A stretch of 59,230 nt of DNA. It comes from an uncultured Pelagibacteraceae bacterium (GTDB lineage: Bacteria > Pseudomonadota > Alphaproteobacteria > Pelagibacterales > Pelagibacteraceae). Position numbers and translations under genes: made by a program. Each line of letters starts with the position of its first letter. Position 1 is the first letter of the stretch. Of the stretch, positions 1 to 59,230 are shown in pieces. The notes beneath the pieces were generated by a model. That model had not been told where the DNA came from, made no database searches, and was given only the letters and a program-made list of their open reading frames with translations. Location of the stretch: NCBI GenBank assembly GCA_902582105.1, contig CACHQT010000005.1:1-59230 (forward strand), written 5' to 3'.

Positions 1-111
1 CCTAAAAAGAAAAAAAAGGTAGTTAAAAAGAAGAAAAGAAAAAAAGTAGTTAAGAGAAAAGTTGTAAAGAAGAAGAAAAAAGCTAGAAAGAAAAGAGTTA
101 ATAAGAAATAA
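1..111 (+). CDS. C-terminal tail of a Lys-rich, histone H1-like basic protein (5' end outside window)
   Basis: Reading from base 1 gives 36 codons and a TAA stop at 109-111. About two thirds of the residues are Lys and most of the rest are Arg or Val, in a loose repeat of KKVV/KRK blocks ending VNKK. Such tails occur in bacterial histone H1-like and AlgP-like DNA-binding proteins, where they contact DNA non-specifically. The N-terminal part is not in the window, so a basic tail on another protein (for example a ribosomal protein or translation factor) cannot be excluded. A-rich codons also raise the possibility of slippage during replication, so its length may vary between strains. Confidence 0.6.
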   Translation, partial: PKKKKKVVKKKKRKKVVKRKVVKKKKKARKKRVNKK

Positions 112-117
112 CCTTTA

Positions 118-135
118 AAAACTTAATCAAGTTTT
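118..135 (+). terminator. Weak AT-rich hairpin after the Lys-rich gene
   Basis: AAAACTT (118-124) and AAGTTTT (129-135) form a 7-bp stem with a 4-base loop, six bases after the TAA stop. The right arm supplies the T-run. It is a weak candidate terminator because only two pairs are C:G or G:C. Confidence 0.3.
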
Positions 136-170
136 ATTTACTTTAATTATATTCCGGTTAAATTCATTGT

Positions 171-2228
171 GTGCGTTCAATATTTTTAAAATATAATAAC
201 TATTTAATATTTTTTGTTTTATTAATTTTTTTAATAGCTCTAAAAATTGTTAATCCAAGTTTCATCAAATCAATTTCTTATTTAAGCTTTGATCTATACC
301 AAAAAGTTTTTCCACTAGAAAAACGAGAAACTGATGTAATTATTATAGATATTGACGAAAAAAGTTTAGGAAAGTTTGGTCAATTTCCGTGGAGTAGATC
401 GGTTTTTGCAAAGATTATTGAAAATGTTCATGCCTCAAATCCTAAAGCAATTGGTTTCGATGTATTTTTTAGTGAAAAAGATAAGCAATCTCCAGAGGAG
501 ATAATTAAAGCATACAATTTAATTCCAACAGATATAAGTGATCTTCAAAATCTTAAAGGACATGATGAAATTTTTAGAGAACAATTAGAAAAATCAAAGT
601 CAGTTATTGCAGTTCTTGGTAGCAGTGTTCCTTCACATTCAACTCACGACAGATCTCCAAAAGCAAGATTTCTATCTAAGGGAGGTGACCCAAAAAATTT
701 TACATATGCATATCCATATTCCATTGGTTCACTTGAAAAATTGGAAAAAAGTGCAAAAGGTTTAGGTTCAATTTCTTTTCTAGACCAAACCGATGGTATA
801 ATTAGATCTTTACCATTAGTTGTTCGTTTACAAAATAAATTGTATCCAACCATGGGACTTGAAATGGTTCGTATAGGTTCAAATCAAAAAAATCTCTATT
901 TAGAAATGAATGAGATCGGTATTGATAGAATAAGTTCTAGACCGCATAAAATTCACTCAGACCCAAATGGAATTATTTGGATTAGATATAAAAACTCATT
1001 AAAGAGTCAGTATATTTCAGCAAGTTCAGTTTTTGATGGAAAATTTGATGAAGCAAGATTTAAAGATAAATATGTTTTGATCGGCGCTTCCGCACAGGGT
1101 TTATTCGATTTAGTTAAAAATCCTTTAGGAGTTACAATCCCAGGAGTTGAAGTTCATGCAAATGTAATAGAAAATATTTTAGATCAGTCTTATCTTATTC
1201 GTAATCCCAACACATATATATTTGAACTTTTATTTTCAATTCTTGTAGCATTTATAACTTTTTTTCTATCTCAAAAAATGAAACCAAAATATAGCTTATC
1301 AATATTTTTTGGTAGCGTAGTTACAGTTGTCATAATTGGTTTTAGTGTTTTTTTACTAAGGTCAGAGCTTATAGATATTAGTTATCCTATATTTATGCTT
1401 ACATTAACTTTCTTAACTGGACTTTATTTTAGATTTGTTGAAGAAAATAAAATAGCACTTTCAAATCTACAAAAAGAAGCAAAATTATTAAAAGAAAGAG
1501 AACTGGCAGCAGGGGTTCAAAAAAGTTTATTTCCTGACATTTCGAAATTTGAAAATTTTATATATGCTAAAAATGTCCCTGCAAGAGACGTATCTGGAGA
1601 CTATTTTGATGTAGTAAGATCTACTCCCGAAGAATATTTTTTTACCTTAGCTGACGTTTCGGGAAAAGGTGTTAAAGCAGGAATGTATATGGCTAAAGCT
1701 TCTTCAATTTTTAGAACACTTACCAATCTAAAATTCCCAATTGAAAAGGTTGTATTTGGTGTAAACAATGAACTTGTAGAAGCTAAATTTAAAGGAATGT
1801 TTGTAACGGCCGTTTTTGGCAAATTAAATATAAAAACTGGAGAATTAATATTTATTAATGCAGGTCACGAAAGCATTCTAACATTCGATCAAGATAAAAA
1901 TTATGAATATATAAAATCAGAAATGCCTCCAATTGGAATTGTAAAATATTTTACTGAGTCAATGATAAAATCAAGCTCAATAAATATTAAAGATAAAACA
2001 TTTATAGTTTATACTGATGGCGTAACCGAGGGATACTTGAAAGATGGTAAAGAATTAGGTGCTGAGGGAGTTCAAAAAATTATAAATAATATTTCTGAAA
2101 TCACTCCCAAAACTATTGTAGAATCTATTGAAAAAGAACTCAATTGGGGAGCTGAAAAATTAAGAGATGATATTACCTGTATGGCAATTAATATTAAAAA
2201 TACTGAATTAATTAAAAAAATAAAATAA
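171..2228 (+). CDS. CHASE2 sensor domain / SpoIIE-type PP2C serine phosphatase
   Basis: This 685-residue membrane protein has an N-terminal transmembrane helix (about 10-28), an extracytoplasmic CHASE2 sensor domain (about 30-340; GFDVFFSE and YVLIGASAQGLFD are typical blocks), three closely spaced membrane helices (about 350-425), a short charged linker helix and a cytoplasmic PP2C/SpoIIE phosphatase domain. Phosphatase motifs are visible: SGDYFDV, LADVSGKG, INAGH, YTDGVTEG and DDITCM, which supply the acidic metal ligands. The family dephosphorylates serine on anti-anti-sigma (STAS) partners in response to an external signal. No STAS protein or anti-sigma kinase lies nearby, so its partner is unknown. 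It starts with GTG at 171; no clear ribosome-binding site is visible. Confidence 0.88.
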   Translation: MRSIFLKYNNYLIFFVLLIFLIALKIVNPSFIKSISYLSFDLYQKVFPLEKRETDVIIIDIDEKSLGKFGQFPWSRSVFAKIIENVHASNPKAIGFDVFFSEKDKQSPEEIIKAYNLIPTDISDLQNLKGHDEIFREQLEKSKSVIAVLGSSVPSHSTHDRSPKARFLSKGGDPKNFTYAYPYSIGSLEKLEKSAKGLGSISFLDQTDGIIRSLPLVVRLQNKLYPTMGLEMVRIGSNQKNLYLEMNEIGIDRISSRPHKIHSDPNGIIWIRYKNSLKSQYISASSVFDGKFDEARFKDKYVLIGASAQGLFDLVKNPLGVTIPGVEVHANVIENILDQSYLIRNPNTYIFELLFSILVAFITFFLSQKMKPKYSLSIFFGSVVTVVIIGFSVFLLRSELIDISYPIFMLTLTFLTGLYFRFVEENKIALSNLQKEAKLLKERELAAGVQKSLFPDISKFENFIYAKNVPARDVSGDYFDVVRSTPEEYFFTLADVSGKGVKAGMYMAKASSIFRTLTNLKFPIEKVVFGVNNELVEAKFKGMFVTAVFGKLNIKTGELIFINAGHESILTFDQDKNYEYIKSEMPPIGIVKYFTESMIKSSSINIKDKTFIVYTDGVTEGYLKDGKELGAEGVQKIINNISEITPKTIVESIEKELNWGAEKLRDDITCMAINIKNTELIKKIK

Positions 2229-2281
2229 ATTAACCTAATAATACTACTTGCAAAAAAGTATAAATTTTTTTATTGTTTCTA

Positions 2282-3163
2282 GTGAAAAAATTTTTACTCA
2301 TATTTTTTATATCCTTAATGAATTGGAGCTTTAATGTTCTTGCTGTTGAACAAATCGTAATAGATAATTTATCAGGAAAAATTTCAGAGAAAGTTGCAGG
2401 ATGGATCCCTGGAGAAGGTCATACCGAAGCGTCAATTGAGCTGAGAGATGAGGGAAATCCAGATTTTGAAATTTTAGCTGTTAGAGATATTTTAGCGCAA
2501 ACTAACTCAAATTATTTTACTCAATTTAGTCTTCATAATGGAGAAGTAGATAGCAACAATAGATTAATTGGAAATATTGGATTGGGTTATAGATTTTTAA
2601 CTGATGATAAATCAACAATGTTAGGAGTTAATTCATTTTTAGATGCTGATTTTGGCGAAGGTCACAGAAGAGGAAGTATTGGTCTTGAAGCAAAAAAATC
2701 AATTTTGGATTTTACATTTAATGAGTATTTTAAAATATCAAATCAAAAATTTCCTGACAGTGTAAAAGAACAAGTATTAAGTGGAAGAGAGTACAATCTT
2801 AGCTCACAAGTTCCACATATGCCATGGGCAACTATTAATTTGCAGGGATATTATTGGGAAAATGAACTTGCGACAAGAGATACAAAAGGAAATGTATATT
2901 CATTGGAAATGATGCTGAGCCCTTCTTTACAATTAGATTATAATTATGATGAGTCAAGTAATGATAGTATAGACGATGAACAGTGGGTTAAGCTTTCATT
3001 TTTATATCCACCAAAAGAAACGAAACCAACATTGGCTGACGGATTTATCTCCGAAGAACAATTTGTAAAAGAAAATATGGAAGAAAAGTTAAAAGAAAAA
3101 GTAAGAAGAAACAATGATCTTGTAGTTGAGGTACAAGGCTCAGTAATAATAACGAGTAAATAA
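2282..3163 (+). CDS. Inverse autotransporter (intimin/invasin-type) beta-barrel protein without passenger
   Basis: The 293-residue product begins with a signal peptide (MKKFLLIFFISLMNWSFNVLA by family habit) if GTG 2282 is used; a TTG at 2273 in the same frame would add three residues and is less natural. The body matches the intimin/invasin inverse-autotransporter beta domain (IAT_beta): the blocks LGYRFLTDD, MLGVNSFLDADF and GHRRGSIGLEA are diagnostic. It is expected to be an outer-membrane barrel. The C-terminus ends with RRNNDLVVEVQG and a few residues more; in intimins the equivalent linker is where the passenger Ig domains begin, but here the protein stops. The next gene starts two bases later, so the two are almost certainly co-translated. 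Confidence 0.8.
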   Translation: MKKFLLIFFISLMNWSFNVLAVEQIVIDNLSGKISEKVAGWIPGEGHTEASIELRDEGNPDFEILAVRDILAQTNSNYFTQFSLHNGEVDSNNRLIGNIGLGYRFLTDDKSTMLGVNSFLDADFGEGHRRGSIGLEAKKSILDFTFNEYFKISNQKFPDSVKEQVLSGREYNLSSQVPHMPWATINLQGYYWENELATRDTKGNVYSLEMMLSPSLQLDYNYDESSNDSIDDEQWVKLSFLYPPKETKPTLADGFISEEQFVKENMEEKLKEKVRRNNDLVVEVQGSVIITSK

Positions 3164-3165
3164 TT

Positions 3166-3885
3166 ATGAAAAAAATATTTTTATTAATCATATTCTTTTT
3201 CTTTTGGAATACTTCTTTACAAGCAGTTCAATTCACGGGTAAAGCAACTGAATATGGAATTACAATGACATATGCTGAGTTATGCGAGACAGGAAGCACA
3301 GTTTCAAATTGCGTAAATCCTGTTGTACTTGGATCAGGAGATTCAGGAACAATTGATATTGCAAATACTACCGCTGGAGCAGCTGCAGCTTCATACGGAG
3401 ACCTAGGTACAGTAAAATTTGGAACAGTATACACTCACATGCAAGTTACATTGAAAAGACAAATTACTATTGCTGGTACAGTAAGTGATGGCTCTAACAC
3501 ATGCAGAACAACAAGTAATAACGGAAACATTGCAAAAAATGTAGCAGGTGAAGTGTCAGGAGCTATTAATACAATAACTTTATATATGGCAATGGTCGGA
3601 AGCGATATGGGAAATGAAATTAATAGTGTTAGCGCTGGGGACGGAACAGGAACCTCACAGAGTGCAGGGGTTGTTAATGCTACAGATGAATATTTAGAGT
3701 GGAGAGGAGCTTTATCATCTTCATTTACAGCAACACCAGGAGTAATGCCAACAATGAAAGTTGCATTTGGAACTGCTAATGCATTGGGCTATATAGGAAC
3801 AAGTGGAGCATGCAAAACTGGAACTGCTGCTGCTGACCAGGGTTTATATGGTTCTGCACCCGATGTAACAATTACTATTGAATAA
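3166..3885 (+). CDS. Secreted Ala/Gly/Thr/Ser-rich protein, possible separate passenger of the barrel
   Basis: A 239-residue protein of unknown function with a clear signal peptide (about 1-20, cleavage after SLQA). The mature part is rich in small and beta-forming residues (Ala, Gly, Thr, Ser, Val), poor in Lys compared with the rest of the window, and has Cys at about 40, 49, 110 and 218 that could form disulfides. Its composition makes it less AT-rich than its neighbours. It follows the inverse-autotransporter barrel gene with a two-base gap and ends one base before the convergent glutaredoxin gene. I infer an exported, perhaps surface-displayed, beta-rich protein working with the barrel; I recognise no named family. 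Confidence 0.55.
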   Translation: MKKIFLLIIFFFFWNTSLQAVQFTGKATEYGITMTYAELCETGSTVSNCVNPVVLGSGDSGTIDIANTTAGAAAASYGDLGTVKFGTVYTHMQVTLKRQITIAGTVSDGSNTCRTTSNNGNIAKNVAGEVSGAINTITLYMAMVGSDMGNEINSVSAGDGTGTSQSAGVVNATDEYLEWRGALSSSFTATPGVMPTMKVAFGTANALGYIGTSGACKTGTAAADQGLYGSAPDVTITIE

Positions 3886-3886
3886 T

Positions 3887-4141
3887 TTATTTTAACAGAC
3901 CTTCTAATTTTTCTTCTTTTTCTAGAGCCCTTAATTCTTGATAGCCCCCTACATGATGATCATCAAAAAATATTTGAGGTATAGTTCTTCTTCCATTTGA
4001 TTTTTTTATCATTTCATCCATAAGACCAGCTTTTGATGAAATATCTATTTCTTGATATTCTATATTATTTCTAGAAAATAATCTTTTTGCAGCATCACAA
4101 AAATTGCACAACGGACCCGTGTACATAATTATTTTTTTCAT
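3887..4141 (-). CDS. grxC: Glutaredoxin (Grx3-type) with CNFC active site
   Basis: At 84 residues it has the length of a bacterial glutaredoxin 3. The dithiol active site is CNFC (residues 12-15) instead of the usual CPYC; the cis-proline loop TIPQIF and the GGYQEL glutathione-binding turn are present. It should reduce protein disulfides and glutathione mixed disulfides in the cytoplasm, and may serve ribonucleotide reductase. Loss of the active-site Pro (C-N instead of C-P) would be expected to shift the redox potential. The gene stands alone, convergent with the secreted-protein gene. Confidence 0.9.
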   Translation of the reverse strand: MKKIIMYTGPLCNFCDAAKRLFSRNNIEYQEIDISSKAGLMDEMIKKSNGRRTIPQIFFDDHHVGGYQELRALEKEEKLEGLLK

Positions 4142-4186
4142 ATTTTATATATAACCATTTTTTCACTTTTTTCCACCAATGACAAT

Positions 4187-4297
4187 ATGACCCAAATTGA
4201 TCATATAGATTTTTCAAAATTCAAGGATTTTCAAAAAAAATTTCAATGGAAAAAAATTGAGGCTCTGATATTATGGTATTTAGATAGTCCTATCTAA
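4187..4297 (+). CDS. Candidate 36-aa leader ORF upstream of the LysE-type exporter
   Basis: ATG 4187 opens a 36-codon frame ending TAA at 4295-4297, in the 196-base gap before the exporter gene. The peptide starts MTQIDHIDFSKFKDF and ends LWYLDSPI. It is not in frame with the exporter. I cannot see a strong ribosome-binding site, so coding is uncertain. What makes it worth recording is that its last codons overlap a dyad (4281-4296) that can pair alternatively with sequence next to the exporter start codon, as in leader-peptide attenuation. Confidence 0.35.
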   Translation: MTQIDHIDFSKFKDFQKKFQWKKIEALILWYLDSPI

Positions 4298-4330
4298 CCA
4301 TCTTTAGCTCCCGGTTTTTTTAGGACTATC
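4281..4330 (+). promoter_or_regulatory. Two mutually exclusive hairpins in the exporter leader
   Basis: TAGATAG (4281-4287) and CTATCTA (4290-4296) form a perfect 7-bp dyad. The overlapping string GATAGTCCTA (4283-4292) is exactly complementary to TAGGACTATC (4321-4330), a 10-bp stem enclosing a 28-base loop. Both cannot form at once. The downstream arm contains AGGA (4322-4325), the only ribosome-binding-like string before the exporter ATG at 4338, so the long stem would hide it. The pairing is seen directly; the regulatory role is inference. Confidence 0.45.
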
Positions 4331-4337
4331 CCCAAAA

Positions 4338-4952
4338 ATGCTCCCCCTAGACTATTTACTTTTTTTACAAATAATTTTATTTTTGTTCATTACACCGGGC
4401 ACCCCAAGAATAGTGATTATTTCATACTCAATGAATTATGGTTTCAAAAGTTGTATTTGGACAGCTTTAGGAGATGTAACTGCAAATTTAGTTCAAGGTA
4501 CCTTAGTAATTTTTGTAATCGGATCTTTTTTTTTAGATAATCCTAATTTTTTAAATACATTTAAGTGGATAGGAATATTTTATTTAGCTTATTTAGCTTA
4601 TGATATTTATAATAGCACACCCAAAAACATTAACTCTTCAGTAAAAAATGAAAAAAATATAATTTCTTTCTTTAAAGATGGTTTTCTGGTTGCAGGAACA
4701 AGTCCAAAGGCATGGATGTTTTTTCCATTAATATTTCCTCAGTTTATTGACTTTAATACAAACTATATCGCACAATTTTTAATATTAATTACAACTTATA
4801 TTGTATTAGATTTTTTATCTTTAATTGGTTACGCTATGCTTGCCAATAAATTAATAATTTGGATTAAAGCAAATCCAAGAGTAATAAACACAATTTCAGC
4901 GTGTGTATTAATAATAATCGCAATAATAATTGCAATTACACAACAATATTAG
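4338..4952 (+). CDS. LysE/RhtB-family amino-acid exporter
   Basis: The 204-residue protein has the size and hydrophobic pattern of LysE/RhtB translocators: about six membrane helices, the N-terminal signature ITPGTPRIVIIS (family consensus has PGP near residue 20), a GDVTANLVQG helix and the second conserved block FLVAGTSPKAWMFFPLIFPQF. The family exports amino acids such as lysine, threonine or homoserine. The substrate cannot be read from sequence. The start at 4338 is chosen because it places the PG motif at the usual distance; it lies directly behind the candidate regulatory hairpin. The P5C-reductase-like gene follows after about 50 bases. Confidence 0.82.
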   Translation: MLPLDYLLFLQIILFLFITPGTPRIVIISYSMNYGFKSCIWTALGDVTANLVQGTLVIFVIGSFFLDNPNFLNTFKWIGIFYLAYLAYDIYNSTPKNINSSVKNEKNIISFFKDGFLVAGTSPKAWMFFPLIFPQFIDFNTNYIAQFLILITTYIVLDFLSLIGYAMLANKLIIWIKANPRVINTISACVLIIIAIIIAITQQY

Positions 4953-5004
4953 TTTTTGATGAGTCTCTTAACCAAATTTAGTGATAATAATTAAGAAATT
5001 TATT

Positions 5005-5775
5005 ATGAAAATTGGATTTATTGGAACCGGACAAATTACCAAAGCAGTAGTAACTGGAATACTTGGCGCGAAATTAAAAGTAAATAAAATTTATTTGTCT
5101 GAACGAAATAAAAAAATATCTAAAGATTTAAAATCTAAAAGTAAAAAAATTACTATAATTAAAAATAATCAAGAAATAATAAATAAATCTAATTGGATTT
5201 TTTTAGCAGTTACACCAAAGGTTGGTGAAAAAATTTTGCATAAATATCATTTTAAATCTAATCAAACAATAATCAGCTTCATTTCAACAATTAAAATGAA
5301 ACAACTTAAAAAAATTGTTAAAGTTAAAGCTAGCATAGTAAGAGCTATACCTTTACCACCAATTTCATTAAGAAAAGGGCCAGTTCCAATATTTCCACCA
5401 AATAAGAAAGTTAAAAATTTTTTCAATCAACTTGGTACAACAGTTGAAATTAAAAAGGAAAACTCTTCATTAAATTTTTGGTCGACATCTGGAATGATGG
5501 CACCATTTTATGAAATGTTAAATCATATGTCTAACTGGCTTGTTAAACGAGGAATTAAAAGGGATGATGCTCAAAAATATATAACATCACTATTTTTTGC
5601 ATTATCAGAAGATTCAGTTGTTAAATCAAAAAAAGGTCTAAAGCATTTGGTTAAAGAGTCACAAACGCCTGGAGGTTTAAATGAACATGGGGTTAAAGAA
5701 TTTAAGAAAGCCGGATTTTATAGATCTATTGATAAAACATTAAACAGTATTCTTAAAAGATTAAACAAAGTATAA
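5005..5775 (+). CDS. Pyrroline-5-carboxylate-reductase-like NAD(P)-binding protein
   Basis: From ATG 5005 the product has 256 residues and opens directly with the Rossmann motif MKIGFIGTGQITKAV; the GTG at 4981 would add eight residues and is unlikely. The order is an N-terminal NADP-binding domain (about 1-150, with FLAVTPK and the RAIPLPP block) and a C-terminal helical dimerisation domain with TPGGLNEHG, which resembles the SPGGTT...G loop of P5C reductase. P5C reductase makes proline; the divergence of the loop (TPGGLNEHG instead of SPGGTT) suggests a side branch that may act on another imine or be a pseudo-enzyme. It sits six bases upstream of livG, probably in the same transcript. Confidence 0.7.
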   Translation: MKIGFIGTGQITKAVVTGILGAKLKVNKIYLSERNKKISKDLKSKSKKITIIKNNQEIINKSNWIFLAVTPKVGEKILHKYHFKSNQTIISFISTIKMKQLKKIVKVKASIVRAIPLPPISLRKGPVPIFPPNKKVKNFFNQLGTTVEIKKENSSLNFWSTSGMMAPFYEMLNHMSNWLVKRGIKRDDAQKYITSLFFALSEDSVVKSKKGLKHLVKESQTPGGLNEHGVKEFKKAGFYRSIDKTLNSILKRLNKV

Positions 5776-5781
5776 TTTTCA

Positions 5782-6579
5782 ATGCAGTCAGACTCAAATA
5801 TTCTGCAAATAGATAATCTTTCCAAATATTTTGGAGGTCTTGCAGCTGTAGCGGACTGTTCTCTAAAAATTAAAAAAGGAACTATCACTGGCATAATAGG
5901 CCCAAATGGGTCTGGCAAAACAACATTATTTAATTTAATTGCAGGAAACTTAAAGCCAAACAAAGGAAAAGTTTTATTTGATAATGAAGATATAACCTCT
6001 GTACCTTCATATGAATTATTTTCTAAAGGAATCTTAAGAACATTTCAAATTGCTCATGAATTTACAAATTTGACAGTTTTAGAAAATTTAATGATGGTTC
6101 CAGGAAATCAATCAGGTGAAAATCTCATGACAGCACTTTTAAATCCAAAACTAATAAAAAATGAAGAGGATAAAATTAGAGATAAAGCATATGGGGTAAT
6201 TGATTTTTTAAATCTTAAACATCTTGCAAATGAACTTGCGGGAAATTTATCAGGTGGTCAAAAAAAACTTTTAGAACTTGGAAGAACTATGATGGTTGAT
6301 GCAAAGTTAGTTTTATTAGATGAAGTGGGGGCGGGGGTAAACAGAACTTTGTTAAAGGATCTAGGAACTGCAATCTTAAGATTAAATAAAGAAAAAGGTT
6401 ATACTTTTTGTATGATTGAACATGACATGGATTTTATAAGCAGAATGTGTAATCCAGTGATTGTAATGTCAGAAGGATCTGTATTATTTGAAGGAACTTC
6501 TGAAGAAGTTAAGAAAAATGAAAAAGTTATAGAAAGTTATTTAGGTCGCGCAAATAAAAATGACGGGGTAGATAATTAA
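5782..6579 (+). CDS. livG: Branched-chain amino-acid-type ABC transporter ATPase LivG
   Basis: The 265-residue ATPase has Walker A (GPNGSGKTT, residues about 40-48), the ABC signature LSGGQKKLLELGR, a Walker B ending LVLLDEVGAGVN and the switch His in CMIEHDMDF. The D-loop reads GAGVN and the RTFQIAHEF Q-loop is LivG-like. It powers uptake through LivHM. The stop and the livF start share a base (TAATG), so translation is coupled. The operon reads livG-livF-livH-livM, without a binding protein; the likely partner lies on the opposite strand at 11365-12555. Members of this family also carry amides, urea or aromatic acids, so the substrate is open. Confidence 0.92.
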   Translation: MQSDSNILQIDNLSKYFGGLAAVADCSLKIKKGTITGIIGPNGSGKTTLFNLIAGNLKPNKGKVLFDNEDITSVPSYELFSKGILRTFQIAHEFTNLTVLENLMMVPGNQSGENLMTALLNPKLIKNEEDKIRDKAYGVIDFLNLKHLANELAGNLSGGQKKLLELGRTMMVDAKLVLLDEVGAGVNRTLLKDLGTAILRLNKEKGYTFCMIEHDMDFISRMCNPVIVMSEGSVLFEGTSEEVKKNEKVIESYLGRANKNDGVDN

Positions 6580-7286
6580 TGGCATTTTTCGAAGGAAATA
6601 AAATGACAGCTGGATATGGCAATGGTCCAGATATAATAAGTTCTTGTTCTATAAATGTTAATAGAGGAGAGATCGTTGCCATTTTAGGTCCCAATGGTGC
6701 AGGAAAATCCACTGCAATGAAAGCTATGCTGGGACTGTTAAATTTAAAATCTGGATCAATACTAATAGATGGAAAAAACATCTCTGGTCTTTCTCCTCAA
6801 GACCGAGTTAAACATGGAATATCATTTGTTCCACAAACTAAAAATGTTTTTGCAGGTTTAACAGTTAGAGAAAATTTAGAAATAGGTGCATTTTTAAGAG
6901 ACGATGATTTAAATAAAGTTATTGATGAAATTTATGAACTATTTCCCGTTTTAAAAGAAAAAAAATCTCAAATTGTTGGCGAGTTATCCGGAGGGCAAAG
7001 ACAACAAGTTGCTCTTGGTAGAGCTTTAATGATTAAACCATCTGTTTTAATGTTAGATGAACCTACAGCAGGTGTTTCCCCGATAGTAATGGACGAACTT
7101 TTTCAACATATTATTAAAGTAAAGGAAACTAATGTAGCCATTATAATGGTAGAACAAAATGCAAAACAAGCATTAAGCATATCCAATCGAGGCTATGTAC
7201 TGGTAACTGGACAAAATAAATTTGAAGGATCTGGTAACGAACTACTTAAAGATCCTGAAGTAAGAAGATCATTCTTAGGAGCATAG
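6579..7286 (+). CDS. livF: Branched-chain amino-acid-type ABC transporter ATPase LivF
   Basis: A 235-residue ATPase of typical LivF length: Walker A GPNGAGKST, FVPQTKNVF Q-loop, signature LSGGQRQQVALGRALM, Walker B VLMLDEPTAGV and the IIMVEQN switch region that is characteristic of LivF (Glu-Gln instead of His). It forms the second nucleotide-binding subunit with LivG. Start ATG 6579 overlaps the livG stop by one base and livH begins one base after its stop. Confidence 0.93.
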   Translation: MAFFEGNKMTAGYGNGPDIISSCSINVNRGEIVAILGPNGAGKSTAMKAMLGLLNLKSGSILIDGKNISGLSPQDRVKHGISFVPQTKNVFAGLTVRENLEIGAFLRDDDLNKVIDEIYELFPVLKEKKSQIVGELSGGQRQQVALGRALMIKPSVLMLDEPTAGVSPIVMDELFQHIIKVKETNVAIIMVEQNAKQALSISNRGYVLVTGQNKFEGSGNELLKDPEVRRSFLGA

Positions 7287-7287
7287 T

Positions 7288-8298
7288 ATGGATTTCTTAA
7301 ACGCATTAATTTTGTTATTAAATTATACGATCATCCCTGCATTAACTTATGGTTCACAATTAGCTCTGGGAGCTATTTTTGTTACATTAATTTATGGAGT
7401 TTTAAGATTTGCAAACTTTGCCACTGGAGACATGATGTCTTTTGGAACAATGTTTGCAGTATTGTTTACTTATTATTTTCAATCTCTAGGAATAAGTTTA
7501 GGAGTATTACCAACGGCATTACTCACAATTCCTTTTGCAATTGTAATGATGATTTTATACATGCTAACAATAGATAAATTTGTTTTCAGTTATTACAGAA
7601 TTAAAAAAAGCCCACCTGTTCAGCTAGCTATGGTTAGTGTAGGTGTAATGTTTGTAACACAGGCAATTATAAGAATAATCATAGGACCATTTGATAGAAG
7701 GTTTCTTGATGGTGAGAAATTTATTTTAAAAGCTATAGAATTTAAGGAAATGACAGGATTAAATGAAGGATTGACGATAAAATCTACTCAATTAATTACA
7801 ATAATTGTAACGTTAATTGTAGTTTCTGTAATGTTTTGGTTTTTAAACAAAACTAAAACAGGCACAAGTATGCGAGCTTATTCTGATAATGAAGATCTAG
7901 CTTTATTATCGGGCATAGATCCTAAAAAGGTTGTAATGTTAACTTGGATTATAGCTGGAGTTTTAGCTACAGTTGGTGGCGTCTTGTATGGACTGGATAA
8001 AAGCTACAAGCCTTTTGTATATTTTAACAACATGCTTCCTATATTTGCTGCCGCTATTGTTGGAGGAATTGGAAATCCGTTTGGTGCATTCCTAGGTGGT
8101 TATGTAGTAGCTTTTGGAGAAATATTTATAACTTACGCTTATAAAAAATTTTTCACATATATACTTCCAGAACATTTAGAGCCAGATTCTCTTATGCAAT
8201 TGTTATCTACAGATTATAAGTTTGCAGTTTCATTTTCTATTTTAGTAGTTGTTTTACTTTTTAGACCTTCGGGCATTTTTAAAGGAAAAATTTTATGA
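7288..8298 (+). CDS. livH: Branched-chain amino-acid-type ABC transporter permease LivH
   Basis: The 336-residue inner-membrane protein has about eight hydrophobic segments and the LivH blocks YGVLRFANFATGDMM near the N-terminus and FAAAIVGGIGNPFGAFLGG in the C-terminal half, the latter being the cytoplasmic loop that contacts the ATPases. It is slightly longer than E. coli LivH because of a loop with several charged residues around 120-170. Its stop overlaps the livM start (ATGA, 8295-8298). Confidence 0.92.
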   Translation: MDFLNALILLLNYTIIPALTYGSQLALGAIFVTLIYGVLRFANFATGDMMSFGTMFAVLFTYYFQSLGISLGVLPTALLTIPFAIVMMILYMLTIDKFVFSYYRIKKSPPVQLAMVSVGVMFVTQAIIRIIIGPFDRRFLDGEKFILKAIEFKEMTGLNEGLTIKSTQLITIIVTLIVVSVMFWFLNKTKTGTSMRAYSDNEDLALLSGIDPKKVVMLTWIIAGVLATVGGVLYGLDKSYKPFVYFNNMLPIFAAAIVGGIGNPFGAFLGGYVVAFGEIFITYAYKKFFTYILPEHLEPDSLMQLLSTDYKFAVSFSILVVVLLFRPSGIFKGKIL

Positions 8299-9665
8299 AG
8301 AAGTATTTAAATGTAATCGCTGCATACTCAATAATGTTATTGCTAATTATTCTAGTGGGAATATTTCAATCTTGGACCATCGCATTAACTATTTTTAATT
8401 ACTGCATGATATCAGCAGTGATGACAATGGGCGCAAATATTCAATGGGGTTATGCGGGTTTAATCAATTTTGGAATTATGGGATATACCGCATTGGGGGG
8501 GCTTGCCGTCGTATTAGTTTCAGTTGCTCCTGTTCCTGAGGCTTGGGAAGCGGGCGGATTAAACATGATGTTTTGTATTTTAGTTATAGTCGGAATAGTT
8601 TTTTCAACACGCTATGTTTTGAAAAAAATTAAGAAATCAAAGCAAAGAAATTATTTGGTAGCAGCAATTATAATAGGTGGTTTGATACTTATTAGAATAA
8701 TATCTGGTCCTGCAATTGAAAGTATTGAGGCAGTTGAGCCTGCCAAAACAGGTTTTTTAGGTGGACTTGGAATGCCAGTTTTATTTTCTTGGATTGTTGG
8801 GGGTATTTTTGCTGGAGGTCTTGCATATGTTGTGGGTAAAATTGCTCTTGGACTAAGAGCAGATTATCTTGCAATAGCAACTTTATTAATTGCTGAAATT
8901 GTAGTTTCGGTTATTAAACATGAAGATTGGTTAGCAAGAGGAGTAAAAAATGTCATTGGTTTGAAAAGGCCAGTGCCATATGAGGTAGATCTTCAAGGCA
9001 CTCCATGGTTTATAAATTTGGTTGAAAAATTACATGCAGGTAAATTAAATTTAATTAACTCAGTCACAGAAAAACAAGATGTTTTAAAACAATTAGTTAT
9101 TGATGCCTCTTCAGTTTACGTAAAGCTTTGTATGGCAGGTTTATTTTTGTCGGTTGTGATTGCTTTATTAATTATAACTCAAAAAGCTTTATATTCTCCA
9201 TGGGGAAGAAAAATGAGAGCCATAAGAGACAACGAAGAAGCAGCAAGTGCAATGGGTAAAAATATTGTTAAAGAGCATCTTTTAATTTTTATACTAGGTT
9301 CAGCAGTTGTTGGTATAGCTGGTGCCATGATGGTAACGAACGATGGTTTATTTACACCAGGAAGCTATAGACCCATGAGATATACATTCGTAATTTGGGT
9401 AATGGTAATTGTGGGCGGAACAGGAAATAATTTTGGAGCTATATTAGGTGGATTTTTTGTTTGGTTTTTATGGGTTCAGGCTGCACCAATAGCTTTATTT
9501 TTAATTAATCTTTTTACTGCACACTTGCCTGAAACAAATGCTTTAAAAATTCATTTAATAGAAAGCGCTCCGTATTTTAGATTTTTAATGATTGGGATAG
9601 GATTGTTAATTGTAATGCGCTATAGGCCGCAGGGTATTTTACCAGAAAAAATTATAAAACAATAA
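8295..9665 (+). CDS. livM: Branched-chain amino-acid-type ABC transporter permease LivM
   Basis: The 456-residue permease has the LivM signatures NIQWGYAGLINFG (N-terminal half), GLRADYLAIATLLIAEI and MRAIRDNEEAASAMG followed by VGGTGNNFGAILGGF near the C-terminus. It is longer than usual for LivM because of an extra hydrophobic stretch (about 90-150) and an amphipathic segment (about 215-265). It ends RPQGILPEK, the usual LivM C-terminus. It closes the transporter operon; the thioredoxin gene begins five bases later. Confidence 0.9.
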   Translation: MKKYLNVIAAYSIMLLLIILVGIFQSWTIALTIFNYCMISAVMTMGANIQWGYAGLINFGIMGYTALGGLAVVLVSVAPVPEAWEAGGLNMMFCILVIVGIVFSTRYVLKKIKKSKQRNYLVAAIIIGGLILIRIISGPAIESIEAVEPAKTGFLGGLGMPVLFSWIVGGIFAGGLAYVVGKIALGLRADYLAIATLLIAEIVVSVIKHEDWLARGVKNVIGLKRPVPYEVDLQGTPWFINLVEKLHAGKLNLINSVTEKQDVLKQLVIDASSVYVKLCMAGLFLSVVIALLIITQKALYSPWGRKMRAIRDNEEAASAMGKNIVKEHLLIFILGSAVVGIAGAMMVTNDGLFTPGSYRPMRYTFVIWVMVIVGGTGNNFGAILGGFFVWFLWVQAAPIALFLINLFTAHLPETNALKIHLIESAPYFRFLMIGIGLLIVMRYRPQGILPEKIIKQ

Positions 9666-9669
9666 GCGT

Positions 9670-10041
9670 ATGATAAAAAAATTTTTAATACTATTTTTAA
9701 TTTTTTTGCCTTTTAATTCTTTCGCACTAGAAAAAAAAACTACTTTTAGTGAAGAACTTTTCAAAAAAGCACAATCAGATGGAAAATTAGTACTAGTAAG
9801 TTCTTGGACTGAATATTGTTATTCATGCGCAAGTCAAATGAAAGTTTTAGATAAAGCTAAAAAAGAATTTGAAAATCTTGAGTACTTTGCTTTTGACATT
9901 ACAAACAAAGAAATTTCATCTTTATTTAATGTGCAATATCAGAGTACAATTTTAATTTTTAAAGATAATAAAGAAGTTCACAGAAGTATTGGTGTAACCA
10001 ATAAAGAAGAGATTTATAAAATTATAAAATCTTATATATAA
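9670..10041 (+). CDS. Periplasmic thioredoxin-like protein
   Basis: A 123-residue protein with a signal peptide (1-19, ending NSFA) and a thioredoxin fold. The active site is CYSC (SSWTEYCYSCASQ), placed after the beta-strand LVLVSSW as in the DsbD C-terminal domain and related thioredoxin-7 proteins. The cis-proline position is replaced: the strand reads QSTILIFKD where TPT/YPT is expected, so the cis-Pro appears absent. It is likely a periplasmic disulfide reductase. The gene is at the end of the liv operon, but nothing links its function to the transporter. Confidence 0.72.
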   Translation: MIKKFLILFLIFLPFNSFALEKKTTFSEELFKKAQSDGKLVLVSSWTEYCYSCASQMKVLDKAKKEFENLEYFAFDITNKEISSLFNVQYQSTILIFKDNKEVHRSIGVTNKEEIYKIIKSYI

Positions 10042-10158
10042 AAAAAACTTTATTTTCCGGTTTTAGATTATTTCCTTATTAAATTGGGTGTTTTATTTAT
10101 TAGTCTTTAATTAAATACATATTTTTTCATTACAAAAAAGGTATAGTTTATCTATAGA

Positions 10159-11328
10159 ATGAATAAAAATCTTCTAATTTTAACATTAAGTCAAATTTTT
10201 AGTTTTACTGCAGCTCCGGTAACAGTATTTTTAAGCGGGATTATTGGATCTCAAATTAGTCCAGTCAAATCCTTAGCAACTTTGCCAATGTCGATATCCG
10301 TAGTTGGTATTGCCATCGGCGCAATAATTGCCACTAAAGTAATGAGTTTAATTGGAAGAAAGTATGGTTTCATCTCTGCATCAATAGGAAACCTATTATT
10401 TTCAATTTTAGCAGCGTATTCGATAATGTACCAAAATTTTATCTTATTTTGCTTTGCAAACTTTTTTATTGGTATTGGAATGGCATTTACTCATCAATAT
10501 CGTTTTGCTGCTGCTGAAAGTGTAGAACAAAGTATGGCTCCAAAAGCTATTTCAATAATATTATTCGGTGGAATTATTTCGGCCTTTTTAGGTCCAAGTT
10601 TAGCAAACTATTCAAAAGATTTAATAAGTGAAAATTTATATGTTGGATCTTACTTGGCTCTTGCCCTGTTAACTTTTATACCAGCAATTCTTTTTTTATT
10701 TTATGAAAGCAAATCAAAAATAGACACTAATGTAGAATATAAAGGAAGAAATTATTTAGAAATAATTTTACAGCCTAGATTTATTCAAGCCATAGCAGCG
10801 TCAGCATTTGGATATGCAATAATGACTTTTTTGATGACTGCGACGCCAATTAGTATGCATGTAATGGAAAATATGAGTTTGAATAAAACAAGTATTGTTA
10901 TTCAATTTCATGTTGTTTCAATGTTTTTACCTTCATTAGTAACTGGACACTTAATAAAAAAATATGGTCATAGTAATGTAATTTATGCTGGTGTATTTCT
11001 TTATAGTATTACAATAATAGTAAGTATTTTTGAGCAAAGCTTCTTTAATTATATGTTTGCATTAATCTTTTTAGGTTTAGGTTGGAACTTTTTGTTTATA
11101 TCCGGAACTAGTTTGCTTGTCTTAACCTACAGAGAAGAGGAAAAATATAAAGCACAAGGATTAAATGATTTTATTGTTTATTCTGTTCATGCCATCGGAA
11201 GCTTATCAGCTGGTATTTTCATAACATTAACTAATTGGAAAATAATGAATTTTATTTGTATTCCATTTATGATCTTAATTATTTTCGCAACTATTAGAGC
11301 TGAAATTTTGGATAAAAAAAAACCCTAG
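10159..11328 (+). CDS. Major facilitator superfamily transporter
   Basis: The 389-residue protein has about twelve membrane helices. The loop between helices 2 and 3 reads VMSLIGRKYGF, the MFS A-motif region (G-x-x-x-x-R-K-x-G). It resembles the YnfM/Bcr-like or arabinose-efflux branches, but I cannot name a substrate. The gene has its own 117-base upstream gap and its TAG stop lies inside the left arm of the strong terminator at 11319-11352. Confidence 0.82.
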   Translation: MNKNLLILTLSQIFSFTAAPVTVFLSGIIGSQISPVKSLATLPMSISVVGIAIGAIIATKVMSLIGRKYGFISASIGNLLFSILAAYSIMYQNFILFCFANFFIGIGMAFTHQYRFAAAESVEQSMAPKAISIILFGGIISAFLGPSLANYSKDLISENLYVGSYLALALLTFIPAILFLFYESKSKIDTNVEYKGRNYLEIILQPRFIQAIAASAFGYAIMTFLMTATPISMHVMENMSLNKTSIVIQFHVVSMFLPSLVTGHLIKKYGHSNVIYAGVFLYSITIIVSIFEQSFFNYMFALIFLGLGWNFLFISGTSLLVLTYREEEKYKAQGLNDFIVYSVHAIGSLSAGIFITLTNWKIMNFICIPFMILIIFATIRAEILDKKKP

Positions 11329-11352
11329 CGTAATAAAATACGCTAGGGTTTT
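11319..11352. terminator. Bidirectional intrinsic terminator between convergent MFS and livK genes
   Basis: AAAACCCTAGCG (11319-11330) pairs perfectly with CGCTAGGGTTTT (11341-11352), a 12-bp stem with a 10-base loop. A-run and T-run flank it on both strands, so it can stop transcription in both directions. The MFS stop codon TAG (11326-11328) lies within the stem. Confidence 0.9.
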
Positions 11353-11364
11353 AAAAATTAAATT

Positions 11365-12555
11365 TTATCTTTGTTTTTTAGTTTTAAATTTTCCACCTTT
11401 TACTTCTTTTTCTAAGAAAGAACCAAAAGCTTCTCCAACATCAGTGAATTCAACACCTGTTGCACCTTCGTAGTTAATAGCTTTACCTTTGGCTAATAAG
11501 TCTAGGGCTTTTTTTAATTCACCTGGATAAATTTTCTTACCAGGTGCATTAGCAACTGACATAACATTTTTTTGAATAGTAGCTCTATCAGCTTTTCCAC
11601 CAGCTTGCATAGCAAGAGTGATTAAGGCAGCAGCATCATAAGATTCTGAAGTGTATGGCCCTGAAGAGTCTATACCACCTGCTTTAGCAACTTTAGCAAA
11701 TATACCTGCTCCTTTACCTGTAGATCCAGGAAGAGAACCAAAAGATTTACTTAAGCTTTTTCCAAAAGCATCAACAAGAGATTGACCAATCATACCATCA
11801 GATAAAATAAAAGTATCAAAAGCACCTGAGTCTAAAGAGCCTTGTATAATTCCTTTACCACCTTGGTCTAAGTAACCGATTACCGCAACAGCATCTCCAC
11901 CTGCAGAAGCTAATGTAGCAACTTCAGCAGAATAGTCAGCTTTGCCATCTTCGTGAGCAGCTACAGTTGTTACCTTAATACCATGAGCTTTCACTGCAGC
12001 AGCATAAACATCTGCTAGACCTTTTCCATAGTCATTATTTGTATAAGTAATAGCAACACTTTTAACTTTTCTATCTTTAGTAATATCAGCTAAGATTTGA
12101 CCACCTCTAGCATCTGAAGGAGCTGTTCTAAAAAAGAACCCTTTATCATCTAGAGTAGTTAAACCAGGAGAGGTTGCTGAAGGTGAAATCATTACAACAC
12201 CATTAGGAACTGCAACATTTGTTGCAATTGCACCAGTAACACCTGAACAGTCAGCGCCCATAATAGCAACTACGCCACCTGAAACTAAACCTTCTGCAGC
12301 AGTAGTAGCAGCAGCAGAGTCAACACAAGTTGAGTCAGCTCTTTCTACTGATATTGTTTTTCCTCCAAGTAATGAACCTGAGTCTGATGCCTCTTTAAAG
12401 GCAAGCTCTGCAGACGCAGCCATTGCTGGAGTTAGAGATTCAATTGGACCTGTAAATCCTAAAATAATTCCCATTTTTATTGAATGTCCATCTGAGAATG
12501 CTTTTGTTGTAAAGCATGACACAAATACGAACATTGCGATTAATATTTTTCTCAT
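11365..12555 (-). CDS. livK: Branched-chain amino-acid-type periplasmic binding protein (LivK family)
   Basis: A 396-residue type I periplasmic binding protein with a signal peptide (1-22). IKMGIILGFTGPIESLTP at the mature N-terminus, the AIMGADCSGVTGAIA block and ISPSATSPGLT loop, and YTNNDYGKGLADVYAAAVK are classical LivK/Peripla_BP_6 features. Two Cys (STCVDS and GADCSG) correspond to the usual N-lobe disulfide. It presumably feeds LivGFHM, which is encoded on the other strand and converges on it. A clear AAAGGA ribosome-binding site precedes the start and a 14-bp palindrome sits just upstream of that. As a solitary gene with its own terminator it can be expressed at high level. Confidence 0.9.
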   Translation of the reverse strand: MRKILIAMFVFVSCFTTKAFSDGHSIKMGIILGFTGPIESLTPAMAASAELAFKEASDSGSLLGGKTISVERADSTCVDSAAATTAAEGLVSGGVVAIMGADCSGVTGAIATNVAVPNGVVMISPSATSPGLTTLDDKGFFFRTAPSDARGGQILADITKDRKVKSVAITYTNNDYGKGLADVYAAAVKAHGIKVTTVAAHEDGKADYSAEVATLASAGGDAVAVIGYLDQGGKGIIQGSLDSGAFDTFILSDGMIGQSLVDAFGKSLSKSFGSLPGSTGKGAGIFAKVAKAGGIDSSGPYTSESYDAAALITLAMQAGGKADRATIQKNVMSVANAPGKKIYPGELKKALDLLAKGKAINYEGATGVEFTDVGEAFGSFLEKEVKGGKFKTKKQR

Positions 12556-12566
12556 ATTTTTCCTTT

Positions 12567-12580
12567 AATTGTTAACAATT
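12567..12580 (-). promoter_or_regulatory. 14-bp perfect palindrome upstream of livK
   Basis: AATTGTTAACAATT is fully self-complementary and ends 11 bases before the livK ATG, immediately upstream of the AAAGGA ribosome-binding site. It could be an operator for a dimeric repressor. The dyad is seen; the function is inferred. Confidence 0.4.
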
Positions 12581-12635
12581 TATAAAAAGAAAATTAAATA
12601 GTATTAAATAATAAATTCAATAGGAAATTTACCGC

Positions 12636-14117
12636 TTATCTCATAGAGAAAGGGTCCATTGTGGGCTCATCAGAGGTATAGTACCATGTTGTTTTAACTC
12701 TAGTGTAATCTTTTATGGATTCTATCCCAGCTTCTTTACCGTAACCGCTATCTTTCATTCCACCAAATGGAGCAGATGGAGATATTAGCCTATAAGTATT
12801 TACAAATGTAATTCCCGCTCTAATTGCTTTTGAAACTCTCATGCCTCTTGAAAAATCACTAGTATAAACTCCAGATGATAAACCGTATTGGTTATCATTC
12901 ATCTTATTTATTACTTCTTCTTCATTTTCAAATTTCATTACAGAAAGCACTGGTCCAAAAAGTTCGTTTTCTGCTACTGGAAGATTATGATTATCGCACT
13001 CAATAATTGTTGGAGGAAAATAGTATCCATCATTTGAAAACGGATGTCTTTTACCTCCACATTTAATTTTTCCACCTTGTTCTACAGTTAATTTTATATT
13101 TTTTTCTATTATTTCTAGTTGTTTAAAATTACCAATTGGTCCCATTTCACTTTCAGGATCCATAGGGGCCCCAATTTTTATTTTTTCTGCTCTTTCAGTA
13201 AGCTTATCTAAAAATTCATTATAAATTCCTTTTTGTAAATATAGTCTTGAGCCAGCAATACAACTTTGACCACTTGCGCCAAAAATTCCTGCGGTAATTC
13301 CATTTATTGCGTTTTCTTGATGTGCGTCATCAAATACTGCTACTGGACTTTTTCCTCCAAGCTCCAAGCTTACTTCAGATAAATTTTCAGCTGAATTTCT
13401 AATTATATGTCTTGCAGTTTCAGGACCTCCTGTAAAAGCAATTTTTTCAATCAAGTTATGTGTTGTTAGAGCCTTTCCACATGGATCTCCAAAACCTGTA
13501 ATGATATTTACAACACCCTTTGGTATTCCTGTCTCTTCAACTAATTTTGCAAACTCGAATAATACTGCTGGGGCTAGCTCAGATGATTTTATAACAACAG
13601 TATTTCCCATCGCTAGAGCAGGAGCTAATTTAGTTACGGTCAATAGCATTTGTGAGTTCCAAGGAATAATCGCAGCTATAACACCAATAGGAACTCTTGT
13701 AGTTATTGCTTGGATATTTGGTTTATCTATAGGTAAAACTGTTCCTTCAACTTTATCTGCCATACCAGCATAATAGTCATAATATTCTGCTATATAGTTT
13801 GCTTGTTTTTTTGTTTCTCTAAATAATTTTCCAGTATCAATAGTTTCTATTTCTCCAAGTAACTCTGCATTCTTTCTAAGTTTATCTGCTATTGCTCTCA
13901 AATATTTACCTCTTTCTCTTGGTAACAACTTTGGCCATTCTCCATCAAATGCTCTCTGTGCTGCCTTCACTGCTTTATCAACATCATTTGCGCTTGCTTC
14001 AGGAACTACAGCCCATGGCTTATTATTTTCTGGATTTAAAGTTTCAAAAGTTTTTTTAGTCTCAGAGTCTACCCATTCTCCATCAATAAACATTTTATAT
14101 TGTTTAAGTTTAGTCAT
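12636..14117 (-). CDS. NAD(P)-dependent aldehyde dehydrogenase of the luciferase-like/ThDP operon
   Basis: A full-length 493-residue aldehyde dehydrogenase. Catalytic and cofactor motifs are visible: IPWNSQMLL (oxyanion Asn region), SLELGGKSP (general-base Glu), GASGQSCIAGSR (nucleophilic Cys) and ELFGPVLSVM. It is closest in feel to the betaine-aldehyde/5-carboxymethyl-2-hydroxymuconate semialdehyde group, but the substrate cannot be read. It is the last gene of a five-gene minus-strand operon and overlaps the alpha/beta hydrolase gene by eight bases, so it probably oxidises the aldehyde formed by the upstream monooxygenase, hydrolase or ThDP enzyme. Confidence 0.9.
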   Translation of the reverse strand: MTKLKQYKMFIDGEWVDSETKKTFETLNPENNKPWAVVPEASANDVDKAVKAAQRAFDGEWPKLLPRERGKYLRAIADKLRKNAELLGEIETIDTGKLFRETKKQANYIAEYYDYYAGMADKVEGTVLPIDKPNIQAITTRVPIGVIAAIIPWNSQMLLTVTKLAPALAMGNTVVIKSSELAPAVLFEFAKLVEETGIPKGVVNIITGFGDPCGKALTTHNLIEKIAFTGGPETARHIIRNSAENLSEVSLELGGKSPVAVFDDAHQENAINGITAGIFGASGQSCIAGSRLYLQKGIYNEFLDKLTERAEKIKIGAPMDPESEMGPIGNFKQLEIIEKNIKLTVEQGGKIKCGGKRHPFSNDGYYFPPTIIECDNHNLPVAENELFGPVLSVMKFENEEEVINKMNDNQYGLSSGVYTSDFSRGMRVSKAIRAGITFVNTYRLISPSAPFGGMKDSGYGKEAGIESIKDYTRVKTTWYYTSDEPTMDPFSMR

Positions 14118-14883
14118 TTTTTATATGTTCCTTAATAGCGTTATTTACATCATCTGCACACTCAATACTACAGAGATGTTTTCCATTGCTTACTATTTTA
14201 ACTTTAGAATTAGGGATTTTTTTACTTAAATTTTTAGACATTTCTGGGGTTGACCCAATATCATTTTCTCCAGTCATAACTAATGTTTTAGTTCTTATAT
14301 TTTCAAATATTTCATTATCCTGATGTTTAACAAACAGCTCATAAACTTTTAAGAAATTTTTCATATCGTTTTCTTCAAGCATGGAACAAATTTTTTCATA
14401 AATATTTGGATTTTTATTTATATAGTCATCTGTAAACCATCTCTGAAGGGCTTGTTTCGATAAAGATCTACTTTTTTTTGATAATTCAAATCTGTCATTA
14501 ACTATTTGTTCTTGTTCCTTGCTTCTTTGAAAAACTGAGCAAAGTAAAGTCAAAGACACTAGTCTATTATTATATTTGGATGCAAAATTTCTTGCTATTA
14601 ATGAACCAATTGAAAAACCAACCAAATGTATTTTTTCGAATTTTAGTTCATCAATCAAATTTAATAATTGTAATGAAAAATCATCGAAGCTTATTTGTGA
14701 TTTTTTTAATGGTGTGTTTCCATGTCCCAAAATATCATATGCCAAGACAGTATTGTCAAATGAGTTGATCTGAGGCTCCCAAATTTTATGATTAAGTCCT
14801 ACACCGTGAATTAAAACTATTGGAGTGTTCTTTTTTTTATTTAGAATATAGAAAGTATTTTTAGAGTCTTTAGCATTGATCAT
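14110..14883 (-). CDS. Alpha/beta hydrolase (3-oxoadipate enol-lactonase-like)
   Basis: The 257-residue protein has the alpha/beta-hydrolase set: oxyanion HGVG (26-29), DILGHGNT, nucleophile elbow GFSIGS with Ser91, an acidic residue in TGENDIGSTP and the catalytic His in NGKHLCSIE. Length and motif spacing match the enol-lactonase/PcaD-like and carbon-carbon hydrolase families. It would hydrolyse a lactone, ester or ring-cleavage product in the catabolic operon. It starts four bases after the DUF1185 gene stops and overlaps the aldehyde dehydrogenase start. Confidence 0.85.
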   Translation of the reverse strand: MINAKDSKNTFYILNKKKNTPIVLIHGVGLNHKIWEPQINSFDNTVLAYDILGHGNTPLKKSQISFDDFSLQLLNLIDELKFEKIHLVGFSIGSLIARNFASKYNNRLVSLTLLCSVFQRSKEQEQIVNDRFELSKKSRSLSKQALQRWFTDDYINKNPNIYEKICSMLEENDMKNFLKVYELFVKHQDNEIFENIRTKTLVMTGENDIGSTPEMSKNLSKKIPNSKVKIVSNGKHLCSIECADDVNNAIKEHIKND

Positions 14884-14887
14884 TTAT

Positions 14888-15475
14888 TTATTTAGGTTCA
14901 ATGCCCATTTCTTTCATATCTTGATATCTGTCACCTGTTCTTGCATGTGCTCTTCCACTAGAAGCTCCACCAATAGCAATTACTATTTCATTATCGAACG
15001 GAGCATCATGAATAGTAAATTCATGTGTTAGATAATATGGTCTCAAACCAGAATCTGTTTTATGCATCATTGGTATAGAAATTTTTGATCCTGCAGGTCC
15101 TCTCGTATTGGTAAAACTTAAATAAGATGTTCCACCCACTGCATCTCTAAACTTATTTCCAAATCTTAAAGTATGAATAAATGCAGATGCATGCTCGATC
15201 TCTCCTTTTAAACCTACAATTCCCGCTTTACCATAAGCTAGGATTTTATCAGGTGAACCGATTTCTTTTATTAATTCTGGAACTAAAATATCACCAAGTT
15301 TTGGTGCTAAATCTAAAATTGTAGGTTTAAGATCTTCAACAAATCCTTGACCATCCCAAGGATTTTTAAAAACTGCTGCAACAGAAACAAGCAAGACAGG
15401 TTCTTTTGCTTCTTTTCCACCTTCAATAAATGTCTTATCAACAAATTTTGTAAATTTTCTTAATTCTAATTTCAT
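14888..15475 (-). CDS. DUF1185 'amino acid synthesis' family protein
   Basis: The 195-residue protein matches the DUF1185/AA_synth family (PF06684), recognisable by VAAVFKNPW near the start, LAYGKAGIVGLKGEIEHA in the middle, and the C-terminal block IAIGGASSGRAHARTGDR. Despite the Pfam name, no reaction is established to my knowledge. Its strict Gly-rich, His- and Arg-containing C-terminal block looks like a catalytic site. It overlaps the start of the ThDP-enzyme stop/start junction (ATGA at 15472-15475) and is followed by the hydrolase gene after four bases, so it is an integral step of this operon. Confidence 0.85.
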   Translation of the reverse strand: MKLELRKFTKFVDKTFIEGGKEAKEPVLLVSVAAVFKNPWDGQGFVEDLKPTILDLAPKLGDILVPELIKEIGSPDKILAYGKAGIVGLKGEIEHASAFIHTLRFGNKFRDAVGGTSYLSFTNTRGPAGSKISIPMMHKTDSGLRPYYLTHEFTIHDAPFDNEIVIAIGGASSGRAHARTGDRYQDMKEMGIEPK

Positions 15476-17169
15476 TTTTTTGATCTATGTTTAAAACTAT
15501 CTCTTCTAAAACTGTATAGTGCTTTTGGGTCTACATCAACATCAATGACTACAGGTTTGTTTATTTTTAAAGCTTCTCTAACTGCTTGATTTATTTCTGA
15601 AACTTTTTTAACCTTAAAACCTTTAGCGCCATATAGCTCTGCAACTTCATCAAAAGGTGGACTACTAATATCAGCTCCTAAGTATCTTTTTCCATAAAAA
15701 TCTTTTTGATAAGCCTTTTCAGCACCCCAACTTTTATTATTCATTACTATGGTTATTGTGTTAATCTTATAATCAACAGCTGTGCTTAATTCTGAAATTG
15801 TCATTCCAAAACCCCCATCTCCCATAAGGCTAATTACTTTTTTATTAGGTTTTGCAATCTTTACACCCAAACCACATGCAAAAGAAAAACCAACCAAACC
15901 AAAGTCTAAAGGAGTAAATAAAGATGGAGGATCATAATATTCAAGAGCATCAGTAGCCTGTAAACAAAGTGTACCTGCATCTAAAGTTATTGCAGAGTTT
16001 TTAGGGAGTACTTGTCTTAGTTGTTTAAACAAGCTATTTGGCTGAATAGGGAAATTTTTCTGTTTAAATTTTTCTCTACTAAGTAAAAAATTTTTTCTTT
16101 CATTTAAATAGTTATTGGTCCATTTTTTTATATCAAGAGTAATATTTTGCTTCTTGATTTCTTTATATAATTGGTCAGCTATTGTGGTGGCGTCTCCATA
16201 AATTCCTACTGCTACAGGAAAATATCTTCCAATCATTCTTTTTTCCAATTCAACTTGTATGATCTTTGCATTTTTATTTATATTTTCGAAAGAATAAAAA
16301 GTTGAATTAAATCCTAGTCTTGTTCCAAGAGCAATTATAACACTTGCTTCTTTAACTAATTTGGATGCAACTGGATTACCTCTTGGACCCATTTGTCCAG
16401 CATTTAGTTTATAATTGAATGGTATAGCATCCCCATGACCAGCCGCAGTTACTATTGGGACGTTCAATAATTCTGCCAATTTAATTATATTTTTATATTT
16501 TGATGTATATTTAATTCCACCACCAGCAATAATAACAGTCTTGTTTGAATTACTGATAATCTTTACAGCTTTTTTTATATAGTTAGATTTTGCTTTAGTT
16601 GAGTTTTGATTATCAAAAGATTGATTTTTTTCATTGATTTTAAAATTTTCTCTATTTGCCAAAATATTTCTTGGTAAATTAATACATACAGGTCCTCTCC
16701 TGGGTGACATTACTAACTTAAAAGCATCACTAAAAGTTTTTGGAATTTTTTTAGTATTTTTTACTGTCCAAGTTTTTTTTGTTACTGGTTTAAATAAAGA
16801 TTGTTGGTCAAGACCTTGAAAAGCATCTTCCATTTTATCTTTTGTAGAATATGAACCAGCAATAGAAACAACAGGAGAAAAGGCCGCTTTCGCTTGCGCA
16901 AGGCCTGTAACTAAATTTGTAGCACCAGGACCATTTTGTCCAGCAAGGATTATACCTGGTTGGTTAGAAGCTCTTGCGTATCCATCCGCCATATGTGTTC
17001 CAGTTCTTTCATCACGAACACCAATAAATTTTATACTTTTTTCATGATAAAGAGCATCAAACATTTCCATTGTAGCGGAACCAATTAAACCAAAAACATG
17101 TTTAACTTTTTCTTTTTTTAAAGACTTAATTGCAGCTTGGCCGCCGGTTAGGCTCTTTGATTTGTTCAC
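15472..17169 (-). CDS. ThDP-dependent enzyme (acetolactate-synthase-like / benzoylformate-decarboxylase-like)
   Basis: A 565-residue three-domain ThDP enzyme. The catalytic Glu is in GVRDERTGTHMADGYAR (Glu54), the middle domain carries a degenerate FAD/NAD-like Rossmann fold, and the C-terminal ThDP/Mg motif starts GDGGFGM and ends in MNNKSWG. It lacks a regulatory subunit gene, so it is unlikely to be the biosynthetic acetolactate synthase. Relatives include sulfoacetaldehyde acetyltransferase, oxalyl-CoA decarboxylase and 2-oxoacid decarboxylases. The position between a flavin monooxygenase and DUF1185 suggests decarboxylation or carboligation of a ring-opened or 2-oxo acid intermediate. 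It overlaps the monooxygenase gene by four bases. Confidence 0.87.
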   Translation of the reverse strand: MNKSKSLTGGQAAIKSLKKEKVKHVFGLIGSATMEMFDALYHEKSIKFIGVRDERTGTHMADGYARASNQPGIILAGQNGPGATNLVTGLAQAKAAFSPVVSIAGSYSTKDKMEDAFQGLDQQSLFKPVTKKTWTVKNTKKIPKTFSDAFKLVMSPRRGPVCINLPRNILANRENFKINEKNQSFDNQNSTKAKSNYIKKAVKIISNSNKTVIIAGGGIKYTSKYKNIIKLAELLNVPIVTAAGHGDAIPFNYKLNAGQMGPRGNPVASKLVKEASVIIALGTRLGFNSTFYSFENINKNAKIIQVELEKRMIGRYFPVAVGIYGDATTIADQLYKEIKKQNITLDIKKWTNNYLNERKNFLLSREKFKQKNFPIQPNSLFKQLRQVLPKNSAITLDAGTLCLQATDALEYYDPPSLFTPLDFGLVGFSFACGLGVKIAKPNKKVISLMGDGGFGMTISELSTAVDYKINTITIVMNNKSWGAEKAYQKDFYGKRYLGADISSPPFDEVAELYGAKGFKVKKVSEINQAVREALKINKPVVIDVDVDPKALYSFRRDSFKHRSKK

Positions 17170-18335
17170 GAAACTTTTTTTACTTCAGCACTTAGATCAT
17201 CTTTAAAATGTGGCATTACTTTTTCTGTGAACATTTTAATACTTTTCATGCAGTCTTCGTGTTTGACACCTGGAAAATTCGACCAAACTTGTAAGTTTTG
17301 TAAATTTAACTCTGCTTTAAGTTCGTGTATTTTGTCTATTACATATTTAGGAGTTCCAAAAAGCATATTTCTTTTATGTAAAAAATCGTAACTTAGTAAA
17401 TCTAACTTACCTTTTGTTACTGGTAATTCTTCACCTGGATCCATATGGTTACCCAAACCTCTCCAGTGACATACCCATCTCATGTAGTTTACCATATGCT
17501 CACCTGCCTTCTCTTTTGCCTCTTCCATTGTATCTGCAACAAACATATCTCTTACCAATGAAATACCTTCTCCCATCGGAACATTTCTTTTTTCCGCTTC
17601 AGACTTTGCGTTTTTAAATGCTTCAAATTTTATTTTTAAAGCCTTAACTGTTGGTATCCACATTATAATATTCAAACCTTTTTGTGCGGCCCACTCAATA
17701 GATCTAATTCCATCTACTACCTGATGAATTGGCGGGTGAGGCTCTTGATAAGGTTTTGGAACAACGCTAATATTTTCCATAACATTTGTTTCAAGATTAA
17801 CCAAATCTTTATTTGGTGGACTCATGTCGTGCTGCCAAACATAATCTGGTGCAGGGTAAGTATAAAACTCACCTTTATGATTAAAAAATTTTTCTTTCCA
17901 AGCTTTTTTTAAGATTGTTAAAGTTTCTTCAAACAACCTGAAGTTTTTTGCTTGGTCTTTCATATCTGCTTCTTTATTTAAATTAATTGCTTCTCTTCCG
18001 TAAATTCCTCTTCCTATTCCGATTTCAACTCTTCCTTTTGATAATTGATCCAAGAGAGCAATATCTTCAGCCATTCTTATAGGATTGTGAAAAGTAATTA
18101 CATTGCAAGCTTGGCCGATTCTAATATTTTTTGTTCTAGCCGCAGCATCAACACCCATCATGAGTGGGTTTGTTAGAGATTCCATTCCTTCGTGGTTAAA
18201 ATGATGTTCGGTATACCATATTGAATTCCATTTATTCTGATCACAGTATTCTGTAATTTCTCTAGCTTCATCTAAAAGTATATCGTAAGGTTTATGTGTC
18301 CAGTTGGTAGTGTTACAAAAATAACCAATTTTCAT
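17166..18335 (-). CDS. Luciferase-like flavin-dependent monooxygenase
   Basis: The 389-residue protein is a bacterial luciferase-like TIM-barrel (F420/FMN) monooxygenase: MKIGYFCNTT start, WYTEHHFNHEG, the RIGQACNVITFHNPIRMAED block, GRVEIGIGRGIYGRE and GTPKYVIDKI near the C-terminus. Members hydroxylate or oxidatively cleave heterocycles, alkanesulfonates and similar compounds with reduced flavin supplied by a reductase; no flavin reductase is encoded in this operon. It is the first gene of the operon and has an excellent AAAGGAGG ribosome-binding site, implying strong expression. Confidence 0.88.
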   Translation of the reverse strand: MKIGYFCNTTNWTHKPYDILLDEAREITEYCDQNKWNSIWYTEHHFNHEGMESLTNPLMMGVDAAARTKNIRIGQACNVITFHNPIRMAEDIALLDQLSKGRVEIGIGRGIYGREAINLNKEADMKDQAKNFRLFEETLTILKKAWKEKFFNHKGEFYTYPAPDYVWQHDMSPPNKDLVNLETNVMENISVVPKPYQEPHPPIHQVVDGIRSIEWAAQKGLNIIMWIPTVKALKIKFEAFKNAKSEAEKRNVPMGEGISLVRDMFVADTMEEAKEKAGEHMVNYMRWVCHWRGLGNHMDPGEELPVTKGKLDLLSYDFLHKRNMLFGTPKYVIDKIHELKAELNLQNLQVWSNFPGVKHEDCMKSIKMFTEKVMPHFKDDLSAEVKKVS

Positions 18336-18436
18336 AAAAGCCTCCTTTAAAAATTAATTTAAAGACGACCGATCCCACTTTCGTATTTTAAACAACGACG
18401 AGTTATGTATCGCTTTATAAGTTAATATTATTATTG
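18336..18436 (-). promoter_or_regulatory. Upstream region of the monooxygenase operon with a GC-richer island
   Basis: The 101-base gap carries the AAAGGAGG ribosome-binding site next to the ATG. Between about 18364 and 18410 it is far richer in G+C than other gaps in this window and contains repeated TCGTCG/GTCGTC strings on the minus strand. I cannot fold it into a convincing hairpin. It may hold the promoter and an operator or a structured leader. Part of it also serves as the downstream sequence of the 2OG-oxygenase operon. Confidence 0.3.
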
Positions 18437-19405
18437 TTATCTTTGATATTCAATAAATTTTTTTAAAGATTGGTTAAGGAATTTTTCATAGATTAGAGCA
18501 TTATCTGTTGTTGTGCCTCTGTTTAAAAACGATTTACTCATTTTAAAATCATATGACGGTTCAAAGAAGAAAGGTATAGACATCCTTTTTTTTTTGTTCC
18601 ATAGCACTCTATGGTTTGTTGCTTTAAACTTACCTTTACTTAAAAATTGAAGAGCCCTTCCTGTATTTACAACTAAGGCATTTTTATTAAAAGGAATATC
18701 ATACCATTTTTTATTCTTTCTGTTTTGAACTTGTAAGCCACCTTTTTTATCTTGATAAAGAATTGTAAATATTCCACTGTCAACATGAGTTTCACACCCT
18801 AAAGCAACACCGTCCTGCTTAGAAATTTCTACTGGTTTACTTTGGTTTGGATAAAAATTAAATCTTAAAGTGCTTAAAGTTTTAAATCTAGAAAAAGCCT
18901 TCTTTGAGTTGTTGGTATCATTTTTATATAATTTAATTATGCATTTGAACAAAATTTCTCCTAAAAAAAACAAATCATCAAAATAATTTGATAAAATTTT
19001 AATTGATTTTTTGTCTATAGATTTTTTAAGATTTAAATATTCTATATATTGATTTTTGGTTAAATTAGCATATTTTTTTGTTACCTTTAAATCTCCAATA
19101 TCTAAACCTTCTTTTCCATTTACATCATTAGGAAAATATCCTCTATAAATATTTTTATTTTTAAAATTCCATTTTTTCGGGGCAAGTTTTATTTTATTCT
19201 TTTTAGATGAATTAAAAAATTTATTACCAATATTACAAATATCTTTAATTTTTTTTTGACTTATCCCATGTCCAGTAACTTGAAAAAAACCAATATCAAT
19301 ACAAGCTTTTTTAATGTTATTAATAATATTAATTGACTTTTTATTTTCAAAATTATTTTTTACTATTGATGAAATATTAATAGTAGGAATTAAATTCTTT
19401 GTCAT
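18437..19405 (-). CDS. 2-oxoglutarate/Fe(II) oxygenase of the isopenicillin-N-synthase-like family
   Basis: The 322-residue protein begins with the DIOX_N domain (IPTINISSI, GFFQVTGHGIS) and continues into the 2OG-Fe(II) core: HVDSGIFTILYQD supplies the H-x-D iron ligands, ATNHRVL the distal His and KRMSIPFFF the R-x-S that binds 2-oxoglutarate. Relatives hydroxylate amino acids and small metabolites. The gene directly follows the DMT transporter gene and the amidinotransferase gene on the same strand, so a guanidino amino acid is a plausible substrate; this is inference from context. Confidence 0.85.
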   Translation of the reverse strand: MTKNLIPTINISSIVKNNFENKKSINIINNIKKACIDIGFFQVTGHGISQKKIKDICNIGNKFFNSSKKNKIKLAPKKWNFKNKNIYRGYFPNDVNGKEGLDIGDLKVTKKYANLTKNQYIEYLNLKKSIDKKSIKILSNYFDDLFFLGEILFKCIIKLYKNDTNNSKKAFSRFKTLSTLRFNFYPNQSKPVEISKQDGVALGCETHVDSGIFTILYQDKKGGLQVQNRKNKKWYDIPFNKNALVVNTGRALQFLSKGKFKATNHRVLWNKKKRMSIPFFFEPSYDFKMSKSFLNRGTTTDNALIYEKFLNQSLKKFIEYQR

Positions 19406-20356
19406 TTATCTTAAAGGTTTTTCTGTAGCTATAAGCTGGTCTTGAGCTTTTTCTCGCATAAAAATATAAACGCCACTAGATACAATTATTAATATTCCAA
19501 TAATTGTATTTAAAGTAGGTATTTCTTGAAAATAAATCCAACCTATTAGAGGTGACCATAATAGTATAGAATATTCAAAAGGTGAGACAACCGAAGGAGA
19601 AGCAATACTATAAGCTGTAAACAAACATAAAAAAGCAAGCGTGGCAGTAATTCCGGTCGCGATCATTAACCAAATAGACTCTTCCAAATCGACAAACCAT
19701 TTTCTTAGTATGAACTGTGAAGCTGGGTGATCTATAGTATTATATTGTCCATCGCCAATAATAAAATAAAAAATTATGCTAAAAAAAATTGCCCCAATGT
19801 AAAAAGTAAATGTTTGAGTGTAAACACTATCTTTGTCTGATGTCATTTTAATTATTATCATTGATAATGAATAACAAAGTGCACATAAAATTGGTAACAA
19901 ACTTAAATAATTGAAATTACTAAAATCAGGATTAAGCGTAATGTACACACCAATAAATCCTACAGCAACTGCTGCCCACCTTCTTGGTCCTACTTTTTCT
20001 TTCAAAAGAAAATGTGCAAATATTGTAATTAAAAATGGGGTAACGAAAAATAATGCGGTAGCTGTTCCTAGGGGTAATACTGTTAAAGAAACATAAAAAG
20101 TACTAAAACCAAAAAAGAAAAGTATTACACGACATAGTGTTAAAATCGGATATTGGCTTTTAAACACTATTTGTTTTTTTGTAATCTTCAAAAATATTAG
20201 TATAAGAGCAAAGCTTACAACAGTTCTTATTAAATAAATTTCGTATAAAGAAACAAAATTAAAAATGTGCTTCATAATCCCGTCTTGCACAGAAAAAACC
20301 ATCATTGCTAACAATATGAGAATTATTCCTCTGGTATTATTATTTTTTGAAGCCAT
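19406..20356 (-). CDS. EamA/DMT-family transporter (paired with amidinotransferase copy 1)
   Basis: The 316-residue protein has ten hydrophobic helices in two EamA repeats (about 8-140 and 155-300); the block LPLGTATALFFVTPFLITIFA in repeat 1 and PFEYSILLWSPLIGWIYF in repeat 2 are typical. EamA proteins export or import small metabolites. Its stop is adjacent to the start of the oxygenase gene and it lies 25 bases after the amidinotransferase gene. A different DMT transporter also precedes the second amidinotransferase gene at the right edge of the window. Confidence 0.87.
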   Translation of the reverse strand: MASKNNNTRGIILILLAMMVFSVQDGIMKHIFNFVSLYEIYLIRTVVSFALILIFLKITKKQIVFKSQYPILTLCRVILFFFGFSTFYVSLTVLPLGTATALFFVTPFLITIFAHFLLKEKVGPRRWAAVAVGFIGVYITLNPDFSNFNYLSLLPILCALCYSLSMIIIKMTSDKDSVYTQTFTFYIGAIFFSIIFYFIIGDGQYNTIDHPASQFILRKWFVDLEESIWLMIATGITATLAFLCLFTAYSIASPSVVSPFEYSILLWSPLIGWIYFQEIPTLNTIIGILIIVSSGVYIFMREKAQDQLIATEKPLR

Positions 20357-20381
20357 TTGCTTCTATATCACATACTATTAT

Positions 20382-21491
20382 CTATTGCTTAGGAAAATAA
20401 TCTTGTAATTTTCCTTCCCTATGAACATCTGTTGTACTGCAATGTAAACTTCCTCCAAACCCATAAGCTTCCCTAAAATCTACAGGCAAAACTTCCATGC
20501 CTAGTTTATCAAGTTGCTCAGCTTGATACACTTCGCTTTTTTCTACACATACTGTTTTTGGATCTAAAACTAAAATATTCATTGATAACCATATTGAATA
20601 GTAAGTAAGAGGAGGTGGAGAATTATGTGCTGGTTGTGCTGCTTCAATAATTTCCCAACCGTTATCCTCAAAAAGTTTTCTTTGCTCTTTAGGAAGTTTT
20701 CTTACAGGGTTATTCAATATTAGACCAGGTCTAATGGGAGTAAAAGTTGCATCTATATGAATAGGGTAAGGATCGCCTGGGAAATTTACAGTGTGAACAC
20801 GGTGATCAGGAAAATGTCTTTTTAACCAATCTATACCTTTTAAATTTGTAGTAAAACCATGTTGAACAATTAAGTCTTTGCCAAACCTTAAAATATCTGC
20901 AGCATCGAAAAGAGGCTCCTCTTCAGTTGTAACAAAATATTTTTTTTCAGCCCATTCTAATCTTTGCTCTATACTTACCTCATCTGACAAATAATTTTTA
21001 TGATAATCTTTATCTGTCAATCTAGGTTTTGGTGCAGATTCATGTTTCATACCGGGATCTTCAATAAAATATTTTTGCAATAAAGGTCTGTAAGCTAGAT
21101 ATTCAAACCATCTACATCTAAAGCTCATCGTTGCTTCTAGCATTTCTTTTCCAACGGTAATAATTACATCTCTCGATGGCATGCATCCAAACATATGTTC
21201 AGCTTTCCAATCAGGTGTTGAAATTTTTTCATCAAATTTTAAGGGAGTTGGCCTATCTACTCTAACTCCTCGACTCTCCAATATTTTTACAAATTTATCT
21301 AAGAGTTCATTTGCTTTATCTATAGAGTCTTGAGTTCTTCTACCATGCTTTCCTTTCATGACAGAGTCAGGAGGAATCTTAACGTCCACTGCAGGCTCTG
21401 GAGCGGGTATACAACAATTATCTGCTCTACCAACAATTACATGTTTTAAGGGGTCCCACTCATTCCAACTACTTACAATAGTTTTTTTCAT
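20382..21491 (-). CDS. Arginine:glycine amidinotransferase (AGAT/GATM)-like enzyme, copy 1
   Basis: The 369-residue protein closely follows the GATM family over its full length: WNEWDPLKHVIVGRA at the N-terminus, EEPLFDAADI with catalytic Asp196, PIHIDATF with His245 and GGSLHCSTTDV with the nucleophilic Cys351. AGAT moves the amidino group of arginine to an amine such as glycine, releasing ornithine; relatives use lysine, taurine or other amines. The residue before the catalytic-His pair is Ile where animal AGAT has Met, so acceptor specificity may differ. It heads an operon with a DMT transporter and a 2OG oxygenase. A close paralogue begins at 58480. Confidence 0.88.
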   Translation of the reverse strand: MKKTIVSSWNEWDPLKHVIVGRADNCCIPAPEPAVDVKIPPDSVMKGKHGRRTQDSIDKANELLDKFVKILESRGVRVDRPTPLKFDEKISTPDWKAEHMFGCMPSRDVIITVGKEMLEATMSFRCRWFEYLAYRPLLQKYFIEDPGMKHESAPKPRLTDKDYHKNYLSDEVSIEQRLEWAEKKYFVTTEEEPLFDAADILRFGKDLIVQHGFTTNLKGIDWLKRHFPDHRVHTVNFPGDPYPIHIDATFTPIRPGLILNNPVRKLPKEQRKLFEDNGWEIIEAAQPAHNSPPPLTYYSIWLSMNILVLDPKTVCVEKSEVYQAEQLDKLGMEVLPVDFREAYGFGGSLHCSTTDVHREGKLQDYFPKQ

Positions 21492-21560
21492 ACAATTAAA
21501 ATAAATAATTTAATTAATATATATTTTCAATAATAATATTTTTAGTTTAGTGTCTAAAAA

Positions 21561-21620
21561 ATGGAAGAAAAAAAAATAAAAACAAGTCTAAAGAGAGTTT
21601 TTAAAAAATTAGATAAATAA
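21561..21620 (+). CDS. Candidate 19-aa ORF coupled to the MOSC gene
   Basis: ATG 21561 opens a 19-codon frame (starts MEEKKIKTSLK) whose TAA overlaps the MOSC ATG by one base (TAATG). The peptide is Lys-rich and has no recognisable family. Start-stop overlap of this kind is the normal coupling style in this genome, which is the only evidence that it is translated. Confidence 0.3.
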   Translation: MEEKKIKTSLKRVFKKLDK

Positions 21621-22393
21621 TGAATTGCACAATTAAATCTATAAATTATTGTCCAGTAAAATCCTTATCATTTGAAAGTATTGAGTCTTGTAATATTAAA
21701 AAAGATCTTGGTATGCCAAATGATAGAATTTTTGCTTTCTCTAGAGGTATTAATATTGAAGATGCAAAATCGATCGAAAAGAATCCAAACGAAAGAAAAT
21801 TAAATAATTTCCTAACTCTAAAAAATTCACCTGCTTTAAATAAATACAACTTTTCATATATCAAAAATAAACTTACTTTAATTTTACAAGACAAAGAAAT
21901 AATTTCTATTTCACCAGATAATACCGAGGAAAGATCTTTGCTTATTAAAAAATTAACTGAATTAGAAAACACTCTAATAAAGCCTATTTCACTTTTGTAT
22001 AATGAAGATTTCCCTTTTTATGATACCTCACATTCAAATAACATTTTTAACTCTATGTCATTAATAAATCTAAGTAGTATTAAAGATTTTGAAGAAAAAA
22101 TTGCTCAAAAAATAGAACCCCAAAGATTCAGAGGTAATTTTTATGTTGAGGGTATTGACGCATGGGAAGAACGCAAATGGATTAATAAAATTATAAAAAT
22201 AAATAATATTTCTTTTAAAGTTGAAAAAAATATTCCTAGGTGTGTTGCCATAAATCTTAAACCAAAAACTGATGACAATTCTTTAAATTTACTTCAATCA
22301 TTAAAAAAAAGTTATAATCATTTTGATATGGGTATTTATTTAAGAGCAGAGAGTGATGGTAAAATAAGTTTAGGTGATAAGTTAGAATTATAA
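21620..22393 (+). CDS. MOSC-domain protein with MOSC N-terminal beta-barrel
   Basis: The 257-residue protein has a MOSC_N domain (about 1-120; INYCPVKSL at the start) and a MOSC domain (about 125-257) with PQRFRGNFYVEG, AWEERKW, and the conserved Cys in NIPRCVAINLK, ending GKISLGDKLEL. MOSC proteins such as YcbX and mARC use a Cys to bind molybdenum cofactor or carry sulfur, and reduce N-hydroxylated bases. The mARC signature after the Cys (TTVDPxTG) is not present, so the reaction is uncertain. Moco would be available from mobA/moeA in this same window. It is divergent from the amidinotransferase operon. Confidence 0.8.
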   Translation: MNCTIKSINYCPVKSLSFESIESCNIKKDLGMPNDRIFAFSRGINIEDAKSIEKNPNERKLNNFLTLKNSPALNKYNFSYIKNKLTLILQDKEIISISPDNTEERSLLIKKLTELENTLIKPISLLYNEDFPFYDTSHSNNIFNSMSLINLSSIKDFEEKIAQKIEPQRFRGNFYVEGIDAWEERKWINKIIKINNISFKVEKNIPRCVAINLKPKTDDNSLNLLQSLKKSYNHFDMGIYLRAESDGKISLGDKLEL

Positions 22394-22507
22394 TGAAAAA
22401 GATAATTTTATTAAATAGAGTCAACCTTAGATTGAATAATTTCTTACTATACAAATACCTTTTTTTTTAGTTAAATTATTTTTTAAATTAAATTAATAGG
22501 GGAGATT

Positions 22508-23353
22508 ATGAGAAAGTATATTAAATCAATTACAGTTCTTCTAGTTATTCTTTTTGGCGTTTCTTCTGTTAGTGCAGCGACGCTAACTCAAAGATTGGCA
22601 GATGGACATAAATTAAGATTAGGCTTTGGTACAGCAGTGCCGTGGGCTTACGCAGGAGACAATGGAGAAGCATTAGGTTTTGTTAACATGATTGCTTTAA
22701 CTGTTTTAGAAGAAATGGGAATTACAGAGCATGAAACTAAAGTTTTTGAGTGGTCTGGACTAATTCCAGGAATAAACGCAGATCGTTCAGACATGATAAC
22801 GGGCGGAATGTATATCTTGAAAAGCAGATGCGAAAATATTAATTTTTCAGATCCGATAGGAGTTTTTGGTGATGCAATGCTAGTTCCAAAAGGGAATCCT
22901 AAAGGAATTAACAACTATGCTGACGTTATCAGAACAGGAGCTACACTCGTAACTGGTACTGGCTTCAATACTGTAGAAGCTGCTAAAAAATTTGGTGTAC
23001 CTGATAGTCAAATGTTATTAGTAGAAGGTGAAGTAGGAATACTTGCTGCTATGAAAGCAGGAAGAGCCGATGCAGCAGTCCAAACATTTTTTGGTGCAAA
23101 AGAGCATGAAGAAAAAACTGGTGGTGCATTTGAAGTAACTGATCCTAAACTTATGCCAAAAGAAACTGTAAATGTAGTTGGAATTGGTTTTAGAAAAAGT
23201 GATAATGAATTTAGAGAAGCATTCAATGCTGCTTTAGCTAAAGTTTTAGCTAATCCCGCAAAAATGTTAGAAAGAGCTGGTGAGTATGGGTACGACAAAG
23301 CTCAACTTCCACCTGCAGATATGACTACAGAGTGGGCTTGCTCAACTAAGTAG
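22508..23353 (+). CDS. ehuB: Ectoine/hydroxyectoine-type ABC transporter binding protein EhuB
   Basis: A 281-residue type II periplasmic binding protein with a signal peptide (1-23, ending VSAA). The block SGLIPGINADRSDMITGGMY, then RCENINFSDP and LVPKGNPKGINNY, follow EhuB rather than general polar amino-acid binding proteins. It should bind ectoine or hydroxyectoine, or a similar cyclic zwitterion. It heads the ehuBCDA operon, with GGGGAG as ribosome-binding site at about 22500. A strong hairpin after its stop separates it from the permease genes and probably raises the ratio of binding protein to membrane subunits. Confidence 0.75.
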   Translation: MRKYIKSITVLLVILFGVSSVSAATLTQRLADGHKLRLGFGTAVPWAYAGDNGEALGFVNMIALTVLEEMGITEHETKVFEWSGLIPGINADRSDMITGGMYILKSRCENINFSDPIGVFGDAMLVPKGNPKGINNYADVIRTGATLVTGTGFNTVEAAKKFGVPDSQMLLVEGEVGILAAMKAGRADAAVQTFFGAKEHEEKTGGAFEVTDPKLMPKETVNVVGIGFRKSDNEFREAFNAALAKVLANPAKMLERAGEYGYDKAQLPPADMTTEWACSTK

Positions 23354-23372
23354 TATTAAAAATATAATTATT

Positions 23373-23410
23373 AATCAGGCGACAAAACAACAAGGTCGCC
23401 TGATTTTTTT
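23373..23410 (+). terminator. Intrinsic terminator/attenuator between ehuB and ehuC
   Basis: AATCAGGCGAC (23373-23383) and GTCGCCTGATT (23395-23405) form a perfect 11-bp stem with an 11-base loop, followed by five more T residues. It lies inside the operon, so it should act as a partial terminator that limits permease and ATPase expression. Confidence 0.88.
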
Positions 23411-23432
23411 TAACTTAATTTAGGGCTATACA

Positions 23433-24104
23433 GTGAGCTATTTTGCATTTTTAGCTGAACACGGAACGACATTACTTCTAGGAACAGTCACTACTATAAA
23501 AGTTTTGATATGTTCTATGATTTTGTATGTGATTATTTCAATGATTTTCGGCTTGATGCGTTTATCTAAAAATATAATTATTCAAGGAATCGCTACTGTA
23601 TATATAGAATTTTTTAGAGGAACTTCATTACTAGTTCAACTTTTCTGGGTATATTACGTGTTACCATTTTTTGGAATTTCATTAGAAGCATTTGTTGCAG
23701 GAGTAGTTGCCTTAGGTTTGAACTTTGGTGCATATGGCGCAGAGATAGTAAGAGGTGGAATACTAGCTGTACCTAAGGGTCAATGGGAAGCTGCCCATGC
23801 TCTTAATTTTAGTCCTGCAAAAAGAATTAAAAGAATAATTATTCCACAAATATTTCCTATAATTTTGCCGCCAGCAGCAAATTTGACAGTAGAACTTTTA
23901 AAAGCAACAGCTTTAGTAGCTCTTGTGACAGTTGTTGATTTAACTTTTGAGGCAAAACAAATTAATTCTATTACTTGGCTTTCTGCACAATGTTTTGGAA
24001 CAGCTTTATTAATTTATTATATTATGGCTAGGTTAGCGCTTGTTCCATTTTTAAGATGGTTAGAAGTTTTAGCTGCAAAAAAGGTTGGGAGAGGAAACGC
24101 TTAA
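23433..24104 (+). CDS. ehuC: Ectoine-type ABC transporter permease EhuC
   Basis: The 223-residue permease of the polar-amino-acid (His/Glu/Gln/Arg/opine) type has five membrane helices and the EAA-loop GQWEAAHALNFSPAKRIKRI. Typical blocks are YIEFFRGTSLLVQLFWVYYV and FGAYGAEIVRGGI. It starts with GTG at 23433, seven bases after an AGGG ribosome-binding string located just past the terminator hairpin. It pairs with EhuD. Confidence 0.85.
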   Translation: MSYFAFLAEHGTTLLLGTVTTIKVLICSMILYVIISMIFGLMRLSKNIIIQGIATVYIEFFRGTSLLVQLFWVYYVLPFFGISLEAFVAGVVALGLNFGAYGAEIVRGGILAVPKGQWEAAHALNFSPAKRIKRIIIPQIFPIILPPAANLTVELLKATALVALVTVVDLTFEAKQINSITWLSAQCFGTALLIYYIMARLALVPFLRWLEVLAAKKVGRGNA

Positions 24105-24108
24105 TATT

Positions 24109-24786
24109 ATGGAAATGGGTTTTAGATGGGATTTTGCTTATGAAATATTACCTCAAATGTTATGGGCAACCCTAAATACTATAATTGCAGCAGGAGTAGG
24201 GTATGCAATAGCACTTGTTGTTGGACTTTTTTTTTTATTAGGTCAAAGAACGCCGTCAAAAATTATAAATGGAATAAATAGAGAAATTGTTGAATTTATT
24301 CGTTCGACACCATTATTGATACAATTATTTTTTGTATATTTCGTTTTACCTCAGTTTGGCATAAAATTATCAGCTTGGGTTTGTGGAATGATAACAATTG
24401 GTTTACATTTTGGAACTTATCTTTCAGAAGTTTACAGAGGAGCTTTAGAAGGTGTTTCAAAAACTCAATGGGAAGCATGTAGAGCGCTAAATTTTTCCAC
24501 AGTTTATACTTACAGAAGAATTGTCCTACCACAAGCTTTTCCAATTGCTATTCCAGGAATGGGAAACTATTTAGTAGGTATTTTTAAAGATACGCCGCTT
24601 TTGTCGACAATAGGGGTTGCTGAATTATTCCATGCAGCAACAGCAGTTGGGGGTTATAATTATAGATATTTGGAACCTTACACAATGGTTGGTATAATAT
24701 TCTTAATTCTTTCTGTTCCAGCAGCTATGTGGGTTAGAAAGTTGGAAAGAAGAGTTAATGTTGCTCAAGGAAAAATAAAACAATAA
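24109..24786 (+). CDS. ehuD: Ectoine-type ABC transporter permease EhuD
   Basis: From ATG 24109 the product has 225 residues (MEMGFRWDFAYEILP); a TTG at 24085 in frame would overlap ehuC by 20 bases and is less likely. It has the paralogous permease pattern: REIVEFIRSTPLLIQLFFVY, LHFGTYLSEVYRGAL and the EAA-loop TQWEACRALNFS. The GGGAGAGG string within the ehuC end may serve as ribosome-binding site. It forms the membrane channel together with EhuC. Confidence 0.85.
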   Translation: MEMGFRWDFAYEILPQMLWATLNTIIAAGVGYAIALVVGLFFLLGQRTPSKIINGINREIVEFIRSTPLLIQLFFVYFVLPQFGIKLSAWVCGMITIGLHFGTYLSEVYRGALEGVSKTQWEACRALNFSTVYTYRRIVLPQAFPIAIPGMGNYLVGIFKDTPLLSTIGVAELFHAATAVGGYNYRYLEPYTMVGIIFLILSVPAAMWVRKLERRVNVAQGKIKQ

Positions 24787-24798
24787 AGAATTTAAATT

Positions 24799-25590
24799 AT
24801 GCAAAATAAAAAAACTGATGAAATTATTGTAAAATTCGAAGAAGTAACAAAGCAATATGGTGATCTAGTAGTTTTAGACAAGTTGAATTTAGAGATTAAA
24901 AAAAATGAAATGGTATCAATCATTGGACCATCAGGCTCAGGAAAAACTACTGTATTAAGAGTTTTAATGACCTTAGAAAAAATTAATGGAGGTGTGATCC
25001 ATTTAGATGGTGAGTCATTAACTCATATGAATTCAGACGGAAAGTTAGTTGAAGCAAGTGAAAAATACTTAAGAGAAAGACGTTCAAAAATTGGAATGGT
25101 ATTTCAACAATTTAATTTATTTCCTCACATGACAGCTCTTCAAAATTGTATCGAAGCACCCATAGAAGTTCTTGGAATGAAAAAAGAAGAGGCGGAACAA
25201 AGAGCGCTTGAATTATTAGAATTAGTTGGTTTAACAGATAAGAAAGATCAACATCCAACAAGATTATCAGGAGGACAACAGCAAAGGGTAGCTATAGCAA
25301 GAGCTTTGGCAATGAGACCAAAAGTAATGCTTCTGGATGAGATTACTTCAGCGTTAGACCCTGAGGTAGTAGGTGAAGTCTTAAATGTAATTAGATCTTT
25401 AAACAAAGAACATAGTTTAACAATGATAATGGTAACACATCAAATGGGATTTGCTCGAGAAATATCAGATCGTGTATGTTTTTTTAATGAAGGAAAAATT
25501 TTTGAACAAGGTCCACCTGAAAAATTATTCGGTGACCCACAAAATGAAAGAACAAAGCAATTTTTACACGCAGTTTTGGATGCAAATTAG
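24799..25590 (+). CDS. ehuA: Ectoine-type ABC transporter ATPase EhuA
   Basis: The 263-residue ATPase has Walker A GPSGSGKTT, a Q-loop VFQQFNLFPHMT, signature LSGGQQQRVAIARALAM, Walker B VMLLDEITSALD and the switch His in MVTHQM. The Walker B continuation DEITSALDPE (instead of DEPTSALDPE) is typical of the EhuA branch. It completes the ehuBCDA operon. Confidence 0.85.
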   Translation: MQNKKTDEIIVKFEEVTKQYGDLVVLDKLNLEIKKNEMVSIIGPSGSGKTTVLRVLMTLEKINGGVIHLDGESLTHMNSDGKLVEASEKYLRERRSKIGMVFQQFNLFPHMTALQNCIEAPIEVLGMKKEEAEQRALELLELVGLTDKKDQHPTRLSGGQQQRVAIARALAMRPKVMLLDEITSALDPEVVGEVLNVIRSLNKEHSLTMIMVTHQMGFAREISDRVCFFNEGKIFEQGPPEKLFGDPQNERTKQFLHAVLDAN

Positions 25591-25673
25591 AGAATGAGTA
25601 TCAAATTAATGCATAACTGATTTCCTTAAATAGCATTATTAAAAAACAGTAATATTATTAAAAATCACTAAAT

Positions 25674-26237
25674 ATGATAGAGAATAACAAAGAAAAAATT
25701 AAAACAAGAATAAAATCTGGAATTCAAAAAAATAGGCAGATTATAAAAGATAAATTTAATAATTTTTTTGAATGGGTTAAAGGTGCAGACCTAGTAAGCT
25801 TGAAAGAATGCAACACAAATGAAGATCCTGTAAGACCCGAGCTAGATAATGAATTTAGAACAAGCTATGGAAGAAAAATTTATGGCGTTCAATATAAAAA
25901 TGAAATTCATGCAATAATGTGTTTTGCATTTACAAACGAAATTCCCAGATCAGTCGATGAATTAGATAAATTAAGCAAAGATGCTTTTTTACAAAGTACT
26001 CTTAGAGGCCAAAAGGTTGGAAAAATAGCTATTGCTTATACAGTTTGGTCTAAAAAAAAAGGAGGAGGTAAACTAATTGTAAAAGAAGTATTTAAAATGA
26101 TTAAAAAATCTAATCATCTTAATAGGCTGGTGACACTGTCTCCTCTAACTGATATGGCAACTAAATTTCATTTAAGAAATAAAGCAAAACTTGTAAGAGT
26201 AAATGAAACGACACAAAACTTTGAATATATAAAATAA
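25674..26237 (+). CDS. GNAT-like protein of unknown function
   Basis: A 187-residue protein. The N-terminal 50 residues are basic and helical; the rest resembles a GNAT acyltransferase fold, with a FAFTNEIPRSVDELD segment, a strand GKIAIAYTVWSKKKGGGKLI in the place of the acetyl-CoA loop, and LSPLTDMATKFHLRNKAKLV, which resembles the C-terminal strand-helix of N-acetyltransferases and of malonyl-CoA decarboxylase. A normal R/Q-x-x-G-x-G/A pyrophosphate loop is not clear, so activity is doubtful. No ribosome-binding site is visible and no partner gene can be named. Confidence 0.5.
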   Translation: MIENNKEKIKTRIKSGIQKNRQIIKDKFNNFFEWVKGADLVSLKECNTNEDPVRPELDNEFRTSYGRKIYGVQYKNEIHAIMCFAFTNEIPRSVDELDKLSKDAFLQSTLRGQKVGKIAIAYTVWSKKKGGGKLIVKEVFKMIKKSNHLNRLVTLSPLTDMATKFHLRNKAKLVRVNETTQNFEYIK

Positions 26238-26245
26238 ATAAACTA

Positions 26246-27826
26246 TTAATTTAATATCAGGTCAGATGCTTTTTCAGCAATCATCAAGGTAGGTGCGTTT
26301 AAGTTTCCACTTGTTATTTCGGGCATAACAGATGCATCTACAACTCTAATATTCTTAAGACCATGAATTTTTAATTCTTGATCTACAACAGCCATTTTAT
26401 CAACTCCCATTTTTAATGTACAGGAAGGATGATATGCAGTTTCAGCTTTAGATCTTATATATTCTTCAAATAACTCATTTGTTTGAACATTGTCACCTGG
26501 ACCAATTTCTTTACCAGCAAAGGGTTTTAAAGAATTTTGACCAAGTATGTTTCGTGCAACGTGTATGCTTTCTATTGTTTGTTTTAGATCGTCCTCGTGT
26601 TCTAGATAATTAAATTGTATTTTTGGATAGTCGTAAGGGTTAGAACTATTTAATGTAACATGCCCTCTACTCTTTGGATGATTTGGACTTGCGTGTAGTT
26701 GATAACCGTGCCTATCAGGCTCAACTAAGCCATGATCAATTACAAATGCCGGAAAAAAATGAAATTGAATATTTGGATATTCTCTTTCTGGAGATGATTT
26801 ACAAAATCCACCAGCTTCTAAAAATGAACTGGAACAAGGACCGCCTTTAGTTAAAAACCATTGAATCCCAACTCTCAACATATTCAATTTATTAATATAA
26901 GAATATAGAGTATCACTGGTTCTACATTCTTGCTGAATGTATGTTTCTAAATGATCTTGTAAATTTTTTCCAACACCATCAAGATTATGAATTACCTCAA
27001 TACCTTTATCTTTTAAATGTGAGGAAGGGCCAACTCCAGAAACCATAAGTAATTGTGGAGAATTTATTGAACCAGCGCTTAATATTACTTCCTTATTTGC
27101 GAACATTTTCTCTTTTTTATTTTTAATTTTGACATCAATACCAATTGCTTTTTTTCCATCAAAAATTATTTTTTCTACAAAGGACTCGCTAAACACTTTC
27201 AAATTTTTCCGTTTTTTAGCTGGATTTAAATAATATTTAGAAATACTTGCTCTTTCACCTTTATGAATTGTTACATCATACATTCCAAATCCTTCTTGAT
27301 CCTTGCCATTCATATCTTGATTAATTTTGTAGCCCGCTTCTCCAGCAGATTTAACAAAAGCATCAAACAAAGGGTTTTTATTTTTTGATTGATTGACTGG
27401 CAGTATTCCTGTTCCACCTCGATATTCATTTTGACCTTCAGACCAAGTTTCAATCTTTTTAAAATACGGCAATACTTTTTCGTACGACCAATCTTTTAAT
27501 CCAAAAGAGGCCCATCTTTGATAATCATTTGGATTACCTCTAACATAAACCATTCCATTATGCGCAGAACACCCACCAATCATTTTTCCTCTAGGGCAAA
27601 AAAGTTTTCTGTTTTTCAAATGTGGTTCTGGTTCAGAGTAATATTTGTAATTATATTTAGGATCATGCATTGTATATAAAATTGCTAGTGGCATATTAAC
27701 TTTCCATATATCGCTTGGTCTACCAGCTTCTATTAAGGCCACATTATATTTTCCATTTGCTGTCAATCTATTTGCAAGCACGCATCCAGCAGTACCTGCT
27801 CCGATTATTATGTAATCAAATTTCAT
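26246..27826 (-). CDS. GMC-family FAD oxidoreductase (choline-dehydrogenase-like)
   Basis: A 526-residue GMC oxidoreductase with the N-terminal FAD motif IIIGAGTAGCVLANRL, ALIEAGRP, the GMC_1 signature GKMIGGCSAHNGMVYVRG, and the GMC_2 block LSAGSINSPQLLMVSGVG. The catalytic His is in AETAYHPSCTLKMG and the Asn partner in SGNLNAPTLMIAEKAS. The family oxidises primary alcohols (choline, PEG, others). It is translationally coupled (ATGA, 27823-27826) to a PhnZ/TmpB-like oxygenase and a TauD-like dioxygenase, so its alcohol substrate may come from, or feed, that pathway. Plain choline dehydrogenase is possible. Confidence 0.88.
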   Translation of the reverse strand: MKFDYIIIGAGTAGCVLANRLTANGKYNVALIEAGRPSDIWKVNMPLAILYTMHDPKYNYKYYSEPEPHLKNRKLFCPRGKMIGGCSAHNGMVYVRGNPNDYQRWASFGLKDWSYEKVLPYFKKIETWSEGQNEYRGGTGILPVNQSKNKNPLFDAFVKSAGEAGYKINQDMNGKDQEGFGMYDVTIHKGERASISKYYLNPAKKRKNLKVFSESFVEKIIFDGKKAIGIDVKIKNKKEKMFANKEVILSAGSINSPQLLMVSGVGPSSHLKDKGIEVIHNLDGVGKNLQDHLETYIQQECRTSDTLYSYINKLNMLRVGIQWFLTKGGPCSSSFLEAGGFCKSSPEREYPNIQFHFFPAFVIDHGLVEPDRHGYQLHASPNHPKSRGHVTLNSSNPYDYPKIQFNYLEHEDDLKQTIESIHVARNILGQNSLKPFAGKEIGPGDNVQTNELFEEYIRSKAETAYHPSCTLKMGVDKMAVVDQELKIHGLKNIRVVDASVMPEITSGNLNAPTLMIAEKASDLILN

Positions 27827-28362
27827 AGAAGTTGAGAATGAAGTAGTTTTTCATATTGATTGATTGATTTCATTTTAATATTAGTTTTTTTTGCTAATTC
27901 ATCAAATTTTCTTAGTTTAACTGCATCTATAAAAAATTTATTTTTTTCAAAATCCTTGCTTTCTTTTTTATTTAGTATTCCACCTTGTAATTCTAAACTA
28001 ATTTTAGAGGCCTTAGATAGTTGATTATAATATTTTTTACTTCTAGCTAAATATCTTTTTGCTTCAACATGATATTTAATAGGCTCAACAACATCTTCTT
28101 TAAAGAATTTCTTTAAATATTCATATCCTATTTCCTCGTGCTTTCCGTCTAATTTCTTTTTAACCAAATCACTAGGGTCTTCCAAAATAAAATGTCCATA
28201 ATCATGAAGTAAGCATGCGCATATCAAACTTTTTGATGATTTTTTTTTCTCAGCTATCATTGCAGCCTGGATCATGTGTTCAGACATAGTTACTTTTTCT
28301 CCGATATATAAAGATTTATTATTTATAAAATTAGAAATAATTTTATAGATTATTTTCATCAA
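27823..28362 (-). CDS. PhnZ/TmpB-like HD-domain mixed-valent diiron oxygenase (C-P bond-cleaving family)
   Basis: The 179-residue HD-domain protein aligns along its whole length with PhnZ, the diiron oxygenase that cleaves 1-hydroxyphosphonates to phosphate and a carbonyl product. The residues reported as important in PhnZ have counterparts: Tyr19 and Glu22 (YIGE lid), iron ligands His29, His53, Asp54, His75, His98 and Asp154, and phosphonate-binding His57, Lys102 and Arg151. The blocks LLHDYGHF, HVEAKRYLARS and LELQGG are also PhnZ-like. TmpB, which acts on trimethylammonio-ethylphosphonate, is in the same family. It is sandwiched between a TauD-type dioxygenase (2-base gap) and a GMC oxidoreductase (4-base overlap). 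Exact substrate unknown. Confidence 0.85.
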   Translation of the reverse strand: MMKIIYKIISNFINNKSLYIGEKVTMSEHMIQAAMIAEKKKSSKSLICACLLHDYGHFILEDPSDLVKKKLDGKHEEIGYEYLKKFFKEDVVEPIKYHVEAKRYLARSKKYYNQLSKASKISLELQGGILNKKESKDFEKNKFFIDAVKLRKFDELAKKTNIKMKSINQYEKLLHSQLL

Positions 28363-28364
28363 TT

Positions 28365-29198
28365 TTAATTTGGACGATCACCTTCGATCGCAATTCGATC
28401 CATAACCCTTTCATGTCCAAGACCTCTTCCTGGATAAAAATCAGCAATAGCAAAGTGAATAACGCTCCTATTATCCCAGATACAAACAGTATTTTCTGTC
28501 CAAGTGAAACGACAAGTTAATTCTAATCTGGCCTGATGTTCAAATATTTTTTTTAAAATCTCATCACTTTCTTTTTTATCTAAACCAATAATGTTTTTTG
28601 TATAAGTCCAATTTACATATAATATTTTTTTCCCGGTCTCTGGATGAGTTCTAACCACGGGATGTTCATTAGAGTATTCATCATAATTTTTTTTTTTATT
28701 ACCTTCCATTTTTTTATAATTATCTAAAAAGAATTCTGCTCCTAATGAACTATGAATAGCAGTTTTGTCTTTTATTTTATCTTTTATATTTTTGTCTAAA
28801 GTTTCCCAAGCAAGTTCCATATTAGAAAAACAGGTATCTCCTCCTACTGGAGGAATTTTAATTGATTTTAATATTACAGCCTTAGTAGGTTTAGCGTTAT
28901 AACTAACATCGCTGTGCCAATTTTCTCCCCACTGGTTTTGTTCATCTTCAGCTTTAATTATTCTAACAATTTCAGGATATTTTTCTAAACCTTTTACATA
29001 CGCATGAGTCTCTAAAGGACCAAATTTTTCTGCAAGGGCTATATGTTCCTCTGCATTAATTAATTGGTCTCTAAAGAAAATTACCTTATGTTCTAATAGT
29101 AAATCGTTAATTTTTTTAAAATTCTCTTCTGATGTATCTTTAAGATTTATACCTTTAATTTCTGCACCCAAAGCACCTGAAAGTAGTTTTATTTCCAT
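28365..29198 (-). CDS. TauD/TfdA-family 2-oxoglutarate-dependent dioxygenase
   Basis: The 277-residue protein is a full-length TauD-family enzyme: GALGAEIKGINL start, VIFFRDQ, the first iron motif NWHSDVSY (His95, Asp97), LPPVGGDT-like IPPVGGDTCFSNM, and the distal His in WDNRSVIHFAIADF with the 2OG-binding Arg in ERVMDRI. TauD releases sulfite from taurine by C1 hydroxylation. Here the partner gene encodes a PhnZ-like oxygenase, so I infer alpha-hydroxylation of a phosphonate. It lacks the N-terminal domain of the gamma-butyrobetaine hydroxylase group, so it is neither TmpA nor the PhyH-type PhnY. It is the first gene of the three-gene operon. Confidence 0.87.
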   Translation of the reverse strand: MEIKLLSGALGAEIKGINLKDTSEENFKKINDLLLEHKVIFFRDQLINAEEHIALAEKFGPLETHAYVKGLEKYPEIVRIIKAEDEQNQWGENWHSDVSYNAKPTKAVILKSIKIPPVGGDTCFSNMELAWETLDKNIKDKIKDKTAIHSSLGAEFFLDNYKKMEGNKKKNYDEYSNEHPVVRTHPETGKKILYVNWTYTKNIIGLDKKESDEILKKIFEHQARLELTCRFTWTENTVCIWDNRSVIHFAIADFYPGRGLGHERVMDRIAIEGDRPN

Positions 29199-29250
29199 TA
29201 ATATAATTTATATCTAGAAATTAATTTTGTCACTATATATAAGGTTGAAT

Positions 29251-29592
29251 ATGAATCTTACGTGGGCATATATACTTTTAGTTTTGGCAATTTTGTTTGA
29301 ATTAATTAGCACAAGCTTTTTAAAAGATACCAATGGCTTTACCAGACTTTACCCTTCGTTGATTGTCGTGATTTCTCTGTGTGTTTGTCTCTACCTTATA
29401 TCTCATACAATGAAAGTTATTCCTGTAGGAATAGTTTACGCCAGTTGGGCTGGGCTAGGTATTGTTGGTATAACAATTATCGCTTCTATTAAATACAATC
29501 AAGTTCCAAACATCCCTACTATAATTGGACTTTTATTTATAGTAATAGGAGTCGTTATTGTTCATTTAATGAATGATATAAAAGTAGATTAA
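29251..29592 (+). CDS. Small multidrug resistance (SMR) family quaternary-cation transporter
   Basis: Starting at ATG 29251 gives a 113-residue, four-helix SMR protein; the TTG at 29227 would add eight residues not found in the family. The essential membrane Glu is Glu17 in AILFELISTSFLK, followed by NGFTRLYPS; helix 3 reads VIPVGIVYASWAGLGIVGI. These features resemble the Qac/EmrE subtype more than the guanidinium (Gdx/SugE) subtype. EmrE-type proteins exchange protons for quaternary ammonium compounds, including betaine and choline. It is divergent from the TauD operon and convergent with the thioesterase gene, inside a quaternary-amine island. Confidence 0.85.
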   Translation: MNLTWAYILLVLAILFELISTSFLKDTNGFTRLYPSLIVVISLCVCLYLISHTMKVIPVGIVYASWAGLGIVGITIIASIKYNQVPNIPTIIGLLFIVIGVVIVHLMNDIKVD

Positions 29593-29595
29593 TAA

Positions 29596-30066
29596 TTATT
29601 TTTTTAATTTTGATGAAAATTTTAAGTCTTTATTATTAAAATCACTTTTATTTTTTTCAATATAATCATTCATTATTTTAATTTTTTCATCTTCGAATTC
29701 AAAAACTTTTCTTTGACTCAAATCAACATATAAAGCTAAAATTTCTATAGTAGATGCAAGATATTTTTTTTCTTTATGGATCATTTCCATTTTATATAAA
29801 AGCCTTTTTTTATCGTGATCAAAAAAAGTTAAATTAACATCTACTTCATCTCCCTCGCTTACCTCTTGATTGTAAGTAATGTGAGACTCTACCACCATAG
29901 TGCTCTTTTTAGTTGTCTTTGCAGAATGTTCTCCCATTTTAAATTTACTCATTAAAACTTCAGCACCATGAACATCAAAAATCAAGACATAATACGCAAC
30001 ATTCATGTGATTATTATAGTCTGTCCATTCTCTTATAATTTTTTGAGTTGTTAGATGTACCGACAT
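29596..30066 (-). CDS. 4-hydroxybenzoyl-CoA-type thioesterase, probable betainyl-CoA thioesterase
   Basis: A 156-residue hot-dog thioesterase with the catalytic block DYNNHMNVAYYVLIFD (Asp in DxNxHM) and the usual long helix. A divergent BKACE gene begins 50 bases away. In Pseudomonas carnitine catabolism, the thioesterase CdhB releases glycine betaine from betainyl-CoA formed by the BKACE enzyme CdhC; the pair here suggests the same job. The substrate is inferred from context only. Confidence 0.78.
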   Translation of the reverse strand: MSVHLTTQKIIREWTDYNNHMNVAYYVLIFDVHGAEVLMSKFKMGEHSAKTTKKSTMVVESHITYNQEVSEGDEVDVNLTFFDHDKKRLLYKMEMIHKEKKYLASTIEILALYVDLSQRKVFEFEDEKIKIMNDYIEKNKSDFNNKDLKFSSKLKK

Positions 30067-30115
30067 TTTTTTATTTTAAATAATTTTTTAAGATAGTATA
30101 AATCTATTAATTAAA

Positions 30116-31003
30116 ATGAACAATAAAGTATTTATATCTTGTGCAGTAACTGGTTCTGGAGATACAGCCAGCAAGCATCCTGATTTACCTAAGACTCCAG
30201 AGCAAATTGCAAAGGCTTCAATTGAAGCAGCCAAAGCAGGTGCTGCGATTGCACACATTCATGTTAGAGAGGAAGATGGAAAGCCAAGCAGAAGATTAGA
30301 ATTATATAAAGAGGTTGTTGATCGTGTAAGATCAAGCGACACAGATGTAGTTTTAAATTTAACAACAGGAATGGGGGGAGATTTAGATATAGGACAAGGA
30401 AAAAATCCTCTAGATTTTGGCCCAATGACAGATATGGCAAATGTAATGGAAAGAATTGCAAATGCAGAACAGTTTTTACCCGAGATATGCACATTGGATT
30501 GTGGAACTTTAAATTTTGGTGATAGTTCAGTTATTACAGTTAATACACCAAATGATTTAAGAAAAGCTGCTAAAAGATTACAAGAAATAAATGTCAAGCC
30601 AGAAATAGAAGCTTTCGATTTAGGAAATATGTGGTTTGGGGCTCAATTATATAAAGAAGGATTGCTAAGTGATCCACCAATGTTTCAAATGTGTTTAGGT
30701 ATTCCATGGGGGGCGCCTGCAACACCTTTAGCTATGCAGGCTATGAAAGATATAATGCCCAAGGAAGGTATATGGTCTGGTTTTGCAATTTCAAAAAATG
30801 AAATGCCATTTGTTGCTCAAACTGTAATTATGGGAGGTAATCCAAGAGTGGGCCTTGAAGATAATCTATATTTAGAGAGAGGAAAGTTGGCAACAAATGC
30901 TCAACTAGTTGAAAAAGCAATTAGAATTGTTAATGACCTCGGTGTTTCAATAATGACTCCTGCAGAAACTAGGGAAAAACTTAAATTAAAAAATTACAAA
31001 TAA
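30116..31003 (+). CDS. Beta-keto acid cleavage enzyme (BKACE), probable 3-dehydrocarnitine-cleaving
   Basis: The 295-residue TIM-barrel protein belongs to the BKACE (DUF849) family: SCAVTGSGDT at the start, the zinc-binding AHIHVRE (His47, His49), NLTTGMGG, GTLNFG, FDLGNMW and VGLEDNLY (metal-coordinating Glu). BKACEs transfer acetyl-CoA onto a beta-keto acid and release acetoacetate and a new acyl-CoA. With the divergent thioesterase and the betaine transporter, 3-dehydrocarnitine is the best candidate substrate, yielding betainyl-CoA. Other BKACE substrates such as 3-keto-5-aminohexanoate remain possible. Confidence 0.85.
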   Translation: MNNKVFISCAVTGSGDTASKHPDLPKTPEQIAKASIEAAKAGAAIAHIHVREEDGKPSRRLELYKEVVDRVRSSDTDVVLNLTTGMGGDLDIGQGKNPLDFGPMTDMANVMERIANAEQFLPEICTLDCGTLNFGDSSVITVNTPNDLRKAAKRLQEINVKPEIEAFDLGNMWFGAQLYKEGLLSDPPMFQMCLGIPWGAPATPLAMQAMKDIMPKEGIWSGFAISKNEMPFVAQTVIMGGNPRVGLEDNLYLERGKLATNAQLVEKAIRIVNDLGVSIMTPAETREKLKLKNYK

Positions 31004-31006
31004 AAT

Positions 31007-31795
31007 TTAATCTAATCTAATAGCGTTACCATCAACCGCTATAGTTTGACCAGATATTCTTTCTCCATCATTTGAAATTAAAAAGGAACATGTTTTTGCT
31101 ATATCCTCTTCATAAATCCAACAATTCATTGATGCCATAGATACAAATTCTTTTTCTATATTTTTTTTAGAAATATTCAAAAAATTTGCTTTATCTCTAA
31201 TAACTCTTACCATTCTATCACCTTTAATAGTTCCAGGACAAATTGCATTAACTCGTATTTTAAATTTACCAAGTTCCATCGCTAGAGTTTTTGTTACACC
31301 TATTACCGCCCATTTACTTGCAGCATAAGGGGATCTTAGAGGAAAACCCATTATACCTGCACCAGAAGAAAGATTAATTATTGATCCACCCTTATTTTTT
31401 TTAAGCATTGGTATAGCCAATTTTGAAAAATAAAAATGGCTTATAACATTTATTTTTAAAGTTTTTTCCCAATCATCAGACTCAAGTTTTTCTAAATTGC
31501 CAGTAGGCCCAGCAACACCAACATTATTAATTAATGCATCTATTTTTTTTGTTTTCTTTTTTATTTCAAAAAAAAAATTTGAAACATCATACTCATTAGA
31601 TGCATCACATACATATGCAAATAATCTCTTATTTTTTAAAGGATGTTTTTTTAATTTAGTAATATACTTTTCATTTAAGTCACAAAGGTAAACTGTTGCT
31701 CCTCTTGAAAGACAAACTTTTGCTGTGGCAAGACCAATTCCAGATGCACCAGCAGATATGATTATTTTTTTATTCTTAAGGGACTGATTATCCAT
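31007..31795 (-). CDS. Short-chain dehydrogenase/reductase
   Basis: A 262-residue classical SDR. The cofactor motif is ISAGASGIGLA with the acidic residue in YLCDLNEK (NAD preference), NNVGVAG, catalytic Ser in NLSSGAGI and Tyr-x-x-x-Lys in YAASKWA. It is convergent with the BKACE gene (three-base gap) and directly upstream-adjacent to proV on the same strand (three bases). It may oxidise carnitine or another hydroxy-acid to the beta-keto acid used by BKACE; the usual carnitine dehydrogenase is a hydroxyacyl-CoA-dehydrogenase-like protein that I do not find nearby. Confidence 0.88.
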   Translation of the reverse strand: MDNQSLKNKKIIISAGASGIGLATAKVCLSRGATVYLCDLNEKYITKLKKHPLKNKRLFAYVCDASNEYDVSNFFFEIKKKTKKIDALINNVGVAGPTGNLEKLESDDWEKTLKINVISHFYFSKLAIPMLKKNKGGSIINLSSGAGIMGFPLRSPYAASKWAVIGVTKTLAMELGKFKIRVNAICPGTIKGDRMVRVIRDKANFLNISKKNIEKEFVSMASMNCWIYEEDIAKTCSFLISNDGERISGQTIAVDGNAIRLD

Positions 31796-31798
31796 TAA

Positions 31799-32824
31799 CT
31801 ATGACTTAGTTAAAGATTTTTGTAATTCTTTGTTTGTAATATATCCTTTAACATTTCCTTGTTTGTCAATCACTTCACAATTTGCATTATTGCAAACAAC
31901 CTGAGGTAAAAATTCTTCAATAAATTGATCTTCTTGTACTTTAACAAGGTTTGTTTTATCAACACCGTTGGCTTCACTTGCTGGTTTCATTATAATTTTT
32001 GCTTTGATAACTTTCGCTCTATTAACATCTTTTACGAAAGCGGTCACATAATCATCGGCTGGGTTCATTATAATATCAACAGGTGTACCTACTTGAACTA
32101 ATTTTCCACCATTTAAAATTCCTATATGATCACCCAATCTCAAGGATTCATCTAAATCATGTGTTATAAAAACTATTGTTTTTTTTAGTTCGCTTTGTAA
32201 ATCCATTAATTGTTTTTGCATGTCACTTCTAATAAGAGGATCTAATGCAGAAAATGCTTCATCCATTAACATTATATCTGTATTTGTAGCTAAAGCTCTT
32301 GCTAAGCCTACTCTTTGCTGCATTCCTCCAGATAATTGATTTGGATATTGATGTTCAAATCCATTTAAACCAACTGCTTCAATTTTTTCCATTGCAGTTT
32401 TGTTTCTTTCTTCTGGTTTTTGACCTTGAACTTCAAGGCCATATCCAACATTTTCTAAAACTGTTTTGTGTGGAAACAAACCAAATCTTTGAAACACCAT
32501 ACTCATTTTATGTCTTCTGAACTCAATTAATTGTTTTTGATCAAGATTCATAACATTTGTTCCCTCGACAGAAACTTCTCCTGATGTTGGGTCTATTAAT
32601 CTATTAATATGACGAATAAGCGTAGATTTTCCTGAACCAGATAAGCCCATACAAACAAAGGTTTCTCCTTCTTCGATAGACAAAGATACATTATCTAAAC
32701 CAATAGTGTGTCCTGTTTTTTCTAATACTTCCTCTTTTGTTGCGCCATCTTTAACCATTGGAAGTACTTTTGAAGGCTGATCACCAAATATTTTATAAAC
32801 GTTTTTTATTTCAATTTTGCTCAT
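31799..32824 (-). CDS. proV: Glycine betaine/proline-type ABC transporter ATPase ProV
   Basis: The 341-residue ATPase has the ProV/OpuAA N-terminal extension before Walker A (GLSGSGKST), the Q-loop VFQRFGLFPHKTVLENV, signature LSGGMQQRVGLARALA, Walker B IMLMDEAFSALDPL and a C-terminal tail with part of a CBS-like segment ending in CNNANCEVIDKQGN. The DEAFSALDPL form is diagnostic of quaternary-amine ATPases. The order on the minus strand is proX, hairpin, proW, proV, followed by an SDR gene. Confidence 0.92.
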   Translation of the reverse strand: MSKIEIKNVYKIFGDQPSKVLPMVKDGATKEEVLEKTGHTIGLDNVSLSIEEGETFVCMGLSGSGKSTLIRHINRLIDPTSGEVSVEGTNVMNLDQKQLIEFRRHKMSMVFQRFGLFPHKTVLENVGYGLEVQGQKPEERNKTAMEKIEAVGLNGFEHQYPNQLSGGMQQRVGLARALATNTDIMLMDEAFSALDPLIRSDMQKQLMDLQSELKKTIVFITHDLDESLRLGDHIGILNGGKLVQVGTPVDIIMNPADDYVTAFVKDVNRAKVIKAKIIMKPASEANGVDKTNLVKVQEDQFIEEFLPQVVCNNANCEVIDKQGNVKGYITNKELQKSLTKS

Positions 32825-32831
32825 ATTTTTT

Positions 32832-33848
32832 TTATAAAATTAATTTTTTTTTGTTGTGTGTTCTTGCTTGAATTTTTTCACCATAAGATTGTGTAATTCG
32901 ATCGAATATAATAGCTAGCAATACAATTGCAATACCTGCTTCTGTAGCCATACCAACGTTTAATTGTTGTAAACCAAGCAATACTTCATCACCAATTCCT
33001 CTTGTGCCTATCATTGATGCAATTACTACCATTGCTAATGACATCATTGTACATTGGTTGACACCTTGCATTATGTTGGGTAATGCTAAGGGCAATTGTA
33101 CTCCCCATAATTTTTGTTTTTTACTTGCACCAAAAGCTTCTGCTGCTTCAACAACTTCTTTATCAACCAATCTAATTCCAAGGTCTGTTAATCTTATTAA
33201 AGGAGGAACAGCATAAACAAATATGGCAAATATTGCTGGGACTGCACCCAAACCAAATAATAATATTCCTGGAATTAAATAACAAAAACTAGGAATAGTT
33301 TGCATTAAATCTAAAATCGGTAGTATAGCATTTCTTACTTTTTTGTTCCTTGCCATTAAAATTCCTACAGGAATACCAATAATTAGACAAAGCAACATTC
33401 CTATAACTACTATACAAGTTGTCATTATACATTTATCCCAATATCTAGGACTTAGAAAACCAAGAAAGAAAACACAAAATGCAACCATAATTGTTGTACC
33501 AGTATTTCTTCCACTTACAAAATAACATAAAGCAATTACCGATATCATTAATATTGGCCAAGGTAATCCAACCATAAAATTTTTCATATCTGTATAAAGG
33601 CCAAGTAGGAAATTATTAATTCCTTCAAAAAACATTCCATATTCTCTTATAAGCTTATCAAATCCATCATTTAAGAAGGGCATTAATGGAAGGTCTAGCC
33701 ATTTAGGCCAGTTTCCTAACCATGAAAAATCTGTAAATAAAACTGAAACACTCTCAGGTCTATATTTTGAGGTCGTGTACGCAACAACAACCATAGCAAT
33801 AAAGGCTATTAAATAAACTAAATTGAAATATTTTTTATACTTCTCCAT
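32832..33848 (-). CDS. proW: Glycine betaine/proline-type ABC transporter permease ProW
   Basis: A 338-residue permease with an N-terminal amphipathic/loop region and about seven membrane helices. PFCYLIPG-like PSFCYLIPGILLFGLGAVPA and the EAA-loop EVVEAAEAFGASKKQKLWGVQLPLA are conserved in ProW/OpuAB. NQCTMMSLAMVVIASMIGTRGIG follows. It forms the membrane domain for ProX/ProV. It starts 13 bases beyond the hairpin that follows proX. Confidence 0.92.
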   Translation of the reverse strand: MEKYKKYFNLVYLIAFIAMVVVAYTTSKYRPESVSVLFTDFSWLGNWPKWLDLPLMPFLNDGFDKLIREYGMFFEGINNFLLGLYTDMKNFMVGLPWPILMISVIALCYFVSGRNTGTTIMVAFCVFFLGFLSPRYWDKCIMTTCIVVIGMLLCLIIGIPVGILMARNKKVRNAILPILDLMQTIPSFCYLIPGILLFGLGAVPAIFAIFVYAVPPLIRLTDLGIRLVDKEVVEAAEAFGASKKQKLWGVQLPLALPNIMQGVNQCTMMSLAMVVIASMIGTRGIGDEVLLGLQQLNVGMATEAGIAIVLLAIIFDRITQSYGEKIQARTHNKKKLIL

Positions 33849-33860
33849 TAATACTTCCCT

Positions 33861-33891
33861 AAAAAAGCTAAGAGCCCTCGCGGGCTCTTAG
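33861..33891 (-). terminator. Intrinsic terminator/attenuator between proX and proW
   Basis: CTAAGAGCCC (33868-33877) and GGGCTCTTAG (33882-33891) form a 10-bp stem with a 4-base loop. On the minus strand the stem is followed by C and six T residues (33866-33861). It lies after the proX stop and before proW, so it should favour binding-protein mRNA. Confidence 0.88.
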
Positions 33892-33911
33892 TTTTAAAAT
33901 TTATTTTAAAA

Positions 33912-34937
33912 TTAAAGCGAAGCTTTAACTTTTTTTGCTACGTCTGCAGGAACCCATTTTGTCCAAGAGCTAGACCCTTGTAAAAAGTTCTTAGCAGTTG
34001 CTTCCATATCTCCACCTGATTCATCCATGTAAAAAGCAAGAGATTTGTTCACTTCAGCAGTCGGCAAAGTGTATGCTTTTACAAAGTCAATAACTGGTTT
34101 ATTTGCTGGATTATTAGCAAAAGTAGTTGATGCAGATTTTGTCAAAGCCATATCTACATATGCACTTGCACAAGTTTTTGTGTATGCATCTGGGCCATCA
34201 GCTTTAATCTTCTCAACAACAGCCATCATTTCTGTCCAGCATTTATTTTCATAAGCGGGTTCTTTAAGTTGAACTAAATCAACTTTTCCCATTAAACCTG
34301 TTGGTGTCCAGTAGTAAGAAAATACTGGCTTCCCTTTTTTAAATGCACCCGCAATAGCTGCATCTAAAGCACCACCAGAACCTGGATCAAAGTTAGTATA
34401 GTATTTATCTAGACCGTAAACTTTGTGCTTAACTAAGTTAATAGTGTAGCAAGTCCATCCAGAAATACAGCTTGTCATTCTACCTTTTCCTGGAGCCTCT
34501 GGATCAGCAAATAATTTTGCGATTTCTGGTTTCATCATGTCTTCAACACTTACTAAACCATATTTGTCTGCTGTTGGTTTATCTACATAAAATCCTTGTG
34601 TAGATGATGGAGTGTTAACTCCCAGCTCAACAATTTTGCCTGCTGCTACAGCTTCTTCATGCATTTGAACAATATTATCTCTCCAAACTTCAGTTATAAT
34701 ATCAAGCTGTTGATCATAATGAGCAGCCATAATTGGACTAGTACTACCTTTTGTAACTTCAACCTGACAGCCATATCCTTTTTCAAGAATATAACCAACG
34801 ATTGCAGTGTGAACGTTCGCACTATCCCAGTCAAAATCTCCCAAGTGTACTTTGCAAGCAGCATTAGCACTTGTTGTGCTCAATGATGTTACTGCTATAA
34901 AAGCAATTGAAAGAAATATTTTCTTTAGAAATCTCAT
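33912..34937 (-). CDS. proX: Glycine betaine/proline-type periplasmic binding protein ProX
   Basis: A 341-residue OpuAC-type binding protein with a signal peptide (1-26, ending SANA). Features are DFDWDSANVHTAIVGYILE, GSTSPIMAAH, TEVWRDN, the IGSGGGALDAA-like block PGSGGALDAAIAGAF and FSYYWTPTGLMGK; aromatic residues here form the quaternary-ammonium cage in the family. It should bind glycine betaine or a related trimethylammonium compound. The start has an AAGGGGGA ribosome-binding site, the strongest in the neighbourhood, with a palindrome directly upstream. Confidence 0.91.
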   Translation of the reverse strand: MRFLKKIFLSIAFIAVTSLSTTSANAACKVHLGDFDWDSANVHTAIVGYILEKGYGCQVEVTKGSTSPIMAAHYDQQLDIITEVWRDNIVQMHEEAVAAGKIVELGVNTPSSTQGFYVDKPTADKYGLVSVEDMMKPEIAKLFADPEAPGKGRMTSCISGWTCYTINLVKHKVYGLDKYYTNFDPGSGGALDAAIAGAFKKGKPVFSYYWTPTGLMGKVDLVQLKEPAYENKCWTEMMAVVEKIKADGPDAYTKTCASAYVDMALTKSASTTFANNPANKPVIDFVKAYTLPTAEVNKSLAFYMDESGGDMEATAKNFLQGSSSWTKWVPADVAKKVKASL

Positions 34938-35114
34938 GAATTTCCCCCTTGTGTTAAGTTTAAACTTAGAGCATTAAAACTTGATAAGTAGAAAAACACA
35001 ACCTAAATTAAGTTTTATATAGATCAATAAACGCTGAAAAAAACTGTTTAAACTGCTAAAATTCAATTATAAATTGAATTGAAAATTAAATAAAATAAAA
35101 TAACAATTGTTAGT
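34938..35114. promoter_or_regulatory. Divergent control region between proX and the GBBH-like gene with three palindromes
   Basis: Three dyads are visible: TAAGTTTAAACTTA (34955-34968, 14-bp perfect), GTTTAAAC again at 35046-35053 (the same 8-bp core, 88 bases away), and arms AATTCAATT / AATTGAATT around ATA (35060-35080). The two shared cores flank the likely promoter area for both genes and could bind one dimeric regulator. Chance palindromes are common in AT-rich DNA, so this needs comparison between strains. Confidence 0.4.
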
Positions 35115-36248
35115 ATGGCAGTAGAAATTTCAAAAGTTTCAAAAAATGGTTCAGCATTAAATATTGAGTGGAGCGATGGAGAAAAAAGTAATTTTAATTT
35201 TTTATGGCTAAGAGACAATTGTCCGACTGCACACGATAAAGACTCTAGACATAGAATGTTTAATATACTTGAGGTTTCAACAAATATTGAACCAAAGACA
35301 TACAAAGTAAACAACGATGGAAAATTAGAAATAGCTTGGAGCGAAGGAAACCATACCAGTTTATATGAACAAGAATGGCTCAGAAAAAATTGTTATACTA
35401 TAAATAATAATAAAAAGTATGTTTCTCCTTATCAATTATGGGATAGCTCTTTACAAGAAAATTTAAAATTTATTAGCATCGAACATGATGAAATCTTAAA
35501 TTCAGACGAAGGTCTTATTAAATGGTTAGAACTTTTACATTATAAAGGGATTGCAATTGTAAAAAATACACCTGTTGAAAAAGAGTCTGCATTCCCAGTT
35601 TTAAATAGAATAAGTCATACAAGGGAAACTTTTTTCAAAACACCTTTTGAGGTTATAAATGTTCCAAAACCAAATAATTCAGCATATACGGCGCATGCTC
35701 TTAGAAATCATATGGATTTACCATGGTTTGAAAATCCTCCAGGATATCAATTTCTTCATTGCTTAATAAACTCTGCAGAAGGGGGAAATTCTTCAGCTGT
35801 AGACGCATTTAAAGTTGCTGATTACTTAAGGAAAAATGAAAAAGAAATTTTTGAAACCTTAACTAATGTACCTCTTAAATTTAGAGATAAAGATTATACA
35901 CAAGACGCACATAGAAGTTTTTATGGTACAGCAATTTCTTTAACAAAAGATGGAGACTATAATGACATTAGATTTAGCGTAGCTACTATGGACGCATTAG
36001 ATTGCCACCCTGATATTATGGATAAAGTTTATAAAGCTCATCATAGGTTTGGTAATCTTTTACATGACGATCAATTTCAAATAAAATTTAGACTTCAGCC
36101 AGGAGATATTTTTTCATTTAACAATAGAAGAGTTTTACATGGCAGAACAGAATTTAACCCAAGTTCAGGCTACAGACATTTACAAGGTTATTATATGGAT
36201 AGAGACGAAATTATTGGAAGGTTAAGTTTTTTAAAAAATAAACTATAA
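35115..36248 (+). CDS. Gamma-butyrobetaine-hydroxylase-like 2OG/Fe(II) oxygenase (GBBH/TmpA group)
   Basis: The 377-residue protein has the two-domain layout of gamma-butyrobetaine hydroxylase: a DUF971-like N-terminal domain (1-95, FLWLRDNCPTAHD) and a TauD-fold domain with the iron motif in RNHMDLPWF, FLHCLIN, and RVLHGRTEF followed by RHLQGYYMDRDEI. The N-terminal domain has only one of the Cys that bind zinc in the animal enzyme. GBBH makes carnitine from gamma-butyrobetaine; TmpA, a family member, hydroxylates trimethylammonio-ethylphosphonate. Context (ProXWV, BKACE, thioesterase) supports a trimethylammonium substrate. It overlaps the convergent diesterase gene by six bases. Confidence 0.87.
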   Translation: MAVEISKVSKNGSALNIEWSDGEKSNFNFLWLRDNCPTAHDKDSRHRMFNILEVSTNIEPKTYKVNNDGKLEIAWSEGNHTSLYEQEWLRKNCYTINNNKKYVSPYQLWDSSLQENLKFISIEHDEILNSDEGLIKWLELLHYKGIAIVKNTPVEKESAFPVLNRISHTRETFFKTPFEVINVPKPNNSAYTAHALRNHMDLPWFENPPGYQFLHCLINSAEGGNSSAVDAFKVADYLRKNEKEIFETLTNVPLKFRDKDYTQDAHRSFYGTAISLTKDGDYNDIRFSVATMDALDCHPDIMDKVYKAHHRFGNLLHDDQFQIKFRLQPGDIFSFNNRRVLHGRTEFNPSSGYRHLQGYYMDRDEIIGRLSFLKNKL

Positions 36249-36887
36249 GTTTTCAAAAATAAGATTTCTATTTTTATATTTATTTCTTATCTCTTTACTT
36301 CTGGCAGTATAATAGTAAATTGGTTTTTTGATAATATTTAATTTTTTTTTTTGTAAAAATTTTTTTTCCATAACAAGAATATTTACATATTTTAATCTAC
36401 TCTTTTTTATTATTTTTTGAACAGAACTAGTTGATGCAAAACATAATCCTAGAATAACTTTTTTTTTTAATTTATAAAAATTTTTAATATTATTCTCATT
36501 AAATGAGGTAATGCTAAAAAATTTGAGCTTTTTAGTTTGTTCAATCAATTTAGATAAATGTTCTTTTGAGAAAGAGGATTTAATTTCCAGCATTAAGTAA
36601 TGCTTATTTTTTGCAATATTTATTAATTCTTTTAATTCAGGAATATAATATCCAAATTTTTTCGCAATTTTATTGATTTCATTAAAACTAAGATTTTTTA
36701 TTAATTTATTTATCTTAAATTTTCTTTTTAAATTAAAATCATGAAAACATATTATTTTACCATCTTTTGTGACATGTAAATCTGTTTCAATACCAAATTT
36801 TTTTTTAAAACAATATCTAAAAGCTGGAAGAGTGTTTTCTTTAAATCTTTTTTTAGCTAATCCCCTGTGAATTATTGAATGGGACAT
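36243..36887 (-). CDS. Glycerophosphodiester phosphodiesterase (GDPD family)
   Basis: A 214-residue GDPD TIM-barrel protein, near the short end for the family. Catalytic blocks are IIHRGLA (His), KENTLPAF, GIETDLHVTKDG (Glu, Asp) and CFHDFNLKRK (second His); LMLEIKS carries the third acidic residue. It has no signal peptide, so it acts in the cytoplasm on imported or lipid-derived glycerophosphodiesters. Release of choline from glycerophosphocholine would connect to the betaine genes next door. It is very Lys/Ile/Asn-rich, like other weakly expressed genes here. Confidence 0.83.
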   Translation of the reverse strand: MSHSIIHRGLAKKRFKENTLPAFRYCFKKKFGIETDLHVTKDGKIICFHDFNLKRKFKINKLIKNLSFNEINKIAKKFGYYIPELKELINIAKNKHYLMLEIKSSFSKEHLSKLIEQTKKLKFFSITSFNENNIKNFYKLKKKVILGLCFASTSSVQKIIKKSRLKYVNILVMEKKFLQKKKLNIIKKPIYYYTARSKEIRNKYKNRNLIFENL

Positions 36888-36896
36888 TGTATATTA

Positions 36897-38327
36897 TTAC
36901 TTCCAACCAGTAATCGTTTTTACCTCAAGATATTCTTCCAACCCCCAATTACCACCTTCACGTCCATTTCCAGATTGTCTATATCCTCCAAAAGGAGTGC
37001 CGGGGTCTGCACCATTGCCATTAATATATACACATCCAGATCTTAATTTTTTAGCAACTCTTTTTGCTTTTTCTTTATCTTCTGTTTGCAGATAATTGCC
37101 AAGACCGTATTCAGTTTCATTTGTAATTGATATTGCCTCTTCTTCTGTTTCAAATGGAATTATTGAAAGAACTGGCCCAAAAATTTCTTTTTTAGCTATC
37201 TGCATAGTATTTGTAACATCTGTGAATATAGTTGGTTTTATAAAATAACCTTTCTCTAAACCACTTGGTAGCTCTGGACCGCCTGCAGCAAGTGTTGCTC
37301 CTTCATTTATACCGTCTTTAATCAAATTAATTATTTTATCGTATTGAACTTTTGAAACTACTGGTCCTATATGATCTCCTTTTTTTGATGCAACATTTAC
37401 TTTAATTTTATTAGCCTCATCCGTTGCTTCTTCAACAGCTCTTTTATATATAGATTTTTCTACAAGCATTCTTGTTGGAGCGTCGCATGATTGTCCAGAA
37501 TTGCTCATTACATTTCTAATACCATCTCTTACCGCATCAGGGTAGGAGTCAGCAAAAACAATATTTCCACCTTTACCACCTAACTCTAAACAAACTCTTT
37601 TAATTGTGTCGGCAGCATTTTTTGTAATTAATTTTCCAGCTCTTGTTGAGCCAGTAAAAGAAACCATATCGATATCAGGATGACCAGATATTTGTGTTCC
37701 AACTCCAGCTCCATCTCCATTTACTAAATTAAAAACTCCTGCAGGAAAACCTGCTTCATCTATCATTTCTGCGAACAACATTGCCGAGATAGGAGCTATT
37801 TCAGATGGCTTGAGTATCATTGTGCAACCTGTTGCAAAAGCAGGAATTACTTTTAAAGCTATTTGATTAATTGGCCAATTCCAAGGAGTAATTAAACCAC
37901 ATACTCCTATTGGTTCAAGAGTTATATGATTATTAGACTTAGAGTTAAAATTTTCTTCAAACTTGAATTCTTTTAATCTTAATATGAAGTCTTCCAAATG
38001 AGCTTGTCCTGATGCTGTATGTGTTGATGTTGCAAAATCAATAGGAGACCCCATCTCATTTGACATAGCTTCAGCCATCTCGTTAAATCTTTTTTTATAA
38101 ATATTGAGTAGTTTTTCCAAAAGAATTATTTTTTCTTCTTTTGAGGTTTCTTTCCAGATAACAAATGCATTTTTTGCTGCTTTTACTGCAGCGTCAGTAT
38201 CTTCTTTAGAGCCCTGGGAAATGATTGCAAAGGCTTCTTCGTTAGAAGGATTAATTACTTTTAAGTCATTTGGCTTAGTAGGTTTAACCCATTTACCGTT
38301 TATATAAAAATTTCTTTTATCAATCAT
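36897..38327 (-). CDS. Aldehyde dehydrogenase (NAD(P)-dependent)
   Basis: The 476-residue protein is a complete aldehyde dehydrogenase: ITPWNWPINQ, LKPSEIAP, FTGSTRAGK, general-base Glu in CLELGGKGG, nucleophilic Cys in NSGQSCDAPTRM and KEIFGPVLSI. Relatives act on betaine aldehyde, succinic semialdehyde and similar short aldehydes. It lies between the GDPD and the hydroxyisobutyrate-dehydrogenase-like genes on the minus strand, next to quaternary-amine and ectoine genes. Candidate roles are oxidation of betaine aldehyde or of the semialdehyde formed in ectoine breakdown; neither is proven. Confidence 0.88.
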   Translation of the reverse strand: MIDKRNFYINGKWVKPTKPNDLKVINPSNEEAFAIISQGSKEDTDAAVKAAKNAFVIWKETSKEEKIILLEKLLNIYKKRFNEMAEAMSNEMGSPIDFATSTHTASGQAHLEDFILRLKEFKFEENFNSKSNNHITLEPIGVCGLITPWNWPINQIALKVIPAFATGCTMILKPSEIAPISAMLFAEMIDEAGFPAGVFNLVNGDGAGVGTQISGHPDIDMVSFTGSTRAGKLITKNAADTIKRVCLELGGKGGNIVFADSYPDAVRDGIRNVMSNSGQSCDAPTRMLVEKSIYKRAVEEATDEANKIKVNVASKKGDHIGPVVSKVQYDKIINLIKDGINEGATLAAGGPELPSGLEKGYFIKPTIFTDVTNTMQIAKKEIFGPVLSIIPFETEEEAISITNETEYGLGNYLQTEDKEKAKRVAKKLRSGCVYINGNGADPGTPFGGYRQSGNGREGGNWGLEEYLEVKTITGWK

Positions 38328-38348
38328 ATTTTATTATTAACATATTAA

Positions 38349-39290
38349 TTAAATTTCATATCCTTTTTCTTCTTTTTCATTATCAGTTAATTCATCAGGA
38401 AATCCTGAAGCTCTAAATTTTAGGCCAAATTTATCTTCAAGTCTTTTAACTACCATGGATGACCAAGCTCTAGAACCATATTTTTTTTGTGCATCTTTAA
38501 ATATATCTAATACGAACGGTGATATTTCTAAAGGTGTATTAAGTTTTTTTGAAAGTTGATTAAAAAGGTTCATATCTTTTTGTACTAAATCCATTGTAAA
38601 ATTAATATTATAAGATCCATTTAAGATTACCTGACTTTCAGTTTCATGAACAAAGGAGTTTCCTGAAGAAACAGCAATTCCTTTAAAAGTTTTATTAAGA
38701 TTTAATTTAGATTTTTTAGCTACTGTCCATGCTTCACCAAGGGCAGCCAAATGTACAGAAGCTAGATAGTTTGTAATTACTTTTAAAATAGAAGCTGTTC
38801 CCAGCTCTCCAGTATGAAGGATTTTCCTACCCATAGTAGTTAAAACTGGTAAAATTTTTTCGAAACTTGTTCTTTCACCACCAACAAAAATAGCGATGTT
38901 TCCTGTTGCCGCTCTGTGACATCCACCACTAACTGGACCATCTAAAGGAATAGCTTCCTTATTTGAAACTAGCTTACCTAACCTCTTGACCTCAGACTCA
39001 TCAGTTGTACTCATTTCTAACCATATCTTATCTTTTGATAAACCATGAATTACGCCATCTTTAGATTCCATTACATCCGCGCATATTTCAGGCGATGGGA
39101 GACAAGTTATAATTAAATCTGTTTGTTCAGCTAATTCTTTAGCACTATTTGCTATCTTCGAGCCTTTGTTTTTAAATTTATCTGTTAAGTTTTTATCTAA
39201 ATCTCTTACAGTTAAATCAAACTTATTTCTCAATAAACTGCTTGCTAATTTGCCTCCAACATTTCCAAGTCCTATAAATCCTATTTTCAT
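38349..39290 (-). CDS. 3-hydroxyisobutyrate-dehydrogenase-like (beta-hydroxyacid) dehydrogenase
   Basis: A 313-residue beta-hydroxyacid dehydrogenase: Rossmann motif KIGFIGLGNVGGKLA, LITCLPSP, substrate loop DGPVSGGCHRAATGN, and the catalytic Lys in ASILKVITNYLAS. The NAD-binding residue after beta-2 is VRDLD, favouring NAD. The family oxidises 3-hydroxyisobutyrate, tartronate semialdehyde, glyoxylate and related acids. The gene is divergent from eutA with a 58-base gap and could act downstream of the neighbouring aldehyde dehydrogenase. Confidence 0.87.
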   Translation of the reverse strand: MKIGFIGLGNVGGKLASSLLRNKFDLTVRDLDKNLTDKFKNKGSKIANSAKELAEQTDLIITCLPSPEICADVMESKDGVIHGLSKDKIWLEMSTTDESEVKRLGKLVSNKEAIPLDGPVSGGCHRAATGNIAIFVGGERTSFEKILPVLTTMGRKILHTGELGTASILKVITNYLASVHLAALGEAWTVAKKSKLNLNKTFKGIAVSSGNSFVHETESQVILNGSYNINFTMDLVQKDMNLFNQLSKKLNTPLEISPFVLDIFKDAQKKYGSRAWSSMVVKRLEDKFGLKFRASGFPDELTDNEKEEKGYEI

Positions 39291-39348
39291 AACAACCTTT
39301 TAATTATAGTGAATATTAAATACTTTATGATATATTTTTTTTTTAAAA

Positions 39349-40095
39349 ATGTATTCTACAAAAATAGAACCAAAATATAAAGTAAGCTCTAATTCTAGAG
39401 TAGGTTTAATTACTTTAGCTACAGATTTTAGAATTGAGAAAGATTTTAATGATGTTATTAAAAATATGGATATCGATCTATTTGTGAATAGAATTCATTG
39501 TTATTTTCCTTTAACAAGTGAAAATTTAATTAAAATGTCAAACACCGTGACAGAAGTTTCGGAGGATATTCTTCCTAATGAGAAACTAGATTGCGTTGTT
39601 TATGGGTGTACATCAGGAACAGTTGCTGCTGGATATGAAAATATTAAAAATAAAATTAATCAAGCAAAACCAGAAGCCAAGGTCACAACACCAAGTACAG
39701 CAGCGTTAAATGCATTAAAAAAAATGAATATTAAAAAAATATCAATTTTTACACCATACTCAAAAGTTTTAAATGATGACGTTTTAAATTATTTTAAAAA
39801 AGAAAATTTTACTGTCACTTCAAACTCATATTTTGATATTACTAATGATTTAGATATTGGAAAAGTAGATCCAGATTATTTATATGAAACTCTTTGTAAT
39901 ATGGATTTAGGAGATGCAGATGCTTTATTCGTTTCTTGTACAGCGTTACCAGCCTTGTCAATAATAGATAAACTGGAAAATAAATTAAAAAAAACTGTGC
40001 TTTCTAGTAATCAGGTTTTAATTTGGGATACTTTACAAAGTATAGGCAAAACTCAATCCATCGAAGGATTTGGTAAACTATTTAACCCAAGTTAA
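39349..40095 (+). CDS. eutA: Asp/Glu racemase-superfamily protein, EutA-like (ectoine utilisation)
   Basis: The 248-residue protein belongs to the Asp/Glu racemase/maleate isomerase/arylmalonate decarboxylase superfamily, with the two Cys motifs VVYGCTSGT and FVSCTALPAL. RVGLITLATDFRIEKDF at the start is typical of the maleate-isomerase/EutA branch. The adjacent eutD-like gene (two bases downstream) supports EutA, which is proposed to interconvert hydroxyectoine-derived stereoisomers. Without the neighbour I would only call it a superfamily member. Confidence 0.72.
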   Translation: MYSTKIEPKYKVSSNSRVGLITLATDFRIEKDFNDVIKNMDIDLFVNRIHCYFPLTSENLIKMSNTVTEVSEDILPNEKLDCVVYGCTSGTVAAGYENIKNKINQAKPEAKVTTPSTAALNALKKMNIKKISIFTPYSKVLNDDVLNYFKKENFTVTSNSYFDITNDLDIGKVDPDYLYETLCNMDLGDADALFVSCTALPALSIIDKLENKLKKTVLSSNQVLIWDTLQSIGKTQSIEGFGKLFNPS

Positions 40096-40097
40096 TC

Positions 40098-41264
40098 ATG
40101 TTATTTTCAAAAGAAGAGTATAAAAATAGATTAAAGAAAGTCCAAAAATCAATGCAAGAAAAAGGTATTGAGCTTTTAATTTCTCAAGATACCAATAATA
40201 TGAATTATCTAACAGGATATGATGCTTGGTCATTTTACTATACTCAATGTGTAATAGTTCATGTTAATGCAGAAGAACCATTATGCTTTGTTAGAGCTCA
40301 AGATGCTGGAGGCGCATATATTAAAACTTACTTAAAAAGAGAGAGCATCATTATTTATGAAGAAAAGTATATCCATACATGGCCGATGCATCCATACGAT
40401 CCTTTAATTGAGTTAATAAAAAAAAATAAATGGGAAAAGTTAAATATTGGGGTTGAAATGGATAGTCACTATTTTACTGCTTATTGTTATGAAAAATTAA
40501 AACAAGGTTTGCCAAATGCAAAAATTAAAGATTCTGATAGATTGGTTAATTGGGCAAGAGTAGCAAAATCTGAAGCAGAAATAAATCTTATGAAAGGTGC
40601 AGCGTTAATATCTCAACAAGCAATGAAAGTTGCTATTGAAAGTATTAATCCTGGAGTTAGACAGTGTGATGCTGTTGCTGAAATTCAAAGAGCTCTTTTT
40701 AGAGGAACACCGGAAATTGGTGGTGAATATGCAAGTATTGCAACATTATTGCCAACCGGCAAAGGAACATCAGCCTCACATCTAACTGCAACTGATGAAA
40801 AATTTGTTGAGGGAGAAGCAACAATAATTGAATTATCAGGGGTTAACAAAAGGTATCACTGTCCAATGGCAAGAACAGTTCAATTAGGAAAACCAGAACA
40901 AAAAAAAATAGACGCTATGAATGCAACTAATGAAGCACTAGACGCAGGTATTTCCGCGACAAAACCAGGAAACACTGCAGATGATGTAGCTCAAAAGTTT
41001 TGGGGAGTTTTAGATAAATATAAAATAAAAAAAGAATCTAGGACTGGATATTCAATTGGAATTGGTTACCCGCCTGATTGGGGAGAGCACACATTAAATA
41101 TTTATAAAGGTGACATGACAGTATTACAACCTAACGTTTGTTTTCATATGATTGCAGTGATGCAATTTGGAGAATGGGGCGTAGAAGCTTCTGAGTCAGT
41201 GCGTGTAACAGAGAATGGTAGTGAGCTATTCTGCAATTTTTCAAGAGAATTACATATAAAATAA
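40098..41264 (+). CDS. eutD: Ectoine hydrolase EutD/DoeA (M24 creatinase fold)
   Basis: The 388-residue protein has the two-domain creatinase/M24 fold: N-terminal domain with NMNYLTGYDAWSFYYTQ, a hallmark of ectoine hydrolase, and a C-terminal pita-bread domain with IGGEYASIATLLPTGKG and GVEASESVRVTENG. The usual M24 metal ligands are degenerate (IELSGVNKRYHC where D-x-G...D is expected), which fits EutD. EutD opens the ectoine ring to N-acetyl-diaminobutyrate. The partner deacetylase EutE/DoeB is not in the window. The M24-fold DMSP lyase DddP was considered and is less likely. It fits with the EhuABCD importer at 22.5-25.6 kb. Confidence 0.8.
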   Translation: MLFSKEEYKNRLKKVQKSMQEKGIELLISQDTNNMNYLTGYDAWSFYYTQCVIVHVNAEEPLCFVRAQDAGGAYIKTYLKRESIIIYEEKYIHTWPMHPYDPLIELIKKNKWEKLNIGVEMDSHYFTAYCYEKLKQGLPNAKIKDSDRLVNWARVAKSEAEINLMKGAALISQQAMKVAIESINPGVRQCDAVAEIQRALFRGTPEIGGEYASIATLLPTGKGTSASHLTATDEKFVEGEATIIELSGVNKRYHCPMARTVQLGKPEQKKIDAMNATNEALDAGISATKPGNTADDVAQKFWGVLDKYKIKKESRTGYSIGIGYPPDWGEHTLNIYKGDMTVLQPNVCFHMIAVMQFGEWGVEASESVRVTENGSELFCNFSRELHIK

Positions 41265-41306
41265 GAACTTGAAATATACCTCTACAAATGTTTTAAAACT
41301 CTTCCT

Positions 41307-42395
41307 ATGTCAAAAAATTCAGAATTTGTTAAATTCGATAAAGTAGACAAAAGTTATGATGGGAAAGTTCTAGTCGTTAAAGATTTAAACTTAGATATTG
41401 CTGAAGGTGAATTTATTACAATGCTTGGACCATCTGGTTCAGGAAAAACAACTTGCTTAATGATGTTAGCCGGATTCGAAACTCCTACCAATGGAGAAAT
41501 ATATTTAGACAAAAATCCTATATCAAATATTCCACCCCACAAAAGAGGAATTGGAATGGTTTTTCAAAACTATGCATTATTTCCTCATATGACAGTTTAC
41601 GAAAACTTGGCTTTTCCACTAAGAGTTAGAAAAATGTCTAAAGAAGATATAGATAAAAAAGTTGATAAGGCTCTATCAATGGTTTCACTTTCAGGATTTG
41701 AAAATAGAATGCCCGGACAACTATCTGGAGGTCAACAGCAAAGAGTCGCTGTAGCAAGAGCTTTAGTATTTGATCCAGCGGTTGTTTTAATGGATGAACC
41801 ATTGGGTGCTCTTGATAAAAATTTAAGAGAGAGCATGCAATATGAAATTAAACATATTCATGAGAGCATTGGAGTTACAGTTGTGTACGTTACTCATGAT
41901 CAAGGAGAAGCTTTAACGATGTCAAATAGAATAGCTGTATTTAATGATGGAAAAGTTCAACAGTTATCCTCACCAGACAAATTATACGAAGAACCAGTTA
42001 ATTCCTTTGTAGCAGAATTTATAGGTGAAAATAATAGATTCTCAGGACAGGTCACAGATGTTTCAAAAGATAAGTGTAAAGTAAAATTAGATGATGGCTC
42101 AGAAATTTTAGCAAATCCAATAACGGTAAAGTCAAATGGAGAAAAAACAATTGTATCCTTAAGACCTGAAAGAGCTTTAATTAATACTAAAGATAAAATG
42201 GAAAATAATTTTAAAGGAAAAATTGAAGAAATAATTTATCATGGAGATCATACCAGAGTTAGACTAAATTTACTTGGTAACAAAGATTTTATTTTAAAAG
42301 TTCCAAATAGTTCTGCCAATATGGATATAAAGCTTGGCAACCAAATTAATGTTAGCTGGAACAGCTTTGATGCTAGAGCGTTAGACCCAAAATAA
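41307..42395 (+). CDS. potA: Spermidine/putrescine-type ABC transporter ATPase (PotA family)
   Basis: A 362-residue ATPase with Walker A GPSGSGKTT, Q-loop VFQNYALFPHMTVYENL, signature LSGGQQQRVAVARALV, Walker B VLMDEPLGALD and the switch His YVTHDQGEALTMS, then a C-terminal TOBE domain (about 280-360). It serves PotB/PotC-like permeases and the binding protein encoded next. The substrate may be a polyamine or another organic cation. It lies about 40 bases after eutD, probably in the same transcript. Confidence 0.9.
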   Translation: MSKNSEFVKFDKVDKSYDGKVLVVKDLNLDIAEGEFITMLGPSGSGKTTCLMMLAGFETPTNGEIYLDKNPISNIPPHKRGIGMVFQNYALFPHMTVYENLAFPLRVRKMSKEDIDKKVDKALSMVSLSGFENRMPGQLSGGQQQRVAVARALVFDPAVVLMDEPLGALDKNLRESMQYEIKHIHESIGVTVVYVTHDQGEALTMSNRIAVFNDGKVQQLSSPDKLYEEPVNSFVAEFIGENNRFSGQVTDVSKDKCKVKLDDGSEILANPITVKSNGEKTIVSLRPERALINTKDKMENNFKGKIEEIIYHGDHTRVRLNLLGNKDFILKVPNSSANMDIKLGNQINVSWNSFDARALDPK

Positions 42396-42459
42396 GCTAT
42401 AAATAAAAAACATCCATCTATTAAAGTAAAATAAAGCTTTTTTTAAGATAAATGGCTTA

Positions 42460-42488
42460 TTGACTCCTTTATTATATCTTGCTGTAAT
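42460..42488 (+). promoter_or_regulatory. Sigma70-like promoter of the potD-like gene
   Basis: TTGACT (42460-42465) and TGTAAT (42483-42488) are separated by 17 bases, each one mismatch from consensus. A start site near 42495 would leave a short leader with a CGGAGG ribosome-binding site (42512-42517) ahead of the ATG at 42522. The binding-protein gene therefore can be expressed independently of potA. Confidence 0.65.
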
Positions 42489-42521
42489 CCTGTTTTTAAA
42501 AAACGATTAATCGGAGGATAA

Positions 42522-43637
42522 ATGAACAAATTAAGTAAATTATTACTTACTCTATCTTTTGTACTTTCTATTACTTCATCAGCATTTGCAGTTACAGTTG
42601 CATCTTGGGGTGGAGCTTATACGGAATCTCAAAAGTTAGGATATGGTGATCCTACAGCTAAGAAACTTGGTATTGAAATTAACTGGGTTGATTATTCTGG
42701 TGGATTATCAGAAGTTAAAGCACAACAAGAAGCAGGCGCAGTCGTTTGGGATATAATGGACGTTTTTGCTATGGATACTATTACTGGATGTGACGAAGGT
42801 ATCTTTGTAGAATTTGATTTTGACAAAGACTTTCCAGCAGCACCAGATGGGACTCCAGCAAGTAAAGATTTCTTTACTAGCATGCCTTCTAAATGTGCGG
42901 TAGGAAACATTTTATATTCTTGGAACTATGCTTATAATAGCGACAATGTTAAAGGTACTCCAAAAACTATAAAAGATTTCTTTAATACTAAAAAATTCCC
43001 TGGAAAAAGAGCTATCTATAAAAGCGCTCTAACTAATTTAGAGATTGCTTTAGCTGCTAGCGGAACAAAACCAGGAAAAGGTGGAGCAAATATCTATAAA
43101 GCTTTGGGTACTGAAAAAGGTGTTCAAAAAGCAATGGATAAGATCAAAAAACTTTGCACAGATCCTAAAGGTGGATGTGTATTTTGGTCTGCAGGTGCTC
43201 AACCACCAGAATTATTAATGAGTGGAGAAGTTGTTATGGCAACTGGTTGGAACGGAAGATTCTTCAACGCTACTGTTGGTGAAGGTGCTCCAATCGTTCA
43301 AGTTTGGGACGCACAAGGTCTTGACTATGAATATTTTGCACTTGTTAAAGGTGGACCAGACGAAGCTAACGCTAAAAAAGCTCTAGCTATGATGACTAAC
43401 ACTGAGATGTTAGCTGGAAGTGCTAAGTATATTGCTTACGCTCCTTGGAGAAAATCATCTATAGAAGTTATGAAAGCAGGAGAGCCTTGGTATAAAGATG
43501 GTAAAACAAACATGGTACCACATATGCCAACAGCGCCAGCAAACACTAAAAACTACTTCCTAGTTGACCCAATTTTCTGGGCTGATAACGGTACAGAACT
43601 TGGTGAAAAATGGGAAGCTATGAAAGCTGGTCTATAA
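42522..43637 (+). CDS. potD: Spermidine/putrescine-type periplasmic binding protein (PotD family)
   Basis: A 371-residue type II binding protein with a signal peptide (1-23, ending SAFA). ASWGGAYTESQ at the mature N-terminus, VVWDIMDVFAMDT, SWNYAYNSD, TIKDFFNTKKFPGKRAIYK and VMATGWNGRFF follow the PotD/PotF layout. Codon choice (many GCT, GGT, GTT) suggests strong expression. It has its own promoter and a terminator directly after the stop, so its mRNA is likely far more abundant than that of the permeases. Confidence 0.87.
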   Translation: MNKLSKLLLTLSFVLSITSSAFAVTVASWGGAYTESQKLGYGDPTAKKLGIEINWVDYSGGLSEVKAQQEAGAVVWDIMDVFAMDTITGCDEGIFVEFDFDKDFPAAPDGTPASKDFFTSMPSKCAVGNILYSWNYAYNSDNVKGTPKTIKDFFNTKKFPGKRAIYKSALTNLEIALAASGTKPGKGGANIYKALGTEKGVQKAMDKIKKLCTDPKGGCVFWSAGAQPPELLMSGEVVMATGWNGRFFNATVGEGAPIVQVWDAQGLDYEYFALVKGGPDEANAKKALAMMTNTEMLAGSAKYIAYAPWRKSSIEVMKAGEPWYKDGKTNMVPHMPTAPANTKNYFLVDPIFWADNGTELGEKWEAMKAGL

Positions 43638-43674
43638 TTTTAAGTTTTAAAGACTAAAATTATATATTATATTT

Positions 43675-43708
43675 AAGGGCGGTTATTTAATAACCGCCCT
43701 TTTTATTT
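43675..43708 (+). terminator. Intrinsic terminator/attenuator between potD and potB
   Basis: AAGGGCGGTTA (43675-43685) and TAACCGCCCTT (43691-43701) form a perfect 11-bp stem with a 5-base loop, followed by TTTATTT. The potB ATG is at 43709, so the hairpin occupies the place where its ribosome-binding site should be; the permease may be translated poorly or through an alternative fold. Confidence 0.88.
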
Positions 43709-44962
43709 ATGAGCAGCGAAACACAAAAAATTTTAACTACAGACGGAATTCCTTTAGAGGTAAGTCTAAAAAAAGCTGAAAAAAAAAATAAAATCAAAGC
43801 TTTTTTGCTTGTATGTCCTCTTTTACTATTTTTAATAATTACCTATGTTTTTCCAATTGGAGACATGCTTTATAGAAGTGTTGATGACCGTATGGTTACT
43901 AATATGCTTCCTAAAACATACAAAGCAATGGAGCAATGGGATGGAAAAGATCTTCCTGAGGAAGAGGTTTTTGAAGCGTTTTATTTAGATTATAAAAAGC
44001 TAGTTGAAGAAAAAACATTTGGAAAATTAGCTACTCAACTTAATTTTGAAAAGAATGGTTTCAAAAGTATTCTTAAAAAATTAAAAAGAAAAATGAAAAA
44101 ATTTGAAGAAGGTAATTACAAAGAGCAAATTATGGGAGTCCATAAAAGATGGGCTAACGTTGAATATTGGAGAGCGCTTAAAAGAAGAGCTCCTTCGTAT
44201 ACATATGCAAAATATTTAAAAGGAATAGACATGTATGAAAATGAAGATGGTAATATAGTTCAGGTTCCTGAAGATAGAAGAATTCATAAAATATTATGGT
44301 TAAGAACTTTAGAGGTGGCTCTTTTTGTAACAATTTTTTGTTTTTTAATGGCTTACCCAATTGCACATTTACTAGCAACACTTCCAATGAAATATAGTAA
44401 CTTATTAATGATCTGTGTTCTTCTTCCTTTTTGGACATCTCTACTTGTAAGAACAGCAAGCTGGATGATTTTGTTGCAACAACAAGGAATAGTAAATGAC
44501 TTTTTTGTCATGATAGGCTTAGTGTCAGATGATAATAGGCCCGAGATGATGTACAATAAAACAGGCACTTATGTAGCTATGACGCAAATTCTTTTACCTT
44601 TTATGGTTTTACCATTGTATAGCGTCATGAAAACCATTTCACCAAGCTTAATGAGAGCAGGAAAATCGCTGGGCGGCACGCCTTTCGTTGCCTTTTGGAA
44701 AGTTTACTTTCCTTTAACTATACCAGGTATTGGAGCAGGTTGCCTGTTAGTATTTATACTTGCTATAGGTTATTACATTACTCCTGCTTTAGTAGGAGGA
44801 GCATCAGGAACACTTATTAGTAACCAAATAGCTTTTCATATGAAGAGTACACTTGATTGGAGCTTTGCATCAGCAATGGGGTTAATGTTGCTGGCTGGAG
44901 TACTAGCTATTTATTGGGTTTATAACAAACTTGTTGGAGTTGATAATATAAAATTAGGATAA
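43709..44962 (+). CDS. potB: Spermidine/putrescine-type ABC transporter permease (PotB family) with a large insert
   Basis: The 417-residue permease is much longer than E. coli PotB (about 280-290 residues). A first membrane helix (about 30-50) is followed by a hydrophilic, strongly charged insert of about 145 residues (52-195), mostly helical, then five more helices with CVLLPFWTSLLVRTASWMIL and the EAA-loop SLMRAGKSLGGTPFVAFWKV. The insert is predicted to lie in the periplasm, where it could contact the binding protein. The start ATG is seven bases beyond the terminator hairpin. Confidence 0.87.
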   Translation: MSSETQKILTTDGIPLEVSLKKAEKKNKIKAFLLVCPLLLFLIITYVFPIGDMLYRSVDDRMVTNMLPKTYKAMEQWDGKDLPEEEVFEAFYLDYKKLVEEKTFGKLATQLNFEKNGFKSILKKLKRKMKKFEEGNYKEQIMGVHKRWANVEYWRALKRRAPSYTYAKYLKGIDMYENEDGNIVQVPEDRRIHKILWLRTLEVALFVTIFCFLMAYPIAHLLATLPMKYSNLLMICVLLPFWTSLLVRTASWMILLQQQGIVNDFFVMIGLVSDDNRPEMMYNKTGTYVAMTQILLPFMVLPLYSVMKTISPSLMRAGKSLGGTPFVAFWKVYFPLTIPGIGAGCLLVFILAIGYYITPALVGGASGTLISNQIAFHMKSTLDWSFASAMGLMLLAGVLAIYWVYNKLVGVDNIKLG

Positions 44963-44965
44963 ATT

Positions 44966-45820
44966 ATGGCTTTACCAAAATATACAGAACCACATTATAG
45001 AGTTTGGCACTACTTTTATTTATTTATATGTGGTTGTGTATTTTTCTTTTTGATAGCGCCACTTTTTGTAATTTTCCCATTATCTTTTAACGCAGAAGAG
45101 TTCCTAGTTTTTTCAGAAGGGATGAAGAGACTTGATCCAGATGCATTTTCATTAAGATGGTATAAGGATATGATTTATGGAACCAAAAATCCTTGGGGAC
45201 TTGCAGCAAAGAATAGCTTTATTATTGCTTTATTTGCAACTCTGGGATCAGTTATATTAGGAACTGTAGCAGCACTAGGTTTAAGTAGCAGACACATGCC
45301 TTACAAAGGAATTATTATGGCAGCTTTAATATCACCTATGATAGTTCCACTTATTATTTCAGGTGTTGCTATATTCTTTTTTATGGCAAAAGTCGGATTA
45401 GCAGCAACCCACACAGGTATAGTTCTTGCGCATATAATACTAGGTACTCCATTTGTTGTAATTACAGTTACAGCAACACTCTCAGGATTCGATCACAGTG
45501 TTACAAGAGCAGCATCTAGCCTTGGAAGCGACCCAGTTAACACTTTTATGAAAATAACTTTACCTTTAATTTTGCCAGGGGTTATATCTGGAGGTTTGTT
45601 CGCTTTTGTTACTTCATTTGATGAAGTTGTGGTTGTATTATTCTTAGCAGGACTTGACAATACAACAATACCAATTCAAATGTGGACAGGTTTAAGAGAA
45701 CAACTTAGCCCAACTATACTTGCAGTAGCTACTTGCTTAATAGTTCTTTCAACGCTAATACTTGTCACTGCAGAACTTCTAAGAAGAAGATCTGAAAGAA
45801 TAAGAGGCATTAACAGATAA
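44966..45820 (+). CDS. potC: Spermidine/putrescine-type ABC transporter permease (PotC family)
   Basis: A 284-residue permease of normal PotC length with six membrane helices. LISPMIVPLIISGVAIFFF and the EAA-loop HSVTRAASSLGSDPVNTFMKITLPL are typical, followed by GGLFAFVTSFDEVVVVLFLAG. It starts three bases after potB stops. It completes the transporter; the FadN-like gene follows after 22 bases. Confidence 0.9.
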   Translation: MALPKYTEPHYRVWHYFYLFICGCVFFFLIAPLFVIFPLSFNAEEFLVFSEGMKRLDPDAFSLRWYKDMIYGTKNPWGLAAKNSFIIALFATLGSVILGTVAALGLSSRHMPYKGIIMAALISPMIVPLIISGVAIFFFMAKVGLAATHTGIVLAHIILGTPFVVITVTATLSGFDHSVTRAASSLGSDPVNTFMKITLPLILPGVISGGLFAFVTSFDEVVVVLFLAGLDNTTIPIQMWTGLREQLSPTILAVATCLIVLSTLILVTAELLRRRSERIRGINR

Positions 45821-45842
45821 TTTTTAATTAAGTTTTAATATT

Positions 45843-48065
45843 ATGGAAATTAAAAAAGTTGTCATAATAGGATCAGGAACAATGGGAAGTGGTATTGCAG
45901 CACACTTATGTAATGCTAATGTTCCGGTGACTTTATTAGATTTAACTACAGACATAAGTGAAAAAGCCAGAGAAAGAATTTATAAATCTAGACCACCACT
46001 ATTAATTGACAAAACGAGAATAGACAAAATCGAAGTGGGAAATATAAATGATGACTTTGATGTAGTAAAGGATGCTGATTGGGTTGTAGAGGCTGTTGTT
46101 GAAAGAATAGATATTAAGCATAATATTTATGAAAAAATTTTTAAATCAAGAAAGCCTGGCGCAATAGTCTCCTCAAATACTTCATCAATTCCAATTAAAA
46201 TTTTGTCAGAAAAATTAACAGACGGTGAAAAAAAAGATTTCTGTATTACACACTTCTTTAATCCTGTTCGTTATATGGGGTTATTAGAAATTGTTAAAAA
46301 CGAGAATAATGATCTTGATAAAATTAATTCTTTAAAAAAATTTTGTGAGCACGAGCTAGGCAAAGGAGCAATTGTATGCAATGATACCCCAGGTTTTCTT
46401 GGAAATAGAGTAGGTGTTTTTGCCATGCAGGTTGCAATGACCGAAGCATTCAGGATGAAATTATCAATAGAAGAAGCAGATGCAGTTTTTGGCCGTCCAA
46501 TGGGCATTCCAAAAACAGGAGTATTTGGCCTATATGATTTGATTGGTATTGATTTAATGGCCGATGTATTAAAAAGTTTCATAAAAGAACTTTCAAAAAA
46601 AGATCCATTCCAAGAAGTTGCTAAAGAAATTCCATTAATTTCAAAATTAATTCAAACTGGTTACACGGGTAGAAAAGGAAAAGGTGGTTTTTATAGAATG
46701 AATAAACAAAACAATCAAAAGATTTTAGAAGCAATTAATCTTGAAACTGGTGAGTACTCACCTACAAAGAAAATTGACCTTGGTATTGAAACTGTTAATT
46801 TAAAATTGTTAATTGAAAGAAAAGACAAATATGGCGATTATGCATGGTCCGTTATTTCAAAAATAATTAAATATGCATCATCGTTAGTTCCAGCAATTAC
46901 AGATAAATTTAATGACATTGATGAAGCGATGAGACTTGGTTTTAATTGGGCCATGGGACCTTTTGAAATGTTAAAATCAATTGGGGTTAAAAACTTTTTT
47001 AATCGGATTGATAGCTTTGAAAATAATAATTTTTTAGAAAATTTATCAAAAAATAAAGATGAAAATTTTTATGGGGAGAGGCAAAAGTATACAGATATTG
47101 AAACACTAGGAAAAATTAAACCAAAAGCGATTAAAGTTGATAAAAATAAATCTGCTGACATTTATAGATTTAAAGATTTTAACATTGTTGAATTTACAAC
47201 AAAAGCATGCGCTCTAGATTATGATTCAATGGATGCATTAAAAAATGCAACAGATAAGCCATTAATAATTATAAATGAAAGCATGCAGTTTTCTGCAGGT
47301 GTAAATTTAACTTATACAATGAACTTTGCTGACAAAGGGGATTTTAAATCTATCGAAAAATTTATTAAATATTTTCAAGACACATGTAAGCATTTAAAAT
47401 ATTCAGATCATCCTGTTATATCTGCTCCATCAGGTTTAGTTTTAGGTGGAGGAGAAGAAGTAGCAATTCAATCTAATTTTGTAGTTTCACACACAAATAT
47501 TGTAATGGGATTAGTTGAAACAGGTGTAGGATTAGTACCTGCGGGTGGAGGATGTAAAGAAGTTTTATGGAGATGGTCGCAAACAGAGGAAGCAAAAAAA
47601 GATCCTGATTACGCTCCTTTGAAAGTATTTAACATAATTGGCTATGCAAAAACAGCAACATCAACCGTTGAAGCTGAACCTTTAAAGTTTTTAAAACCGG
47701 AAGATAAAAAGATAATGAATAGAAATAGTTTATTTGAGGTTTCAAAAAAATTAATTGATGAAAATAGAAAATTTACTCCACCAAAAGAATGCTTTTTCAA
47801 TCTGTCGGGAAAACCTCTTAAAGAAAAAATGATAAAAATTTTAGAAAAATTATATAATGAAAAAGTTATATTCGACCATGGTATGGAGGTTGGCAAAGAA
47901 CTAGCAAATGTTTTAAGTGGTGGAAATACAACTTTAGACAAGACTTTAACTGAAGATGATTTGTATAAGCTGGAATTAGAATCTTTTATGAGACTTATTC
48001 AAACTAAAAAAACTCAGGATAGAATTAAATATACTCTTGCAACTGGAAAACCATTATTTAATTAA
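45843..48065 (+). CDS. Fused 3-hydroxyacyl-CoA dehydrogenase / enoyl-CoA hydratase (FadN-like order)
   Basis: The 740-residue protein starts with the hydroxyacyl-CoA dehydrogenase Rossmann motif VVIIGSGTMGSGIAAHL, then SSNTSSIPI, the catalytic-His block ITHFFNPVRYM, CNDTPGFLGNRVG and a C-terminal helical domain. A crotonase-like domain follows at about 430-640 with GLVLGGGEEVAIQSNFVV and LVETGVGLVPAGGG. Dehydrogenase before crotonase is the FadN order, the reverse of FadB/FadJ. It may degrade an acyl-CoA derived from the transported compound. It lies directly downstream of the transporter genes, but its substrate is unknown. Confidence 0.86.
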   Translation: MEIKKVVIIGSGTMGSGIAAHLCNANVPVTLLDLTTDISEKARERIYKSRPPLLIDKTRIDKIEVGNINDDFDVVKDADWVVEAVVERIDIKHNIYEKIFKSRKPGAIVSSNTSSIPIKILSEKLTDGEKKDFCITHFFNPVRYMGLLEIVKNENNDLDKINSLKKFCEHELGKGAIVCNDTPGFLGNRVGVFAMQVAMTEAFRMKLSIEEADAVFGRPMGIPKTGVFGLYDLIGIDLMADVLKSFIKELSKKDPFQEVAKEIPLISKLIQTGYTGRKGKGGFYRMNKQNNQKILEAINLETGEYSPTKKIDLGIETVNLKLLIERKDKYGDYAWSVISKIIKYASSLVPAITDKFNDIDEAMRLGFNWAMGPFEMLKSIGVKNFFNRIDSFENNNFLENLSKNKDENFYGERQKYTDIETLGKIKPKAIKVDKNKSADIYRFKDFNIVEFTTKACALDYDSMDALKNATDKPLIIINESMQFSAGVNLTYTMNFADKGDFKSIEKFIKYFQDTCKHLKYSDHPVISAPSGLVLGGGEEVAIQSNFVVSHTNIVMGLVETGVGLVPAGGGCKEVLWRWSQTEEAKKDPDYAPLKVFNIIGYAKTATSTVEAEPLKFLKPEDKKIMNRNSLFEVSKKLIDENRKFTPPKECFFNLSGKPLKEKMIKILEKLYNEKVIFDHGMEVGKELANVLSGGNTTLDKTLTEDDLYKLELESFMRLIQTKKTQDRIKYTLATGKPLFN

Positions 48066-48066
48066 A

Positions 48067-48711
48067 TTATTTAAGCATTTTAAAAGAATTAATAAAATCA
48101 GGTCTTAGAACAAATTCAACTTTATCGTTATACTTAATTTTCTTAAGGGCATCTAAGCCATAAATCACTTTTCCAAGCGGAGAGTATTCACCCTCAAATA
48201 GGGGAGCGTCTTTGAGTAAAATAAAAAACTGACTATCTTCAGTATTTTTTTCGCTAGTTCTAGCTAAAGCAACACTTCCTTTTTTAAAATCAAAAGGTTT
48301 ATCCAATTCAGAATCTATTGTTCCCAAACTAGATTTTCCAGTTCCAATATATGAATAGTTTAAATTATCTTTTTTCCCAAACTCTAAATCACCAGCTTGA
48401 ACTAAGACATTTTTAATTACTCTATGAAATGCTACATTATTATATTCACCGGATCTAATTAATATTTTAAATCTCTTAACAGAATTAGGAGCGACGTTAG
48501 GGTCTAATTCAATAATGACGTTTCCACAGGGAACATTAAGTATTGCAATATTTTCTCGTTTTTCAAACTTAAGTTTTTGAGGATCGTATTTTTTTACAAA
48601 TAAACATTTATTTTTAATTAAGCCGTAAGATCCAAAAAATCCAATTCCAAGCAAAATAAGAAAAGTTAATAAAATTTTTTCTGAAATTGTTTGTTTAATT
48701 TTTTTTATCAT
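48067..48711 (-). CDS. Membrane-anchored or secreted cyclophilin-type peptidyl-prolyl isomerase
   Basis: The 214-residue protein has one N-terminal hydrophobic segment (about 13-32) that anchors it or serves as signal peptide, followed by a cyclophilin domain: GNVIIELDPNVAPNSVKRF, AFHRVIKNVLVQAGD, GSVALARTSEKNTEDSQFFI and PLGKVIYGLDAL. The catalytic Arg is in FHRV and the Gln-Phe-Phe block is intact. It should assist folding in the periplasm. It overlaps the metallopeptidase-like gene by four bases and is the last gene of the formate dehydrogenase operon. Confidence 0.88.
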   Translation of the reverse strand: MIKKIKQTISEKILLTFLILLGIGFFGSYGLIKNKCLFVKKYDPQKLKFEKRENIAILNVPCGNVIIELDPNVAPNSVKRFKILIRSGEYNNVAFHRVIKNVLVQAGDLEFGKKDNLNYSYIGTGKSSLGTIDSELDKPFDFKKGSVALARTSEKNTEDSQFFILLKDAPLFEGEYSPLGKVIYGLDALKKIKYNDKVEFVLRPDFINSFKMLK

Positions 48712-49451
48712 TTACTAAAAGAAAAATTATTACTGATTTTTAGAATATTATTTTTAATGAAAGAAGTTTTATTTTTTAATATTGCATCATTAATTAATTT
48801 TTCATCAACCTTCTTTTTATCATAAACTAAAAAAGAAAATACTTCTGCCATATCTTCTGAGGCAGTTGACATTGAGTATTCTGTTAAAAAACCATTTGTT
48901 TTTTTGATAGTAGATAAATTTATACGATCCGAACAAGTTGAACATTCCGCATATTCAAAGTTTTTTGGATTGTAACTTTTCCATTCTTTTTCATTAAAAT
49001 AATCTTTAAAACTATCATTTATTATGTGGAATACTTCATGATGGATTATTCTTTCAAAATATTTTTTATTAAAATTGATATCAATTATTAAAGTTTTCAT
49101 TTTAAAATTTGGAACCCCGGCCGCATCAATTTCTGAAACAGTGAGATTTTCACATAATACAATATATTTTAGATTAATTTTTTTTAAAAAATTTGGTTGA
49201 TATATATTTAAATTTTTTTGTATTAAATGGAATTTTTTTTCTATATTTTTTATATCTGAATTAAAACATGTGACGTTGTCATTCCTAACACCTACCTGAA
49301 ATGGCTTTGTAGATCTTAAATATTTTAAGCCATTTGAATTATCGATTTTGTAAATTTCTAAATTAGGTATTTTAATAATATTATAAATTGTGTCAGCTTT
49401 AGTTGAAGAAACTGAAATTAAAATTATTATTATAGATATAAATAATCTCAA
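48708..49451 (-). CDS. Secreted zinc-metallopeptidase-like protein
   Basis: A 247-residue protein with a signal peptide (1-18, ending TKA). The zinc motif is HHEVFHIIND (HExxH), with a downstream acidic helix ASEDMAEVFSFLV that could supply the third ligand, as in gluzincin-like peptidases. A Cys pair lies in CSTCSDR. No named family is recognised. Its position between fdsA-like and cyclophilin genes suggests envelope protein quality control rather than a formate-specific role. Confidence 0.65.
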   Translation of the reverse strand: MRLFISIIIILISVSSTKADTIYNIIKIPNLEIYKIDNSNGLKYLRSTKPFQVGVRNDNVTCFNSDIKNIEKKFHLIQKNLNIYQPNFLKKINLKYIVLCENLTVSEIDAAGVPNFKMKTLIIDINFNKKYFERIIHHEVFHIINDSFKDYFNEKEWKSYNPKNFEYAECSTCSDRINLSTIKKTNGFLTEYSMSTASEDMAEVFSFLVYDKKKVDEKLINDAILKNKTSFIKNNILKISNNFSFSK

Positions 49452-49459
49452 CTGGATTT

Positions 49460-52234
49460 TTATAACGGTGTAACTTCAGCTTGATCTTTTTCTGCTACAA
49501 CTTCAGTCTTAAATTTATTTGATATTTTTTGTACTTCTACAGAAGAAACCTTATACTCTGCGCACTGTGTTTCTTCATCCTTACCATGACCTGTTACCAT
49601 ATTGACCATATGTTCTGGAAAATGGAACGTTGTAAATACTATTCCCTCTTTTACTTTATCGGTCACTTCAACTTTAAGTGAAACTTCACCTCTTCCCGAA
49701 TAAAGTCTAGCTATATCACCGTCATTTAACTCTCTATGTTTTGCATCTTTAGGATTTATTAAAAGTATATCTTCATCGACAATATCAATATTGTTTGTTC
49801 TTCTTGTCATTGTAGCTGCATTGTAATGCTGTAAAACTCTACTTGTGGTCAAAATAAGTGGAAAATCTTTTTTATTTTTTTCTACTTCATTACTTTCTTT
49901 CCAATCGAAATATTTAATTCTACCTTTACCTAATTTAAACTCTTTTTCATGCAATATCTTTGTATCGGTACCATCCTCTTTTACAGGCCATTGTAGACCA
50001 AGTTTTCCAAGCCTTTCTCTTGTAATTCCTTTAAAGAATGGAACAATATCAGCAATTTCTGCTAACACTTCATCAGCATCATATGATTTTTGATTAGATC
50101 CAAGTTTTTGCATCATTTCAGTTACTATTAAGCCATCAGGTTTAGTTCCTGGAAGAGGTTCTGCTGCTTTATTAACCCTTTGTACTCTTCTTTCTGTATT
50201 GGTAAAAGTTCCATCTTTCTCTAAAAACGTTGTGCCTGGCAAAACAACATCAGCATGTTTTGCGGTTTCGCTCATAAATATTTCTTGCACAACTAAAAGA
50301 TCTAATGCATTCATTGCTTTTACTACATGAGCACTGTTAGGATCCGTTTGAACAACATCTTCTCCAATAATCCATAGAGCTTTTACCTCTTTATTAATAG
50401 CTGCATCAAAAATTTCTGGGATCTTCAAACCAGCTTTTGTTGGATGAACCACGCCATATTTTTCTGTATAAAAATCTTGAATTTTTTTATCTGCAACTGG
50501 AAAGTAACCAGCTCCTTGATGAGGTTGACAGCCCATATCAGCTGCTCCTTGAACATTATTTTGACCTCTTAAAGGATTTACACCAACTCCTTTTCTTCCA
50601 ATGTTTCCAGTTATCATTGCTAGGTCTGCTATTAACATTACAGTTTTAGAACCTTGTTCTTGTTCTGTAACTCCCAAACCATGAAACTCCATTGAATTTT
50701 TCGCGGTCGCATATGCAATTGCTGCTTCTTTAACTTGTTGTTTATTCACACCAGCTACTTTAGCCAAATGATCAACATCTAATTTTTTAATTTCTTTTAA
50801 GAAATTTTCAAAACCTTCTGTTCGTGATGTTATAAAGTCTTCTTTATATAATTTAGAATTGATTATAAAATAAAGCATCATATTTAGAACAGCCACGTTC
50901 GTTCCTGGTCTAACTTTAATATGATAATCAGCTAGTTTTGCTAAATCAGTTGTTATAGGGTCAAGTACGATTAATTTTTTACCCTTCATTACCTGTTGTT
51001 TAATTTTAGCACCAGTAACAGGGTGTGCGTTAGTTGGATTTGCGCCTATAACTAAGAAAAGATCCGCAAAATATATGTCTTCAGTAGAGTTAGTGGCTGC
51101 TCCAGTTCCAAATGTTTGTTGCATTCCCCATGCTGTTGGCGAGTGACAAATTCTAGCACAACAATCAATATTGTTTGTTCCTATAGTAGCTCTAATCATT
51201 TTTTGAAAAACATAATTTTCTTCATTAGTACATCTTGCAGAAGAAATACCTGCGATTGCATCAGGACCATTTTGTTTTTTTATTTTTTCGATTTTATTTT
51301 TGATATAATCGTAGGCTTCATCCCAAGAAGCCTCTTGGAACTTACCGTTTCTTTTAATTAATGGTGATCTCAGTCTATCTTTGTGATCATAAAAACCAAA
51401 TGCGTACCTACCTTTTAAACAAGTATGTCCAGCATTTACTTCAGTTTCTTTTGGGGTATCTATCGAGACGACTTTACCATCTTTTATCGAAGCCTCTAAA
51501 TTACACCCAACTCCACAGTAAGAACAAGTAGTTCTAACTTTTTTATCAAAGTCAGCAGATTTAGATGCAAATACATCAGAAATTGCATCAGTTGGACAAG
51601 TATGCGCACATGCTCCACATGATACGCATGAAGAGTCACCAAACAACATATCGTTATCTGTTGTAATTCTTGACTCAAAGCCTCTACCGCTCATTGTTAA
51701 AACAAAAGAGCCTTGTATTTCGTCACATGCTCTAACACATCTTCCACAATTAATGCAGTTATCTAAATTCATTCTCATATAAGAATGAGAAGTATCTTTA
51801 GGTATTCCTTTATTTTGTTTTGGCTTGTTATATCTATGTTCTTTAATACCAAGGTCATTAGCTACATCTTGAAGCTCACAATTATTATTAACTTCGCATG
51901 TACCACAGTTCATAGGATGGTCAGTTAATACTAATTCGACAATGTTTTTTCTTAAATTTTTTAGGTCATCATTACTTGTAAAAATATGTTGATTTTCTCC
52001 CACTGGAGTATGACAGGATGCCACTACTTTGGTTGGACCGTCTTTTTGTAAGGCAACTTCAACAGAACAAACTCTACATGCTCCATATGGAGCCAAATTT
52101 GGATCATCACACAAAGTTGGAACTTTTTTTTCTCCTAAATAACTTTTTACGAATTTTAATATGGAAGTATGGTTAGGTCCTATTTCATAGGGCTTACCAT
52201 CAATGTATGCAATTTTTCTTTTTTCTGAGCTCAT
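49460..52234 (-). CDS. fdsA: NAD-dependent formate dehydrogenase alpha subunit (molybdopterin, FdsA-like)
   Basis: A 924-residue molybdenum enzyme with the FdsA cofactor set. An N-terminal [2Fe-2S] domain (Cys42, 53, 56, 74), a His-Cys3 [4Fe-4S] site (His106, Cys110, 113, 119), two ferredoxin [4Fe-4S] sites (Cys160-170 and 203-213), a proximal [4Fe-4S] site (Cys237, 240, 244, 272) and the molybdopterin domains. The Mo ligand is Cys363 in CARICHSPT (Cys, not selenocysteine). It oxidises formate to CO2 and passes electrons to the NuoEF-like subunit encoded upstream; the two genes share a base. Formate arises from C1 metabolism, important for this lifestyle. Confidence 0.9.
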   Translation of the reverse strand: MSSEKRKIAYIDGKPYEIGPNHTSILKFVKSYLGEKKVPTLCDDPNLAPYGACRVCSVEVALQKDGPTKVVASCHTPVGENQHIFTSNDDLKNLRKNIVELVLTDHPMNCGTCEVNNNCELQDVANDLGIKEHRYNKPKQNKGIPKDTSHSYMRMNLDNCINCGRCVRACDEIQGSFVLTMSGRGFESRITTDNDMLFGDSSCVSCGACAHTCPTDAISDVFASKSADFDKKVRTTCSYCGVGCNLEASIKDGKVVSIDTPKETEVNAGHTCLKGRYAFGFYDHKDRLRSPLIKRNGKFQEASWDEAYDYIKNKIEKIKKQNGPDAIAGISSARCTNEENYVFQKMIRATIGTNNIDCCARICHSPTAWGMQQTFGTGAATNSTEDIYFADLFLVIGANPTNAHPVTGAKIKQQVMKGKKLIVLDPITTDLAKLADYHIKVRPGTNVAVLNMMLYFIINSKLYKEDFITSRTEGFENFLKEIKKLDVDHLAKVAGVNKQQVKEAAIAYATAKNSMEFHGLGVTEQEQGSKTVMLIADLAMITGNIGRKGVGVNPLRGQNNVQGAADMGCQPHQGAGYFPVADKKIQDFYTEKYGVVHPTKAGLKIPEIFDAAINKEVKALWIIGEDVVQTDPNSAHVVKAMNALDLLVVQEIFMSETAKHADVVLPGTTFLEKDGTFTNTERRVQRVNKAAEPLPGTKPDGLIVTEMMQKLGSNQKSYDADEVLAEIADIVPFFKGITRERLGKLGLQWPVKEDGTDTKILHEKEFKLGKGRIKYFDWKESNEVEKNKKDFPLILTTSRVLQHYNAATMTRRTNNIDIVDEDILLINPKDAKHRELNDGDIARLYSGRGEVSLKVEVTDKVKEGIVFTTFHFPEHMVNMVTGHGKDEETQCAEYKVSSVEVQKISNKFKTEVVAEKDQAEVTPL

Positions 52235-53892
52235 TAATTTTCTTTAACTATATCATCTTTCATTTCATCACCAAAATATTTTAAGATATTCATAATAGGA
52301 GTTGGTATTGCTCCACAAAGAGCGCATAAACACCCTTTTTTCATTGTAATTAAAAGCTCATTTAATAATTTTAAAGGAATTTTTGCAGATTTATTCTTTA
52401 CTTGGTCAAACATTTCTTTACCTCTATAAGAGCCAAGTCTACCCGGGAAACATTTGCCACACGATTCTTCAGCTGTAAATTCAAATAGATGGTGAATATA
52501 ATCAATCATGCTGAAATCTTTTGGTATACTAACTACACTTGCATGTCCAAGCATAAATCCTGCATTAGTAAATTCTTGAAAATCTAAATTTAACTTTTCT
52601 ATTTCTTGTGTGGGAACTACACCCCCTAAAGGTCCACCGATTTGAAATGCTTTAACAGGTTCTTTAAGTCCACCACCAATTTCATAAAATACCTTTTTCA
52701 TAGGTGTTCCCATGTCAATTTCGTATACACCAGGTTTATTAAAAAAACTATCTAAACACACAAGTTTTGTACCAGCAGATTTTTTATTTCCGATAGCTGC
52801 AAATTTTTCAGGGCCATTAAGCAAAATTCCAGTTGCTGCTGCAAGTGTTTCTACATTATTCACTACTGTTGGTTTTTTATAAAGTCCTTCCGTTACTGGA
52901 AAAGGGGGTCTCACATCTACTTCAGCTCTTCTACCTTCTATAGAAGCAATCAGGGCAGTTTCCTCTCCACATATATATGCACCTTGCCCGATACAAATAT
53001 TTAAATCAAAAGAAAAATTACTTTCTAAAATATTTTTTCCTAATAATCCTGCTTTCTTTAAAGAATTAATAGATCCATTTAAGGCTTCGATTGATTTTGG
53101 GTACTCTCCTCTAATATAAAGAACACCTTCATCACCTCCAATTACATAAGCACAAATCATCATTCCAAAAATAACTTTAAGAGGCTGGTCTTCTAAAAGA
53201 TATCTGTCAGAAAACGCACCAGAGTCACCTTCGTCAGCATTACAAATTACATATTTTTTATCTGACTTAGCTTTACTACAAAAATCCCACTTCATTCCTG
53301 TTGGAAAACCAGCACCACCTCTTCCTGTAAGATTAGAAGATAGCAATGATTTAATAATTTCTTCTTTATCAGTTTTTAAAAAATGTTTAAGGTTATCTTT
53401 AAATTGATCAAGATTAGATAACTTGTCATCCATTAAAAAGCTAGTTTTTGCAAAACTTCGCGAAGTAAATTTTTCTTGAATTATTTCATTACCATTAACA
53501 ATTTCATCAATTTTATTAATATCATTGCCTGCATAATTTTCACCATCGTAATGAAAAGCATGGTTTTCGTAACAATAACCCAGACAAAACATTTCACCTA
53601 CTTTGTCTTTGCCTAATTTATCTTGTAATTTTTTTTTTAAATTATCTTGCGTTCCTGCACACATGCAAGCACTTCCATTACACACGAAAGCTTTTTTTGC
53701 TCTATGTTCAGGTCTTAAAAATTCATAAAAACTTTCAGCTCCATGTATAGTTGAAACTCCTACATGGTATTTTTCGGCTAGTTCCTTCATACCTTCTCCA
53801 TTTTTGGTACTTAAAGACCTTTCAGATAATTTTTGAAAAAGGTTATCTTTTAAACCTATTCTGCCTGATAATTTACTAATATTTTTTGACAT
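52234..53892 (-). CDS. fdsB: Formate dehydrogenase beta subunit, NuoE-NuoF fusion (FdsB-like)
   Basis: The 552-residue protein joins a NuoE-like thioredoxin-fold [2Fe-2S] domain (about 1-130; ligands Cys71, 76, 103, 107) to a NuoF-like flavoprotein: TGRGGAGFPTGMKW and CNADEGDSGAFSDR bind NADH and FMN, and ESCGKCFPGR with a later CLCALCG forms the [4Fe-4S] site. It hands electrons from formate to NAD. FDH enzymes of the Fds type usually have a separate FdsG (NuoE) subunit; none is found here, so this one domain must serve. Confidence 0.88.
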   Translation of the reverse strand: MSKNISKLSGRIGLKDNLFQKLSERSLSTKNGEGMKELAEKYHVGVSTIHGAESFYEFLRPEHRAKKAFVCNGSACMCAGTQDNLKKKLQDKLGKDKVGEMFCLGYCYENHAFHYDGENYAGNDINKIDEIVNGNEIIQEKFTSRSFAKTSFLMDDKLSNLDQFKDNLKHFLKTDKEEIIKSLLSSNLTGRGGAGFPTGMKWDFCSKAKSDKKYVICNADEGDSGAFSDRYLLEDQPLKVIFGMMICAYVIGGDEGVLYIRGEYPKSIEALNGSINSLKKAGLLGKNILESNFSFDLNICIGQGAYICGEETALIASIEGRRAEVDVRPPFPVTEGLYKKPTVVNNVETLAAATGILLNGPEKFAAIGNKKSAGTKLVCLDSFFNKPGVYEIDMGTPMKKVFYEIGGGLKEPVKAFQIGGPLGGVVPTQEIEKLNLDFQEFTNAGFMLGHASVVSIPKDFSMIDYIHHLFEFTAEESCGKCFPGRLGSYRGKEMFDQVKNKSAKIPLKLLNELLITMKKGCLCALCGAIPTPIMNILKYFGDEMKDDIVKEN

Positions 53893-53899
53893 TTACGTT

Positions 53900-54742
53900 T
53901 TAGTTTTTTATTACAACTCTTTCTTTATTACTATAAATATTAAAGCTATTACTTTTTACAAAACCCAATAGCGTCATGTCAAAGCGTTTTGCTAAATCTA
54001 TGGCGAGACTTGTGGGCGCACCTACACCTGCAATTAGACCTATATTAGACATTAGTGCTTTTTGCACTAACTCAAAATTTAATCTACCCGAACATGCAAT
54101 AAATTGAGAACGATTATCAATTAACTTTTTTTTATGAACATGTCCTATAAGTTTGTCTAGAGCATTGTGTCTACCAACATCCTCTCTTATTGCTAAAACT
54201 TCTCCTTTGTCATTAATTAATGAGCTAGCATGAATTCCACCCGTTTTCGAAAATTCTGACTGTTTGCTAATTAATAGTTTTGGCGAATTTAAAATAATTT
54301 TTTCATTTATTTTCGGATAAGATAAATCTAACTTACCACCTCTAATAACTTCTATAGAGTCTAAAGATGTCTTTCCACAAACTCCACATGATGAGTTTGT
54401 AAGAAAATTTCTTTTTAATTTTCCTATATCAACATTTTTATTATTATTGATTGTTACAACAATTTTATTTTGTATACTATAATCACCAACTTCATCTCCT
54501 TGTTTTTCAATTTTTTCTATATCTGAAAAATTTTCAATAATTCTTTCGTTAAATAAAAAACCTGCAATAAGATCTTCGTCTTGGCCTGGTGTTCTCATTG
54601 TGATTGATAAATTTTCCTCTTTCCAATCTTCCTTAATTTTAAATCTTAAACTCATTTCAAGAGGCTCTTCTACCGAAACAGAGTCTTTAATCTCTTTTGT
54701 ATTATTATCTTTTAATTTTGAAACTTTATACTTAATGTCCAT
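53900..54742 (-). CDS. fdhD: Formate dehydrogenase accessory sulfurtransferase FdhD
   Basis: The 280-residue protein is FdhD: EEPLEMSLRFK near the start, RTPGQDEDLIAGFLFNE, the flexible-loop pair in SSCGVCGKTS that carries persulfide sulfur, GGIHASSL and the C-terminal block VGRHNALDKLIGH. FdhD transfers sulfur from a cysteine desulfurase to the molybdenum cofactor so that formate dehydrogenase is active. It is eight bases upstream of the beta-subunit gene, in the same operon. Confidence 0.92.
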   Translation of the reverse strand: MDIKYKVSKLKDNNTKEIKDSVSVEEPLEMSLRFKIKEDWKEENLSITMRTPGQDEDLIAGFLFNERIIENFSDIEKIEKQGDEVGDYSIQNKIVVTINNNKNVDIGKLKRNFLTNSSCGVCGKTSLDSIEVIRGGKLDLSYPKINEKIILNSPKLLISKQSEFSKTGGIHASSLINDKGEVLAIREDVGRHNALDKLIGHVHKKKLIDNRSQFIACSGRLNFELVQKALMSNIGLIAGVGAPTSLAIDLAKRFDMTLLGFVKSNSFNIYSNKERVVIKN

Positions 54743-55207
54743 TTATTTAGGATATTTCTTTTTTAAAATAAGTCGATTTAAAACTATACCAAAAAACAAA
54801 ATTATTAATGACCCTGCGATTATAGGGTTTATTATATAATCCAAAGATACACTCCCCATTATAACAATTATAGGATTACCACCTGCTGGTGGGTGAGTTA
54901 CATTTAAAAGTATCATTAAACCTACACCTGTACCTACAGCAATAGGAATTAAAATATATAAAGGCAAAGGCACGAAGTTAAGAAAAAATATTCCAACTAC
55001 AGCAGCTAACAGATGACCAAAAAATATATTTTTAGGTTGAGCAAAAGGACTTTCGGGGTAGCCATATAATAAAACCATTGAAGAGCCAAAAGAGGCTATT
55101 AAAAAAACTCCATATTCGGTTTTATAGGTAAGTAAAGTTAATATTCCAATTGTTATAGCTGAAAATACTGCAGAAGTTATAGATTGATTTAAAATTTTTT
55201 TATTCAT
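54743..55207 (-). CDS. HPP-family integral membrane protein in the formate dehydrogenase operon
   Basis: A 154-residue protein with four to five hydrophobic segments and the family-defining HPPAGGNP motif (within NVTHPPAGGNPIIVIMG), plus FLIASFGSSMVLLYGYPESP. It matches the HPP family, some members of which transport nitrite in chloroplasts and cyanobacteria. It is immediately adjacent to fdhD (no gap) and overlaps the SufU-like gene by four bases. Formate and nitrite are similar small anions, so a formate channel or transporter is a reasonable guess; no direct evidence. Confidence 0.8.
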   Translation of the reverse strand: MNKKILNQSITSAVFSAITIGILTLLTYKTEYGVFLIASFGSSMVLLYGYPESPFAQPKNIFFGHLLAAVVGIFFLNFVPLPLYILIPIAVGTGVGLMILLNVTHPPAGGNPIIVIMGSVSLDYIINPIIAGSLIILFFGIVLNRLILKKKYPK

Positions 55208-55605
55208 TTAAAATCCAATGCTTTTGAAAGTGCTTTAAAAGGAAGGACTAGACATTCTTTTCTAGAAATATTTTTTTTATGAAATAACTTGTTAAATAAA
55301 ACCCAATCTTTACTAAATGAATTATCATTTTTTTCGAAAAATGATAAAGCCTGGATAACAATTTCTTTTACTTTGTCGATTGGTTTATTAATAGATTTTA
55401 AAGATAATAAACTTACAGAGGCCTGACAATAAATACATGATTTACATTGGTACCCAAAATCAATAATTTTATTATTTTTCACTTTCAAGGTAATTTCCAT
55501 CTCATCTCCGCATAATGGATTTTTTTGTTTTGATATATGTGTATGATTATCAATTATTTTGTTGTTTTCAGTATTAGACGCAATTTTTAAAATTTCCAAG
55601 TCCAT
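55204..55605 (-). CDS. SufU/NifU-like iron-sulfur scaffold protein with extra cysteines
   Basis: The 133-residue protein matches the U-type scaffold fold: NPLCGDEMEITLKV (Cys32, Asp34), a second site where the usual GCAIS is CKSCIYCQAS (Cys54, 57, 60), and RKECLVLPFKAL (Cys118). Canonical U-scaffolds have one Cys in the second motif; here it gains two more. It likely handles Fe-S clusters or sulfur for formate dehydrogenase and is the first gene of its operon, divergent from mobA (43-base gap). Confidence 0.75.
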   Translation of the reverse strand: MDLEILKIASNTENNKIIDNHTHISKQKNPLCGDEMEITLKVKNNKIIDFGYQCKSCIYCQASVSLLSLKSINKPIDKVKEIVIQALSFFEKNDNSFSKDWVLFNKLFHKKNISRKECLVLPFKALSKALDFK

Positions 55606-55648
55606 TATAATTCTTTAATTAAAATATTTATGTTTTATATTTTGCAAT

Positions 55649-56269
55649 ATGAATGATAACAATATTTTAGCAGTTATTCTAGCAGGAGGAAAATCAAAAA
55701 GATTTGGGGAAGATAAAAATCAAGCTAAACTTGGATCAATTAGTTTAATTGAACATGCAATTTATAAAATAAGGGAAAAATTTAAAAAAATTTTAATAAT
55801 TGCTAATAATGATTTAAAAATTGAAAAATGTAATGATATAGAAATAATTCCTGATCATATTAAGGGAAACCTAGGCCCACTTGTTGGAGTTTTAACAGCA
55901 ATGAAATGGGCAAAACAATCAAAAGAAAATTATAAATGGATTGCTACTTTTCCTTCAGATACACCTTTTTTTGATATTTCAATAATAGAAAAATATGAAA
56001 AAATAATTATCAAAAATGATAGCCCTCTTTATTTTGTTAGATCAGACGATAAAAGACATAATATATTTGGATTATGGTCATTAGAATTATTGGATATACT
56101 AGAAAAAGATTTAGTAAAAAATAATTTTAGAAAAGTAGAGGATTGGGCAAATAAAATTGGTGTAAAAACAATTAATATAAAATTCGAAAAATTTGATCCT
56201 TTTTTAAATATAAATACAAAAGAAGATCTAATTAAGGCTGAAAAAATACTTAAAGATTATAAAAAATGA
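55649..56269 (+). CDS. mobA: Molybdenum cofactor guanylyltransferase MobA
   Basis: A 206-residue nucleotidyltransferase. The GTP-binding start LAVILAGGKSKRFGEDKN, the metal/guanine segment GNLGPLVGVLTAM and TFPSDTPFFD (acidic metal ligand) are typical. MobA attaches GMP to molybdopterin to make the bis-MGD cofactor needed by formate dehydrogenase. It overlaps moeA by four bases and is divergent from the formate dehydrogenase operon. Confidence 0.9.
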   Translation: MNDNNILAVILAGGKSKRFGEDKNQAKLGSISLIEHAIYKIREKFKKILIIANNDLKIEKCNDIEIIPDHIKGNLGPLVGVLTAMKWAKQSKENYKWIATFPSDTPFFDISIIEKYEKIIIKNDSPLYFVRSDDKRHNIFGLWSLELLDILEKDLVKNNFRKVEDWANKIGVKTINIKFEKFDPFLNINTKEDLIKAEKILKDYKK

Positions 56270-57522
56270 TTGGGTACTTAAAAGCAAAAAAAATTTTAGA
56301 GAAATCAAAAATTAAAATTAGTTTTGAGAATTTAAATTCTCTGGAGACGCTTAATAGAATTTCTGCAGAAAATATTTATTCAAAAGTAAACTATCCAGCA
56401 GGTAATAATACAGCATTTGATGGATACGCAATTAGCTCAAAAGATACAATTTCATTAAATCGAAAAAAAAGAAAATTTTTTAAAATAATTAAAACAATTG
56501 CTGCTGGTGATAATCCAAAAATTAGCAATATTAAGAAATTTCAAACAGTCGAGGTTATGACTGGTGCATTAATTTCCAAACCTTTTGATACTGTAATTCC
56601 AATCGAACAAATAAAATTCTATCCTAGCAACAAAACAAAAAAATATATTTTAATTGATAAAAAAATCTCAAAAAATAATCACATAAGATTTAAAGGGTCT
56701 GATTTTAAAAAAAAAGAATTAATTATTTCCAAAGGCGAATTAGTACGACCACAACATATTTTAGCCTTTAAAAGTTTAGGTGTAAAAAAAATCAAAGTAA
56801 TGTCCAAACCTAATATATTATTTTTTTCTACTGGAAATGAAATTTCTGATAAAAGTAATATAAATGATTGGCAAGTAAGAAATTCAAACAGTTACTACAT
56901 AAAATCTTTATCTAAAAATTTTTTATTCAATTTTATTGATGGAGGTATATTGAAAGATAAAGATAATATATTTTTTGAAAAAAAGTTAAGAAATATTTTA
57001 AACTCAAAAATTGATATAATTATTACTTCAGGAGCTATTTCAGCTGGAAAGTTCGATTTTGTTCCACCTATTATAAAAAAGTTTAAATTATCAAATTTTT
57101 TTAAAGGTGTTGCAATAAGACCAGGTAAACCGGTCATGTTTGCAAAATTTAAAAATAAAAATAAATGTTTTTTTGGTTTGCCAGGGAATCCGATTTCATC
57201 AGCCGCATGTTTTAGATTTTTTGTATATCCTTACATTTCAAATACACTCGGTTTAAAAAAGGAGAAACCCTTTAAGGCTATTTTAAAAAAAAATTTTGAA
57301 AAGAAAAACGAATTTACTAGATTTTTAAAAGCAAAATTAGTCTCAACTAAAAATGGAACTTTAGAAGTAGAAATTTTAAATGGCCAAGAGTCATTCAGAA
57401 TTAAATCATTTATTAAATCAAATGTATGGGCAATTCTTAAATCAGGAAAATCTTTGTTTAAAAAAGGTCAAATAATTGAATGTTTCAGTCCAGTTTTGTC
57501 AAATAAAAATATTTTTAATTAA
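56266..57522 (+). CDS. moeA: Molybdopterin molybdenumtransferase MoeA
   Basis: The 418-residue protein has the MoeA domain order: N-terminal domain II/I with NNTAFDGYAI, TGALI and VIPIEQ, the molybdopterin-binding domain III with ILFFSTGNEI, IIITSGAISAGKFDFV, and GKPVMFAKF plus GLPGNPISS, and a C-terminal beta domain. MoeA inserts molybdate into adenylylated molybdopterin. It is notably Lys-rich. Other Moco steps (MoaA, MogA) are not in the window. Confidence 0.92.
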   Translation: MIGYLKAKKILEKSKIKISFENLNSLETLNRISAENIYSKVNYPAGNNTAFDGYAISSKDTISLNRKKRKFFKIIKTIAAGDNPKISNIKKFQTVEVMTGALISKPFDTVIPIEQIKFYPSNKTKKYILIDKKISKNNHIRFKGSDFKKKELIISKGELVRPQHILAFKSLGVKKIKVMSKPNILFFSTGNEISDKSNINDWQVRNSNSYYIKSLSKNFLFNFIDGGILKDKDNIFFEKKLRNILNSKIDIIITSGAISAGKFDFVPPIIKKFKLSNFFKGVAIRPGKPVMFAKFKNKNKCFFGLPGNPISSAACFRFFVYPYISNTLGLKKEKPFKAILKKNFEKKNEFTRFLKAKLVSTKNGTLEVEILNGQESFRIKSFIKSNVWAILKSGKSLFKKGQIIECFSPVLSNKNIFN

Positions 57523-57569
57523 ATATCATTTTTATTGTAGAAAACTTCATAAGGGATTAAGAATTGTTC

Positions 57570-58475
57570 ATGTTAGAAATAAAAAATGAAAGAATAGCAA
57601 TCCCGATAGTATTATTTGCTGGACTTTTATGGTCTTTTGGGCCTCTTGTTGTTCGTCATATGGATCAACCTAATCTTGATCCCTGGCAATATTTATTTAC
57701 TAGAGGAATTGTAATTTTTATTATTTTAAATTTTTATTTATTTTTTTCAGAAGGTAAGGATTTTTACAAAAATTATTTGAAAATAGGATTGTCAGGATTA
57801 ATTGGAGGGTGTGGTCTTGGTGTGGCTATGATAACTTTTATTTGGTCTATAATTAATACTAGTGCTGCAATTACCTTGCTTTGTTTAGCTGCAATGCCTT
57901 TTTTGACAGCTCTATTGGGCTTTTTATTTCTTAAAGAAAAAATTTCTTTTAATGTTTGGATTGCAATAACAGTTGCAGCTATTGGAATAACTATTATGGC
58001 TCTTGGAAATACTAATCAAAATCCAATTTTGGGTTTAATTTTTGGATTGGCCTCTGCTGTAGGTTTTTCGGTATTTTCGGTATCTTTAAGATGGCGAAAA
58101 GAAACGCCTAAATTCACAACAGTGGCATTAGCGGGCTTATTTTGCGTAGTATTTTCTGCTGCAATCATATTCTACGATGGTAAAAGTTTTATATCATCAA
58201 ACTATAACCAAGGATTATTTGCAACTCATGGAACTCTAGTTTGTTTTGGTTTAATTTTATATTCAATAGGTTCTAAAGTCATACCAGCAGCAGAATTAAC
58301 CTTGTTATCTTTAACAGAAATTATCGGAGGGATTTTTTGGGTTTGGTTTCCATTGTTTGGAATTAATGAAATACCATCTAATAATACGATAATCGGAGGT
58401 TTTTTAATTTTTATGTCTATAAGTTATTATAGCTTAACAATTAAAACCAATAGAAGATTTATAGGGCTTAATTGA
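57570..58475 (+). CDS. EamA/DMT-family transporter (paired with amidinotransferase copy 2)
   Basis: From ATG 57570 (13 bases after an AAGGGA string) the product has 301 residues; the TTG at 57564 would add two. Ten hydrophobic helices in two EamA repeats are seen: LFAGLLWSFGPLVVRHM opens repeat 1 and GLIFGLASAVGFSVFSVSLRW opens repeat 2, with ELTLLSLTEIIGGIFWVW near the end. It lies four bases before the second amidinotransferase gene. It differs clearly from the DMT protein at 19406-20356, so the two pairs are not one simple block duplication. Confidence 0.87.
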   Translation: MLEIKNERIAIPIVLFAGLLWSFGPLVVRHMDQPNLDPWQYLFTRGIVIFIILNFYLFFSEGKDFYKNYLKIGLSGLIGGCGLGVAMITFIWSIINTSAAITLLCLAAMPFLTALLGFLFLKEKISFNVWIAITVAAIGITIMALGNTNQNPILGLIFGLASAVGFSVFSVSLRWRKETPKFTTVALAGLFCVVFSAAIIFYDGKSFISSNYNQGLFATHGTLVCFGLILYSIGSKVIPAAELTLLSLTEIIGGIFWVWFPLFGINEIPSNNTIIGGFLIFMSISYYSLTIKTNRRFIGLN

Positions 58476-58479
58476 GAAT

Positions 58480-59230
58480 ATGAAGGATAAAAAGATTATT
58501 GTTAATAGTTGGAATGAATGGGATCCACTTAAACACGTAATTGTAGGCAGAGCAGATGGTTGTTGTATACCAGCACCAGAACCAGCTTTAGACGCAAAAG
58601 TGCCAGAGGACTCTGACATGAAAGGCAAATATGGTCCTCGATTAAAAGATACCGTAGATAAAGCTAATCAATTATTAGATGATTTTGTTGGTATTTTAGA
58701 AAAAAGAGGAGTTAAAGTTGATAGACCAGTTCCATTAGATTTTAATAAAGAAATTTCTACCCCAGACTGGAAAGTTGAAAGTATGTTTGGATGTATGCCA
58801 GCGCGCGATGTTATTTTAACTGTTGGAAATGAAATGTTGGAAGCAACAATGAGTTATAGATGCAGATGGTTTGAATACTTAAATTATAGACCACTTATTA
58901 AAAAATACTACGAACAAGATCCAAATATGAAACATGAATCAGCACCAAAACCTAGATTAACAGATCTTGATTATAGAAAAGATTATTTATCAGAAAAAAT
59001 CGGTATACAAAAAAGATTAGAGTGGACAGAAAAAAAATTTTTTGTAACAACTGAAGAAGAACCTCTTTTTGATGCAGCAGATATTTTAAGATTTGGAAAA
59101 GATTTAGTAGTTCAACACGGATTTACAACTAATCTTAAAGGAATCGATTGGTTAAATAGACATTATAAAGATCATAGAGTTCATCCAGTTAATTTTCCTG
59201 GAGACCCTTATCCAATTCATATCGATGCTA
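58480..59230 (+). CDS. Arginine:glycine amidinotransferase-like enzyme, copy 2 (3' end outside window)
   Basis: ATG 58480 begins an open frame of 250 codons that runs off the window. It starts MKDKKIIVNSWNEWDPL and matches copy 1 (20382-21491) almost position by position: VIVGRADGCCIPAPEPA, MFGCMPARDVI, EEPLFDAADI with the catalytic Asp, and PIHIDA with the catalytic His as the last residues visible. The nucleophilic Cys would lie beyond the edge. By eye about three quarters of positions are identical. Both copies follow or precede a DMT transporter. Different acceptor substrates are plausible. Confidence 0.85.
   Translation, partial: MKDKKIIVNSWNEWDPLKHVIVGRADGCCIPAPEPALDAKVPEDSDMKGKYGPRLKDTVDKANQLLDDFVGILEKRGVKVDRPVPLDFNKEISTPDWKVESMFGCMPARDVILTVGNEMLEATMSYRCRWFEYLNYRPLIKKYYEQDPNMKHESAPKPRLTDLDYRKDYLSEKIGIQKRLEWTEKKFFVTTEEEPLFDAADILRFGKDLVVQHGFTTNLKGIDWLNRHYKDHRVHPVNFPGDPYPIHIDA

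What the first reader, a model, noticed from the sequence alone, without database searches (positions are those of the whole stretch)
26246..29198. TauD dioxygenase + PhnZ/TmpB-like HD oxygenase + GMC oxidoreductase: candidate new organophosphonate pathway
The three genes are coupled (2-base gap, then 4-base overlap). The HD protein keeps every PhnZ residue I can recall: Tyr19/Glu22 lid, His29, His53, Asp54, His75, His98, Asp154 iron ligands and His57, Lys102, Arg151 phosphonate contacts. Known partners of these enzymes are PhyH-type (PhnY, PhnY*) or GBBH-type (TmpA) hydroxylases; here the partner is a short TauD-type enzyme, and a GMC alcohol oxidase is added. A plausible scheme is alpha-hydroxylation of a phosphonate, C-P cleavage to phosphate plus aldehyde or acid, and alcohol oxidation before or after. 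The substrate would be a phosphonate not covered by the known pairs.
Basis: partly seen in the sequence, partly recalled or inferred. Interest (0 to 1): 0.82.

Follow-up and report, generated by a model that had tools for sequence, protein, structure and literature searches.

The report
SAR11 betaine island with phosphonate oxygenase
In a common ocean bacterium, a gene for an iron enzyme of the kind that breaks carbon-phosphorus bonds sits between two genes of a gene island that seems to turn carnitine, choline and related compounds into glycine betaine; the three genes look like interchangeable feeder modules and not like one new pathway.

Summary
On the minus strand lie a TauD-type dioxygenase (28365-29198), a PhnZ/TmpB-type HD protein (27823-28362) and a GMC oxidoreductase (26246-27826), tightly coupled. 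In 197 genomes of the window's family (SAR11), the GMC gene (BetA-like choline dehydrogenase) occurs in 37: 16 with TauD and GMC-linked HD, 10 with TauD but no GMC-linked HD, 2 with HD only, 7 with neither, 2 with a TmpA-adjacent HD. Of 80 named loci, 24 have TauD-GMC with no HD. The main TauD pocket residues do not depend on HD. The genes lie in an island for carnitine/choline/glycine-betaine use published in 2025; its main text never mentions phosphonate. Two SAR11 relatives of the HD (58 and 63% identical) sit beside TmpA genes. Best reading: HD releases phosphate and glycine betaine from a hydroxylated trimethylammonium phosphonate, in parallel with choline and carnitine routes. The three-enzyme single pathway is not supported. 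Whether TauD or a TmpA relative elsewhere makes the HD substrate is open.

The parts
28365..29198 (-). TauD-type Fe(II)/2OG dioxygenase, 277 aa; Fe ligands H95, D97, H248; 2OG R264; anion dyad H65/R268; W90/G91/V68 in place of E. coli TauD D94/N95/Y73
   Evidence: roles of E. coli residues from PMC9304159 passages, R266 as 2OG contact recalled
27823..28362 (-). PhnZ/TmpB-class HD-domain oxygenase, 178-179 aa; likely ATG start at 28359
26246..27826 (-). GMC oxidoreductase, BetA-like choline dehydrogenase (PRK02106 736 bits, cut-off 605; betA TIGR01810 671, cut-off 732)
29227..29592 (+). small multidrug resistance (SMR) transporter, island gene
29596..30066 (-). 4HBT-type thioesterase, CdhB-like (its only NCBIfam match is the thioesterase end of carnitine 3-dehydrogenase NF005716, 50 bits)
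   Evidence: CdhB role recalled
30116..31003 (+). [quoted passage not shown]
31007..31795 (-). SDR oxidoreductase
31799..34937 (-). ProV/ProW/ProX-type quaternary amine ABC transporter (three ORFs; ProW named from position and sequence only, not scanned)
35115..36248 (+). gamma-butyrobetaine dioxygenase (BBOX/GBBH): TIGR02409 319 bits against TmpA 273 bits, both under their cut-offs
36243..36887 (-). glycerophosphodiester phosphodiesterase
36897..38327 (-). aldehyde dehydrogenase, best match betaine-aldehyde dehydrogenase model (416 bits, cut-off 668.6)
38349..39290 (-). 3-hydroxyisobutyrate-dehydrogenase-like protein; in G082, G073 and G122 a TmpA gene lies next to this gene

Best explanation
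The three genes are modules of a SAR11 gene island that funnels trimethylammonium compounds into glycine betaine. The HD protein is a mixed-valent di-iron oxygenase of the PhnZ/TmpB class that cleaves the C-P bond of a 1-hydroxyphosphonate, most likely (R)-1-hydroxy-2-(trimethylammonio)ethylphosphonate, to phosphate plus glycine betaine. GMC oxidises choline (and perhaps betaine aldehyde) towards glycine betaine. TauD hydroxylates the carbon next to an acidic group of a related zwitterion; whether that is the phosphonate (feeding HD) or a sulfonate or sulfate ester (falling apart to betaine aldehyde without HD) is not settled. Shown: gene identity, coupling, conserved active-site residues, purifying selection, island context, and that the modules come and go separately. 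Inferred: all substrates and reactions.
For: Of 14 active-site positions checked, the window HD matches TmpB at 14 and PhnZ at 13. Two SAR11 HDs 58 and 63% identical to it lie beside TmpA proteins scoring 542 and 532 bits against a cut-off of 400. In G073, G092, G116 and G122 a TmpA over cut-off is present and the only strong PhnZ-class HD found in the genome is the GMC-linked one. Outside SAR11, TmpA, HD, a second GBBH/TmpA-type gene and BKACE stand together in L106 and L187, both of one family. Island: GBBH, BKACE, CdhB-like thioesterase, ProVWX and, in relatives, carnitine dehydrogenase, homocysteine-methyltransferase-like and GcvT/sarcosine-oxidase-like genes. The mBio 2025 paper PMC12421898 (section 7 read) describes this island with choline dehydrogenase, carnitine dehydrogenase, BBOX and BKACE. 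Modules separable; HD status changes at least 4 times and TauD adjacency at least 2 on the GMC tree. TauD keeps the His/Arg anion dyad and has W/G/V for the amine contacts in 99 of 99 sequences compared, with or without HD.
Against: No enzyme was assayed. HD is below the curated cut-offs of all three phosphonate models; the two SAR11 HDs beside TmpA are below the TmpB cut-off too (154 and 157 of 300). The HD tree does not group it with TmpB; the deepest split is unresolved (12/1 support). Holding the SAR11 HDs together with all 31 TmpA-linked rows is rejected (AU p 0.0001); with 19 rows close to TmpB it is not (p 0.20). TauD does associate with HD among GMC genomes (16 of 26 against 2 of 11, Fisher p 0.03, not corrected for relatedness), which favours a TauD-HD step. 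Some TauD positions outside the ones I took as pocket differ in frequency between HD-positive and HD-negative operons, most of all A102; without a structure I cannot say whether any of them matters. The four TmpA genomes are only 55-76% complete, so a separate TmpB could be missing. One search for trimethylaminoethylphosphonate names showed me no paper on it as a measured seawater compound.
Confidence: 0.5

Rival explanations
1. TauD is a second, unrelated solution to TmpA: it hydroxylates trimethylaminoethylphosphonate (or a methylated aminoethylphosphonate) and HD cleaves the product; GMC is an independent neighbour.
For: TauD lies 2-9 bases upstream of HD in 13 of 18 GMC-linked loci including the window, with partial TauD at the contig edge in 2 more, and next to HD in 55 of 80 named loci. 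H65/R268 anion dyad and W90 suit an anionic quaternary amine (inference). 16 of 18 HD-GMC genomes hold TauD.
Against: TauD stands without a GMC-linked HD in 10 of 26 TauD+GMC genomes (3 of the 10 have another kind of HD elsewhere) and 24 of 80 named loci, with the same main pocket residues; where no PhnZ-class HD exists the hydroxyphosphonate would be a dead end. HD stands without TauD in G069 and G123 (99 and 97% complete).
Confidence: 0.25
2. One reading: TauD, HD and GMC form one pathway for a phosphonate not covered by known pairs, GMC oxidising an alcohol before or after C-P cleavage.
For: Tight coupling; HD-GMC 4-base overlap in the window and 17 of 17 GMC-linked relatives.
Against: GMC occurs without TauD and without a strong HD in 7 of 37 genomes and with TauD but no GMC-linked HD in 10; it is a choline-dehydrogenase relative inside a betaine island.
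Confidence: 0.08
3. The HD substrate is made in trans by a GBBH/TmpA-type enzyme (TmpA or the TmpA-like protein at L091:6887-7990 of this genome), and TauD has an unrelated role.
For: 17 of 18 HD-GMC genomes hold TmpA (4) or the TmpA-like protein (13); two HD relatives sit beside TmpA.
Against: The TmpA-like protein is in 62 of 197 genomes, 49 of them without a GMC-linked HD, and tracks another HD family in 61 of 62, so it probably has its own partner.
Confidence: 0.2
4. The HD protein acts on a non-phosphonate alpha-hydroxy quaternary amine of the carnitine route.
For: No phosphonate transporter or C-P bond gene besides HD was recognised among the 20 proteins scanned between 18.4 and 41.3 kb.
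Against: H57, K102 and R151, the phosphonate contacts, are invariant in all 18; the HD2 family that lacks them shows what relaxation looks like.
Confidence: 0.1

Closest known systems
TmpA/TmpB pathway (Leisingera caerulea; trimethylaminoethylphosphonate to glycine betaine plus phosphate)
   Same: HD protein of the same class, best solved-structure match; shared metal, lid and phosphonate residues; glycine-betaine context
   Different: partner here is a 277-aa TauD-type enzyme without the GBBH N-terminal domain; HD under the TmpB cut-off and not placed in the TmpB clade; a choline-dehydrogenase gene is attached
PhnY/PhnZ (aminoethylphosphonate) and PhnY*/PhnZ1 (methylphosphonate)
   Same: same HD oxygenase class and same hydroxylate-then-cleave logic if TauD feeds HD
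   Different: hydroxylase there is PhyH-type (recalled); PhnZ1 model score lower (128 bits)
Arctic SAR11 glycine-betaine genomic island (PMC12421898, mBio 2025)
   Same: L139 and L140 show the same genes in the order of its Fig 5 legend from BKACE on (BKACE, class II aldolase, thioesterase, SMR, dioxygenase, CHDH, DMT); its BBOX(2), by position, is this TauD and its CHDH this GMC
   Different: the 17 genes named in that legend include no HD protein and the main text never says phosphonate; the region has 17-20 genes and its table S4 was not seen, so an unlisted HD cannot be excluded
E. coli TauD taurine dioxygenase
   Same: fold family, Fe and 2OG residues, sulfonate-binding His70/Arg270 equivalents
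   Different: amine-positioning Asp94/Asn95 and Tyr73 replaced by Trp/Gly/Val; below the TauD equivalog cut-off (223.5 of 313)

Membership tests
PhnZ/TmpB class of HD-domain mixed-valent di-iron oxygenases | H...HD...H...H...D metal ligands | tested here: met
   H29, H53, D54, H75, H98, D154
PhnZ/TmpB class of HD-domain mixed-valent di-iron oxygenases | YxxE lid | tested here: met
   Y19, E22; 18 of 18; feature described in PMC8177086 passages
PhnZ/TmpB class of HD-domain mixed-valent di-iron oxygenases | phosphonate contacts (His62, Lys108, Arg158 in PhnZ; roles recalled) | tested here: met
   H57, K102, R151
PhnZ/TmpB class of HD-domain mixed-valent di-iron oxygenases | curated model score (TIGR03276, cut-off 214.6) | tested here: not met
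   174.7 bits; 0 of 197 family genomes has a match over the cut-off
TmpB equivalog | score over 300 on NF049941 | tested here: not met
   156.9 bits; the two TmpA-adjacent SAR11 HDs score 157 and 154
TmpB equivalog | in one clade with L. caerulea TmpB | tested here: inconclusive
   free tree separates them, deepest split unresolved; AU p 0.20 with 19 rows close to TmpB, 0.0001 with all 31 TmpA-linked rows
TmpB equivalog | cleaves hydroxy-TMAEP to glycine betaine and phosphate | not testable with these tools
   needs enzyme assay
TauD taurine dioxygenase | HxD...H, 2OG Arg and sulfonate His/Arg | tested here: met
   H95, D97, H248, R264, H65, R268
TauD taurine dioxygenase | amine contacts Asp94, Asn95, Tyr73 | tested here: not met
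   W90, G91, V68 in 99 of 99
TauD taurine dioxygenase | equivalog score over 313 on NF007104 | tested here: not met
   223.5 bits
BetA choline dehydrogenase | subfamily model PRK02106 over 605 | tested here: met
   736 bits; the genome's other GMC scores 589.5
BetA choline dehydrogenase | equivalog TIGR01810 over 732 | tested here: not met
   671 bits

The most novel reading that the evidence does not exclude
One SAR11 operon handles the trimethylammonioethyl group whatever it carries: choline (OH) by GMC, taurine betaine (sulfonate) by TauD alone because the hydroxylated sulfonate falls apart, and the phosphonate analogue by the same TauD plus HD because the hydroxylated phosphonate is stable and needs the di-iron oxygenase. 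All end in glycine betaine, with sulfite or phosphate as by-product. This would be a new hydroxylase class for PhnZ/TmpB enzymes and a shared sulfur/phosphorus entry into betaine metabolism.
Probability: 0.25. Interest if true: 0.75.

Novelty: new variant of a known kind. Interest (0 to 1): 0.5.

Why it matters
SAR11 is described as the most abundant heterotrophic group of the surface ocean (abstract of PMC12636525). If the HD enzyme works as inferred, a published glycine-betaine island also releases phosphate from a quaternary-amine phosphonate, which ties phosphonate use to osmolyte and one-carbon metabolism and not only to phosphate starvation. It also matters for counting: surveys that score any phnZ-like gene as aminoethylphosphonate use would misread these genes (a review, PMC10574752, passages seen, reports phnZ estimates from under 1% to about 20% of genomes).

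Tried and rejected
Considered and rejected: (1) GMC as a phosphonate-pathway alcohol oxidase: rejected because GMC occurs without TauD or HD and matches choline dehydrogenase. (2) HD as an ordinary HD phosphohydrolase: rejected on residues and structure matches. (3) The window GBBH (35115-36248) as a TmpA: best solved-structure match is TmpA, but the BBOX model scores higher (319 against 273), so I call it GBBH. (4) Placing HD by tree: unresolved. (5) A difference in the main TauD pocket residues between HD-positive and HD-negative operons: looked for; 19 of the 25 positions listed are invariant in all 99 sequences, the other six (93, 160, 197, 201, 250, 252) vary, 160 and 197 in different proportions.

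Full report
Observation. Domain and family searches agree with the three names. HD scores 174.7 bits on the Phn-HD model, 156.9 on TmpB and 128.2 on PhnZ1, each below its cut-off, and its best solved relatives are TmpB and PhnZ. dN/dS is 0.04-0.10 over six pairs from the three genes.

Where it comes from. The window is contig 5 of a 0.95-Mb, 76% complete genome. The 80 named records with the closest TauD (74-99% identical) are all Pelagibacteraceae, Pelagibacterales or Pelagibacter (SAR11), so I take the genome as SAR11.

Relatives in the family. Of 197 genomes, 26 hold a strong PhnZ-class HD; 73 hold a weak match, taken as a different HD family (17 sequences of it checked). I fetched the surroundings of 25 strong hits besides the window and called genes. 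In 17 of these 25 and in the window the HD gene overlaps a GMC gene by 4 bases. TauD stands 2-9 bases upstream in 12 of these 17 and in the window; in 2 more a partial TauD lies at the contig edge. In L047 and L050 the gene upstream is the thioesterase; in L048 it is a 589-aa protein and TauD lies 3.4 kb away. The other 8 HDs differ: 3 (46-47% identical) stand in an unrelated place; 2 are divergent from a TmpA over the cut-off (L034 and L039: 542 and 532 bits); L037 lies near a TmpA-like gene; L049 and L053 have no such neighbour.

Modules come and go. Searches for TauD and GMC in the same 197 genomes give 28 with TauD (partial copies included) and 37 with GMC. Among the 37: TauD plus GMC-linked HD 16 (in G104 TauD is not adjacent), HD without TauD 2 (G069, G123), TauD without GMC-linked HD 10 (G035, G057 and G166 have another kind of HD elsewhere), neither 7, and 2 with a TmpA-adjacent HD and no TauD. 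Eight genomes have TauD and no strong HD at all. In 9 of the 10 TauD-only genomes TauD adjoins GMC (in G178 they are apart). A second set, 80 named loci found through TauD, shows 53 TauD-HD-GMC, 2 TauD-HD at a contig end, 24 TauD-GMC with no HD, 1 cut off. On a GMC tree of 28 rows (27 island GMCs and the other GMC of the window's genome; quick method) HD status changes at least 4 times and TauD adjacency at least 2, L048 counted as lacking it. Of 25 TauD positions listed around the active site, 19 are invariant in 66 HD-positive and 33 HD-negative sequences (some genomes counted twice); six vary in one or both sets, and positions outside the list, A102 first, differ more in frequency. So TauD has a use without HD, GMC without both, and HD sometimes without TauD. 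In favour of a TauD-HD link, HD is commoner where TauD is present (16 of 26 against 2 of 11, p 0.03, uncorrected).

The island. Beside the three genes lie an SMR transporter, a thioesterase, BKACE, an SDR, ProVWX, GBBH, GDPD and an aldehyde dehydrogenase; relatives add carnitine dehydrogenase (362.8 bits, cut-off 414) and, in some, homocysteine-methyltransferase-like and GcvT/sarcosine-oxidase-like proteins, which I labelled BHMT- and DMGDH-like. BKACE plus CdhB-like thioesterase plus carnitine dehydrogenase is the known carnitine route to glycine betaine (pathway recalled). A 2025 paper (PMC12421898; section 7 read, and passages) reports this island in 8 of 16 Arctic SAR11 cultures with choline dehydrogenase, carnitine dehydrogenase, BBOX, BKACE and a second BBOX placed between SMR and choline dehydrogenase. 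By position that second BBOX is this TauD. The 17 genes named in its Fig 5 legend include no HD; the region has 17-20 genes and its table S4 was not seen. The word phosphonate does not occur in the main text. The loci here show HD present or absent between those two genes.

What HD probably cleaves. Two SAR11 HDs, 58 and 63% identical to it, flank TmpA genes; four genomes (G073, G092, G116, G122; 55-76% complete) have TmpA over the cut-off and only the GMC-linked HD as a strong PhnZ-class protein. Outside SAR11, I examined the best 85 of 104 listed non-window HD matches in 385 class genomes: 28 stand within 500 bases of a GBBH/TmpA-type gene, 1 of a PhyH-type gene, 56 of none of these queries, and none beside TauD or GMC; 2, both in G559, have a weak TauD match 2 kb away (for 13 of the 85 only 1.5 kb of flank or less was held; PhyH was sought with one query only). 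A phylum sample adds 0 of 28 with TauD (6 of the 28 already counted; 1.5 kb flank). Two class loci of one family join TmpA-HD to a second GBBH/TmpA-type gene and BKACE (L106, L187). A tree of 117 rows (113 different) puts the GMC-linked HDs in one clade (99/91) within a SAR11 clade (100/99). Its nearest rows are HDs beside a PhyH-type gene (L095, 88/92, flagged as a possible false join of long branches) and PhnW (L094, 86/89); TmpB lies elsewhere, but the deepest split has support 12/1. Holding SAR11 HDs with 19 rows close to TmpB is not rejected (p 0.20); with all 31 TmpA-linked rows it is (p 0.0001). So class membership is firm and substrate is inferred from context.

What TauD may do. It keeps the Fe and 2OG residues and the His/Arg pair that holds taurine in E. 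coli TauD, and has Trp, Gly and Val where E. coli has Asp94, Asn95 and Tyr73 (roles of these residues from passages of PMC9304159). That suits a zwitterion with a bulky quaternary amine; it is inference. TauD without HD points to a substrate whose hydroxylation product falls apart, such as taurine betaine or choline sulfate; TauD with HD allows the phosphonate analogue as well.

Verdict. A real, conserved variant of a published island, with a PhnZ/TmpB-class enzyme as an optional module; I found no description of it in the held papers (searches). It is not shown to be a new three-enzyme phosphonate pathway.

Noticed in passing
L037:10824-12475; own genome L091:6887-7990; L180, L181, L183: A second HD family (HD2, about 184 aa) and a TmpA-like GBBH protein (324-352 bits on the TmpA model) co-occur in SAR11: 61 of 62 genomes with the TmpA-like protein have HD2 (the exception is the window's own incomplete genome); of 73 with HD2, 12 lack the TmpA-like protein, 4 of these holding TmpA instead. 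They are adjacent in some genomes. HD2 keeps all six metal ligands in 17 of 17 but lacks the lid and the phosphonate contacts (K to Q, R to E, His62 in a gap). Presence was judged from weak model matches. Possibly a new di-iron oxygenase pair acting on a non-phosphonate.
   Followed up: partly
L091:6887-8850 (G000 contig 3): The window's genome carries the TmpA-like protein directly followed by a DMT-type permease; the same kind of permease adjoins or lies near TmpA or HD in L034, L037, L039, L053, L180, L181 and L183.
   Followed up: partly
L031:14296, L032:8954, L033:9411: A different SAR11 HD (46-47% identical to the window HD) stands alone between a small ArsC/phosphatase-like gene and an MFS-type permease, with no hydroxylase recognised beside it (gene types judged by eye).
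   Followed up: no
L106, L187: In two non-SAR11 Alphaproteobacteria of one family TmpA, HD, a second GBBH/TmpA-type gene and BKACE form one cluster, tying phosphonate cleavage to carnitine use.
   Followed up: no
L059/L095: An HD 49% identical to the window HD sits between a PhyH-type gene and a citrate-lyase-beta-like gene (types judged by eye); a CitE-like gene is also among the three nearest matched genes upstream of TauD in 16 of 80 SAR11 loci.
   Followed up: no
L038:844-1670 (G073): TauD of this genome reads as two pieces in different frames with internal stops; either a sequencing error or a decaying copy beside intact HD and GMC.
   Followed up: no
window 25674-26237: 187-aa protein with a sub-threshold match to the malonyl-CoA decarboxylase C-terminal domain, found beside GMC in some relatives.
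   Followed up: no
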